Positions 1 through 40,390 of a DNA stretch of 40,390 nt are shown one piece after another. The stretch's first letter is position 1, and every line of letters begins with the position of its first letter. Source of the DNA: a virus. The notes under the pieces are model-generated. The model saw only the letters and a program-made list of their open reading frames with translations. It made no database searches and was not told the origin of the DNA. The translations under genes were made by a program, and so were the position numbers. Location of the stretch: positions 1-40,390 of IMG/VR virus record IMGVR_UViG_3300037247_002436; one strand, given 5' to 3'.

Positions 1-378
1 TCAGCCAAAATACTCTGTGGGAAGGCTCAAAACATTGAACTTCACAAGGAGGATAATTAAGAGCGTGTAGGCGCAAGATACCAGTAGATCTTTGGCTAAT
101 TCCTTTTTGCCGTATCTGGTCTTCTTGCCCGATACAGCACTAACCACACCAGAGTGCATCATCATCAGACCCACAATGTTAGTAAGCCAATACGCCAGAA
201 CCATGGCTCCTGAGAACAAATCCCGACTGACTAGACCAAACGGGATCGCAATGACATATGCCAGTGGGATGTTAACGAATAGGTCGTTCCACCATGTTAG
301 GGGTGACAACACGAAGCCAACTGTCGCTATTGCGGCTCCAAGGAATCTCGTTTTCACAGTACCTGAATTTGAAGTCAT
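1..378 (-). CDS. Small multi-pass membrane protein, host side
   Basis: The gene is complete, with an ATG start and a TGA at the window edge, and encodes 125 residues. Four hydrophobic stretches are visible, at about residues 12-28, 34-52, 56-76 and 97-116, so it should sit in the inner membrane. A basic loop (around KKTRYGKKELAK) between the third and fourth segments suggests a cytoplasmic loop. I do not recognise the family and see no catalytic motif. It lies outside the likely phage left end and beside an IS element, so it is probably a host gene. No function is proposed. Confidence 0.6.
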   Translation of the reverse strand: MTSNSGTVKTRFLGAAIATVGFVLSPLTWWNDLFVNIPLAYVIAIPFGLVSRDLFSGAMVLAYWLTNIVGLMMMHSGVVSAVSGKKTRYGKKELAKDLLVSCAYTLLIILLVKFNVLSLPTEYFG

Positions 379-407
379 AGCTCTGTAAGGTGACGTATAA
401 CTATATA

Positions 408-423
408 ATTATATGGAATTCCA
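408..423. repeat. Left copy of 16-bp direct repeat around the IS region
   Basis: The sequence ATTATATGGAATTCCA occurs here and again, identically, at 1831-1846. The two copies bracket the IS-bearing segment. The right copy touches the right inverted repeat of the IS; this copy is about 105 bases away from the left inverted repeat. Confidence 0.6.
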
Positions 424-528
424 CAATTGCTCACGGTTCACTACAAAAACATGATAGCAGAATACCATTTCTGATTGTTCTGACAAGTTACAACCGCCCC
501 TATGCAGCTGTTTTGATACTATTATACC

Positions 529-1831
529 TATGAGCCTCTTGCAAAAGTACCAACTACAGGTTTCAACCTGTAACATGTTGAAATAATTGAGCTTCACTGG
601 GTTTAGTGGTATTGTTTGGTTGACGCCAAAACAAAACCAAGGATAAATCCAATGAAGCTCACAGACAAGATATCATGGTTGATGGGCCGTGTCCAAAGAA
701 GTCTATTTCCCCATCTTGATGAATGCTTTGACACGCTCCTCACTGAGCAGGAACAACGTCTGGTAACTATGCTCGAGATTGTTCAGGTTGAAAGGTATGT
801 TTCCAAAAAATCGACAACCCAGCGGCTGGGCCGTAAGCTGCTTGTACGGGAAGCCTTGGCCCGGGCATTTGTAGCAAAGGCAGTGTATCGTCTCCCAACG
901 ACCAGTGACTTGATCAGGGCGATTCGAGCAACTAGCAATCTTAGACGTATCTGTGGATTCATCGCCATTGGTGAGATACCGTCGGAGTCCACCTTCTCGC
1001 GTGCCTTTACCGAGTTTGCCGACAGCGGGCTTGGCAATCGAGCACATGATGCCCTGGTGCAGGACTACCTTGCCGGTGAGTTGATTGGCCATATCAGTCG
1101 GGATTCTACCGCCATTGTTGGCCGAGAGAAACCCACCCAAAAGGTGAAAAAACCCAAGATGCCACGCAAGAGAGGCCGTCCTGCCAAAGGTGAACAACGG
1201 GAGCCGGTTGTCGAGAAACGACTTGATCGTCAGGTTGGTCAGTCCGCAGCAGAGGCCATCCGAGAACTGCCATTCGCCTGCGACCGAGGCACCAAGAAGA
1301 ATGCCAAAGGATACAAAACGTCCTGGAACGGGTACAAGCTGCATCTGGACATCAATGATGTGGGTCTGCCAATCAGTGCTTACGACGCTCGGCTTATTAA
1401 CGAAACAAGTCGACAGTTTGAGCATGTGCCGATTATTGATAAAAACTCGCGCGGCAGAGAGGTTATTCCGATGGCACCCCACGAAGCAGAGCGCTACAAA
1501 GTAAGGACATCTGTAGAACAGGCCAATGGCCGACTAAAAGAAGACTTCGGAGCCGACAACGTCATGGTGAAGGGGCACAGCAAGGTAAACCAGCACCTGA
1601 TGTTTGGGGTCATCGTTTTATTTGCTGATCAGCTCATACGGCTGCTTGTATAGATTCTCAAAGACCGGACACAACATAAAACACGGGAGACGTGCGCCCA
1701 TGTTGCCATAGTATTCCATGAAAACTCAGCAAAAAGGACCAACAGAGAGGTCGGCTGGCCCGTTTAGCAGGCTGACCTCAACAGCTAACTGATTGTCCCT
1801 CTTAAGCTGAACATTTTGCAAAAAGCTCCTA
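529..1831 (+). mobile_element. IS1182-like insertion sequence
   Basis: Imperfect terminal inverted repeats frame the transposase gene: 529-546 on the left and 1814-1831 on the right pair over 18 positions with 3 mismatches (core TTGCAAAA). The element is about 1.3 kb, short for the IS1182 family, which fits an internal deletion in the transposase. Its right end abuts an AT-rich palindrome, TATATGGAATTCCATATA (1833-1850). Bases 1654-1811, between the transposase stop and the right repeat, show no gene. Confidence 0.6.
652..1653 (+). CDS. IS1182-family transposase with internal deletion
   Basis: The protein has the N-terminal region typical of IS1182 transposases, then the start of the catalytic domain with the first Asp in the motif RDSTAIVGREKP, a basic linker, and a C-terminal part with PIIDKNSRG and RTSVEQANGRLKEDFG, where the last Glu is the third catalytic residue. 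Near base 1380 the reading passes directly from PISA to YDARLINE. Full-length relatives have about 35-45 residues there, including the region around the second catalytic Asp. The frame stays open, but the enzyme is probably dead. I chose ATG 652, preceded by AAGGAT, over an upstream TTG at 616. Family assignment is good; the size of the deletion is estimated from memory of the family. Confidence 0.75.
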   Translation: MKLTDKISWLMGRVQRSLFPHLDECFDTLLTEQEQRLVTMLEIVQVERYVSKKSTTQRLGRKLLVREALARAFVAKAVYRLPTTSDLIRAIRATSNLRRICGFIAIGEIPSESTFSRAFTEFADSGLGNRAHDALVQDYLAGELIGHISRDSTAIVGREKPTQKVKKPKMPRKRGRPAKGEQREPVVEKRLDRQVGQSAAEAIRELPFACDRGTKKNAKGYKTSWNGYKLHLDINDVGLPISAYDARLINETSRQFEHVPIIDKNSRGREVIPMAPHEAERYKVRTSVEQANGRLKEDFGADNVMVKGHSKVNQHLMFGVIVLFADQLIRLLV

Positions 1832-1850
1832 TTATATGGAATTCCATATA
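1831..1850. repeat. Right copy of the 16-bp repeat, within an 18-bp palindrome
   Basis: Bases 1831-1846 repeat 408-423 exactly, and 1833-1850 form the perfect palindrome TATATGGAATTCCATATA. It follows directly on the right IS inverted repeat. It may be the target the element inserted into, since several IS families choose palindromic targets. Confidence 0.55.
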
Positions 1851-1998
1851 ACTATGCTTTTTAGTTATTTCTCGCTTTATTGGAGAAATTGAAGATGTTC
1901 TAAAGACATCATAAATATGACCAGATTTATGATTATTACTGACTTTAATTTGGGACTGCCTTTTTAGTTAAGGCATACGTGTAGAGGATCAAGAGGTA

Positions 1999-2085
1999 TG
2001 GAACCAGAGAGAATTAAAGTGAAAAAGTGAAAAAGGCCGGGAAACAGTGGGATTGTCCGGTAATTGGTGGGAAAAATTATAGTTG
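1999..2085 (+). other. Candidate left end of the Mu-like prophage
   Basis: A TG at 1999-2000 is followed 22 bases later by GAAAAAGTGAAAAAGG, then CCGGGAAAC, GTGGGATTGTCCGG and TTGGTGGGAAAAA. Mu begins with TG, has GAAAAA at the same 22-base distance, and then CCGGGA, TGGATT, TTCGG and GGTGGGG, as I remember its sequence. These would be end-binding sites for the phage transposase. The rest of the gene-free stretch from 1851 to 2162 is AT-rich, with no other feature that I can support. The exact terminus is uncertain; another TG lies at 1980-1981. Confidence 0.4.
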
Positions 2086-2162
2086 GGACCAAAACTGTTT
2101 AAATGGTTTTAAAATTATAAAAATGACGCGAGGTTTGGAACCTTAATTAATATAAGCTATGT

Positions 2163-2696
2163 CTAGCTTGATGCTTCACGACGAATTCTCCGGATTAAAG
2201 CCGCGTAGCAATTAGGGTCTTCTTCGATTTCAAGACAAATAATTTCCTCAATAAGATCTACCGAAATTGGGCCTTCGTGACCAGCCTCGACATATGGGAC
2301 GACCATCTCTTTCCTCGCTTCTTCTTCCTTCCAACGCGTCCACGGGACAAGGGCCTCATTTACTTCTTTCTTAAGCATAAATATGGCTATGGCTTCACAG
2401 CGAGACAAAGCGGGGTCAAATGGCGAACATTTTGCCCGATAAAAAGCAAGATCTTCTGTTACTTCAGCTCGATAGTCAAACAGAGAGACACAATTTCTGT
2501 TACGAAAGAAAGAATTATAGTTACCAAATGCTGGTGAGAATGTGCCATCAGTATTTGGTTTAATTCCCCCTCCGCTCATGATCAATTCAAGATTAATCAA
2601 TTGGGTTACGTGAAAAACTCTCCCCTGCAGGAGGGCAGTGAGATCGTCAAGGGATTGAGTCTCAAGACGAACATAATTCGTAATTTTCACCGGCAT
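2163..2696 (-). CDS. Unknown phage accessory protein with N-terminal H-x-T motif
   Basis: This 177-residue soluble protein is the last gene of the repressor operon; its ATG overlaps the preceding stop as TAATG. Near the N-terminus is VFHVTQLINLELIMSGGGI (H29, T31), followed by a segment with FFRNRNCVSLFDYR and a late VVPYVEAGHEGPIS. The H-x-T plus an amphipathic helix resembles the start of DarT-like and other ADP-ribosyltransferase-like folds, and also the AbiGi protein encoded later in this prophage. That similarity is short and is only a hint. Its place beside the repressor means expression in lysogens, which fits exclusion, defence or a toxin role. No family is firmly recognised. Confidence 0.75.
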   Translation of the reverse strand: MPVKITNYVRLETQSLDDLTALLQGRVFHVTQLINLELIMSGGGIKPNTDGTFSPAFGNYNSFFRNRNCVSLFDYRAEVTEDLAFYRAKCSPFDPALSRCEAIAIFMLKKEVNEALVPWTRWKEEEARKEMVVPYVEAGHEGPISVDLIEEIICLEIEEDPNCYAALIRRIRREASS

Positions 2697-3094
2697 TACT
2701 GCGGAACGCTCTTAGCTAACGCGCCGCACGACGGGCATTTATATTTACCCCAGCCCCAGGCCCAAAAGATCAGCCCAGGTATAAGCCAAAAGAAAAGCCC
2801 TAATATAATGATAAACTTGGGGAGGGCGTAATTGGCCAGCCAGGTCTTCATCTGGCCTTTGTAACTACATTGGAGGCATTTCCGGTGGCTTACGTAGCTA
2901 CTACTTTCTGCCGGTTCGTTTTCGATCTGCATAACCTTACATGACGGACAAAAAGACGACCCTGCTTTAAGGAGAGCACCGCAGTCGCTGCACGTCCCCG
3001 CCATTGCTTGGGCCTGATTCAGAAATTCTTTGCAGTGCTTACATTTGATGGCATCATCCAGAATGTCTTCTGCACAATAAGGGCATTTCTTCAT
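2696..3094 (-). CDS. Membrane-anchored zinc-ribbon protein, LITAF-like C-terminus
   Basis: The 132-residue protein carries two classic CxxC...CxxC zinc ribbons (C4/C7/C18/C21 and C35/C38/C49/C52). A third CxxC pair is split by a hydrophobic segment: C73/C76, a membrane stretch at about 92-113, then C120/C123. That last layout matches the LITAF-like arrangement, where a hydrophobic helix is inserted in a zinc-binding module on the membrane face. It lies between the repressor and the H-x-T gene on the same strand and overlaps the latter by one base, so the two are probably translated together. Its role is unknown; it could place or regulate the partner at the membrane. Start ATG 3094. Confidence 0.8.
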   Translation of the reverse strand: MKKCPYCAEDILDDAIKCKHCKEFLNQAQAMAGTCSDCGALLKAGSSFCPSCKVMQIENEPAESSSYVSHRKCLQCSYKGQMKTWLANYALPKFIIILGLFFWLIPGLIFWAWGWGKYKCPSCGALAKSVPQ

Positions 3095-3114
3095 TGATTG
3101 TCCTTCTATAGGGC

Positions 3115-3720
3115 CTATTTTTTAATAACCCCGTTACGTTTACCCACTTTTTGAATTACTTTTAGTTTGTTCATTGCCCATTCTACGGCTGCTGCGTACA
3201 AAGCTGCATCGTCGATATTCTTATTGCAATAATATTCAAGCACTTTGTAGGCGGCTGTGTCGAACATACCGGGCAAGCCGGTGTCTTTACAGCCACGGTT
3301 CCAGATGTACTCTCCTCGCTCCTGAGAATATTCTTTTAAGCTCTTTATCTTCGCGGCATCAAGGAACTCCGGCAGGCTCAACTCTTTTACCTGGGATGTA
3401 ATATTCTTTCTGGCTTCGTCAGGGAGCTTTTCCCACCTCTCCACGATCGCGGCCAGGTCAGGATCGCTAATAGAGAAAGAATGTTCTTCAGCCCCTTCTC
3501 CTAATAATAAACCAACTAGGCTATCACCTTCTTTCCCATATATAAGCCAATCCGTTGAGACTTTATAGCTTCGGCATAGCTCAGCAATAAACGCGCCGTC
3601 CGGCGGGTTGGTGTCGTTTTCGTAGCGCTGGATGGTGTTTCTATTCTTATCAAACTCCCGCCCAAAGACCTCGCGAGACTTTGTTCCCCTTAGTTGTTTT
3701 ATCCTTTCGCCGATGCTCAT
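3115..3720 (-). CDS. XRE/cI-type phage repressor
   Basis: A helix-turn-helix of the XRE class occupies about residues 3-60 (from IGERIKQLRG to VSTDWLIYG). The C-terminal ~140 residues are not a recognisable LexA-like peptidase, so control by RecA-driven self-cleavage is not supported. The gene reads away from the early operon and begins directly at a 19-bp repeat of the operator region, as expected of a repressor that binds there. ATG 3720 (MSIGERI) is preferred; a TTG at 3741 would add seven residues and run into an operator box. It heads a three-gene lysogeny operon. In Mu the equivalent is c, but this protein belongs to the XRE type and is not a Mu c relative. Confidence 0.85.
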   Translation of the reverse strand: MSIGERIKQLRGTKSREVFGREFDKNRNTIQRYENDTNPPDGAFIAELCRSYKVSTDWLIYGKEGDSLVGLLLGEGAEEHSFSISDPDLAAIVERWEKLPDEARKNITSQVKELSLPEFLDAAKIKSLKEYSQERGEYIWNRGCKDTGLPGMFDTAAYKVLEYYCNKNIDDAALYAAAVEWAMNKLKVIQKVGKRNGVIKK

Positions 3721-3911
3721 ATTGCCTAATTTATGGTGCAACCTTCAAGCTCATTAAAGGTTGCGTTATAGGTTGCGCGCCACCTACACAACTGCCCTCT
3801 GGGTAATCCTTTGAAATTCCGTCTAAAAACAGGGGAGGCTCAGATTACAGGCAAAAAACTGTAGGTTGCACGGTATTTGAGGTTGCATTGCCTCATTTAT
3901 GGTGCTATAAA
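3721..3911 (+). promoter_or_regulatory. Operator region and early promoter
   Basis: Five AGGTTGC boxes are present: one inverted at 3738-3744, and direct copies at 3758-3764, 3770-3776, 3863-3869 and 3880-3886. A 19-bp direct repeat (ATTGCCTnATTTATGGTGC) lies at 3721-3739 and 3887-3905. The second copy fills the spacer of a strong sigma70-like promoter, with TTGCAT at 3883-3888, a 17-base gap and TATAAA at 3906-3911. A box overlaps its -35. The first copy abuts the repressor start codon. The layout fits repressor control of both directions. An inverted repeat ATGACAT...ATGTCAT follows at about 3910-3937. No gene is seen in the rest of 3912-4019. Confidence 0.65.
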
Positions 3912-4019
3912 TGACATATATAAAGCACGCTAATGTCATATTTATACACCATGTAACGTCTGGCGGTCAATGGTCGCCAGGCAAAGATTACGGACAGCAA
4001 ACCTAAAGAGAACCGGACA

Positions 4020-4439
4020 GTGATACAGCGAGACTTATTCAGCGTTAAAACTTTTGCCTCGGTGGTGCCAGAGGTAAAGAAGGCCATGAATGAAGCAGCC
4101 AAGGCCAGCAAGTGGAGCCGCGAGGAAATCGTGGATCGAATGAATGAGTTGGCCTCCAGGCATAATGTGGCCCTGATTAAGGGCAACAATAAAGGCTTGC
4201 CACCAGAGACCCTGGAGCAATGGCTGAAACCGGGAGAAATACACCGCTACCCTAGCCTGCCTGCGCTGACAATATTCTGTGCGGCGGCCGAGTCGGCAGG
4301 GCCGGTCGCGGCGCTGGCCGATGTTCTGGGAGCGATGGTGATCGGCGAGGACGATGTGGCGTTATTGAAATGGGCGAAAGCCTACCATCGGGCTAAAGCG
4401 GCACGCAATGAGATGAAACAGATTGAGGTGGATTTATGA
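4020..4439 (+). CDS. First early protein, unknown
   Basis: The gene encodes 139 residues from a GTG start, with an AGAG upstream at a suitable distance. It is the first gene after the early promoter. The sequence has SKWSREEIVDRMNELA, which looks like a helix-turn-helix-type segment, and a LPALTIFCAAAES helix typical of phage proteins that check a host or regulator state. No domain is recognised with certainty. By position it could stand where Mu has Ner, the early negative regulator. It overlaps the next gene by four bases (ATGA), so the two should be translationally coupled. Confidence 0.7.
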   Translation: MIQRDLFSVKTFASVVPEVKKAMNEAAKASKWSREEIVDRMNELASRHNVALIKGNNKGLPPETLEQWLKPGEIHRYPSLPALTIFCAAAESAGPVAALADVLGAMVIGEDDVALLKWAKAYHRAKAARNEMKQIEVDL

Positions 4440-4699
4440 GAAAAAGATGGACCTTGCCTCGCCGACAAAAAGAGAGAAACCGGATCGAGATCCGAAGGTG
4501 GATGCTGGCCCAAACTCCGACCTTAACGGTAAACGGGATAGCAGCCGAGCTGAACGTGAATCAACCGAATGTAAGCAACACTTTGGCTGACCGGCGAAAC
4601 AATCGCCAAGTGCTCCAGTACCTGGTGGACAAAGGGTGCCCCGTCAAATACTTGGCGCTACCTCCAGATATGGAAGCGGCACTGGGAAAAGCTGCGTAG
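4436..4699 (+). CDS. Small HTH DNA-binding protein
   Basis: The 87-residue basic protein has a clear helix-turn-helix: TVNGIAAELNVNQPNVSNTL at about residues 30-49, followed by a helix rich in Arg and Asn. The N-terminus is strongly basic (RKRWTLPRRQKERNRIEIRR). It lies in the early operon right before the transposition genes, where Mu-like phages carry Ner-like or related regulators. The start overlaps the upstream stop. It is likely a sequence-specific DNA-binding regulator of early transcription; its exact target is unknown. Confidence 0.75.
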   Translation: MRKRWTLPRRQKERNRIEIRRWMLAQTPTLTVNGIAAELNVNQPNVSNTLADRRNNRQVLQYLVDKGCPVKYLALPPDMEAALGKAA

Positions 4700-4743
4700 A
4701 TCAAAGCTGAAGTTCTCCAACATACAAACGACGAGGAATAACA

Positions 4744-5385
4744 ATGGGTGGGCATCTTATACCTGAACAAATAAAGCCATTATCAAAAGCAGAGCAGAAG
4801 CGGCTTGAGAAATTAGAGGGTGTTATCCAGACGAACCTGGAAGGGTTCGTCTCGGTCTGCCTGGCGTTTGCCGAGATCAAAGCCAAGCGGTTGTACAGAG
4901 AGAATTACTTAACTATTGAAGAATACGCCAGCCTACATTTTGACCTTTCGCGGACCAGATTTTTTCAGTTGGCCGATGGCGGCGATCTGTTGATGCATTT
5001 GCAAGAGTGCACAATTGTGGACTCTGGTGACTGGCAACCACAGAACGAAGCGCAGCTCCGGCCCTTGATCCCTGTCTTTAAAAATGACCCGGACAAATTG
5101 TCGAAAATTATTGAGTTAGCAATCGAGACTGCGCCGGACGGCAAGGTCACCGCCGCTCATCTGTCAAAAACAATCAAGGCCAAATCAGACAAGGATCTGA
5201 CAAAGAAGGTTATCAAAACCAAAGGCGCTATCAGAATTTCCAAGAAAGTCAGTGACTCATTCTCTGCCGCTTTTGAGAACCTCCTTGATGAAATCAATAG
5301 AGAAATAGCGACCGACTGGAAGACCACCTCTAAAGATATTGTGCTGCGCAACCTGACGGCCCTTCAGGCCGCGATAGAAGGATAA
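4744..5385 (+). CDS. ParB/KorB-like DNA-binding phage protein
   Basis: The 213-residue protein has the pattern seen in a family of phage and plasmid DNA-binding proteins: a helix with AEIKAKRLYRENYLTIEEYA, then a helix-turn-helix (FDLSRTRFFQLADGGDLL), then NEAQLRPLIPVF. Related proteins often accompany ParB-type domains. The C-terminal half is helical and lysine-rich. An SD-like GAGGA precedes the ATG. It lies directly upstream of the transposase gene. It may aid target or end binding or early regulation; this is inferred from position only. Confidence 0.7.
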   Translation: MGGHLIPEQIKPLSKAEQKRLEKLEGVIQTNLEGFVSVCLAFAEIKAKRLYRENYLTIEEYASLHFDLSRTRFFQLADGGDLLMHLQECTIVDSGDWQPQNEAQLRPLIPVFKNDPDKLSKIIELAIETAPDGKVTAAHLSKTIKAKSDKDLTKKVIKTKGAIRISKKVSDSFSAAFENLLDEINREIATDWKTTSKDIVLRNLTALQAAIEG

Positions 5386-5392
5386 GGCCGCC

Positions 5393-7657
5393 ATGCAACA
5401 AGCCGTGTACTCAGCCAAAGAACTATCCAAGATCTTGGATGTCCATCTAACCACCGCCATCAGGCGTGCTGAAAAAGAAAGTTGGAAATACACTTGGCGC
5501 AAAGGACCAAGGGGGGCAGTCAAGAAGTACCTAGCCCCCCTGCTCCCCGAAGATATCAGAATCAAAGTTGCCCGTCATACGGCCATTAACGGCAGCGGGG
5601 TTACCTCTCCTTCCCCCGTTGCTGCAATGAGCGCTAACGCCACTCCCCCTGGTGTTGGCGCTCAGGCCGGGGCATTGCTGGGCCAGACCAGAGTCGCGGA
5701 CGATGCCGAATCAGCCGAGCAGACCCGGATCAACCGGGAACGCGGTCTGGCCTCATTCAATCAACTACCCAAACAGCGACAACACGAAGCCGAGGCCCGG
5801 CTGGAAATTCTCCAGGCCCGCGACGCCTTTATCAAAGCCGCCTGCCTGCCGATCAAACGCGGGAGCCAGGCCTTTGCCCTTGAGTATTGCGAAGGCAATC
5901 TTAACCTGCCCGCCGCGATCACAAAAATCATCGGCCCCACCTTGTCCTGGTCGACCCTCAACCGCTGGCAGCAATCATATAAAGATGCAGGCCTGGCCGG
6001 TCTGGCCAGCGGCTACAAGAGCCCGAACAAGGGCAAAACCACCCTAAGCCCACCCCAACGGGAACTGATCAAAGGACTGCTGACCGCCCATCCCCATATA
6101 AGTCTGGTCAAGATCATGTCATCGCTGGAGGCGCGGTTCGACGGATCAGTACCGCATATCAGCTCGGTCCGGCGCTATGTGAAAAGATGGACCAAAAAAC
6201 ACCAGAGCCTGCTCCTTTACATCGCCAACCCCGACGCCTGGAAAAACAAACATCAGACCGCCCAGGGCGACGCCTCGGCCCAGGTCTCCCGCCTCAACCA
6301 GGTCTGGGAATTCGACTCAACCCCGACCGACGTGATGCTCAAAGACGGCCGTTACAATCTGATCGGGGTAATCGACGTCTATTCCCGCCGCCCGAAACTG
6401 CTGGTCAGCCCTACATCTAAAGCTATAGCGATTGCGGCCCTGACCCGGCGGGCGATCCTCGATTGGGGGGTGCCGGAGATCGCCAAGACCGACAACGGGG
6501 CTGATTATGTCTCGAAGCACCTGGTCAGGGTTTTTGATGATCTAGAAGTCGATCAAGTTCTCTGCCAGCCATTCACCCCGGAATCCAAGCCTCATATTGA
6601 GCGGTTTTTCAAGACCTTCTCCCACGACATTATGGAGCTGCTGCCCGGCTATATCGGCCACAGCGTCGCCGACCGCAAGGCCATTGAGGCCCGGCGCTCC
6701 TTTGCCGACCGGCTGATGAAAAAGGGCGGCGATCCGGTAGAGCTCAACAAGATGACCGCCGCTGAGTTACAGGATATCTGCGACCGATGGTGCCGGGCGA
6801 TCTATGAGCAGAACCAGCATGGCGGCCTGAACGGCAAAACCCCGGCGGCGATGGCCAGGGACTGGGCCGAGCCGACCAGACGGATCACCGACGTGCGAGC
6901 GCTTGATCTTCTGTTATCAGAAGCGCCGGGCGGCGACGGGACCCGCATCGTGCATAAGAAAGGGGTCAAGGTCGATAACACGTTTTTTATCGCCGCCGAA
7001 CTGCCTGAGCCCGGCACTAAGGTCAGGGTTTTGCTGGACCAGGCCGACTACGGGACCATCTATATTTTTGACGGTGAAACCCGCGATTACATCTGCACGG
7101 CGGTTGATCCGATCAGGACCGGTCATGACCGGGCCGAGATCGCCGCCAAGAGCAAGGCCATCCAGAAGACGATCATGCGTGAGGGCAGCAAGGAGTTAAA
7201 GAAGATCGCCCGCCAGACTGCCGCCCAGGATATCCACATGGAGATCCTGGAGCACCGCGAGGGACAGATCGCCGGGATCGTTGATTTTCCCAAGGCAACA
7301 AAAGATTACACGACCCCGGCCCTGGACCAGGCAGCCAAGGCGGTAATCGGCCACGACCAGGCGAACCGTGAGCAAGAGGAAATGGACGAGCTGCTTGAGG
7401 ACCTGGCCGCCGAGAGGCAAGAGGAGGTCGTGGTTTACGAGGAGCAGAAGGCAACCGGGATCGTGCCGTTATTTACCAGCTCGACTGAGCGGTATCAGTG
7501 GATCAGGGACCAGATTGTTGGCGGCAGGGAGTTAACTGCTGAGGAGATAATCTTTCTGGACGAGTTTTATCAGACCACGGCGGGCGGCATGTTTATGGAT
7601 CTGGAAGGCGACCTGCGGCCACCGACCGAGACTGATGAATTGCAGATGGAGAATTAA
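5393..7657 (+). CDS. A: MuA-type DDE transposase
   Basis: This is the phage transposase that cuts the prophage ends and joins them to target DNA during integration and replicative transposition. The N-terminus (residues 3-60) is a Mu-type winged helix for DNA binding. Further HTH segments follow (ITKIIGPTLSWSTLNRWQQS). The catalytic RNase H-like core has D308 in WEFDSTPTD, D367 in KTDNGADY and E403 in HIERFF, with the D(35)E spacing normal for this superfamily. A Mu C-type beta-barrel domain follows. At 754 residues it is longer than MuA (663), with an acidic coiled tail (EEMDELLEDLAAERQEE) that may contact MuB. The gene is intact. Confidence 0.95.
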   Translation: MQQAVYSAKELSKILDVHLTTAIRRAEKESWKYTWRKGPRGAVKKYLAPLLPEDIRIKVARHTAINGSGVTSPSPVAAMSANATPPGVGAQAGALLGQTRVADDAESAEQTRINRERGLASFNQLPKQRQHEAEARLEILQARDAFIKAACLPIKRGSQAFALEYCEGNLNLPAAITKIIGPTLSWSTLNRWQQSYKDAGLAGLASGYKSPNKGKTTLSPPQRELIKGLLTAHPHISLVKIMSSLEARFDGSVPHISSVRRYVKRWTKKHQSLLLYIANPDAWKNKHQTAQGDASAQVSRLNQVWEFDSTPTDVMLKDGRYNLIGVIDVYSRRPKLLVSPTSKAIAIAALTRRAILDWGVPEIAKTDNGADYVSKHLVRVFDDLEVDQVLCQPFTPESKPHIERFFKTFSHDIMELLPGYIGHSVADRKAIEARRSFADRLMKKGGDPVELNKMTAAELQDICDRWCRAIYEQNQHGGLNGKTPAAMARDWAEPTRRITDVRALDLLLSEAPGGDGTRIVHKKGVKVDNTFFIAAELPEPGTKVRVLLDQADYGTIYIFDGETRDYICTAVDPIRTGHDRAEIAAKSKAIQKTIMREGSKELKKIARQTAAQDIHMEILEHREGQIAGIVDFPKATKDYTTPALDQAAKAVIGHDQANREQEEMDELLEDLAAERQEEVVVYEEQKATGIVPLFTSSTERYQWIRDQIVGGRELTAEEIIFLDEFYQTTAGGMFMDLEGDLRPPTETDELQMEN

Positions 7658-7666
7658 ACCAAGTTC

Positions 7667-7854
7667 AAATAAAAGCGGGCCGGAGACCGTGGTTCCCCCC
7701 AAGTCTCCGGCCCTTACATCAAGCTCCTCCCTTACCTCAGAAAAAGGGAACGTGAATGTTAGCGAATGCGACAAGTATTTGCAAGAACAAAAATGGAAAA
7801 TCAGGGGCATAAATAAAAGCGGGCCGGAGACTGGGAGAGACCAGTCACCGACCC
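7667..7854 (+). repeat. Two related stem-loops between A and B
   Basis: A 21-bp perfect direct repeat (7667-7687 and 7811-7831; core AAAAGCGGGCCGGAGAC) starts two hairpins. The first pairs 7677-7687 with 7703-7713 perfectly (11 bp). The second pairs 7821-7834 with 7841-7854 with two mismatches. Both are followed by CTTACA. Neither has a T-run, so they are not typical terminators. They could set the level of B relative to A or protect mRNA ends. Confidence 0.6.
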
Positions 7855-7891
7855 TTACAACAATGAAGCAAAGATAAAAGGAGAATACAGA

Positions 7892-8590
7892 ATGAGAAAG
7901 GTGTTTGCAAGAACCAAAAATGTGGTCCGGTTTTATGCCGGGATGGAGGCGGTCGAGAATCCGGCCCAGGGACGGATCGGGATGGTGCTCCTGGAGGGCG
8001 ATCCCGGTACCGGTAAAACCGAGGTAGCCCAGAAATACGCGGCCGATAACGAGAGCTGCATCTATGTCCGGGCCACGGATATCATGACCCGGCGCAGCCT
8101 GCTGTCGGCGATTGTCGGTGAACTGGGCGAGGCCCCGCAATTCCGCTCCGACGATCTCTTTGCCCAGATCCTCGATCAGCTTCTGGAACGGCCCCGCACC
8201 ATAATCGTCGATGAGGTCGATTATCTGGTCAAGGACGGCATGGTCGAGGTCCTGCGGGACATCAACGATATGACCAACTGCCCGGTCGTGATGGTGGGCA
8301 TGCATATGATCAGCAAGAAACTGCAACGGTTCCGCCATCTATACGACCGGTTCACCTCGGTAATCCGCTTCAAACTTTTCGACCGGGCCGATATCGAGCA
8401 AATCGCCAAACAGATCTGCGAGACCCCGATCACCGACGCCGGGCTGCAATTTATTCTGGAGCGGGGCCAGGGCAAGTTTCGCCGGACGATGGTCTGGTTT
8501 GCCAGGGCCGAACGGTTGGCTAAGCATAACAGCCTGGCCGAGATCGGGATCGAGCATCTGCGCAAGGTCAAGGATGGTGGCGGCAGATGA
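7892..8590 (+). CDS. B: MuB-like AAA ATPase, transposition target selection
   Basis: MuB-type proteins bind target DNA with ATP, deliver it to the transposase and give target immunity. This 232-residue protein has a Walker A motif GDPGTGKT (36-43), a Walker B motif TIIVDEVD (103-110) and a sensor-like region with VVMVGMHM. A C-terminal helical part with GKFRRTMVWFARAE matches the MuB/TniB-type lid. It is shorter than Mu B (312) and lacks the N-terminal HTH domain, as in many B3-like and other Mu-like phages. A strong AAAGGAG precedes the ATG. The stop overlaps the next gene by four bases. Confidence 0.9.
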   Translation: MRKVFARTKNVVRFYAGMEAVENPAQGRIGMVLLEGDPGTGKTEVAQKYAADNESCIYVRATDIMTRRSLLSAIVGELGEAPQFRSDDLFAQILDQLLERPRTIIVDEVDYLVKDGMVEVLRDINDMTNCPVVMVGMHMISKKLQRFRHLYDRFTSVIRFKLFDRADIEQIAKQICETPITDAGLQFILERGQGKFRRTMVWFARAERLAKHNSLAEIGIEHLRKVKDGGGR

Positions 8591-9087
8591 CGATCCTGGA
8601 GCCGATCAGAGATTTTCTGGCCGGATATTCAGGCCGGAAAATCACCTTGAAAAAGGTGCTGGCTGCTATTGACCGGCCCCGGCGACCGGTACTGCGAATG
8701 CTGGATCAACTCGCCAGCGAGGGTTATCTGGCAGAGATCGACGATAACCCCATCGCCCCCGGCCAAGGTGAATGCGGGCGGTTCCGCCGCAATCCAACCT
8801 GGCGGATCAACTCCAAAAAGGACATCGGCGACCGGCCTACTTACAAGGGTCGGCCCCACAACCTCCGCGACAAGATGTGGACGGTGATCCGCGCCAGGCG
8901 ACGCTTCACTCGTACCAATCTGGTAATTCTGGCGGGCTGTGGGCTAGGTAGCGCCGAAACTTACACGCTCCTCCTGGAGCGGGTCAAGATCATCCGGCGG
9001 ATCGGTAAAGAGGGCCAAGAGGTCCTCTGGATGCTGGCTAAAGACACCGGGCCGAAGCGGCCCAGGATCAAGGAGGCGGCATCATGA
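8587..9087 (+). CDS. Winged-helix phage protein
   Basis: The 166-residue protein appears to hold two winged-helix units: one near the N-terminus (KITLKKVLAAIDRPRRPVLRMLDQLASEGYLAEI) and one later (RRFTRTNLVILAGCGLGSAETYTLLLERVKIIRR). A glycine-rich middle (APGQGECGRFRRNPTWRI) joins them. The start ATG overlaps the MuB stop and the end overlaps the following gene, so it is part of a tightly coupled early operon. Many Mu-like phages carry such a protein after B. It is probably DNA-binding; its target is unknown. Confidence 0.75.
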   Translation: MTILEPIRDFLAGYSGRKITLKKVLAAIDRPRRPVLRMLDQLASEGYLAEIDDNPIAPGQGECGRFRRNPTWRINSKKDIGDRPTYKGRPHNLRDKMWTVIRARRRFTRTNLVILAGCGLGSAETYTLLLERVKIIRRIGKEGQEVLWMLAKDTGPKRPRIKEAAS

Positions 9088-9410
9088 GCGAAGGCTGGTT
9101 AAAGATCCTCAAACAGCAGGTCGAGGCCAAGGGGGCTGCGGCGGTGGCCCGTGAGGTCGGGATTTCACCGGCCTCTCTGTCACTGGTCCTGGCCGGGAAG
9201 TATCCGGCAAAGACCGACAATGTCGAGCGCAAGGTTATTGCTATTTATGGCAGCGCCTCGGGGCTGGTCAACTGCCCGCTCCTGGGCGAGATCGAGCCCG
9301 CCGCCTGCGCCCAAAACTTTAACTTGGCCAAGAAAATCGGAGTTCGATGCGGTAATCCGGCCACTTTAAAGCTCTATAAAACGTGTATTAAATGTGCAGT
9401 CAGAAACTAG
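9084..9410 (+). CDS. Small HTH protein with Cys cluster
   Basis: The 108-residue protein begins with an HTH of the lambda-repressor/LacI type (KGAAAVAREVGISPASLSLVLAGKYP), followed by a region with spaced cysteines (NCPLLGEIEPAACAQ..., C-terminal CGNP and TCIKCAV) that may bind zinc. This layout recurs in the early operons of Mu-like phages of proteobacteria. AAGGAGG lies ahead of the ATG, and the gene overlaps the previous one (ATGA). A palindromic repeat starts directly after its TAG stop, so that insertion may have set the C-terminus. Confidence 0.75.
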   Translation: MSEGWLKILKQQVEAKGAAAVAREVGISPASLSLVLAGKYPAKTDNVERKVIAIYGSASGLVNCPLLGEIEPAACAQNFNLAKKIGVRCGNPATLKLYKTCIKCAVRN

Positions 9411-9553
9411 ATGGCGTCGTAAGAATTCCGATCTACCGCGTCGTAGCGGGTACGCCCAATGCTCGACATACCACATGTATGCCTGCGCTTGGGCGACACC
9501 GCTACTCCCCGGAGTCTGCGCTTACCTGCATATCGAAATTCTTACTTAGCCAT
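9411..9553 (+). repeat. Palindromic intergenic element, copy 1
   Basis: The 143-base element begins ATGGCGTCGTAAGAATTCCG and ends CTTACTTAGCCAT. The ends form an imperfect inverted repeat (ATGGCgtcGTAAgAATTcCGAT against ATGGCtaaGTAAgAATTtCGAT). Two further copies lie at 29937-30092 and 30529-30652 in the same orientation. It begins directly after the TAG of the upstream gene. It looks like a MITE- or REP-type element rather than a phage gene. Confidence 0.75.
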
Positions 9554-9578
9554 CACGATATTTTTTCAGGAGACCATC

Positions 9579-9986
9579 ATGAAAAATACTAACGACACTT
9601 TGATAGCAATGGATGAGAGATTGGCAGAGGCTTTTAGCCTGGCCTGCGATCTCACGGAACCCCTCTTGAAGAGCGGCAACCACGAGGTCCTGGGCAAATT
9701 ACGGCGGCTGAAGTCCCTGCTATCCGTTTCAATAATGGGCGCTGGCTCCGGTAAAGAGAGCCGGTCCGCAAATAGCCAGGACGGCGCTGTAGAAGACTAC
9801 CATCAGGAAGTTGTGGAATTCCTTATCGAACTGGCCTTTGAGCTGATGACGGTTGATGCCGAGACGGGAGATTGCGAACTGGAGGAGATCTCTCTGCGGG
9901 CCGAGACGGCGGTCGAGAGGATCAATCATTATTTTGAAGTCAAGACACGGGCCAAACTGCAGGACATCGTGGCAGGGAGGATATAA
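9579..9986 (+). CDS. Hypothetical phage protein
   Basis: The protein has 135 residues from ATG 9579, preceded by TCAGGAG; earlier in-frame starts would lie inside the palindromic repeat and are rejected. It is acidic and mostly helical (RLAEAFSLACDLTEPLL, EVVEFLIELAFELM), with no membrane segment, zinc site or known motif. It lies between the repeat element and the DUF3164 gene, with only three bases to the next start, so it is in the early/middle operon. No function can be given. Confidence 0.7.
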   Translation: MKNTNDTLIAMDERLAEAFSLACDLTEPLLKSGNHEVLGKLRRLKSLLSVSIMGAGSGKESRSANSQDGAVEDYHQEVVEFLIELAFELMTVDAETGDCELEEISLRAETAVERINHYFEVKTRAKLQDIVAGRI

Positions 9987-9989
9987 GCA

Positions 9990-10619
9990 ATGGCTGATAA
10001 AAAAAAGAACGGCGATTGGATCGATTCAATGGGTGCGGCAATACCGCCCCGACATATCAAGAAGATCGATAAAAAACGTGATGCCATGGTAGAGCGGCTG
10101 TTTAAAAAGGCCGAGGCAATCCATCCAAAATTGGTGGGACTCCGGACAGGGATTGACCAACAGGTTGATGCCTTTCTGGACGCCTCTGCAGCCGATGCCG
10201 GAGTTGGTTGTAACAACCCCGGCGGCAACTATACCTTTCCAAACTTTTCGGGCAACAGGCGGTTGATGATCAAGACCAATGCCTGCATCGATTTCGATGA
10301 GCGGCTCCAGTTCGCCAAAGCAAAGATCGACTCCTGCTTAGAGCGCTGGAGCGAGGGCGGCGATCCTAATTTAAAGGCCGTTGTCTTTGATGCCTTCCAG
10401 GTTGATCTCAAAGGCCGGGTGGATATCAAGCGGATCCTGCGCCTCCGGAAACTCTTGATTAAAGACCGGGTTTGGCGGGAGGCCATGGAGCTGATCACTG
10501 AGGCGATCACCATCACCGGCCGCAAGACCTACTGCCATTTTCAGTTCCGCAAAAACCGGACCAGTGAATGGGAGACGATCCGGTTGGATCTGGCCGGGGT
10601 GTCGGGAGACGTGGAATGA
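9990..10619 (+). CDS. DUF3164 phage protein
   Basis: The 209-residue sequence matches the DUF3164 family, which is common in the early region of Mu-like phages. The N-terminus WIDSMGAAIPPRHIKKIDKK matches the family start (W-D-x-x-G-x-x-V/I-P), and a C-terminal helical block follows with FDERLQFAKAKIDSCLERW and VDIKRILRLRKLLI. The biochemical role of the family is not known to me. The last four bases overlap the start of the zinc-ribbon gene behind it. Confidence 0.85.
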   Translation: MADKKKNGDWIDSMGAAIPPRHIKKIDKKRDAMVERLFKKAEAIHPKLVGLRTGIDQQVDAFLDASAADAGVGCNNPGGNYTFPNFSGNRRLMIKTNACIDFDERLQFAKAKIDSCLERWSEGGDPNLKAVVFDAFQVDLKGRVDIKRILRLRKLLIKDRVWREAMELITEAITITGRKTYCHFQFRKNRTSEWETIRLDLAGVSGDVE

Positions 10620-10852
10620 GCCCCTCTCAGCAGAAACAGCTTGATTGGGTTGCAGAGCAAATGGCCCTTGGCGTCGAGGTGGTTGATTACGCCTGCCCGG
10701 ATTGCGGGGAGCCTAATTTTAGTCTGGTACCGGCAAGCGGTAACAGCGATGAAAGCCAGGCTCTCTGCCCTCATTGTAATGAGCTGCATTTTCGGAAAGT
10801 GGCGGCTAACGGCAAAGTGGTAGCATTCTGCCAGCCGTGGTTAGCAAGTTAG
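10616..10852 (+). CDS. Small zinc-ribbon protein
   Basis: The 78-residue protein starts at ATG 10616, overlapping the DUF3164 stop. It has two CxxC knuckles, YACPDCGEP and ALCPHCNEL, about 28 residues apart, as in a zinc ribbon. Such small proteins often bind nucleic acid or a partner protein. Its position in the middle operon of a Mu-like phage is normal. No specific role is known. Confidence 0.75.
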   Translation: MSPSQQKQLDWVAEQMALGVEVVDYACPDCGEPNFSLVPASGNSDESQALCPHCNELHFRKVAANGKVVAFCQPWLAS

Positions 10853-10903
10853 CCAACAATGTCCCCGTCAGGTAAGCGATAGACTCCGAGCGAGGACTAA
10901 AAA

Positions 10904-11113
10904 TTGCCCTCCAAATGGATCCTAAAGGCATACCCGACCAAGCGAACAAAAGAACCGCGCAAGATCGGGTGTCCGGCCTGGCCGATGACCGGCAGCTGGG
11001 CCGGAGCGACGCTGCCATGGTGTCTGACGGCGCGAGGGACGATGGTGGCCTGCGGGGACTGCTCGTGGGGCGGAGAAGATGTCCGGGCGGCTACTGCGAA
11101 CTGTGCCCGATAG
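10904..11113 (+). CDS. Small Cys/Trp-rich protein, reading frame uncertain
   Basis: A TTG start with GAGG eight bases upstream opens a 69-codon frame with KIGCPAWPMTGSWAGA and TMVACGDCSWGGED. A second frame, from ATG 10915 to 11151, overlaps almost all of it and ends GGYCELCPIAMQIECEKD. Both have GC-rich third positions, and both ends look protein-like. One possibility is a single Cys-rich protein that starts in the first frame and ends in the second, by a frameshift or a sequence error. The SD favours the TTG start. I cannot decide between them. Confidence 0.4.
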   Translation: MPSKWILKAYPTKRTKEPRKIGCPAWPMTGSWAGATLPWCLTARGTMVACGDCSWGGEDVRAATANCAR

Positions 11114-11173
11114 CGATGCAGATTGAATGCGAAAAGGATATTCAAGGATGAGATTTATTAGGGGCCCTAAAAC

Positions 11174-11716
11174 ATGAAACAGACCTGCCCCGGTTGCGGG
11201 ATGATATGCGGCGCTGAGGCCTGGGCCAACGACACCACCCAGCGCGAAACCCTGGCAGTGGTGGTTAAGCTGCCCCAGCCGTTGCCCGAGGTGGCCTTTT
11301 CCTACTTGTCCCTGTTCCGCCCGGCTAAATCGTCATTGTCCTGGAGCAAGGCCAAACGGGTGGCGGGTGAACTGGCCAAGCTGGTCGCGACCGGCCATAT
11401 CCAGGTGGATAGCCGCCCGGCCCGGCCCTGTCCCGCTTCGGTTTGGAAGAAGGCCATCGAGGAGATGCTGGACCGCCGCGACCGGCTGAGCAGGCCGTTG
11501 AAAAACCACAACTATCTGCGCCAGGTGGCCTACGATCTGGCCGACCAGGTCGATGCCCATAATGAAAAGACCCGGGAAGCGCAGCACCGCACCGCCAGCC
11601 GGATCAGCAAAGACCACGGCCAGCTTGATCGGGCCACCTACCAAGCCCTGAGCGACAAAGACAAACAATTCCTGCCGGAAAGTGTCCGGGCCAGGTTCGA
11701 GGAGGGTGAAGGATGA
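11174..11716 (+). CDS. Conserved Mu-like phage protein before GemA
   Basis: The 180-residue protein starts with a zinc knuckle-like CPGCGMICG. A conserved block follows (LPEVAFSYLSLFRPAKSSLSWSKAKRVAGELAKL, then VWKKAIEEMLDRRD, then PLKNHNYLRQVAYDLAD) that I know from many Mu-like phages in this position, without an assigned role. The C-terminus is charged. It overlaps the GemA start by four bases. It may take part in early replication or host control; that is inference from context. Confidence 0.75.
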   Translation: MKQTCPGCGMICGAEAWANDTTQRETLAVVVKLPQPLPEVAFSYLSLFRPAKSSLSWSKAKRVAGELAKLVATGHIQVDSRPARPCPASVWKKAIEEMLDRRDRLSRPLKNHNYLRQVAYDLADQVDAHNEKTREAQHRTASRISKDHGQLDRATYQALSDKDKQFLPESVRARFEEGEG

Positions 11717-12225
11717 CAAACAACCGACCCGGCCGCAACGAACTGGCCAAGATCCATATTGCCATCAAGCAACTTGGTATCAGCGACGATGATTATCGGC
11801 AACTCCTTTTCAACCGTTATAAAAAGCGGTCCGCCGCCAAGATCACCCTCCATCAGTCCTGGGACCTGTTGGCCCATTTCAAGAAGCTGGGTTTTCGGGC
11901 CAAGCCGCCGGGCGCAGCCAGGACGTCCCGAGCGCCGGGCGATCCCCAGTCCCGGAAGATCCGGGCCTTATGGATTACCCTGGCCCATGGCGGGGCAGTC
12001 AGGAACCCGGCTGAATCGGCCTTGAATAAGTATTGCAAGAGGATGGTCGGGGTCGAGGCCCTGGCCTTTGCGACCACGGGGATGAAGGCCCGGTTGATTG
12101 AGCATCTTAAAGTGTGGCAGAACCGGGATTTACTGGAGACTTGCGGCTGGATGCTGTGCTGCCTGGATATCCGTCTCACCAAACACGGACATAAATGGAT
12201 CATGGAATGGCTGAGCAAACCTTAA
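11713..12225 (+). CDS. gemA: GemA / Mu gp16 family (DUF1018)
   Basis: The 170-residue protein matches GemA-type regulators. The first domain has NELAKIHIAIKQLGISDDDYRQLLFN and a helix ending in HFKKLGFRAK; the second has SRKIRALWITLAHGGAVRNPAESALNKYCKRMVGVE. In Mu, GemA affects host gene expression and DNA supercoiling. Position just ahead of Mor is the same as in Mu. Start ATG 11713 overlaps the upstream stop. The gene is complete and looks functional. Confidence 0.9.
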   Translation: MTNNRPGRNELAKIHIAIKQLGISDDDYRQLLFNRYKKRSAAKITLHQSWDLLAHFKKLGFRAKPPGAARTSRAPGDPQSRKIRALWITLAHGGAVRNPAESALNKYCKRMVGVEALAFATTGMKARLIEHLKVWQNRDLLETCGWMLCCLDIRLTKHGHKWIMEWLSKP

Positions 12226-12578
12226 ATAACCTGCCGGATGAGGCCCTGCCCAGGGCCGAGGAACTGCCGGGGGACTTGGCCCTGGTGGCTGAGATCGTCG
12301 GGGTTCGCCATACCCTGGCCCTGGTCGAGGCCTTTCGCGGCACCTATATCTATTGTCGCAACCTGGACCATCTGGAGAGGCAGTGCCGCAACCGGGCGAT
12401 CCGGGCCGAGCTTGATCGGCGGATGACTGCAGGGGAGCTAATCTCTAAGGTGGTGCCGGATCTGGCGCGGAGGTATGGGCTGGTCGAGCGGTCGGTCTGG
12501 AATATCTCCGGTAGCGGGGATCCCGAGGTCGGCGCTGGCGCTCCTGATGAGCGGCAGATGGGGTTGTGGGAGGGTTAG
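12207..12578 (+). CDS. mor: Mor-type middle transcription activator
   Basis: Mor activates the middle promoter in Mu and belongs to the Mor/C family, which binds DNA as a dimer with a C-terminal HTH. The sequence LPGDLALVAEIVGVRHTLALVEAFRGTYIYCRNL is the dimer region, and CRNRAIRAELDRRM followed by ARRYGLVERSVWNI is the HTH. ATG 12207 (MAEQTLNN) is used; ATG 12195 in frame is equally possible. The gene overlaps the end of gemA and ends one base before the convergent lipoprotein gene. No second family member (Mu C) is seen, so this protein may drive late genes as well. Confidence 0.85.
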   Translation: MAEQTLNNLPDEALPRAEELPGDLALVAEIVGVRHTLALVEAFRGTYIYCRNLDHLERQCRNRAIRAELDRRMTAGELISKVVPDLARRYGLVERSVWNISGSGDPEVGAGAPDERQMGLWEG

Positions 12579-13076
12579 TTATTGTCGAGAAATACGGCGA
12601 AGGTAGTAGAATCCACCATCAGTTTCCACACTCAAGTCGCCGAATTCCTGCACAGCTGTCTGTGGCTCAAGGCGCTTGGCCTTTATCAGCAGGTCGCTGG
12701 CCACGGCCTCCGGTTTTGTGAGGACGTTGCGGAGAACCTGGATGAAGAATTTATGACAGAAAGAGTTGTCTCGTACAAGGCTGGCGTAACTCCCATCTGG
12801 ATTGTACTCCATGCAGTACCAGCCGACTAAATCCGCATCCGATTGGATGTTCCCTATGATTTCAAAAGACGAGTTTTCGGCCCCGGCAATTTTCCAGAGT
12901 TGTTTCGTGCGACCATTGCCGCTTTGGGTTGTTTGATGTTGTTCCAGCGGCAAGCCTTTGATGATTGAGTCAGCTGCAATTCTGTCGGTGAGCAAAACCG
13001 CAGATGATTGTCCGGGCTGGTTATTGGAACAAGCCGTCATAACTAAAACAAAAGCGAGTATGTAGATGTTCTTCAT
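12579..13076 (-). CDS. Lipoprotein, lysogenic accessory gene
   Basis: A typical lipoprotein signal (MKNIYILAFVLVMTAC, lipobox Cys16) precedes a ~150-residue polar domain with no recognised fold. ATG 13076 has GGAGAAAAG directly upstream; an earlier ATG at 13100 is less likely. The minus strand and its own promoter mean it can be expressed in the lysogen. It should be exported and lipid-anchored, perhaps facing the periplasm or outer surface, where superinfection-exclusion lipoproteins of phages act. That role is only inferred. It shares the intergenic region with the C4 RNA promoter. Confidence 0.75.
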   Translation of the reverse strand: MKNIYILAFVLVMTACSNNQPGQSSAVLLTDRIAADSIIKGLPLEQHQTTQSGNGRTKQLWKIAGAENSSFEIIGNIQSDADLVGWYCMEYNPDGSYASLVRDNSFCHKFFIQVLRNVLTKPEAVASDLLIKAKRLEPQTAVQEFGDLSVETDGGFYYLRRISRQ

Positions 13077-13125
13077 CTTTTCTCCATATAAATTTTCCAA
13101 ACATCAATCGGTAGAACGAGTGCCT

Positions 13126-13154
13126 ATCATATCTATGGAAATGGTCAAAATCAA
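13126..13154 (-). promoter_or_regulatory. Promoter of the lipoprotein gene
   Basis: Read on the minus strand, TTGATT (13154-13149) is followed after 17 bases by TATGAT (13131-13126), a good sigma70 match. The start would fall about 40 bases before the lipoprotein ATG. Confidence 0.55.
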
Positions 13155-13161
13155 ATCATTC

Positions 13162-13191
13162 TTGACAAGCGTCCGCCGGTTGGGCTATCTT
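13162..13191 (+). promoter_or_regulatory. Promoter of the C4-like RNA and rha
   Basis: TTGACA (13162-13167), an 18-base spacer and TATCTT (13186-13191) predict transcription from about 13198, directly at the base of the C4-like RNA fold. It is back-to-back with the lipoprotein promoter, so the two may interfere. Confidence 0.65.
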
Positions 13192-13197
13192 TTCCTT

Positions 13198-13278
13198 GCC
13201 ACTGACATATCAGTGGCCGGGTTTGACGGCCCGAATTCAAGGCGGACACTCCGCCCCAGCATTACCGGCGGTTTTTTT
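13198..13278 (+). ncRNA. c4: C4-like antisense RNA
   Basis: The predicted ~80-base transcript holds a hairpin CCACTGA/TCAGTGG (13199-13216), the stretch GCCGGGTTTGACGGC, a hairpin GGCGGACACTCCGCC (13241-13255) and a terminal CCGGCGGTTTTTTT. This is the layout of C4 RNAs in P1/P7 and P4-like phages. Segment 13216-13242 is complementary to 13339-13362 downstream: 22 paired positions with two mismatches and three bulged bases. C4 RNAs silence the antirepressor transcript behind them by pairing with such a target. The identity is from recognition of the motif plus the visible complementarity; no covariance search was run. Confidence 0.75.
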
Positions 13279-13302
13279 GTGTTCGTTGCATGGCACCTTT
13301 TT

Positions 13303-13380
13303 GGGCGACCATGCGGGAGGCCTTATGGCCTGCCGGTTCCTTGATCCGGTCCGTCAACCCGCATGGTTCGCCCTTTTTTT
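13303..13380 (+). terminator. Terminator hairpin carrying the C4 target
   Basis: The arms GGGCGACCATGCGGG (13303-13317) and CCCGCATGGTTCGCCC (13358-13373) pair with one bulge and are followed by seven T. The C4-complementary target (13339-13362) lies in the 3' half of the loop and runs into the right arm. A short frame (13196-13417) crosses the region and could be the Icd-like leader peptide known from P1 immI, but this is unproven. Antirepressor expression requires reading through this structure. Confidence 0.65.
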
Positions 13381-13441
13381 ATGCGAATTGACGGCGCAAA
13401 GGGGCGATGATTTTTAATTCTCATCTCAAGGAGACAGCATT

Positions 13442-14029
13442 ATGCACGAATTAGTCACCGTTATAAACGGTACCACTCTCACCGACACCCTCATCATTGC
13501 CGAGGGTGCGGAAACCACCCATGAAGCCGTTATTAAATTAGTCAGAAGATACATATCTGATCTTGAAGAAGTAGGGCAAAGGGTCGGATTTGAAATCCGA
13601 CCCTTTGAGACTTCCGGAGGTACACAAAACCGAGAAATTGCTCTGCTGAATGAGCCCCAGGCAACCCTTCTGTTCACCTTCATGAAAAACACTGATATTG
13701 TCCGTGCATTCAAAGTGAAACTGGTCAAAGCCTTTTACGCAATGAGACAGCTAGCCCCGGCAGGCATGATGCTTGTGGATAGAAACTACTTTGAAAGCCT
13801 CTTGAAAAACAGCGGTCTGCTGGAAGAAAACAGCCAGCTACTTAAACAACTGTTGGAAAACGCAGAAAACCAAACATCCCGGCGCGTCAATTTTACCCCG
13901 GAAGAAGATGTTCTGGTCCTGAAGCTGCATGATCAGGGGCTGAGCCCGAATAAAATAGGCAAGCGGATAGGCCGGGTAAAGGGATCGGTTAGATCATGCC
14001 TCCGTCGTTTAGGGAGGATCGGATCATGA
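13442..14029 (+). CDS. Rha/Ant-type antirepressor
   Basis: The first ~100 residues are a Rha-family phage regulatory domain: a helix with ETTHEAVIKLVRRYISDLEEVG, the block GFEIRPFETSGGTQNREIALLNEPQATLLF, and VRAFKVKLVKAFYAMR. After a coiled linker (YFESLLKNSGLLEENSQLLKQLLEN) the C-terminus has a Myb/homeodomain-like HTH (FTPEEDVLVLKLHDQGLSP, IGRVKGSVRSCLRRLG). In P1, Ant proteins with an N-terminal domain of this type inactivate phage repressors. AAGGAG lies nine bases before the ATG. The gene follows a C4-like RNA, so it is likely silent in the lysogen and expressed upon induction. Confidence 0.85.
   Translation: MHELVTVINGTTLTDTLIIAEGAETTHEAVIKLVRRYISDLEEVGQRVGFEIRPFETSGGTQNREIALLNEPQATLLFTFMKNTDIVRAFKVKLVKAFYAMRQLAPAGMMLVDRNYFESLLKNSGLLEENSQLLKQLLENAENQTSRRVNFTPEEDVLVLKLHDQGLSPNKIGKRIGRVKGSVRSCLRRLGRIGS
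13577..13607 (+). repeat. Perfect 15-bp inverted repeat inside rha
   Basis: CAAAGGGTCGGATTT is followed, one base later, by its exact reverse complement. The hairpin is inside codons for the GQRVGFEIRPFE segment. It could pause ribosomes or polymerase, or be a protein-binding site. Confidence 0.6.
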
Positions 14030-14238
14030 ACAAAACCGATCTTGACGTTAACATTGCTGCCAACCTCCGCGAAACCGTGCTGCATGAAAAACCGCTCTGG
14101 CGGGACATTCTCACCTGTAAGGGACTTGGCTTCAGCGAACCCATGACCGCCAGAACTTGCGGCTGCAAACTAACCACCTTGCGTAAGCACCTGCACCGCA
14201 TGGCGGAGTGCGGCTTTGCGTTAGAGGGGGTGCAATAA
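14026..14238 (+). CDS. Small winged-helix-like protein
   Basis: The 70-residue protein starts at an ATG that overlaps the rha stop (ATGA) with GGAGGATC upstream. Its centre, LGFSEPMTARTCGCKLTTLRKHLHRMAECGFAL, reads as a winged helix with a recognition helix TLRKHLHRMAE. It is coupled to rha and to the next gene, so the three form a short operon under the C4-controlled promoter. It may be a regulator of the lytic switch; no family name is known to me. Confidence 0.7.
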   Translation: MNKTDLDVNIAANLRETVLHEKPLWRDILTCKGLGFSEPMTARTCGCKLTTLRKHLHRMAECGFALEGVQ

Positions 14239-14453
14239 TGACTACCGCTAAAGCGATCTTCGCCTTCGGCTCCGACAACCCTGCCGACCTGCTGGTTAAC
14301 GCCGCCGCTGTCACCTGTTTTTTAGGGAATGTGGCGGTGAATCTGCACAATGAGGGGAGGGAGCCAGGTATCTCACAAGAGGGTTGCCAGGGTCTCTGCC
14401 AGATTCTGGCCGTGGTTGAAAACACGATTAACGAGGCTTTAAACAGACTATAA
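14238..14453 (+). CDS. Small hypothetical protein
   Basis: The 71-residue protein starts at TAATG, overlapping the upstream stop. It is short and helical, with AAAVTCFLGNVAVNLHNEG and a C-terminal LAVVENTINEAL helix, and no metal site or signal. It is the last gene of the rha operon and ends just before a terminator hairpin. The size and sequence resemble small helper proteins next to antirepressors, but its function is unknown. Confidence 0.65.
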   Translation: MTTAKAIFAFGSDNPADLLVNAAAVTCFLGNVAVNLHNEGREPGISQEGCQGLCQILAVVENTINEALNRL

Positions 14454-14456
14454 AAA

Positions 14457-14490
14457 AAGCGCCTCCCGGAGATGACTTCGGGAGGCGCTT
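14457..14490 (-). terminator. Terminator for the AbiGi gene
   Basis: A 12-bp perfect stem (AAGCGCCTCCCG with CGGGAGGCGCTT) has a 10-base loop. On the minus strand it is followed by a run of T (A-run 14452-14458 on the plus strand), so it should stop transcripts from the AbiGi gene. It may work partly for the convergent rha operon, although no T-run is on that side. Confidence 0.75.
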
Positions 14491-14558
14491 AACTATTTAT
14501 TAGTAGAAAATAAATCTGTCTCGGTTTTCCGGTTTCCCACCTGGTTTCCCAAAAAAAA

Positions 14559-15341
14559 TTAAAAGTTTTCTCTAATGCTTTCCATTGAAATGATCCTGGT
14601 GGTTAATATTTGCACATCTTCATAGGAAAATTTATTTCTTTTAATCTTAATGATTTTATCAAGCATTGATAAAACTTCTTTTTCATTTTTTACTATTATG
14701 AACTTGATGTCATTTGGCACAAATGAAAGCCTTAGTTTTTTCTTTTCACTAATTTTCTTGTTTAAGCCTTCTATTTTAGAAGGTTGGCAATGTTGCTTGT
14801 TTAGCCAAAGTGGTTCCGGCAACTGGCTAGAACTTGGGATATATCTCCATTCTCTTTCGTCATAGAACCGAACATTTTTTTTCGACAATTTCCCTCTATG
14901 CCATAATTTCCCTTCGTACGGTTTAATGTATTGTATTGCGAATTGTAACTCTTTAGTTACGTTGGTTTCTCCATTTTCTTCATGCTCAAATGAAGTTAAT
15001 AATGCCTCTCTCAATTTGTCAGAAAAATCCGCACCTGGGTAAGTATAAAGAACAGGATTAACTTTTTTACTCATAGCCCATTCTTTTGATAAACCTATTG
15101 CATAATCACCATATTTTTCTGTGTGTTTTTTTATTTGTGCTAAAGGTATATCACAAAAACAAACCATAGGAATTGCTTTTTCCGCATCTTCAATGTTTAA
15201 GACGGTGCCAATAAAATTCTCAACAGAAAATCGAGGATAAAAATCATTTATTAAAATACTTTCAAGGTAGTCAATGCTTCGAGTAAAGTGAAATACGGTA
15301 TTTGTACTTATAATACTATCATGCTTATTCACGTTATTCAT
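14559..15341 (-). CDS. AbiGi-family abortive infection protein
   Basis: The 260-residue sequence has the AbiGi family pattern (Pfam AbiGi, putative abortive phage resistance): NTVFHFTRSIDYLESIL at the start, then AIPMVCFCDIPLAQIKKH, YGDYAIGLSKEWAM, NPVLYTYP, and a later FYDEREWRYIP. The family is linked to abortive infection, in which an infected cell stops growing and phage spread is limited. The gene is AT-rich and on the opposite strand to its neighbours, a sign of acquired cargo. It has its own terminator. A 16-bp near-repeat flanks it. No paired toxin/antitoxin gene is next to it unless the gene at 15579 plays that part. Confidence 0.8.
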   Translation of the reverse strand: MNNVNKHDSIISTNTVFHFTRSIDYLESILINDFYPRFSVENFIGTVLNIEDAEKAIPMVCFCDIPLAQIKKHTEKYGDYAIGLSKEWAMSKKVNPVLYTYPGADFSDKLREALLTSFEHEENGETNVTKELQFAIQYIKPYEGKLWHRGKLSKKNVRFYDEREWRYIPSSSQLPEPLWLNKQHCQPSKIEGLNKKISEKKKLRLSFVPNDIKFIIVKNEKEVLSMLDKIIKIKRNKFSYEDVQILTTRIISMESIRENF

Positions 15342-15578
15342 TTGTCTGGTTTATCCATTTAAATCACAGAGAATAAATCTGCCCTAGTTTCATTCGCAAT
15401 AATATCAGTAATTCCTAAATCAACTTCCAACATTTTTCGAGTACACAAAGATTATCCAAAACAGTATTTCTGGAAGGATTTATACCTGAGTTCCGGGAAC
15501 CGTATATCTAATTATTAATTGCCGTTGTTAACGCCAAATAAACTGCGCGGCTTTTTTGCGCCAGTCTTTATATGATTG

Positions 15579-16421
15579 CTAGGATTTTCGATTAATCAAT
15601 TCATGGGCTTTACGAGATATTGTCTCAGCCTGGCTTAGCATTTCGTTGCTAAACTCTTCTCCAGATATGATTTTATGCATAGCCTTGAGCATCATGGTTT
15701 CGAGACTATTTGTTAACAACTTAAACTTACCAAATTCTTGATCATCGAAGTGCTCGACCTGCTTTTTCGTGAGGACAGAAGCTATTAAACTTCTAATGCC
15801 TCCATCTTCGTGCCAATTCAACTTTTCAACCTGGTTTACACCTAAATGCATTAGCAATAATGTTCTAAGTGTTATGGCCCGATAAGCATAGAATATAGCC
15901 CAAAGATATTCACCAATATAGGGTCTTATTTTTTCTATTCCGGAGTCCATTTCAATCGCGATTTTCCCAATCTTTTCATAGTTCAACTCTTCGGCCATAG
16001 ATTTCATTTTAGGATTGGTTGCAATAGTTGAATATTCTTCTACACGTAAAACATCAAGATAGATCATTATTGCGGGTGTTTTATTTCGTATTTTTATTAT
16101 GGTCTCCCATATCCTATCTATACTTTCTAGCTTCTTATCAATCGATGCCTTTTGAACTTGATGTAAAGAGGAATGGGCCGCTTTCTGAAGGTTAGAGTCC
16201 TTTTCAACAAGAGAGCGAAGCTCTAATAGCGCAACATCTTGTTCCGCTTTAAGTTTGGCCTGGTAAGCTGTTATTTTTTGGTCATATTCATGTTGGATAC
16301 TGCTTTTTAAGCGTGTACTTATCCATGACTTTGTCAAGAAAATCAATGCCGTCGCTAGTAGCGAACTAACAGCTACAGACGAAAGAATATTTATTACAAA
16401 TAAAGTCAATTCTTGTTCCAT
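15579..16421 (-). CDS. Membrane-anchored coiled-coil protein, unknown
   Basis: The 280-residue protein has one N-terminal membrane helix (about residues 7-30, LFVINILSSVAVSSLLATAL), a coiled coil at ~35-80 (IQHEYDQKITAYQAKLKAEQ), and a long helical C-terminal domain without known motifs. The layout, a membrane anchor followed by a helical sensor-like domain, is common in exclusion and phage-defence proteins. It is AT-rich and minus-strand, and lies behind the AbiGi gene with a 237-base gap (15342-15578) in which I see only AT-rich DNA. It may work with the AbiGi protein or alone; neither can be shown from the sequence. Confidence 0.7.
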   Translation of the reverse strand: MEQELTLFVINILSSVAVSSLLATALIFLTKSWISTRLKSSIQHEYDQKITAYQAKLKAEQDVALLELRSLVEKDSNLQKAAHSSLHQVQKASIDKKLESIDRIWETIIKIRNKTPAIMIYLDVLRVEEYSTIATNPKMKSMAEELNYEKIGKIAIEMDSGIEKIRPYIGEYLWAIFYAYRAITLRTLLLMHLGVNQVEKLNWHEDGGIRSLIASVLTKKQVEHFDDQEFGKFKLLTNSLETMMLKAMHKIISGEEFSNEMLSQAETISRKAHELINRKS

Positions 16422-16557
16422 GAACTTGCAACCCTAATAGTATGCTATCAATAATTCCACATAACCCTAACCAGCAAACCACTATACACCCCTTCAATTG
16501 ACTTTGCCAACAAGTTGCTGTAGTAAGGTTTTAGTAGATCCTAATTCGATCCTCTCC

Positions 16558-16592
16558 AATGGCCGGGCTTTTGCCCGGCCATTCCTGTTTTT
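16558..16592 (+). terminator. Rho-independent terminator in the 346-base gap before the lysis genes
   Basis: The stem AATGGCCGGGC / GCCCGGCCATT (16558-16583, loop TTTT) is followed by CCTGTTTTT. It would stop plus-strand transcripts that come from upstream, before the late operon starts. The gap 16422-16767 also holds the 18-bp site at 16652 and a hairpin over an SD-like sequence at 16734-16749; no gene is seen. Confidence 0.7.
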
Positions 16593-16651
16593 ACCGCAAG
16601 GGCATAAGTTTCATTTGAACCGACAAGCAGTTCAACTCAGCTTTAATCCTT

Positions 16652-16669
16652 CTGAAACACTTCAGCTAA
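16652..16669 (+). promoter_or_regulatory. Candidate late control site upstream of the lysis operon
   Basis: CTGAAACACTTCAGCTAA includes the dyad CTGAA-ACAC-TTCAG. An identical 18-mer lies at 24190-24207 ahead of the protease gene. These are the places of Plys and PI in Mu, so both may bind a late activator of the Mor/C type. Confidence 0.45.
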
Positions 16670-16767
16670 TATCCTCCTGACCAGTCCGTTACGTTGTCTT
16701 CACATTCTTTTTCTCCCCTTGGGTACGGCGGGTCAGGAGGTAACTCCTGGCTCGCCCTTCCTGAATC

Positions 16768-17391
16768 ATGACGAGCGGCAACATGAAAACACCGACAGTT
16801 GAGCAGATAATCAGGGCTATGGAGATCAAGGACTACCTGGTCTTTCGCAACCCTAAAGGCTTTGACCTTAACATTGTCGGCATCCGCTCAAGTGAGATTG
16901 TGGCCGGGAAGTTTGACGACCTGGTCGTGGTTTTCCATCGTCGGGCCGGGGCCTGGTGTTACAACGTCTTCCCGGCCACCACCGATCCTGGTCGCTACTG
17001 GCTGGAGAATCCCATGGTCGAGAGCGGCACCGGCATCCTCAAGGAAGACCAGCACCGTGGAGCGTATCGGATCGGCAGACACCAAGGCAAGTACGAAGCC
17101 CTGGTCCAGACCGGTGCGCCGATAACGGTGATCCGCGATTTCAACCGGGATGGCGTGCTTGATCTTGACAGCGGTCGAGAAGAGACCGGCTACTTCGGCG
17201 GCAACATCCATCATGCCGCCATGGCAAGAGAGTCAATCCGGGTGGGCAAGTGGTCCGCCCTCTGTCAGGTAATAGCAAACCCCTTCGACTTCGAGATCTT
17301 TATGGCTTTATGCCGGGCCGGGGCCAAGGCCTTTGGCAACCGGTTTACCTACACCCTTTTGCACGAGCGTGATCTAGGCGTGCATCCATAA
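16768..17391 (+). CDS. Phage peptidoglycan-active lysis enzyme (putative)
   Basis: The 207-residue protein belongs to a phage family with conserved blocks TTDPGRYWL, GTGILKEDQHRGAYRIGRHQGKYEALVQ, VIRDFNRDGVLD, GYFGGNIHHA and WSALCQVI. The pairing of an HH (148-149) with a downstream Cys (C166) in S-x-x-C resembles the His/Cys centre of YkuD-type L,D-transpeptidases or related cell-wall enzymes. As first gene of the lysis cluster it is the best endolysin candidate. ATG 16768 is used, but no good SD is near; ATG 16783 (MKTPTVEQ) is an alternative. A hairpin at 16734-16749 covers an AGGAGG and may affect translation. Confidence 0.65.
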   Translation: MTSGNMKTPTVEQIIRAMEIKDYLVFRNPKGFDLNIVGIRSSEIVAGKFDDLVVVFHRRAGAWCYNVFPATTDPGRYWLENPMVESGTGILKEDQHRGAYRIGRHQGKYEALVQTGAPITVIRDFNRDGVLDLDSGREETGYFGGNIHHAAMARESIRVGKWSALCQVIANPFDFEIFMALCRAGAKAFGNRFTYTLLHERDLGVHP

Positions 17392-17409
17392 CTTTAAGGA
17401 GGACCACCC

Positions 17410-17799
17410 ATGAAAAGTCACATTTTGAACCGATCCATCTGGATGCTGTTGCTGCTGGTCATAGCATTGTCTTTTGGCCTGGCCGGCTGCAATAGCGAGG
17501 ACGTTATTGCCAACAGCTACAAGACCTTGAAGATCACTGCCGACACCTATGACCAGACGATGTCCGCTGCTGGGGATCTGCACCGGCGCGGGGTGATCGA
17601 CGATGAGGTCAAGGCCGACATCATCGACATCGGCAACAAATACCGCACCGCCCACCAGGTGGCAGCCAACGCCCTGGAGTCATACGCCATGTATGAACGG
17701 GCCGAGGACGAGGAAAAGATCGACACGGCCCTGGCGGAGGTGTCCAGGTTGGTCGGAGAGCTAGTCATGGTTGTGCGGCCATACCTGGCCGAGAGCTAA
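17410..17799 (+). CDS. Lysis-cluster lipoprotein
   Basis: A lipoprotein signal with lipobox LAGC (Cys27) is followed by a helical polar domain (129 residues in total). It lies between the cell-wall enzyme and the holin-like protein, where many phages encode spanin subunits. A spanin-like outer-membrane partner is possible, but no inner-membrane partner with a long periplasmic coiled coil is obvious. AAGGAGG lies before the ATG. Exported and lipid-anchored localisation is well supported; the precise function is not. Confidence 0.7.
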   Translation: MKSHILNRSIWMLLLLVIALSFGLAGCNSEDVIANSYKTLKITADTYDQTMSAAGDLHRRGVIDDEVKADIIDIGNKYRTAHQVAANALESYAMYERAEDEEKIDTALAEVSRLVGELVMVVRPYLAES

Positions 17800-17846
17800 T
17801 AAAGAAAACTTAATCTTTTAATTAAGACTCAACAGAGGACCAACTT

Positions 17847-18035
17847 ATGCCTTCAAGCAAAGAAAAGACCGAGATGGCCATCGTCGCCGTGGAGATGATT
17901 TTGAAACATGGGGTGCCGGTTTTCATGTCGACAATCAGGACTCTCAAGACCGACAACCCCACAATCGAAGAGATCCGAGCCCTGAGAGATCAGGTTAAGG
18001 ATCCGGCCTCCTATTTCGACAAAGAGGACGCTTGA
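17847..18035 (+). CDS. Small lysis-region protein
   Basis: The 62-residue protein has a weakly hydrophobic helix (MAIVAVEMILKHGVPVFMSTI) and a charged C-terminus (EIRALRDQVKDPASYFDKEDA). It lies in the lysis cluster and overlaps the holin-like gene behind it by four bases (TTGA). Similar short proteins accompany holins in Mu-like phages. It could be a helper or regulator of lysis. No family name is certain. The palindrome CTTAATCTTTTAATTAAG at about 17810 lies just upstream. Confidence 0.65.
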   Translation: MPSSKEKTEMAIVAVEMILKHGVPVFMSTIRTLKTDNPTIEEIRALRDQVKDPASYFDKEDA

Positions 18036-18313
18036 TCTTGACCGAAGATAAATCCAAAAAAGCCGAGCACTGGCCGCAGTATTCATGGCGGCCATGGTGC
18101 GGCTTCCTGTTCCCGGTGGCCGTGGTCTTGATCTATTTTGGTTTGCCGGCCTTCGGGAAAGTAGTGCCGGCCGTGCCGGTTGTGGTCTGGATCGGCTGGC
18201 TGGCGATCCTTGGAGTGTCCGCCCACGGGCGCAACAAGGAAAAGATCGCTGCAGCCGGTGGCAATACCGACGGCTTGATCGTAACCGCAGTCAAAGCTAT
18301 TCGGGGCCACTAA
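18032..18313 (+). CDS. Holin-like membrane protein
   Basis: The 93-residue protein has two membrane helices (about 22-40 and 46-62), joined by a short turn, and a charged tail with HGRNKEKIAAAGG. The start HWPQYSWRPWCGF matches a phage holin family in which HWxxYSWRP precedes the first membrane helix. It would oligomerise in the inner membrane and time lysis. It starts with TTG overlapping the previous stop; a second TTG six bases later is possible. It overlaps the TraR gene by one base. Confidence 0.7.
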   Translation: MILTEDKSKKAEHWPQYSWRPWCGFLFPVAVVLIYFGLPAFGKVVPAVPVVVWIGWLAILGVSAHGRNKEKIAAAGGNTDGLIVTAVKAIRGH

Positions 18314-18519
18314 TGGACGATCTTGACCGCGCCCAGGGCGAGACCACCCGCCATAACAACCAGGCCCTGACCGAGCATCGCGACATGATGAGCAATACCG
18401 GGCCAGGCGCTGAGATCTGCGAGGAGTGCGGCGACCCGATCCCGGAGGAACGCCGCCGGATGGCGCGGGGTTGCACTCACTGCACAGCATGTCAAACCGA
18501 AATCGACAGGAGGAGATGA
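18313..18519 (+). CDS. TraR/DksA-type zinc finger protein
   Basis: The 68-residue protein has the TraR/DksA signature ICEECGDPIPEERRRMARG...CTAC, with zinc ligands C36, C39, C57 and C60 and the conserved IPxxRR segment. Phage and plasmid TraR proteins bind in the secondary channel of RNA polymerase and change promoter choice without ppGpp. This kind of gene is common in the Mu-like late region between lysis and DUF2730. ATG 18313 overlaps the upstream stop (TAATG). Confidence 0.85.
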   Translation: MDDLDRAQGETTRHNNQALTEHRDMMSNTGPGAEICEECGDPIPEERRRMARGCTHCTACQTEIDRRR

Positions 18520-18896
18520 GAGTGGAGCAAGCAGCAATTGATTATCGGGCCTGGTCCTTTTGGTTCAATGTTGCCCAGGTGATTGGCTATCTGATCCTCG
18601 GGATCTACGTCTGGTCGAGTAACCGCGACAAGGCCACGGCCGCCGAGATCAAAGAGGTCAAAGATTCCATGCAAAAGCTTAAGGATGCGCAAAGCGCCAA
18701 GTGCGGCGAACATCTCAAGCGCACCACGGTTTTAGAGGGCTCGGTCAAGGGGTTGCCCACCCACCGCGACCTGGGTGAGATGTACGACAAGATCAACGGG
18801 GTCAAATCGACGGTTGACGAAATATCCGGCTCGATGACCGGCGTCGTTTTTCAATTAAAATTGCTGGTTAAACACCATTTAAAAGGGAGCGGTTAA
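18516..18896 (+). CDS. DUF2730 / Mu gp25-like membrane protein
   Basis: The 126-residue protein has a single membrane helix (about 12-32: WFNVAQVIGYLILGIYVWSS) followed by a long coiled coil with conserved LPTHRDLGEMYDKINGV. This matches DUF2730 of Mu-like phages (Mu gp25). It may be an inner-membrane lysis helper of the spanin kind, but the function is not shown. AGGAGATG gives the start, overlapping the TraR stop. The stop overlaps the next gene. Confidence 0.8.
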   Translation: MRVEQAAIDYRAWSFWFNVAQVIGYLILGIYVWSSNRDKATAAEIKEVKDSMQKLKDAQSAKCGEHLKRTTVLEGSVKGLPTHRDLGEMYDKINGVKSTVDEISGSMTGVVFQLKLLVKHHLKGSG

Positions 18897-19195
18897 TGAG
18901 TTTTGCAAAGCTGGAAGAGGCCCATCGCCGCCGGATTGTCCTGGACGCCCTGCGGCAGGACGCCGACTACTCGATCAACGAATCATTGTTGCGCGGGGTC
19001 CTGCGGCAGTTCGGTTTTTCCGTATCCCGCGACCTGATGCGCACCGACCTGGCCTGGCTGGTCGAGCAGGGATTGATTACCTCCTCGGAAACAGGCGGGG
19101 TGCTGGTGGCCAGAATTACCAATCGCGGCGATGACGTGGCCAGCGGCTGCATAATTGTCCCTGGTGTGGCCCGTCCGGAACCGGAGTCCCTCTGA
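18896..19195 (+). CDS. Mu gp26-like protein
   Basis: The 99-residue protein is a small winged helix (RIVLDALRQDADYSINESLLRGVLRQFGFSVSRDLMRTDLAWLVEQGLI) with a beta C-terminus (VLVARITNRGDDVASG). Size and position between DUF2730 and the small terminase match Mu gp26 and its relatives. The predicted fold suggests DNA binding, perhaps in packaging or late regulation. It starts at TAATG and ends overlapping gp27. Confidence 0.8.
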   Translation: MSFAKLEEAHRRRIVLDALRQDADYSINESLLRGVLRQFGFSVSRDLMRTDLAWLVEQGLITSSETGGVLVARITNRGDDVASGCIIVPGVARPEPESL

Positions 19196-19761
19196 TGGCC
19201 GGCAAACAGCAATCATCAATCGACCGGCTGCCGGCCGATATCCTGGAGCGGCTGCAGGAGCTGCTGCGCGATCCGCGCGTCACCCAGCTTGCGGCCACCG
19301 CCAAGATCAATGCGGTCCTGGAAGAGGATGGCCACCGGGAGCGGCTCTCTAAATCGGCGGTCAACCGCTATGACCTGCAGATGCGCGAGGCCGGCGCCCG
19401 GCTGCGCCAGAGCCGGGAAGTGGCGGCAATGTGGATCGGCAAGCTTGGCGCTGCCCCCCAGGGCCAGGTGGGCAACCTGGTCAACGAGATCCTGCGCACC
19501 CTGGCGTTTGATCTGTCGTTGAAGCTCCAGGAAACCGATCTGACTGCCGAGACCATGCCCGAAGTGGTCGAGATGCTGCGGCACCTGTCGCTCTCGGCCA
19601 TGCGCTTGGAAAAGGCGGCAAGTGAAAACGTCAAGCGCGAGGAAGAGATAAGGAAGCAGACCCTGGCTAAGGCCGCCGAGCAGGTATCAAACACGGCCAA
19701 GAAACTCGGGGTCTCACCGGAGACCATCGCCGCCATTCACCGTGAAGTCCTCGGCATCTGA
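19195..19761 (+). CDS. Small terminase, Mu gp27 (DUF3486)
   Basis: The 188-residue protein matches DUF3486: SSIDRLPADILERLQELLRD, LSKSAVNRYDLQM and a helical region ending in NTAKKLGVSPETIAAIHREVLGI. In Mu, gp27 is the small packaging subunit that recognises phage DNA (pac) and works with gp28. The N-terminal helix-turn-helix serves DNA binding. It overlaps the end of gp26 and is followed by the large subunit. Confidence 0.9.
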   Translation: MAGKQQSSIDRLPADILERLQELLRDPRVTQLAATAKINAVLEEDGHRERLSKSAVNRYDLQMREAGARLRQSREVAAMWIGKLGAAPQGQVGNLVNEILRTLAFDLSLKLQETDLTAETMPEVVEMLRHLSLSAMRLEKAASENVKREEEIRKQTLAKAAEQVSNTAKKLGVSPETIAAIHREVLGI

Positions 19762-19762
19762 C

Positions 19763-21196
19763 ATGGCACAAGGTAACGCCAAAATAATCCCCGCTAACCC
19801 AAACGGCCTGTTTTTGCCGTATCAGGGCAAGTGGATCAAGGACCTGAGCCGCTTGAAGCTCATGGAGAAGGCCCGGCAGGTCGGCCTCTCCTGGGCCACG
19901 GCCTGGGCCTGCGATGAGCGCACCGCCATGCAGGGCAATCGGCAGGATCAATGGGTCTCCTCTCGCGACGATATCCAGGCCCGGCTGTTTATCGAGGATT
20001 GCAAGATGTGGGCGAAAGTGCTCTCCATCGCCGCCGAGGATCTGGGCGAGGTGGTACTGGATCCCAAAGAGAAGATCTCCGCATATGTCCTGCGGTTCGC
20101 CAACGGACGGCGGATCAATTCAATGAGCAGCAACCCGGACGCCCAGGCGGGCAAACGCGGCGGTCGGGTGCTCGATGAATTCGCCCTGAATCCCGATCCC
20201 CGCAAGCTCTGGTCCATCGCCTATCCCGGCATCACCTGGGGCGGCTCAATGGAGGTGATCTCCACCCACCGGGGCAGCAAGAATTTTTTTAACGACCTGG
20301 TCCGCGAGGCCCGCGAACAGGGCAACCCTAAAAACATCAGCCTGCACCGCGTCACCCTCCAGAATGCCCTGGAGCAGGGCTTCCTCTACAAGCTGCAGCA
20401 GAGCCTGGCAGCCGACGATGAACGGCAGGCCATGGATGAGACGAGCTACTTTGATTTTGTCCGCTCCGGTTGCGCCGACGAGGAGTCGTTTCTGCAGGAG
20501 TACATGTGCGAACCGGCCGACGATAACGCAGCCTTCCTGGAATACGATTTGATCCTCGCCGCCGAATACGGGCGCGACATCGACTGGCAGACCCACGAAA
20601 ACGGCCGCTTGTATGCCGGGGTCGATATCGGCCGCAAGAAAGATTTGACCGTGCTCTGGTTGCTGGAGAAATTAGGCGACGTCTTTTACACCCGAAAGAT
20701 CATCAGTCTGCAGAATATGCGCAAGAGCGCCCAGGAGGCAATCATCTGGCCGATCATGGCCAAGGCCGAGCGGACCTGTATGGACTACACCGGTCTCGGT
20801 ATCGGCTGGGGAGATGATGCCCAGGACCAGTTCGGCACCTACCGGATTGAGTTGGTGACCTTTACTGCCAGGGTCAAAGAGGCCCTGGCCTATCCGGTAA
20901 GGAACGCCATGGAGGATAGGCGGCTGCGCATCCCTTATGACAAGCACATCCGCTCCGACCTTCGCTCGGTAACCAAGCAGACGACGGCAGCCGGAAATAT
21001 CCGCTTCACGGCGGAGCGCACCCCGGATGGTCATGCCGACCGGTTCTGGGCGCTGGCGCTGGCAATGCATGCCGCCGGGGATGGCCCCGTACAGATCGAA
21101 TATACCGAAGCGCCCAAGACAGGCGGTGGCTGGAACGGATCGCAAAGCAACGAAGATGACGATGATTACGCAGAGGCCGGAGGTGGCGCATGGTGA
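19763..21196 (+). CDS. Large terminase, Mu gp28
   Basis: This is the packaging motor and nuclease that fills the capsid. A Walker A-like motif EKARQVGLSW (35-44) and a Walker B VLDEFAL (D138, E139) form the ATPase. The RNase H-like nuclease begins with AGVDIGRKKDLTVLW (D288), has MDYTGLGIGWG, and ends with GHADRFWALALAMHA. The protein is 477 residues from ATG 19763; a GTG at 19742 in frame is rejected because it lies inside gp27. In Mu-like phages it packages by headful past the prophage ends, so host DNA is taken along. Confidence 0.92.
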   Translation: MAQGNAKIIPANPNGLFLPYQGKWIKDLSRLKLMEKARQVGLSWATAWACDERTAMQGNRQDQWVSSRDDIQARLFIEDCKMWAKVLSIAAEDLGEVVLDPKEKISAYVLRFANGRRINSMSSNPDAQAGKRGGRVLDEFALNPDPRKLWSIAYPGITWGGSMEVISTHRGSKNFFNDLVREAREQGNPKNISLHRVTLQNALEQGFLYKLQQSLAADDERQAMDETSYFDFVRSGCADEESFLQEYMCEPADDNAAFLEYDLILAAEYGRDIDWQTHENGRLYAGVDIGRKKDLTVLWLLEKLGDVFYTRKIISLQNMRKSAQEAIIWPIMAKAERTCMDYTGLGIGWGDDAQDQFGTYRIELVTFTARVKEALAYPVRNAMEDRRLRIPYDKHIRSDLRSVTKQTTAAGNIRFTAERTPDGHADRFWALALAMHAAGDGPVQIEYTEAPKTGGGWNGSQSNEDDDDYAEAGGGAW

Positions 21197-22782
21197 TGAG
21201 TATTAATAGTTTGATCGAGCGGTTGTGGCCTGGTGGTGACGAAGCGATCGACGAGAAGCAGACCGACAACGAGGCCCGCATCGGCATGATCAAGCGCGAG
21301 TTTGCCGAGCATCCGAGCAAGGGGCTCACCCCGGCGCGGCTTTACCGGATTCTTGAAGACGCCGAAAAGGGAGACCTCAAGGCGCAGCACGAGCTGTTCG
21401 AGGACATGGAGGAGAAGGACGCCCAGATCGCCGCCGATCTCGGTAAGCGCCGTCAGCTTGCCGCCGAGCTTGAATGGCAGATCGTACCGCCGGATAATGC
21501 CTCGGCCCAGGAGAAGAAGGCGGCTGAGTTCTGCGCCGAGGTCTTTGTCGGGCTGGAGGTTGAAGATCTCATCATTGATCTTGGCTCCGGCATCGGCCAC
21601 GGCTGGGCCAACCTTGAGCTGCCGTGGGTCATGGACGGCGGCAAGCGCATCATCGAGCAACCATTATTCAGGCCGCACTCCTGGTTCAAGCTCCATCCGG
21701 AACGCCAGGACGAACTGCGGCTCCGCGATCTCTCCGGAGATGGGGCCGAGCTGTGGCCGCTGGGCTGGGCCCAGCATCGGCACCGGGCCAAGGCGGGATA
21801 CATCGCCCGCTCCGGTCTTCATCGTGTCCTGGTCTGGCCCTACCTGTTTCAGAATTACGCCCTGGCCGACCTGGCCGAACTGCTGGAGATATACGGTCTC
21901 CCGGCCAGGGTCGGCACCTATCCGCGCAACGCCACAGCCAAGGAGAAGGCCACCCTGTTGCGGGCCGTCACCAACCTGGGCCACCGGGCCGCCGGCATTA
22001 TCCCGGAGGGGATGCAGATCGATTTCAAAGAGGCGGCGGACGGCAAGGGTGAGCTGTTCGAGGTGATGATCCGCTGGTGCGAGCGGGCCAAGGCCAAGGC
22101 CATCCTGGGCAACACCCTCACCTCCGGAACCGGCGAGGGGACCAATACCAACGCCCTGGGCAACGTCCATGAGCGCAGCCAGCAAAGCCTGATCCGGTCG
22201 GATGCCCGCCAGTACGCGGGCACCGTTAACCGCGACATCCTTTGGCCCATGGCGGCCATGAACTTCGGCATTGATGACCGGCGCCGAGCCCCCCGCTTCT
22301 ACCTCGATACCGGCGAGACAGAGGATTTCAAGCTACTGGCCGAAAGCCTGCCGAAGTTTGTGGATATGGGCGCCAGGATCCCGGTCTGGTGGCTGCACGA
22401 AAAGACCCGCATTCCCCAGGCGGGCGACAAGGATGAGGTGCTGCAGCCAACTAACCGAACCCCTTCGACAAGCCAGGAGACCGAGCTGAAAAGGGTCGCA
22501 GCCTTGAAAGGCGGCTCGGTTATGCCCGGCGAGGGGGATGTAGTTGACGCCCAGATTGCCAGGCTGGGCGCAGACTCGGCCCCGGCTATTGACCAGATGG
22601 TTGCGGTCGTCCGCACCCTGCTTGACGAGGCCGAATCCCTGGAGCAGTTCCGTGACCGGCTGATCGAGGCATATCCTGATATGGACACCGATGCCCTGGC
22701 CGAGGTCATGACCCAGGCGCTCACCGCCGCCAAGCTGGCCGGGCGCTATGACATCCTTGAGGAGGTTGGCCTTGGCGATTGA
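21190..22782 (+). CDS. Portal protein, Mu gp29 (DUF935)
   Basis: The 530-residue protein matches DUF935 portals: DLKAQHELFEDMEEKDAQIAADLGKRR near the start, LRFRPHSWF-like and GLHRVLVWPYLFQNYALADLAELLEIYGLPAR in the core, and NTLTSGTG and GTVNRDILWPM later. The portal is the dodecameric ring at the capsid vertex through which DNA is packed and ejected. GGAGGTGG precedes ATG 21190; ATG 21196 is an alternative. The end overlaps gp30. An extra helical C-terminus (IDQMVAVVRTLLDEAESLEQF) is normal for the family. Confidence 0.92.
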   Translation: MVMSINSLIERLWPGGDEAIDEKQTDNEARIGMIKREFAEHPSKGLTPARLYRILEDAEKGDLKAQHELFEDMEEKDAQIAADLGKRRQLAAELEWQIVPPDNASAQEKKAAEFCAEVFVGLEVEDLIIDLGSGIGHGWANLELPWVMDGGKRIIEQPLFRPHSWFKLHPERQDELRLRDLSGDGAELWPLGWAQHRHRAKAGYIARSGLHRVLVWPYLFQNYALADLAELLEIYGLPARVGTYPRNATAKEKATLLRAVTNLGHRAAGIIPEGMQIDFKEAADGKGELFEVMIRWCERAKAKAILGNTLTSGTGEGTNTNALGNVHERSQQSLIRSDARQYAGTVNRDILWPMAAMNFGIDDRRRAPRFYLDTGETEDFKLLAESLPKFVDMGARIPVWWLHEKTRIPQAGDKDEVLQPTNRTPSTSQETELKRVAALKGGSVMPGEGDVVDAQIARLGADSAPAIDQMVAVVRTLLDEAESLEQFRDRLIEAYPDMDTDALAEVMTQALTAAKLAGRYDILEEVGLGD

Positions 22783-23473
22783 ATACGGCTCACTGCCGTT
22801 TGCTCAGCAGATCGCCTTCTTCAGGCAGAAGGTCAACCTGCCCACCGAGGCATGGACCGACCTCTGGCATAGTATGCACGCACGCGCCTTTGTGGTTGCC
22901 GGCGCCATGCGCGATGAGCTGTTGACCGATCTGCGCAGTGCGGTGGACAAGGCCATCAGCCAGGGCACTACCATCGCCGAGTTCCGCAAGGACTTCGACT
23001 CCATCGTCGCCAGCAACGGCTGGACATATAACGGCGGCCGTAACTGGCGCACCAGGGTGATCTTCGACACCAATCTGCGCCAAAGCTACAACGCCGGCCG
23101 CGAAGCGCAAATGGCCGATCCGGAGTTACGCAAGGCCCGGCCTTACGGCCTGTACAGGCACAGTGGCAGCCCAAACCCCCGGCAGGAGCATCTTAGTTGG
23201 AACGGCATGGTGTTGCCCCTCGATGATCCATGGTGGCAGACCCATACCCCGTCAAACGGCTGGGGCTGTCATTGCACGAAGCATATGCTCTCGGCCCGTG
23301 ATGTGGAGCGCATGGGGCTCAAGGTGGCAACCGAGGCCCCGCCGATGAACTACCGCGAGGTCACGGTTGGGCAGCGAGGCCCGAACCCGCGCACGGTGCA
23401 GGTTCCTGAAGGGATCGATCCGGGCTTTGCCTACAATCCCGGCACAACCGGCTGGGCAGCCGAACGTCGATAA
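22772..23473 (+). CDS. Head morphogenesis protein, Mu gp30 (F) type
   Basis: The protein contains the phage Mu F-like head morphogenesis domain: FDTNLRQSYNAGREAQMADPELRKARPYGLYRHSG with a C-terminal WNGMVLPLDDPWWQTHTPSNGWGCHC. It should be a minor capsid protein near the portal. I place the start at TTG 22772 (LAIEYGS), with GAGGAGG eight bases upstream; it overlaps the portal stop. At about 233 residues it is shorter than Mu gp30, as in several Mu-like phages that lack the C-terminal half. Confidence 0.85.
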   Translation: MAIEYGSLPFAQQIAFFRQKVNLPTEAWTDLWHSMHARAFVVAGAMRDELLTDLRSAVDKAISQGTTIAEFRKDFDSIVASNGWTYNGGRNWRTRVIFDTNLRQSYNAGREAQMADPELRKARPYGLYRHSGSPNPRQEHLSWNGMVLPLDDPWWQTHTPSNGWGCHCTKHMLSARDVERMGLKVATEAPPMNYREVTVGQRGPNPRTVQVPEGIDPGFAYNPGTTGWAAERR

Positions 23474-23488
23474 ACGTTAAGGGGAAGC

Positions 23489-24025
23489 ATGGCCGGGGCA
23501 AGTCTTGCCATCAATGTCGAGTTTGAAGACCGCCCGGTGCGCGAGGCCCTGAAGGAGCTGGAGCGGGCCGGCGGTAATCTGAAACCCGCCTTCCAGGATA
23601 TCGGCGAGTATCTGCTCATCAGTCATCGGGAGCGCTATGACAAGGAGCAGGCCCCGGACGGCACATCATGGGAGCCGCTGGCCGATAGCACGCTGCGCCG
23701 CAAGATGCTCAAAGGAGTGCGCCGGGGTAAAGGAAAAAAACGCAAGTCGCTCACCACCGGCCGGGGTACCAAGACCGGGGCCATCAATGCCCTGGTCAAG
23801 AGCAAGATCCTGGTGGAGTCAAGCGACCTGCGCGACTTGATGCGCTACCTGGCAACCGGAAACAGCCTCCAGTTCGGCACCGACCGGATCTACGGCGCCA
23901 CCCAGCATTTCGGCGACCCGGAGCGCAACATCCCGGCCCGTACCATCCTGGGGCTGTCGGATGAGGACCAGGTCGAGATTATGGCCATCCTGAGGAGGCA
24001 TCTGGCAGAGGCAATGAAGAATTAG
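23489..24025 (+). CDS. Virion morphogenesis protein, Mu gpG
   Basis: The 178-residue protein matches the phage virion morphogenesis family (Mu gpG, related to P2 gpS): FEDRPVREALKELERAGGNLKPAFQDIGEYLL, DGTSWEPLADSTLRRK, and the C-terminal RNIPARTILGLSDEDQVEI. In P2 the homologue helps complete the tail; in Mu it is needed for head/tail assembly. AAGGGG precedes the ATG. A short hairpin with a T-run (AACGC/GCGTT, about 24036-24052) after the stop could be a weak terminator, ending the first late operon. Confidence 0.88.
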   Translation: MAGASLAINVEFEDRPVREALKELERAGGNLKPAFQDIGEYLLISHRERYDKEQAPDGTSWEPLADSTLRRKMLKGVRRGKGKKRKSLTTGRGTKTGAINALVKSKILVESSDLRDLMRYLATGNSLQFGTDRIYGATQHFGDPERNIPARTILGLSDEDQVEIMAILRRHLAEAMKN

Positions 24026-24189
24026 CCCAGAAACGCCGGAGAGCGTTTTTAAGGGGTGGTGACCGGGTCGAAGGCCGCGCCGGGGCCTGAACATTGCAGA
24101 CAGTGAAATTTAAACAACTTTTAAACAAGGTTTTATGCCAGCCGGACGGCTGATTTCCCGGAAACCAGGGAAGCCGCCCGGTCCGACTA

Positions 24190-24207
24190 CTGAAACACTT
24201 CAGCTAA
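24190..24207 (+). promoter_or_regulatory. Candidate late control site upstream of protease gene I
   Basis: This is the second identical copy of CTGAAACACTTCAGCTAA (first at 16652). It ends 32 bases before the I start codon, in a 214-base gap (24026-24239) that otherwise holds only hairpins. Confidence 0.45.
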
Positions 24208-24239
24208 CCAGACTTAAATCAGGAGATTAACATCCAGCC

Positions 24240-25331
24240 ATGAAGAAGCAACTTGGAGTCAAAACAAGCCGTGGCGTCGTAGCCGTGGCCGCCTGTGTTA
24301 GCGCGCTTTCGGGCAGCGCCCCTGGCGAGATCATGTTGTTTCCGGTCGGAGAGTTCCGGGCCAGGGACGGCAGACCGCATGAGGTTGAAGCGTGGCGGCT
24401 CGATGCTGTTGGCGCCGCCCTTCTGGTGGCCCAGGCCGAAGCGGCTGAGGGCGACTTTGTTATCGACTACGAGCACCAGACCCTGCACGCCGATGATAAC
24501 GGGCAACCGGCCCCGGCGGCCGGCTGGTTCAAAAAACTCGAATGGCGGGAGGGTGATGGTCTCTATGCCGTTGACGTGCAGTGGACGGCCAAGGCCCGCG
24601 CCATGATCGAGGCCGGAGAGTATCGCTATATCTCGCCGGTGTTCCAGTATGACAAAAAAACCGGCGTTGTGCTGGAAGTGTTGATGGCGGCGCTGACCAA
24701 TTACCCGGCCCTGGATGGTCATTCCGACCTGGCGGTTAGGGCCGCCGCGAAGTTTCAAACAAAAAACAAGGAGGATTCTACTGTGAACCGTGAACAATTA
24801 ATCGCCCTGTTGGGCCTGGCAGAGGATGCCAGTGATGAACAGATTAAAAAGGGTATGGCGGCGCTTAAGGTAAAGGCGGATTCCGCCGACGGCTTGAAGA
24901 CGGAAATTACCGGTCTCAAGACGGCCCATGGCACCGAGATCGCCGCCCTCAAGTCTGCCGGCGGCAAGCCTGATCCGGCCAAGTATGTGCCGGCGAAAGA
25001 TTTCGAGGAGCTGAAGAAAGAGGTTGTGTCGCTCAAAAGCGAGCAGACTTCCGGCACTGTTGCGGCCCTGGTGAGTCAAGGCGTTGAGGACGGTAAACTG
25101 TTGCCGGTGCAGAAGGATTGGGCCACGGAGCTTGGCAACAAGGATGTTGCCGCTCTCAAGAGCTATCTGGAGAAGACCCCGGCCATCGCCGCCTTGAAAG
25201 GCAGCCAGACCAGAGGCAAGTCCCCGGAGGGCGCTGACGATGAGGTATTGACCGCTGATGAGTTGGCGGTGTGCAAGAACCTCGGCATCTCTGCAGAGGA
25301 CTACAAAAAAGCAAACCCGGCCCCGGCGTAA
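24240..25331 (+). CDS. I: Head maturation protease, Mu gpI
   Basis: The N-terminal half is the Mu I protease: GEIMLFPVGEFRARDGRP, FVIDYEHQTLHADDNGQPAPAAGWFKKLEWREGDGLYAVDVQWT, RYISPVFQYDKKTG and LTNYPALDGH. The protease trims scaffold and head proteins during capsid maturation. The C-terminal half (from residue 182) is the helical scaffold, with a separate nested start (see next entry). The total of 363 residues is near that of Mu gpI (361). An AGGAG lies 13 bases before ATG 24240. Confidence 0.9.
   Translation: MKKQLGVKTSRGVVAVAACVSALSGSAPGEIMLFPVGEFRARDGRPHEVEAWRLDAVGAALLVAQAEAAEGDFVIDYEHQTLHADDNGQPAPAAGWFKKLEWREGDGLYAVDVQWTAKARAMIEAGEYRYISPVFQYDKKTGVVLEVLMAALTNYPALDGHSDLAVRAAAKFQTKNKEDSTVNREQLIALLGLAEDASDEQIKKGMAALKVKADSADGLKTEITGLKTAHGTEIAALKSAGGKPDPAKYVPAKDFEELKKEVVSLKSEQTSGTVAALVSQGVEDGKLLPVQKDWATELGNKDVAALKSYLEKTPAIAALKGSQTRGKSPEGADDEVLTADELAVCKNLGISAEDYKKANPAPA
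24783..25331 (+). CDS. Z: Nested scaffold protein, Mu gpZ-like
   Basis: Inside I, AAGGAGG (24768-24774) lies eight bases ahead of an in-frame GTG (24783), so the last 182 residues can be made as a separate product. This reproduces Mu, where Z, the scaffold, is encoded by the 3' part of I. The product is helical and charged (KGMAALKVKADSADGLKTEI, DFEELKKEVVSLKSEQ) and ends with TADELAVCKNLGISAEDY. It would guide capsid assembly and then be removed by the I protease. Confidence 0.75.
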   Translation: MNREQLIALLGLAEDASDEQIKKGMAALKVKADSADGLKTEITGLKTAHGTEIAALKSAGGKPDPAKYVPAKDFEELKKEVVSLKSEQTSGTVAALVSQGVEDGKLLPVQKDWATELGNKDVAALKSYLEKTPAIAALKGSQTRGKSPEGADDEVLTADELAVCKNLGISAEDYKKANPAPA

Positions 25332-25377
25332 TCGGAAAAACCTTTCACCCCTTTAAAAGCTGAACAAGGAGAACCCA

Positions 25378-25785
25378 ATGGCAGCATTAACAGAAGATCG
25401 GGACACCCCGAAAAAAGACAATAAAAAGTTTGGTCTGCCCGTTGCGGCTGCCACAAAACTTTTTGCAGGCGGCATCGGCTGTTTAAGCGCCACCGGCTAT
25501 CTAGTGCCGGGCAGCACCGCCACAACCTTAAAGGCGGTAGGCCGCATCAATGAGCAGGTGGACAACAGCGCCGGAGCTGACGGCGATCTCAAGGTCGAGA
25601 TCGATCGCGGTCTGTTCCGCTTCAAAAACTCGGCTGCTGCTGATGAGATCACCAATGTGGAGATCGGCAGCGATTGCTACATCGTTGACGACCAGACCGT
25701 GGCTAAGACCGACGGCGGCGCCACCCGGTCTGTGGCGGGAAAAGTCCGCGATGTGGACTCCCTTGGCGTCTGGGTCGAGTTTTAA
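25378..25785 (+). CDS. Head decoration-type structural protein
   Basis: The 135-residue protein lies between scaffold and major capsid protein and is mostly beta with many Gly/Ala/Asp residues (ATKLFAGGIGCLSATGYLVPG, VEIDRGLFRFKNSAAADEI, GKVRDVDSLGVWVEF). The position and fold type match head decoration or capsid cement proteins of Mu-like phages. AAGGAG precedes the ATG. The specific family is not certain. It is a virion component by inference. Confidence 0.7.
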   Translation: MAALTEDRDTPKKDNKKFGLPVAAATKLFAGGIGCLSATGYLVPGSTATTLKAVGRINEQVDNSAGADGDLKVEIDRGLFRFKNSAAADEITNVEIGSDCYIVDDQTVAKTDGGATRSVAGKVRDVDSLGVWVEF

Positions 25786-25845
25786 TCGCCTCGGACATCC
25801 CCACTCTTTTCAGAACTTAATCTTTGAACGAGGAGAATTAATCCC

Positions 25846-26739
25846 ATGATTATCAATAGTGCAAACAACGCCATTCTGTTTAGGGCGTTCAACACTGCCT
25901 TTCAGCGCGGTTTTACCGGTGTCAATCCAATGTGGAACAAAGTGGCGACAATGGTGCCGTCCACCACCGGCACCGAGGACTACGGTTGGATCGGTTCACT
26001 TCCCGGCATGCGGGAGTGGGACGGCGACCGTCATATCCACAACCTGAAGAACCACGACTACAGCATCAAAAACAAGAAATTCGAGCTGACCGTCGGTGTG
26101 CCCCTGGAGAAGATTGAAGATGATCAGTACGGCGTTTATGCGCCGATGATGGAGATGCTCGGCCAGTCCGCCAATGAGCATCCCGACCAGCTTGTTTTCG
26201 GCCTGCTGGCGGATGGTTTTGACACCCCCTGCTTTGACAAGCAGTATTTCTTTGACGCCGACCACCCGGTGCTCCAGAAGGACGGCACCGTAGCCAGCGT
26301 CAGCAACATGCAGGCCGGAGCCGGTGACCCCTGGTTTCTGCTCGATACCCGCCGGCCCCTTAAACCTCTTATTCTACAGATGCGCAAGATGCCCAACTTC
26401 GTCAGGAAAGACCGGCCCGAGGATGACAATGTTTTCATGAGTGGTGAATTGGTCTATGGCGTCGATGACCGCAAGAACGTCGGCTTCGGTTACTGGCAGA
26501 TGGGCTTTGGCTCTAAGGCCGCCCTGGATGCGGCCAACTTTGATCTGGCCATGGGCGCAATGGGCGCCTTCAAGGGTGACCATGGCAAACCCCTGGGCGT
26601 AATGCCGAATCTGTTGGTGGTCGGCCCCAGTAACCGGGCCAAGGCTAAGGCTGTTATTGAGGCGGAACGGCTTGCCAATGGCGGCAGCAATACCAACTAC
26701 AAGGCGGTTGAAATCATGATCGCACCCTGGCTTGCTTAA
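25846..26739 (+). CDS. T: Major capsid protein, Mu gpT
   Basis: The 297-residue protein matches the Mu major head subunit: FRAFNTAFQRGFTGV at the start, TEDYGWIGSLPGMREWDGDR, NKKFELTVGVPLEKIEDDQYGVY and FDADHPV, ending with KPLGVMPNLLVVGPSNRAKAKAVIEAE. It forms the icosahedral head shell. AACGAGGAG lies upstream of the ATG. A hairpin-forming GC-rich stretch (GGCTGGTCTGGG...CCGGCCAGGCCAGCC, about 26763-26795) follows the stop and may stabilise the abundant mRNA. Confidence 0.93.
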   Translation: MIINSANNAILFRAFNTAFQRGFTGVNPMWNKVATMVPSTTGTEDYGWIGSLPGMREWDGDRHIHNLKNHDYSIKNKKFELTVGVPLEKIEDDQYGVYAPMMEMLGQSANEHPDQLVFGLLADGFDTPCFDKQYFFDADHPVLQKDGTVASVSNMQAGAGDPWFLLDTRRPLKPLILQMRKMPNFVRKDRPEDDNVFMSGELVYGVDDRKNVGFGYWQMGFGSKAALDAANFDLAMGAMGAFKGDHGKPLGVMPNLLVVGPSNRAKAKAVIEAERLANGGSNTNYKAVEIMIAPWLA

Positions 26740-26828
26740 GCCCGGTTGCTGATCGTTTGTTCGGCTGGTCTGGGCTTTACCCGGCCAGGCCAGCCTTATT
26801 CCCAAACCTCTATTGAGGAGCATTAAAA

Positions 26829-27215
26829 ATGATTCGCATAACATCAAAACAACCAGGCTTCCGGCGCTGCAATGTGGCGCACGCCAAGGACGCGGTCGAA
26901 TATCCGGATGACAAGTTCAGCAAAGAGGAGCTCAAGGCCCTCAGGGCTGAGCCGATGCTGGTGGTCGAGCAGTTGGATGGTGAGCCAAAAGCGGTAGGTG
27001 GCAGTGCTGCCAAGGACAACGAGATTGCCATGGCCGACATTGTCGCTGCCATTGGGCGCTTGCCGGTCGATAACCCGGATCTGTGGAGCGCCTCTACAGG
27101 AAAGCCCCATGTTAAGTCCATTGAGAATGAACTCCCGGAAGGCGCTAATATCGGGAGCGCTCAGCGTGATGAGGGCTGGGAGATTTTCCAGAAAGCTGAT
27201 CAGGCGGGTGAGTAA
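26829..27215 (+). CDS. FluMu HI1506-like protein
   Basis: The 128-residue protein begins with IRITSKQPGFRRCNVAHAKDAVEYPDDKFSKEELKALRAEPMLVVE, the FluMu N-terminal domain seen in HI1506-like proteins of Mu-like phages. The C-terminal part (IENELPEGANIGSAQRDEGWEIF) is shorter and variable. It stands directly after the major capsid gene, as in FluMu. A structural or assembly role is likely; none has been shown to my knowledge. GAGGAG precedes the ATG. Confidence 0.82.
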   Translation: MIRITSKQPGFRRCNVAHAKDAVEYPDDKFSKEELKALRAEPMLVVEQLDGEPKAVGGSAAKDNEIAMADIVAAIGRLPVDNPDLWSASTGKPHVKSIENELPEGANIGSAQRDEGWEIFQKADQAGE

Positions 27216-27218
27216 GCA

Positions 27219-27626
27219 ATGTACGGCAGTCAAGCTGACATGGAAGACCGGTTCGGCACGGAGGAGCTGATCCAGCTCACCGACCGGACCGGCTCCGGCG
27301 TGATCGATGCAGCCGTCCTCAACAGGGCGATCGCCGATGCGGACGCCGAGATCGACGGTTATCTCGCCAGCCGCTACAAGCTGCCATTGGCTGAGACTCC
27401 TCCGGCGCTTACGCGGATCGCCTGCGATATCGCCCGCTATCTGCTCTATGACGATGCGGTCATTGACAGCGTTAAGGACCGTTACGACAACGCGGTGAAG
27501 TTTTTGCGCGGGGTGGCCAGGGGTGATGTGTCCCTGGTGGAGCAGACCGGCGATACCGCAGAAACGGCAGGTGTGGCCGAGTTCGAGTCCGGTCGGACCG
27601 TGTTCAATAGCGGAGGAGGATTCTGA
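27219..27626 (+). CDS. Mu gp36 (DUF1320), head-tail region
   Basis: The 135-residue protein matches DUF1320: MYGSQADMEDRFGTEELIQLTDR, DADAEIDGYLASRYKLPL, and ACDIARYLLYDDAV...DRYDNAVKFLRGVARGDVSL. It is the Mu gp36 relative, the head-tail adaptor class that binds beneath the portal. It is tightly spaced after the FluMu gene and overlaps gp37 by one base (TGATG). Confidence 0.9.
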   Translation: MYGSQADMEDRFGTEELIQLTDRTGSGVIDAAVLNRAIADADAEIDGYLASRYKLPLAETPPALTRIACDIARYLLYDDAVIDSVKDRYDNAVKFLRGVARGDVSLVEQTGDTAETAGVAEFESGRTVFNSGGGF

Positions 27627-28189
27627 TGGGCATCATCTCGGCAATCGAGGACCAGATCCTGGCGGAGGCAAAAGCTGCCCTGGGCAACACGGTGCGCCAG
27701 GTTAAAACCTTGCCGGGCGGCTGGACCTTGGCAACGCTCAAACGGGCGTTGCAGTTTGCTCCTGGCGTGTACGTGGCTTTTAACGGCATGGCGCCAGGTT
27801 CGACAGACGGCTATTTTGACGGCCGCTTTTCAGTTTACACGGTGAGCAAGGGAGCCAGCGAGAAAGACCGGCGCCGGGGCAACCCAAGGGTGATCGGCGC
27901 TTATGACATGGTGGAGATACTGCTGCCCGTGCTGAGCGTTTTGACCGTGCCGGATATCGGCAGCGCCAAGGTAAGCGGCGTGGACAACCTGTTTCGGGAT
28001 GCCATGTTCGAACTGGGCGGCACCGTGTACGGCATCAATCTGACCATGCCGAACATGGGGTTTGATTACCGGGCCGATGAGTCAGCCCTGGCCGACTTTG
28101 TCCTGTTCCATGCCGAGTCCTACAACGAGGGCGGCATAGAAGCCGAAGAAGATCCGCTTATCATTGGCGAACAACAACTCAACCAGTAA
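27626..28189 (+). CDS. Mu gp37 (DUF1834), tail terminator class
   Basis: The 187-residue protein matches DUF1834: IISAIEDQILAEAKAALGNTVRQVKTLPG, LKRALQFAPGVYVAFNGM, and RRRGNPRVIGAYDMVEILLPVLSV. In Mu this position holds gp37, thought to close the tail tube at the head side. The end is typical (DFVLFHAESYNEGG). AAGGAGG of the next gene lies at the stop. The gene is intact. Confidence 0.88.
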   Translation: MGIISAIEDQILAEAKAALGNTVRQVKTLPGGWTLATLKRALQFAPGVYVAFNGMAPGSTDGYFDGRFSVYTVSKGASEKDRRRGNPRVIGAYDMVEILLPVLSVLTVPDIGSAKVSGVDNLFRDAMFELGGTVYGINLTMPNMGFDYRADESALADFVLFHAESYNEGGIEAEEDPLIIGEQQLNQ

Positions 28190-28200
28190 GGAGGCAGCAG

Positions 28201-28437
28201 ATGCCGAAACTTCGTATCAAACCGAACATGGATAAGGCGACCAAAAAACCGCACAAGATCCGCCTGCCCGGGAAGCCCCACGAATTTTTACCGGCGGGCG
28301 GCGCTGATGTGGAGAAGAACAAGTTCTGGATCCGCCGTCTGCGCGATAAATCCGTCGTAGAAACTAAAACGATTGTGGCCGCCAAGAAGGCGGCGGCCGC
28401 CGAGACCAAGAAGAAGGTTGCCCCCGCCAAAGAGTAG
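28201..28437 (+). CDS. DUF2635 (Mu gp38-like) small protein
   Basis: The 78-residue, strongly basic protein begins with PKLRIKPNMDKATKKPHKIRLPGKPHEFLPAGGADVEKNKFWIRRLRDKSV, which is DUF2635. Mu-like phages carry it directly ahead of the tail sheath. The Lys/Ala tail (AAKKAAAAETKKKVAPAKE) is low-complexity. Its role is unknown; it could help sheath or tube assembly. AAGGAGG precedes the ATG. Confidence 0.85.
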   Translation: MPKLRIKPNMDKATKKPHKIRLPGKPHEFLPAGGADVEKNKFWIRRLRDKSVVETKTIVAAKKAAAAETKKKVAPAKE

Positions 28438-28473
28438 AAGGCCGGCCAAACCACAACCAAGGAGTAACGCACC

Positions 28474-29937
28474 ATGCTGCCATTTAATAAATTGCCGGCG
28501 TCGCTTCGACTGCCCGGCGTTTTTATCGAGATTGACAACACCCTCGCCGCCCAGGCCGAGCAGCAGTTCAAGCTGCTGGTCATCGGCCAGCGCCTTTCCA
28601 CAGGCCTGGTGGCGGCAGGAGTGCCAACCAGGATCACCAGTTACGGCCAGGCCGAAGAGGCATTCGGTCGCGGCTCGATGCTGGCTGAGCAGTTCCGGAT
28701 GATCAAGGACATCGACCAGTTTACCGAGACCTGGGCCATTGCCCTGGATGAGGATGGGGCCGGGGCAGAAGCCGCCGGCAGTATCGACCTGCCCGGCGAC
28801 GCCACCGAGAACGGCACCCTCAGCCTCTATATTGCAGGCGTCAGGGTGCGCGCCGCAGTTGCCTCCGGAGACGCAGGCAGCGCCATCGCCATCGCCCTGG
28901 CCGCTGCTATCAATGCTGATACGACCCGGCAGGTAACGGCGGTCGTCAACGGCGTTACCGATACCAAGGTGGATCTGACCTGCCGCTGGAAAGGCGAGAC
29001 CGGCAACGACATTGATCTGCGCCTGAATTATTACGGCGAGAAGACGCCCAAGGGCATCATCCCGGCCATCGTCGCCATGAGCGGCGGCACCTCCAACCCG
29101 GACATTGCCACCGCCATCGCCGCCATGGGCGATGATTGGTACAACTGGATGGTTATGCCGTACACCGATACGGCCAATCTTGTTGCCCTGGAGGCTGAGT
29201 TGGATGGTCGCTATGGGCCCATGCAGCAGAAAGGCGGCCGGGCCTTTGCGGCCTATCGCGGCAACCATGGCGAAACCGGAACCTTCGGGGGCGCCCGCAA
29301 CAGTCCGCATGTGACGTGCATGGGCGCCAACAGTTCGCCGACGCCGCCCTATCTATGGGCCGCGATCAACGCCATTGCCGCTGCCAACCCGCTGGCCCTT
29401 GACCCGGCCCGGCCGCTGCAGACCATCTGGCTCAAAGGGGCTCTGGCCCCGGCCATTGAGGAGCGCTGGGACGATGCGGAACGCAATCTGCTGCTCTACG
29501 ACGGCATGGCCACCTACCGGGTGGACCAATCGGGCCGTTGCCTGATCGAGCGGCAGATCACCATGTACCAGACCAATGCGGCGGGGGTTGAGGACATCTC
29601 GTATCTCGACATCACCCGACCCGAGACCCTGGAGCGCATCCGCTATGAGCAGCGGGCGCGGATTGCTTTGCGCTTCCCGAGGCACAAGCTCTCCGACGAT
29701 TCCACCGCCCCCTTTGGCGCTGGGCAGCCCATTGTTACCGAGACGGTGATCAAGGGTGAGTTGCTGGCCAAATATCAGGATTTCATTGAGCTTGGCTGGT
29801 GCGATGGTTACGAGGCCTACAAGGCGTCGATCATTGTTGAGATCGACACGGCCAGCGGCCGGATCAACTGGAAGGATGAGCCCAATCTGGTCGGCCAGGC
29901 CCGGACATTTGCCGGACTCATGCAATTCCGCATTTGA
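28474..29937 (+). CDS. L: Contractile tail sheath, Mu gpL
   Basis: The 487-residue protein matches Mu-type sheath: RLPGVFIEIDNTLAAQ at the start, VIGQRLSTGLVAAGVPTRITS, the middle GGTSNPDIATAIAAMGDDWYNWMVMPY, and the C-terminal conserved sheath domain (LDITRPETLERIRYEQRARIALRFPRHKLSDD, ending GRINWKDEPNLVGQARTFAGLMQFRI). It forms the contractile outer tail. The TGA stop shares its last A with the first base of a palindromic element, so the native C-terminus could have been set by that insertion. Confidence 0.93.
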   Translation: MLPFNKLPASLRLPGVFIEIDNTLAAQAEQQFKLLVIGQRLSTGLVAAGVPTRITSYGQAEEAFGRGSMLAEQFRMIKDIDQFTETWAIALDEDGAGAEAAGSIDLPGDATENGTLSLYIAGVRVRAAVASGDAGSAIAIALAAAINADTTRQVTAVVNGVTDTKVDLTCRWKGETGNDIDLRLNYYGEKTPKGIIPAIVAMSGGTSNPDIATAIAAMGDDWYNWMVMPYTDTANLVALEAELDGRYGPMQQKGGRAFAAYRGNHGETGTFGGARNSPHVTCMGANSSPTPPYLWAAINAIAAANPLALDPARPLQTIWLKGALAPAIEERWDDAERNLLLYDGMATYRVDQSGRCLIERQITMYQTNAAGVEDISYLDITRPETLERIRYEQRARIALRFPRHKLSDDSTAPFGAGQPIVTETVIKGELLAKYQDFIELGWCDGYEAYKASIIVEIDTASGRINWKDEPNLVGQARTFAGLMQFRI

Positions 29938-30092
29938 TGGCGTCGTTATAATTCCGATCTGCTTCGGCGCAGCGCATTTTCGGAGTCGTGGCTTACCTGC
30001 TCGTTCGGCATTGGCCTACTCTCAGGTAAGCGAACAGCGTGAGACTCCGAAAACACCCTGCTCCTCGCATATCGAAATTCTAACTTAGCCAT
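29937..30092 (+). repeat. Palindromic intergenic element, copy 2
   Basis: The 156-base element begins ATGGCGTCGTTATAATTCCG and ends TAACTTAGCCAT, in the same orientation as copy 1. It has an internal inverted repeat (TTTTCGGAGTC...GACTCCGAAAA and CTTACCTG...CAGGTAAG). The upstream sheath stop TGA overlaps its first base. The short GC hairpin CCCCCGCTAAAGTGGGGG (30117-30134) follows it and may be a weak terminator. Confidence 0.75.
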
Positions 30093-30178
30093 CCAGGTAA
30101 CTATTTACACCGTTAGCCCCCGCTAAAGTGGGGGTTTAATTCAGCTTTAAAAGTATCGCATTTAAGAGGAGGTGACCC

Positions 30179-30529
30179 ATGGGTCAGATTACTGGTAAGG
30201 CGACGGTCTTCGTTGACGGCGCAAAAATGGAAATGGAGCGCGGGGCCAAGGCAAATCCGGGAGGTGTCTCCCGCGATTTCGAGCGGCACCATGGCCGCAC
30301 CTATCATAAAGAAGATGAGGTTGCGCCGTCGGTGGAGGGCAACATCCTGCACACCAAAGACACCGATGTGCAGGCGTTGAATTTCTCCAACGCCACAGTG
30401 ATCTTTGTAGCCGACACCGGCCAGAAGTATGTGATGCGCGGCGCGGCGACGGAAAACCCGGTCGAGATCGACGCCGGTAGCGGCAAGAGCCCCATTAAGT
30501 TGGTGGGCGATTCCTTCGATAAGATGTGA
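30179..30529 (+). CDS. M: Tail tube, Mu gpM
   Basis: The 116-residue protein matches Mu-type tube: ITGKATVFVDGAKMEMERGAKANPGGVSRDFERHHGRTYHKE, then APSVEGNILHTKDTDVQALNFSNATVIF. It forms the inner tail tube through which DNA passes. AGAGGAGGTG lies seven bases before the ATG. The gene is bracketed by two palindromic elements, one at each side, and its stop overlaps the second. That is unusual for a gene in the middle of the tail operon. Confidence 0.9.
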   Translation: MGQITGKATVFVDGAKMEMERGAKANPGGVSRDFERHHGRTYHKEDEVAPSVEGNILHTKDTDVQALNFSNATVIFVADTGQKYVMRGAATENPVEIDAGSGKSPIKLVGDSFDKM

Positions 30530-30652
30530 TGGCGTCGTAAAAAGTCCGATCTACTGCGTCGTAGCACGTTTTTGTTTGCTCGGCATACGCATGTATAGCC
30601 TCGCTCTCAAAAACACACTACTCCTTGTATATCGAAATTTTTACTTAGCCAT
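30529..30652 (+). repeat. Palindromic intergenic element, copy 3
   Basis: The 124-base copy begins ATGGCGTCGTAAAAAGTCCG and ends TTACTTAGCCAT. Its arms pair (AAAAAGTCCGAT with ATCGAAATTTTT) and its top has GGCATACGCATGTATAGCC. The first base is the last base of the tube TGA stop. Bases 30653-30735 after it hold no gene that I can support. Confidence 0.75.
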
Positions 30653-30735
30653 ACGGATGTTTTTTTTACGAAACCATTAAGGGACGGACTAATGCGGCGG
30701 GAGCGACAGCCAAGGAGCCGCGTAAGGAGAAGTTG

Positions 30736-31191
30736 ATGGCACGGATCAAAGGAAAACTCAGGCATGGCCTGAAACTGGGCAAGGAGTTCTGCAAAGACTT
30801 CGAGCTCCATGACCACCTGACCGCAGGCATGATCATTGAGGCCAAGGAGGCGGCCGAGAAGGTGGTGCCTTTTGAGATGGGCGGCCGCATGGTGCCGGTG
30901 GTGGTTGAGAGCCCTGCCAAGCTGGGGGCGCTGATCCTCTGTCAGCAGGTGGCCATGATCGGCCCCCTGGCCGGGCCGCTTGATTATGAACTGTTCGCCA
31001 CCCTGCATCAGGAGGATCTCGACATCATTAACCTCTATGCCGATCTGGCCGCAGGCGCTCTGACCAGCAAGGAGGTCTCTGACAAGCTTGCGGAACTCGC
31101 GGCCCAGGCGTCTCCGGAGGTGACGCAAAGGGGGCGAGACCTTGGCTCTGGCGGAGACGTTGGAGGCCGTGGAGCGGAAGCTGATGCGTAA
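30736..31191 (+). CDS. Tail assembly chaperone, Mu gp41 type (0 frame)
   Basis: The 0-frame product (151 residues) matches the Mu gp41 tail assembly family: LGKEFCKDFELHDHLTAGMIIEAKEAAEKV, VPVVVESPAKLGALILCQQVAMIGPLAGPLDYELFATLHQEDLDIINLYADLAAG. AAGGAGA precedes ATG 30736. The last ~18 residues (RDLGSGGDVGGRGAEADA) look like a chance frame, which points to the shifted product as the main biological partner. Such chaperones wrap the tape measure during tail assembly. Confidence 0.88.
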   Translation: MARIKGKLRHGLKLGKEFCKDFELHDHLTAGMIIEAKEAAEKVVPFEMGGRMVPVVVESPAKLGALILCQQVAMIGPLAGPLDYELFATLHQEDLDIINLYADLAAGALTSKEVSDKLAELAAQASPEVTQRGRDLGSGGDVGGRGAEADA

Positions 31192-31267
31192 GGGTGCGAT
31201 GTTGACGGAAATTCAAGCACTGAGGAGGGAGCCGCTTAGGCGGCTTCTTCGTATGAACGGAGACTAA
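31133..31267 (+). CDS. Frameshift extension of the tail chaperone (-2)
   Basis: At AAAGGGGGCGA (31127-31137) a ribosome in the 0 frame has GGG (31132-31134) in the P site and CGA next. Slipping back two bases re-pairs the same tRNA-Gly on GGG (31130-31132), and the new frame reads GETLALAETLEAVERKLMRK and on to TAA 31267, 44 residues. Slipping forward one base gives the same frame. A -2 shift is established for Mu gp41. The fusion product would be 177 residues. The stop overlaps the tape measure start (TAATG). Confidence 0.75.
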   Translation, partial: GETLALAETLEAVERKLMRKGAMLTEIQALRREPLRRLLRMNGD

Positions 31268-33090
31268 TGGGCGACCTGCGGACCAGAATACTTCTTGATC
31301 TGACCGGCAACCTGGAGCGGCGCGCCAAACGCTATTCCGGTGCCCTTGACCAGTTCAGCAAGAAAGGGCAGCGCAGCATGGCGATGCTCCGCAAAGGTGC
31401 GGCGCGCACCGGCAAGATGCTTGACGGTTTGGGCGGGCGTTATACCGGGATGCTCGCCGGGGCCGGAAGCGCTTATATAGCCACCCGCGAGGCGAAGCTA
31501 TCGGCCCTGCTTGATAAACAACTGATCCAGACCAGGCAAACGGCCGGGGCCACTAAGGAGATGGCCAAGCTCCTGCGGGCTGAGCTGCACGCCATGGCCA
31601 AAGAGACGGGCCAATTGTTCGACAGCCTGCTGGTCGGGTTTGACAATTTGATCCAGTCCGGACTTACCTGGGAGCAGGCGCTGGCGACCATCACGGCGAT
31701 TAACCCGGTCATGGCGGTGACCAGTGCCAAGGCCGAGGTGCTTTCCACGGCGTTGACCGTAGCGGCCGAGGCGTTTGATTTTGATTTGAGCAAGCCAGGG
31801 CTTGCGGTGGAGCTGCTCGATCAGATGACCGTGGCCGGGCGGTTGGGAAATGCCGAGCTGGAGGACCTGGGCAGTATTTTCGCCAGGGTGGGAATCAATG
31901 CCAAGGCGGCCGGGCTTGATTTTGCCGGAACCCTGGGCTTTATCGAGCAGCTTTCGCTCATAGAAAAGAACCCGGAGCGGTTGGCTACCCTGGCCGATAG
32001 CACGCTGCGGCTTTTTACCAACCAGAACTATAAGAAGATGGCGGCTAAGGCCACGGGCGTTAAGTTTTATGATACGAAGGGCAGTCGGCGCGAGGCCTTT
32101 GCCGTGCTTGGCGATATTGCCAAGAAGTATAAGAGCATCGAAGATGATCGGAAGAGAGACCGGTTTATCCAAAAAGCCTTTGGCAAGGCCGACCTCGATA
32201 CCATCAAAGGACTGAGGGTCCTGCTCTCAGGCGACGCCATTGTCAAGGTGCGTGAGATGAGCAAAGAGATTGCCGCCAGCACCGGCACCATTGGCCGGGA
32301 CCTGGAGGATGCGCTGGGAAACTCGGTGGACCAGGTGGGGCGGCTTAAAAACGTCTTGCGTGAGGCGGCTGACGGATTTGCCCAGCCGGTTAATGACGCG
32401 GTTGAGCGGGCGGTGAAGTACTTGCTTGACGAAAAGAAACTCAGTGGCGGTGAGATCCTGGCCGGGGGCGCTATTGCCACGCTGACAGGTTTGCTTGCCC
32501 TTAAGGGCGGCGGCAAGTTGCTGCAAAAATTAGGCAGTACGGCAGGAGGGGTCGCAGCCGGTAAGGCCCTGGAGGAGGCTGCTGGAGTAAAGCCGGTCTT
32601 CGTGGTGAACTGGCCGGGCGGTTCCATGCCGGGCGGTTCCATGCCTGGCGGGTCCATGCCGGGCGGCAAGAGCGGCGGTGGGATTTTTGGGCCGGGCGGC
32701 GGTTTTGCGCCAAAGGCGGCGGGCGGGGCTGCAGCGTTGACCGGTGGGATCGCGCTGGTCGGGGCCGGTATCGCGATCTCGCAGGCCTCGAAGGCGCACG
32801 GCTGGGGCGCAAAAACTTACATGGCCGGAGACAAGGAACGGGAAGTTATGGGCCTGGCCGGGGCGTTGCGGAACCCCAGAGAGAAGTTGCTGAACGTGGC
32901 CGACCTCCTCTCGCTCGGAGTGATGAAACCGGCGGGGAGCTGGAACGAAACAATGCGCGCCGAAGTGGTGGTGAAGGTGAAGGCGGAGCCAGGGACGGAG
33001 GCCAGGACGGATGAGCTGCGCTCCAGTAACGGCAACTTCGATCTGCAGGCGGAGACGGAAGTTGGGTTTGTTGGCGGAGGAGCTTTTTAA
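31267..33090 (+). CDS. Tape measure protein, Mu gp42 type
   Basis: The 607-residue protein is the length ruler of the tail. The N-terminal ~390 residues have the tape measure pattern (ATKEMAKLLRAELHAMAKETGQLFDSLLVGFDNLIQSG, GIEDL-like helices and ALGNSVDQVGRLKNVLREAADGF). Membrane-like or Gly/Ala-rich stretches follow (GGEILAGGAIATLTGLLALKGGG, AAALTGGIALVGAGIAISQA). Between them lies the repeat PGGSMPGGSMPGGSMPGGK (from residue 450), a 15-bp tandem unit. No lytic domain is seen. ATG overlaps the stop of the frameshift product. Confidence 0.88.
   Translation: MGDLRTRILLDLTGNLERRAKRYSGALDQFSKKGQRSMAMLRKGAARTGKMLDGLGGRYTGMLAGAGSAYIATREAKLSALLDKQLIQTRQTAGATKEMAKLLRAELHAMAKETGQLFDSLLVGFDNLIQSGLTWEQALATITAINPVMAVTSAKAEVLSTALTVAAEAFDFDLSKPGLAVELLDQMTVAGRLGNAELEDLGSIFARVGINAKAAGLDFAGTLGFIEQLSLIEKNPERLATLADSTLRLFTNQNYKKMAAKATGVKFYDTKGSRREAFAVLGDIAKKYKSIEDDRKRDRFIQKAFGKADLDTIKGLRVLLSGDAIVKVREMSKEIAASTGTIGRDLEDALGNSVDQVGRLKNVLREAADGFAQPVNDAVERAVKYLLDEKKLSGGEILAGGAIATLTGLLALKGGGKLLQKLGSTAGGVAAGKALEEAAGVKPVFVVNWPGGSMPGGSMPGGSMPGGKSGGGIFGPGGGFAPKAAGGAAALTGGIALVGAGIAISQASKAHGWGAKTYMAGDKEREVMGLAGALRNPREKLLNVADLLSLGVMKPAGSWNETMRAEVVVKVKAEPGTEARTDELRSSNGNFDLQAETEVGFVGGGAF
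32614..32670 (+). repeat. 15-bp tandem repeat inside the tape measure
   Basis: The unit CCGGGCGGTTCCATG occurs twice exactly, then once with changes, then as a partial copy. It encodes PGGSM. In-frame gain or loss of units would change linker length without shifting the frame. Confidence 0.8.
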
Positions 33091-33094
33091 AAGC

Positions 33095-34303
33095 ATGAGT
33101 TGGCGGGAGACTATCAAAGCCCGGAGCGTGGAAGGCAAGGCGCTGATCGGCAGCTTTCGGGGGGCGCGTTTTATCGTGCCCTCTTCAGACGCCGTATTCG
33201 GCCGCCGGAACGTGGTGCATGAGTACCCGCTGCGTGATACGGCCTGGGTTGAGGACTTGGGCCGCAAGGCCGGGCCGTTCTCAATACCGGTGTTCGTGGA
33301 TGGGAGCCTGGTTAAGTCCGGTGATTATACCGAGGCCCGTGACGCGCTGATCGCGGCCATCGAGGAGGAAGGCCCCGGGACTCTGGTGCATCCCTGGTAT
33401 GGGACCATGACCGTGTCCCTGGCCGAGCCGTCTCCGGTAAAGGAGTCCACCAGTGCGGGAGGCCGGGCCACCTTCCGCTTGGTGTTTGTGGAGGACGGCG
33501 GGTTGCGTTACCCGGCCTCCGGGGCGGACACGGCCTGGGCCGTAGACGAAAAGGCGGACAGCGCCCTCGAAGTGAGTCAAGAGGACTTCAGCAAGATTTT
33601 TGATACGGACGGCCTGCCCGGTTGGAGCCTGACCGAGTTGGCCGCAGATCTCTACACCACCCTGGCAGACCTTGAGGAGATGGTGGCCGGAGTGGCCGGG
33701 GAAATTGCAGCCGAGATCAGGAGCCCGGCGAACATGGCCACCGCGATCATCGGCTCGGTCCAGCGGTTGGCGAAGGTCGCCACCGAGCCGCTGCGGGCCA
33801 TATTATTATATAAGAGTCTTTTCGATGCGGGTGACGATTGCCCGGCCATCTCGACCACCACCTCTGTGCGGCAACAGCAGGCCGGGAGCACGGCGGCCAT
33901 CCAGCGGTTGACCCAACAGACTGCGGTGATTGAGGCCTGCCGGTCATCGAGCCAGGCCGAGTACCCGACCCGCAGCGAGGCCCTGGCTGCAGCGGCCCTG
34001 CTCCTTGACAATCTGGACGGATTGATGGAGGCGGTTGACCCGGTGAGCGGCGAGCCGATCAGCGATGACGTGTACCAGGTGTTGGCGGGATTGCGGGCTG
34101 CAGTGTCTGTAGACCTGCGCACCAGGGGAGCGCGGCTGCCTGACCTGACCGCCTATACACCGCCCGCTACTCTGCCGGCCCTGGTGGTGGCGCACCGGAT
34201 CTACGGTGATGCGACCAGGGCGGATGAGATAACTAATCGCAACAAGCTCCGCCATCCGGGCTTTGTGGTCGGCGGCGAGGAACTGGAGGTAATGGCCACA
34301 TGA
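33095..34303 (+). CDS. N: DNA circularisation protein, Mu gpN
   Basis: The 402-residue protein matches Mu N: SWRETIKARSVEGKALIGSFRGARFIVPSSDAVFGRRNVVHEYPLRD, EEEGPGTLVHPWYGTMTVSL, ATFRLVFVEDGG, and the C-terminal helical part. The N-terminal beta domain matches the DNA circularisation domain; in Mu, N travels with the DNA and holds the ends together, and it is also a baseplate-hub-region tail protein. ATG 33095 is preferred over starts inside the tape measure. The stop overlaps P by four bases. Confidence 0.9.
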   Translation: MSWRETIKARSVEGKALIGSFRGARFIVPSSDAVFGRRNVVHEYPLRDTAWVEDLGRKAGPFSIPVFVDGSLVKSGDYTEARDALIAAIEEEGPGTLVHPWYGTMTVSLAEPSPVKESTSAGGRATFRLVFVEDGGLRYPASGADTAWAVDEKADSALEVSQEDFSKIFDTDGLPGWSLTELAADLYTTLADLEEMVAGVAGEIAAEIRSPANMATAIIGSVQRLAKVATEPLRAILLYKSLFDAGDDCPAISTTTSVRQQQAGSTAAIQRLTQQTAVIEACRSSSQAEYPTRSEALAAAALLLDNLDGLMEAVDPVSGEPISDDVYQVLAGLRAAVSVDLRTRGARLPDLTAYTPPATLPALVVAHRIYGDATRADEITNRNKLRHPGFVVGGEELEVMAT

Positions 34304-35361
34304 ATGATGAGATAGAGCTGCTGGTCAACGGTAAGATCTATACCGGCTGGAAAGGGGTAAGTGTGCGGAGCTCGCTGGACTTTTTTGCTAGTTCCTTTGA
34401 CCTGACCCTGACCGATACCCAGGCGGGTGACGCCAGGAAGATCAAGTTGGGCAGCTCCTGCCGGGTACGGATCGACGGCGAACTGCTCATCACCGGTCAT
34501 GTGGATCGGCGCAAGCCAAAGTACGACAGCAAGAGCAGGTCGCTGACCATCTCCGGAAGGTCAAAGGTTGCGGATCTGGTTGATTGTTCGTTGCCGCCAA
34601 CCGATGCCGGTTCTGGTCAACAAAATAGTCAGACCTTGTTGCAACTGACCACCACCATTGCTGGCCGCTTCAACATAAAGGCGCGCTCGGAAGTGAGTGG
34701 CCTGGCCCCGATAAAAAGGGGTAATTTGGCCCCTGAACAAACACCTTTTGAGTTTTTGGAAGTTTATGCACGGGCTGCGGGGGTGCGGCTGGCAGACGAC
34801 CCGGACGGCAATCTGGTGATCACCAGGGCGAGCACGGAGCGGGTGGCTACGGCCCTGGTGCTGGGCGAAAATATCGAGAAGGCTGAGGGCGAGTTTTCGG
34901 AGCGTGATCGCTTCAGCCATTATTATATTTATGGTCAGGGATCTTTTTCAGGTGAGGATAATGCCGAATTAGTAGCCCATATCACCGGGTATGCGGAGGA
35001 TATGAAGGTCCGCTACCGACCCACCACCATCATCGCCGAGGGCGCAATGGATAACCTTGGTATGGCCAAGCGCCGGGCCGAATGGCAGCGTAATGTTCAG
35101 TATGGCCGCTCCCGCCAGGCCACCTATACGGTGAGCGGCTGGCGCCATAAGGACGGGTTGTGGCGAAAGAACACCAATGTCCTGGTCCGGGACGAATGGA
35201 TGGGCTTCACCGGCAAGGACGGCAAGGGCGAGTGGCTGATGATCGGCACGGTGGAGTTTGTGATTGATGAGGGCGGCAAGCGGACCAGGCTGACCGTGAT
35301 GCCGAAGGAGGCCTATGATCTGGTCCCCTTGCCTGCTGCTGAAGAAGAGGACGGGTGGTGA
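34300..35361 (+). CDS. P: Baseplate hub protein, Mu gpP (gp44)
   Basis: The 353-residue protein matches gpP/gp44: ELLVNGKIYTGWKGVSVRSSLDFFASSFDLTLTD, VRIDGELLITGHVDRRKPKYDSKSRSLTISGRSKVADLVDCS, and PFEFLEVYARAAGVRLADDPDGNLVIT. It forms the central hub that connects tube and spike. The end carries the usual KRTRLTVMPKEAYDL. It overlaps gp45 by seven bases and starts at ATGA with N. The gene is intact. Confidence 0.92.
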   Translation: MNDEIELLVNGKIYTGWKGVSVRSSLDFFASSFDLTLTDTQAGDARKIKLGSSCRVRIDGELLITGHVDRRKPKYDSKSRSLTISGRSKVADLVDCSLPPTDAGSGQQNSQTLLQLTTTIAGRFNIKARSEVSGLAPIKRGNLAPEQTPFEFLEVYARAAGVRLADDPDGNLVITRASTERVATALVLGENIEKAEGEFSERDRFSHYYIYGQGSFSGEDNAELVAHITGYAEDMKVRYRPTTIIAEGAMDNLGMAKRRAEWQRNVQYGRSRQATYTVSGWRHKDGLWRKNTNVLVRDEWMGFTGKDGKGEWLMIGTVEFVIDEGGKRTRLTVMPKEAYDLVPLPAAEEEDGW

Positions 35362-36014
35362 GCGAGTCCATGTACCGTAGATTGACCGGGCCGATTCGGC
35401 GGCGGCTGAAGCTGATGCTCTCTCGGGCCGTGGGCCGGATGGTTGATCCATCCACCTTGCTGCAGACCATGCAGCTTGAGCTGCTCAAGGGCGAGGTGCT
35501 GGACAACATCGAACATCTTGAAGGTTACGGCCGCACCGCCAATCCGCCCGAGGGGTTTGAGGCGCTATGCGCATCGCTGGGTGGTGACCGGGCTCATACC
35601 GTGGCCCTGGCCGCCTGGCATCGGAAATACAGACCGACCGGATTCAAGCGCGGCGAGAATGCCATCTATGACGACCAGGGCCAGGTCATTGCCCTGCTGC
35701 GGGACAAGCATATCCATATATATGGTTGCAATACCTTGACGGTCGATGCGGCCGAGGATGCCATCATCAACACCAAGCGGTGCGCAGTCAACGCCAGCGA
35801 AAGTTGCACACTCACCGCCCCTCTGGTTACGGTGGCAGCCTCAACCAAGGTGCGCTTCGAGACTCCTCTGCTTGAATGTACCGGACCGATCAAGGACAAC
35901 TGCGACAGTGGCGGAGTCTCCATGGCTGATATGCGGCAGGTGTACAACGGTCACAACCATGCTGAAAACGACAACGGCGGGCCTACAGACCCGCCGAACC
36001 AGATCATGGAATAG
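35355..36014 (+). CDS. Baseplate spike, Mu gp45
   Basis: The 219-residue protein matches the membrane-piercing spike of Mu and P2: DNIEHLEGYGRTANPPEGFEALCASLGGDRAHTVALA and GENAIYDDQGQVIALLRDKHIHIYG, then the repetitive beta stretch LTVDAAEDAIINTKRCAVNASESCTLTAPLVTVAASTKVRFETPL that makes a trimeric helix. The tip has GHNHAENDNGGPTDPPNQ, with the HxH that binds iron in this class. Several starts are possible: GTG 35355, GTG 35358 and ATG 35370. It would puncture the outer membrane on contraction. Confidence 0.9.
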   Translation: MVSESMYRRLTGPIRRRLKLMLSRAVGRMVDPSTLLQTMQLELLKGEVLDNIEHLEGYGRTANPPEGFEALCASLGGDRAHTVALAAWHRKYRPTGFKRGENAIYDDQGQVIALLRDKHIHIYGCNTLTVDAAEDAIINTKRCAVNASESCTLTAPLVTVAASTKVRFETPLLECTGPIKDNCDSGGVSMADMRQVYNGHNHAENDNGGPTDPPNQIME

Positions 36015-36017
36015 ACC

Positions 36018-36464
36018 ATGGATATTTCGATTATTTATAACGGCAAGGAACTGACCTTTGACATGGCCATCCGCAATGGCGACCTGGCCACGGATGACGG
36101 TTTGCTGACTGCGGTGCTGGTGAGTTGGTTCACCGACCGGCGGGCCAATGATGATGACGTGGTCCCGGACGGTACGGGTGACAGGCGGGGAAGCTGGCAA
36201 GACCAGTACCCGGATATCCCCGGCGACTTGATGGGTTCGCGGCTGTGGCTGCTCTCCCGCGAGAAGCAATTGCCGGACGTGTTGCAGCGGGCTCGGATGT
36301 ATGCAGAGGAGGCGCTGGCCTGGGCGCCTGAAGACGGTATTGCGAAAACGGTATCCGTGCCGGCTGCATGGGCCGGGCCGGGCATACTCGTACTGCCGCT
36401 CGATATGCTCCTTGTCGACGGATCGCGGTTTAAGGCTGTAATCAACTATCCATTGGAGGGTTAA
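36018..36464 (+). CDS. Baseplate protein, Mu gp46
   Basis: The 148-residue protein matches the phage GP46 family (W-like): MAIRNGDLATDDGLLTAVLVSWFTDRRAND, then DRRGSWQDQYPDIPGDLMGSRLWLLSREKQLPDVLQRARMYAEEALAW. It is a baseplate wedge component that links the sheath end with gp47. It follows gp45 closely and ends right at the start of gp47. Typical size. Confidence 0.9.
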   Translation: MDISIIYNGKELTFDMAIRNGDLATDDGLLTAVLVSWFTDRRANDDDVVPDGTGDRRGSWQDQYPDIPGDLMGSRLWLLSREKQLPDVLQRARMYAEEALAWAPEDGIAKTVSVPAAWAGPGILVLPLDMLLVDGSRFKAVINYPLEG

Positions 36465-37541
36465 ATGTCATTTGAAAGACCGACACTGCCGGCGCTCATC
36501 AAGCGTATTCAGGGTGACGTTGAGGGGCGGCTGGCTGGCGTTGATCCGCACTTGCGCAGATCGATGTCCGGAGCGCAGGCCAGGGCGGAGGCAGGGGTGG
36601 CGCATGGGCTGCATGGCCATCTTGACTATTTAGCCGATCAGCTGCACCCGGCCACTGCGGATGAAGAACACCTGTACCTGCATGCCGGCTGGTGGAAAAT
36701 ACCGCGTAAGGACCCGGAGGCTGCTGTTGGTTCGGTGGATGTAGTGGGCAATGATGGTTCGGTGATCTTGGCCGGGAAGGTGCTGCAGCGCGGCGATGGT
36801 GTTGAGTATTCAGTAGACGCCGAGGTGGAGATTGCCGGCGGGACGGCATTGGTGGCTGTAACTTGTGCGGATGCCGGCCAGGCCGGTAATGCTGATCCGG
36901 GTGTGGCCTTGACGTTTGTGGAGACTCTCTCCGGAGTGCAGGGCAAGACCACGGTTGATGCGGGCGGACTGACCGGCGGCGCTGATATCGAGGACCTTGA
37001 AGACTGGCGGGCCAGGTTGGAGGCCAGGGTGCAGGAGCCTCCCCAGGGGGGCCGTAACTCGGATTACAAGACCTGGGCGCTTGAGGTGGCCGGGGTGACC
37101 AGGGCGTGGGTTTTTGATAACTGGCTCGGAGTCGGCACCGTTGGAGTATTTTTTGTTCGTGATGGCGATGACGAGTTTATCCCGGATGAGGCCGAGGTCC
37201 AGACGGTGTTCGACTATATCAGTGAGGTGCGGCCGGCAGGGATGAAGGGGATGTATGTGCTGGCGCCTGTGGCTGTGGTGGTGGATATGACCATCTTGCT
37301 TGAGCCGAATACCAGCAAGGTGCGGGCGGCCGTAACTACCGAGCTTGATGATCTGTTCCTGCGTGAGGCCCAGGTCGAGGATGGAGCTGGCAGTGGCGCC
37401 ATGAAGATCAGCCATATCAATGAGGCCATCAGCCTGGCCGACGGAGAGACTGATCACGAGCTGGTCGGGCCTGCTGTTAATCCGACCTTTAGCGCCGGAG
37501 AGATAGGCGCGCTTGGCGTAATAACCTTCCAGAGTTTGTAA
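36465..37541 (+). CDS. Baseplate J-like protein, Mu gp47
   Basis: The 358-residue protein matches the baseplate J family: FERPTLPALIKRIQGDVEGRL, LDYLADQLHPATADEEHLYLHAGWWKIPRKDPEAAVGSVDV, GGADIEDLEDWRARLEARVQEPPQGGRNSDYKTWALEVAGVTRAWVFDNWLGVGTVGVFFV, and the usual C-terminal beta domain. It is the main wedge protein of the baseplate. Its start follows the gp46 stop directly. The gene is complete. Confidence 0.92.
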   Translation: MSFERPTLPALIKRIQGDVEGRLAGVDPHLRRSMSGAQARAEAGVAHGLHGHLDYLADQLHPATADEEHLYLHAGWWKIPRKDPEAAVGSVDVVGNDGSVILAGKVLQRGDGVEYSVDAEVEIAGGTALVAVTCADAGQAGNADPGVALTFVETLSGVQGKTTVDAGGLTGGADIEDLEDWRARLEARVQEPPQGGRNSDYKTWALEVAGVTRAWVFDNWLGVGTVGVFFVRDGDDEFIPDEAEVQTVFDYISEVRPAGMKGMYVLAPVAVVVDMTILLEPNTSKVRAAVTTELDDLFLREAQVEDGAGSGAMKISHINEAISLADGETDHELVGPAVNPTFSAGEIGALGVITFQSL

Positions 37542-37544
37542 GCC

Positions 37545-38135
37545 ATGGGTAAAACAGCAGCGGAATATAAGCAGCAGTTTAAGGCATTATTGCCGCCAGG
37601 GAGACTCTGGGACTCGTTGCGGCGGGAGGGTAGCGTTGCCGATGATTTTTGGGCTGCGCAGGCCGAGGAATTTGCCAGGGTTGACCAGCGGGCAGATGAT
37701 CTGCTTGCCGAGGCGAATCCGCGCACCGCTTTTGAGATGCTGCCCGATTGGGAGAATAGGGCCGGATTGCCGGATGTATGCGCCGGGTCGCTGGCCACGT
37801 TGCAGCAGAGGCGTAATGCCGTGGTGCAGAAGTTGATCAGTGTTGGCGGCCAGAGCCGACCCTATTTTATTGCCCTGGCTGCAGCCCTTGGTTACGAGAT
37901 AACGATTGACGAGTTCGAGCCGTTTACCTGCGAAAGCGACTGCGACCAGCCTATTTATGATGAGGACTGGCGCTTCGCCTGGCGGGTGAATGCGCCGGAG
38001 GAAACAATAATTGAGTTTACGTGCGAGAGCCCGTGCGAAGAGCCGCTACGGGTATGGGGCAATGAACTTCTCGAATGCACTATTCGGGAGATTTGTCACT
38101 CGCACAGGAATGTTCTGTTCGGATACGGAGGATAA
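37545..38135 (+). CDS. Mu gp48 (DUF2313) baseplate protein
   Basis: The 196-residue protein matches DUF2313 (YmfQ-like, Mu gp48): YKQQFKALLPPGRLWDSLRREGS, LLAEANPRTAFEMLPDWENRAGLPD, LQQRRNAVVQKLISVGGQSRPYFIALAAALGYEITI. The C-terminal part holds paired CESDCDQP and CESPCEEP blocks, unusual Cys motifs that may be disulphide or metal sites. The protein lies at the baseplate edge next to the fibre. The gene ends two bases before the tail fibre start. Confidence 0.9.
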   Translation: MGKTAAEYKQQFKALLPPGRLWDSLRREGSVADDFWAAQAEEFARVDQRADDLLAEANPRTAFEMLPDWENRAGLPDVCAGSLATLQQRRNAVVQKLISVGGQSRPYFIALAAALGYEITIDEFEPFTCESDCDQPIYDEDWRFAWRVNAPEETIIEFTCESPCEEPLRVWGNELLECTIREICHSHRNVLFGYGG

Positions 38136-38137
38136 TC

Positions 38138-38830
38138 ATGCATAGAGTGGACACATCGACGGCCGTGGCCGTCAAACCAGCATCTGAGGCGGCGGGCGAC
38201 CCAGGATATTTCACCAAAGGCGATCCGGTTGGCGGTACACCGGCCACCGTGCCGGGAATGGATTGGTGCAATATGATGCAGGAGGAGATGATTGCGATAC
38301 TGGTCGCCTTTGGCGTAACGCCTGATCAGGCCAAGGCGGACTACGGCCAGATTATTGATGCTTTGTTGGCCAATTTTGCCAATATCAGCGGTAATGCATC
38401 GCAGTTGTTCAAAGCGGCGGCCGGGGTCGCGGCTAATGACGTAGTTGTTAAAGGACAGGCTGCGTCGGAGGATGACACAGGGTTGGTTGAGTTGGCAAAC
38501 GCGGCCGAGATTGCTGCTGGTCTCGATAACGAACGGGCAGTGACCTCGGCTGGATTGGCATCGTTCCCAAAACTTCTTACTGACTCAGGATATATTACCC
38601 TGCCTGGCGGATTAATTATTCAGTGGGGCCATGTATTAAGTGGAGTGACAGAAGCATTTCCCATAGCGTTTCCCTCGGCAGTTTTACATGTATCAGGGAT
38701 CCATTATGGCGCCTTAGCAACTAGTAATATCATAGTTGATAATTCTGTTGGACCTACTCTTACACAATTTTTATTCAAAGAATCAGCGGGCGGTCTCATT
38801 ACAGTGAAATTTTTTGCGTTGGGGTATTAA
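38138..38830 (+). CDS. Tail fibre protein
   Basis: The 230-residue protein starts with HRVDTSTAVAVKPASEAAGDPGYFTKGDPVGGTPATVPGMDWCNMMQEEMIAILVAFG, the collar found at the N-terminus of Mu-like tail fibres. The C-terminus has the fibre tip pattern ITLPGGLIIQWGHVLSGVTEAFPIAFPSAV, with a beta-rich end. The C-terminal third is clearly more AT-rich than the neighbours, a sign of exchange of host-recognition tips. ATG 38138 with GGAGGATAATC upstream is preferred. A short fibre compared with Mu gpS. Confidence 0.85.
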   Translation: MHRVDTSTAVAVKPASEAAGDPGYFTKGDPVGGTPATVPGMDWCNMMQEEMIAILVAFGVTPDQAKADYGQIIDALLANFANISGNASQLFKAAAGVAANDVVVKGQAASEDDTGLVELANAAEIAAGLDNERAVTSAGLASFPKLLTDSGYITLPGGLIIQWGHVLSGVTEAFPIAFPSAVLHVSGIHYGALATSNIIVDNSVGPTLTQFLFKESAGGLITVKFFALGY

Positions 38831-38833
38831 ATT

Positions 38834-39475
38834 ATGACGAAACATGCAGATATAGATAATTCGGGGTTTGTTAAAGGATTTTACGATTCTGACATTCATG
38901 ATGCCAAGACCATCCCTAAAACAGCGGTGGAGATCACCAAAGATCAGTATCAGGATTGGTTGGTCAACCAGAATACCCGCAGATGGGAAAAAGATGCCTT
39001 GGTGGCTTCGCCACCGGCCCCGTCGTCAAGCCACGAATTGGTTGATGGAAAATGGGTGCCGGATATTAATCGGCTAAAGGCCGCAAAGGTCGCCAAACTG
39101 AGCATTGCGTGCGGGGTGGCCTGTGAGGTGGGGTATACGTCAAATGCGACGGACTCCAACCATCTTTATGCGACTGACAGGACAGATGGTCAACTTAACC
39201 TGCTCGGTCACCACCTGGATGCAATGACCAACTCCGCTGATCTTGATTGGACCCAGAAGATTACCTGTGTTCCGGAGGGCGAGACCACCAGCACCAGGGT
39301 GGCGCATACCGCAGCCCAAACCCTGGCCGTTACGGTACCGGTCAAGCAGATGATTGAGGGTAATCGCACTATATATAATGATAAGAAACATTACGTTTTA
39401 AACCTCGACCCGGCCAGCCCGACCATTGAGGAGGATATCGCCGCAGTGACCTGGGAGTCGGTCGAGCCGCAATAG
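38834..39475 (+). CDS. Tail fibre assembly protein
   Basis: The 213-residue protein has the assembly-chaperone pattern: GFVKGFYDSDIHDAKTIPKTAVEITKDQYQDWLVNQNTRRWEKDALVAS and HELVDGKWVPDINRLKAAKVAKLSIACGVACEVGYTSNATDS, with a C-terminal DUF4376-like region (LGHHLDAMTNSADLDWTQKITC). Such proteins fold the fibre tip. It lies directly behind the fibre gene. The match to the DUF4376 type is from recognition of the motif, without a search. Confidence 0.82.
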   Translation: MTKHADIDNSGFVKGFYDSDIHDAKTIPKTAVEITKDQYQDWLVNQNTRRWEKDALVASPPAPSSSHELVDGKWVPDINRLKAAKVAKLSIACGVACEVGYTSNATDSNHLYATDRTDGQLNLLGHHLDAMTNSADLDWTQKITCVPEGETTSTRVAHTAAQTLAVTVPVKQMIEGNRTIYNDKKHYVLNLDPASPTIEEDIAAVTWESVEPQ

Positions 39476-39487
39476 AAAAAAGGGAGC

Positions 39488-39616
39488 GGCCGGGCTGTGC
39501 GCAAACACCACCCGGCCACCCAGCTTCAGTGCTTTAGACACTGTGAACCAGGCCTAGGGCTCCCCCTACCGCGTCGACACGGCGGGAGAATCCTAGCATA
39601 AATGCAATTAACTGCA
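39488..39616 (+). ncRNA. Structured leader before the methylase gene
   Basis: Four pairings stand in line: GGCCGGG/CCCGGCC (39488-39517); CAGTG/CACTG (39527-39543); a long hairpin 39552-39597 with arms GCcTAGG/CCTAGC, CTCCC/GGGAG and CCG/CGG; and TGCA/TGCA (39603-39616) just before the AAGGGG of the methylase. The stretch has no gene. It is probably a 5' leader that controls methylase translation, comparable in place to the regulated mom leader of Mu. A separate small RNA is also possible. No known RNA family is recognised. Confidence 0.5.
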
Positions 39617-39628
39617 AGGGGTTCCACT

Positions 39629-40390
39629 ATGTCTAAACCAATCATCCCATGGATCGGCGGCAAGCGCCGTCTCGCCAAGCATCTTCTGCCACTCTTCCCC
39701 AAACACACCTGTTACTGCGAACCGTTCTGCGGGGCAGCGGCGTTGTACTTCCTGAAAGACCAGAGTAAGGTTGAGGTGATCAACGACATCAACGGTGATC
39801 TGATCAACCTTTACCGGGTAGTGCAGCATCATCTTGAGGAGTTTGTCCGGCATTTCAAGTGGTCCCTGGTCAGCAGGCAGATCTACAAGTGGCTCCAATC
39901 TTCCAACCCTGAGACCCTGACCGATATCCAGCGGGCCGCACGTTTTTTTTATCTGCAGAAGCTGTCCTTCGGCGGCAAGGTAAGCGGGCGGACTTTCGGC
40001 ACCGCAACCACCTCTCCACCCAGGCTGAATCTTACCCGCATCGAGGAAGAGCTGAGCGACGCGCATTTGAGATTGTCCCGCACCCTCATCGAGCATCTTT
40101 CCTGGCAAAAGTGCATAGAGAAATACGACCGTAAGAAGACCCTGTTTTACTTCGATCCGCCTTACTGGCAGACAGAAGGCTACGGCGTGGACTTCGGCCT
40201 GGAGCAATACCAAGAGATGGCCAAGCTAATGCGAGGCATTAAAGGTAAGGCGATCCTAAGCATCAACGACCACCCGGACATCAGGGAGGTTTTTGCAGGA
40301 TTTACAACCAAGGAGGTGCCGATCACCTACACGGTCGGTGGTGGCAGTAAAGGAGTGAAACGGCAGGAGCTGATTATTCTGAGTTGGTGA
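39629..40390 (+). CDS. D12-class N6-adenine DNA methylase
   Basis: The 253-residue protein matches D12 (Dam-type) methylases: PIIPWIGGKRRLAKHLLPLFP (AdoMet motif with G10/G11/K12), YCEPFCGAAALYF, VEVINDINGDLINLYRVVQHH, and the catalytic FDPPYW (D176-Y179). It would methylate adenine, probably in GATC or a similar short site, and protect phage DNA from restriction, as mom does in Mu by another chemistry. ATG 39629 with AAGGGGT upstream is preferred. The gene is complete to the window edge; the right phage end lies beyond. Confidence 0.92.
   Translation: MSKPIIPWIGGKRRLAKHLLPLFPKHTCYCEPFCGAAALYFLKDQSKVEVINDINGDLINLYRVVQHHLEEFVRHFKWSLVSRQIYKWLQSSNPETLTDIQRAARFFYLQKLSFGGKVSGRTFGTATTSPPRLNLTRIEEELSDAHLRLSRTLIEHLSWQKCIEKYDRKKTLFYFDPPYWQTEGYGVDFGLEQYQEMAKLMRGIKGKAILSINDHPDIREVFAGFTTKEVPITYTVGGGSKGVKRQELIILSW

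Follow-up and report, generated by a model that had tools for sequence, protein, structure and literature searches.

The cassette at positions 13162-14490 of a Mu-like virus record is quite probably a C4-type riboregulatory immunity module, in which a C4 antisense RNA would repress translation of the gene rha, a short upstream RNA (a1b1) would counter C4 and the Rha protein would oppose the phage repressor. The window that we analysed is the whole 40,390-nt stretch of IMG/VR record IMGVR_UViG_3300037247_002436. We establish here the family membership of the RNAs, both pairing sites, their covariation across loci, their position over the Shine-Dalgarno sequence of rha and the family to which this gene belongs. 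The initial annotation had read the region as the immI/C4 logic of other phages set over Rha in a Mu-like phage, and Rfam, covariation, the antirepressor domain and the upstream Mu transposase, GemA and Mor-like genes all bear this out; the roles that it assigned to the two RNAs, however, were swapped.

Two RNA elements and an antirepressor operon

The cassette comprises the following features:

13162-13191, plus strand: sigma70-type promoter, TTGACA (-35, 13162-13167), 18-nt spacer, TATCTT (-10, 13186-13191); 10 of 12 consensus positions
13198-13278, plus strand: a1b1 RNA, a SeqA/IsrK-like short RNA, with a1 TTGACGG at 13223-13229 and b1 TCAAGG at 13237-13242
13251-13278, plus strand: intrinsic terminator of the a1b1 RNA, CCGCC...GGCGG then T7, from sequence, fold and alignment to the terminator of the isrK model
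13297-13375, plus strand: C4 antisense RNA, with P1 stem 13303-13373, b' loop TCCTTGA 13338-13344 and a' CCGTCAA 13351-13357
13374-13380, plus strand: run of seven U directly 3' of the C4 stem
13388-13394, plus strand: a2 target TTGACGG in the rha leader, 7/7 complement of a'
13426-13432, plus strand: b2 target TCAAGGA, 7/7 complement of b', overlapping the rha Shine-Dalgarno AAGGAG (13428-13433)
13442-14029, plus strand: rha, Rha-family antirepressor/regulator, 195 aa, with a predicted C-terminal helix-turn-helix (HTH); PF09669, E = 7.3e−19; phrog_518 and phrog_63, anti-repressor Ant
14026-14238, plus strand: small gene, 70 aa, no family match, ATGA-coupled to rha at 14026
14238-14453, plus strand: small gene, 71 aa, TAATG-coupled at 14236-14240
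14457-14490, plus strand: terminator hairpin at the operon end, from a terminator scan; fold −29.2 kcal/mol

An Rfam search over the whole window returned only two matches above cut-off, both within the cassette: c4-a1b1 (RF03163) at 13185-13237 (52.5 bits; cut-off 46.7) and C4 (RF01695) at 13297-13375 (51.2 bits; curated cut-off 45). The C4 match had been expected at 13198-13280, where a C4-like fold with a terminator had been described; the folded RNA and its terminator are present at 13198-13278, but Rfam identifies this segment as c4-a1b1, and the C4 model instead finds the second hairpin, which had been taken for a terminator holding the target. That hairpin (13303-13373) is indeed stable, at −46.9 kcal/mol (z = −6.5 against shuffles), and seven U follow it. 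Further, it has the architecture of a C4 RNA, with the RF03163 element upstream and with a long P1 stem, beginning with GGG at 13303-13305, around two hairpins and a' between P3 and P1; the minimum-free-energy fold and the model alignment agree on this arrangement.

The sigma70 promoter stands as first annotated. Its -10 falls inside the span of the c4-a1b1 match, and comparable TTGACA/-10 pairs precede a1b1 in related loci. Together with its terminator, the promoter-proximal RNA (13198-13278) aligns end to end with the isrK model (RF01394, model positions 1-77) at relaxed thresholds (43.6 bits, E = 2.7e−8), which is below the curated cut-off of 50 bits. Given its position and pairing, this RNA may work like IsrK, and we treat it as an a1b1 element, the counterpart of P4 seqA and Gifsy-1 IsrK, without filing it as a member of the isrK family. 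A simple terminator scan missed both RNA terminators owing to its loop limits (the loop of the a1b1 terminator exceeds 8 nt). At least five T directly after the C4 stem were found, among the 44 C4 loci that we compared, only at this locus and at three loci from the class of Geopsychrobacter. Because seven U directly follow it, C4 can also act as a potential intrinsic terminator; its own synthesis could stop in this way, and C4 could serve as a second terminator ahead of rha.

The operon was likewise recognised correctly as rha with two coupled small genes. Rha belongs to PF09669 (Phage_pRha), scoring 68.6 bits against a gathering cut-off of 29.9. The C-terminal HTH that had been called Myb-like is predicted, but the match to the Myb-like domain PF00249 (16.9 bits) stays below its gathering cut-off of 24.4; the AlphaFold model of Rha was poor (pLDDT 50.7). 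With phmmer and a small database, the 71-aa product of the third gene has a homologue in the operon of a relative (L012) and weak matches to C4-controlled small ORFs of two other loci (L258 and L264). Relatives of rha were also found in two viral contigs (L002 and L003), and there is no C4 in their records.

Pairing sites and their covariation

Through a' and b', C4 complements a target that lies around the ribosome-binding site of rha. The a' segment is the exact complement of both a1 and a2, which are identical, and b' complements b1 as well as b2, which share TCAAGG; the rha Shine-Dalgarno lies eight bases before the ATG at 13442. The initial annotation had noted complementarity between the 13198 RNA and a downstream target over 22 positions, and this pairing is real: the RNA forms about 23 pairs with the hairpin at 13303-13373 (duplex −33.5 kcal/mol, with 3 of 1000 dinucleotide shuffles as good). 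The hairpin, however, is C4 itself rather than the target, and a2b2, the predicted functional target at the ribosome-binding site of rha, had gone unnoticed. Since a1b1 repeats the sequence of a2b2 in the same orientation, the 13198 RNA is unable to repress rha and can do no more than compete for C4 and thereby derepress. Folded as a single duplex, the C4 loops and the rha leader reach −20.8 kcal/mol, no better than shuffles (z = −0.7), so what speaks for a2b2 is the pair of exact 7-mers, where they lie and how they covary. We also observed a 15-codon ORF (13407-13454) in another frame that overlaps the rha ribosome-binding site and start; it recalls the leader ORF of the IsrK locus, and its start signal looks weak.

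Covariation was examined in a set of 44 C4 loci drawn from phages, plasmids and genomes, with that of the window among them. The loci carry 21 different a' 7-mers, are not all independent by descent and include four a' assignments set by hand. In this sample, the a' 7-mer of a locus finds its perfect complement upstream in 38/44 loci and downstream in 35/44, against 11/1804 (0.6%) and 5/1804 (0.3%), respectively, of the swapped pairs whose loci differ in a'. Downstream complements of b' of at least 7 nt occur in 84% of own pairings versus 11% of swapped pairs, and most of them lie inside the Shine-Dalgarno. At the level of sequence, this large contrast validates the layout in three parts, and the window is an intact example of it.

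A loose search of genome contigs for the a1b1 pattern gave mostly chance matches, and among the genomes checked true C4 was found only in Kosakonia, Pseudomonas and Pandoraea. One Pseudomonas brassicacearum genome (G057, locus L202) has 38 C4 matches, and the small protein under C4 at a different Pseudomonas locus (L242) has a match to DUF3077 and a weak one to DUF6124. The count in G057, together with L242, suggests a large family of chromosomal C4 cassettes.

A candidate switch and its alternatives

How the cassette is transcribed and processed, in which direction it regulates and what Rha acts on we infer as follows. Transcription would start at the single promoter at 13162 and would mostly end after the a1b1 hairpins. 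Readthrough transcripts would carry C4, freed by processing, by ending at its own U-run or by both, and its a' and b' loops would then pair with a2b2, mask the Shine-Dalgarno and, in the lysogen, silence rha together with the two genes coupled to it. A C4 RNA is cut by RNase P from the longer transcript and persists as a stable RNA of about 77 nt. The a1b1 RNA, with the same target sequence, would compete for C4, and its rising level would favour rha expression; as an antirepressor, Rha would counter the phage repressor (the XRE gene at 3115-3741) and favour lytic growth. That C4 would keep rha translation off is well supported by the pairing sites. A counteraction of C4 by a1b1 is the most likely role of this RNA, from analogy with IsrK and from sequence sense, and the phage repressor is, given the protein family, the most likely opponent of Rha.

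The order of promoter, a1b1, C4, a2b2 and gene is also that of P1, P4 and Gifsy-1, as judged by the Rfam C4 model with the isrK/a1b1 models upstream. In immI of P1/P7, the same promoter, a1b1, C4 and a2b2 on the leader of the first gene precede an antirepressor operon, and P1 matches RF01695 and RF03163. The P1 immI operon holds icd and ant1/ant2 (AntA/AntB type), whereas the window has rha and two unrelated small genes: icd and AntA/AntB-type ant genes are missing from its operon, whose sole products are Phage_pRha and two small proteins that match no family. Further, the P1 C4 has no U-run after it, unlike the C4 of the window. Passages in two papers describe the P1/P7 C4 as processed by RNase P, with b' over the ribosome-binding site and a' providing specificity (PMC5320573, PMC12197685). 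In Gifsy-1 the layout is again as in the window, with IsrK in the a1b1 place and a C4 match of 69.0 bits directly downstream, before the antirepressor; that antirepressor, however, is of the ORF6N type and the phage is lambda-like, whereas the isrK match of the window is below cut-off. IsrK is reported to be homologous in structure to P4 SeqA and to activate the downstream antirepressor gene anrP in trans, and the stable RNA STnc1160 is apparently processed from readthrough downstream of IsrK (PMC4825925). Judged by model matches, P4 CI/seqA, P1 C4/a1b1 and Gifsy-1 STnc1160/IsrK is the same two-part element; the link between P4 and Gifsy-1 was already drawn in PMC4825925. C4-antirepressor loci are also present in the Bordetella phages vB_BaM-IFTN3/IFTN4, and the target gene of IFTN4 is of the Rha family (PF09669, record annotation), as in the window. 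Their a' and b' differ from those of the window, no Mu genes were seen with them, and some related records have an integrase annotated at the match.

The main rival to translational control is a P4-like mode, which we consider rather unlikely. Here C4, by pairing to a1b1/a2b2 on the nascent transcript, would mainly terminate transcription before rha; the C4 stem with its U7 and the a1b1 terminator would dominate, and the block of translation would be secondary. The P4 CI RNA is itself a C4-family match (RF01695, 74.9 bits) with an isrK match upstream (RF01394, 60.8 bits; also an a1b1 match) in the same layout, P4 immunity reportedly operates via termination at seqA/seqC (cited in PMC4825925), and two terminator-like structures follow one another ahead of rha in the window. 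However, b2 lies exactly over the Shine-Dalgarno of rha, which is the first gene, as in translational control. P4 differs from the window in controlling its replication genes, reportedly by transcription termination (PMC4825925).

Less likely again is a main role in trans immunity against other phages with the same a'/b' specificity, to which control of rha would be secondary. The a' CCGTCAA is common to the C4 loci of Pseudomonas phage phiAH14b (L247), a Pseudomonas genome (L226) and two Geopsychrobacter-class loci (L258 and L263), and P1/P7 heteroimmunity depends on this region (PMC5320573, PMC12197685), but b' differs among most of the loci that share this a', and every one of them retains its own target over its own gene. 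The modest bit scores (51-53) might fit degenerate cargo that regulates nothing any more, yet both pairing sites, the promoter, the terminators and an intact rha with its coupled genes are all kept, and we regard such decay as very improbable. Hardly credible at all is the initial reading of the RNA from 13198 as the C4 antisense repressor and of the hairpin at 13303-13373 as its target, which accounts for their complementarity over about 23 pairs but is ruled out as a C4 assignment by Rfam, whose families are reversed, and by sequence sense, this RNA being of the same sense as the rha leader and unable to pair there (duplex no better than shuffles, z = +0.8).

Returning to C4 as a repressor of rha translation, we tentatively hypothesize that in some Mu-like phages C4 may be bifunctional, serving both as a trans-acting antisense RNA and, through its stem plus U7, as an intrinsic terminator that gates its own target operon, with the terminated a1b1 RNA from the same promoter as anti-antisense. 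If so, the threshold between lysis and lysogeny would be set by promoter strength and readthrough alone, and a transposable phage under repressor control would have gained an RNA-only switch.

C4 modules in Mu-like phages

The window is the record of a Mu-like (B3-like) transposable phage. It encodes a transposase A with Mu-transpos_C (Pfam), an AAA/TniB transposition protein and GemA, and its Mu transposase A/B, GemA, Mor-like activator and Mu-type terminase place it among the Mu-like phages. The Mor-like gene has a weak Pfam match (21.4 bits; cut-off 24.9) and a match to phrog_836, late activator (1.1e−11). The terminase is 74% identical to that of Pseudomonas phage B3 and 81% identical to one in a Geopsychrobacter-class genome; the latter value and the likeness of the C4 U-run suggest a host in or near this class. 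Near the left end, before the phage repressor, an ORF judged by eye to be an IS-like transposase (616-1653, plus strand) could be host DNA or else an insertion into the phage end. Three accessory pieces separate the gemA/mor end of the middle region from the lysis/terminase genes, namely a minus-strand gene, the cassette (13162-14490) and two minus-strand genes, of which the AbiGi-like one is likely an anti-phage accessory gene:

12579-13073 (within the span 12579-13100), minus strand: accessory gene without family match, lipoprotein-like start
14559-15341, minus strand: AbiGi-like gene (PF10899, E = 2e−40), adjoining the cassette
15579-16421, minus strand: accessory gene without family match

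C4 with a1b1 upstream was found in 3 other records among the 41 B3-like records searched (G010, G030 and G045), about 3 to 5 kb before the terminase and on the same strand. Their first genes encode Bro-N proteins; the Bro-N frame of G010 is short, which may reflect sequencing error or decay. Prophages in two genomes (G112 and G097) from the class of Geopsychrobacter, the Desulfuromonadia, have Mu transposases and gemA followed by C4, a small ORF and an ORF6N antirepressor. In all five, C4 and a1b1 stand upstream of the terminase and, where checked, after gemA, as in the window, but their targets are Bro-N or a small ORF with ORF6N instead of rha. The C4 module is thus present in at least five other Mu-like phages or prophages (at least six with the window), and none of the ten named transposable phages that we tested, Mu, D3112 and B3 among them, has one. 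The genes under C4 in the window and its relatives carry Rha, Bro-N, KilA-N and ORF6N domains; as read from these loci, the antirepressor domain is swapped while the RNA module stays constant.

A switch of this kind is known from experimental work on P1, P4 and Gifsy-1, and its presence in transposable phages appears to be new. Our literature search found no paper joining C4 antisense RNA with Rha and, among the matches listed, none joining it with Mu-like phages; the one paper found to name both isrK and C4 antisense RNA concerns Xylella vesicle RNAs. With these loci, RNA immunity switches of the C4 class extend to transposable phages of the Mu-like kind, and one RNA module is seen paired with interchangeable antirepressor domains.

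In the whole window, Rfam gave no hammerhead ribozyme above cut-off. Type II hammerhead ribozymes (RF02276) were observed in two Geopsychrobacter-class Mu-like prophage regions (L258, L260; L281, L282), three in each and all on the phage coding strand, and two of those in L281 bracket the C4 module:

L281, minus strand: hammerhead ribozymes at 9105-9180, 10518-10593 and 11898-11969
L282, minus strand: hammerhead ribozymes at 8255-8324, 11647-11733 and 16611-16685
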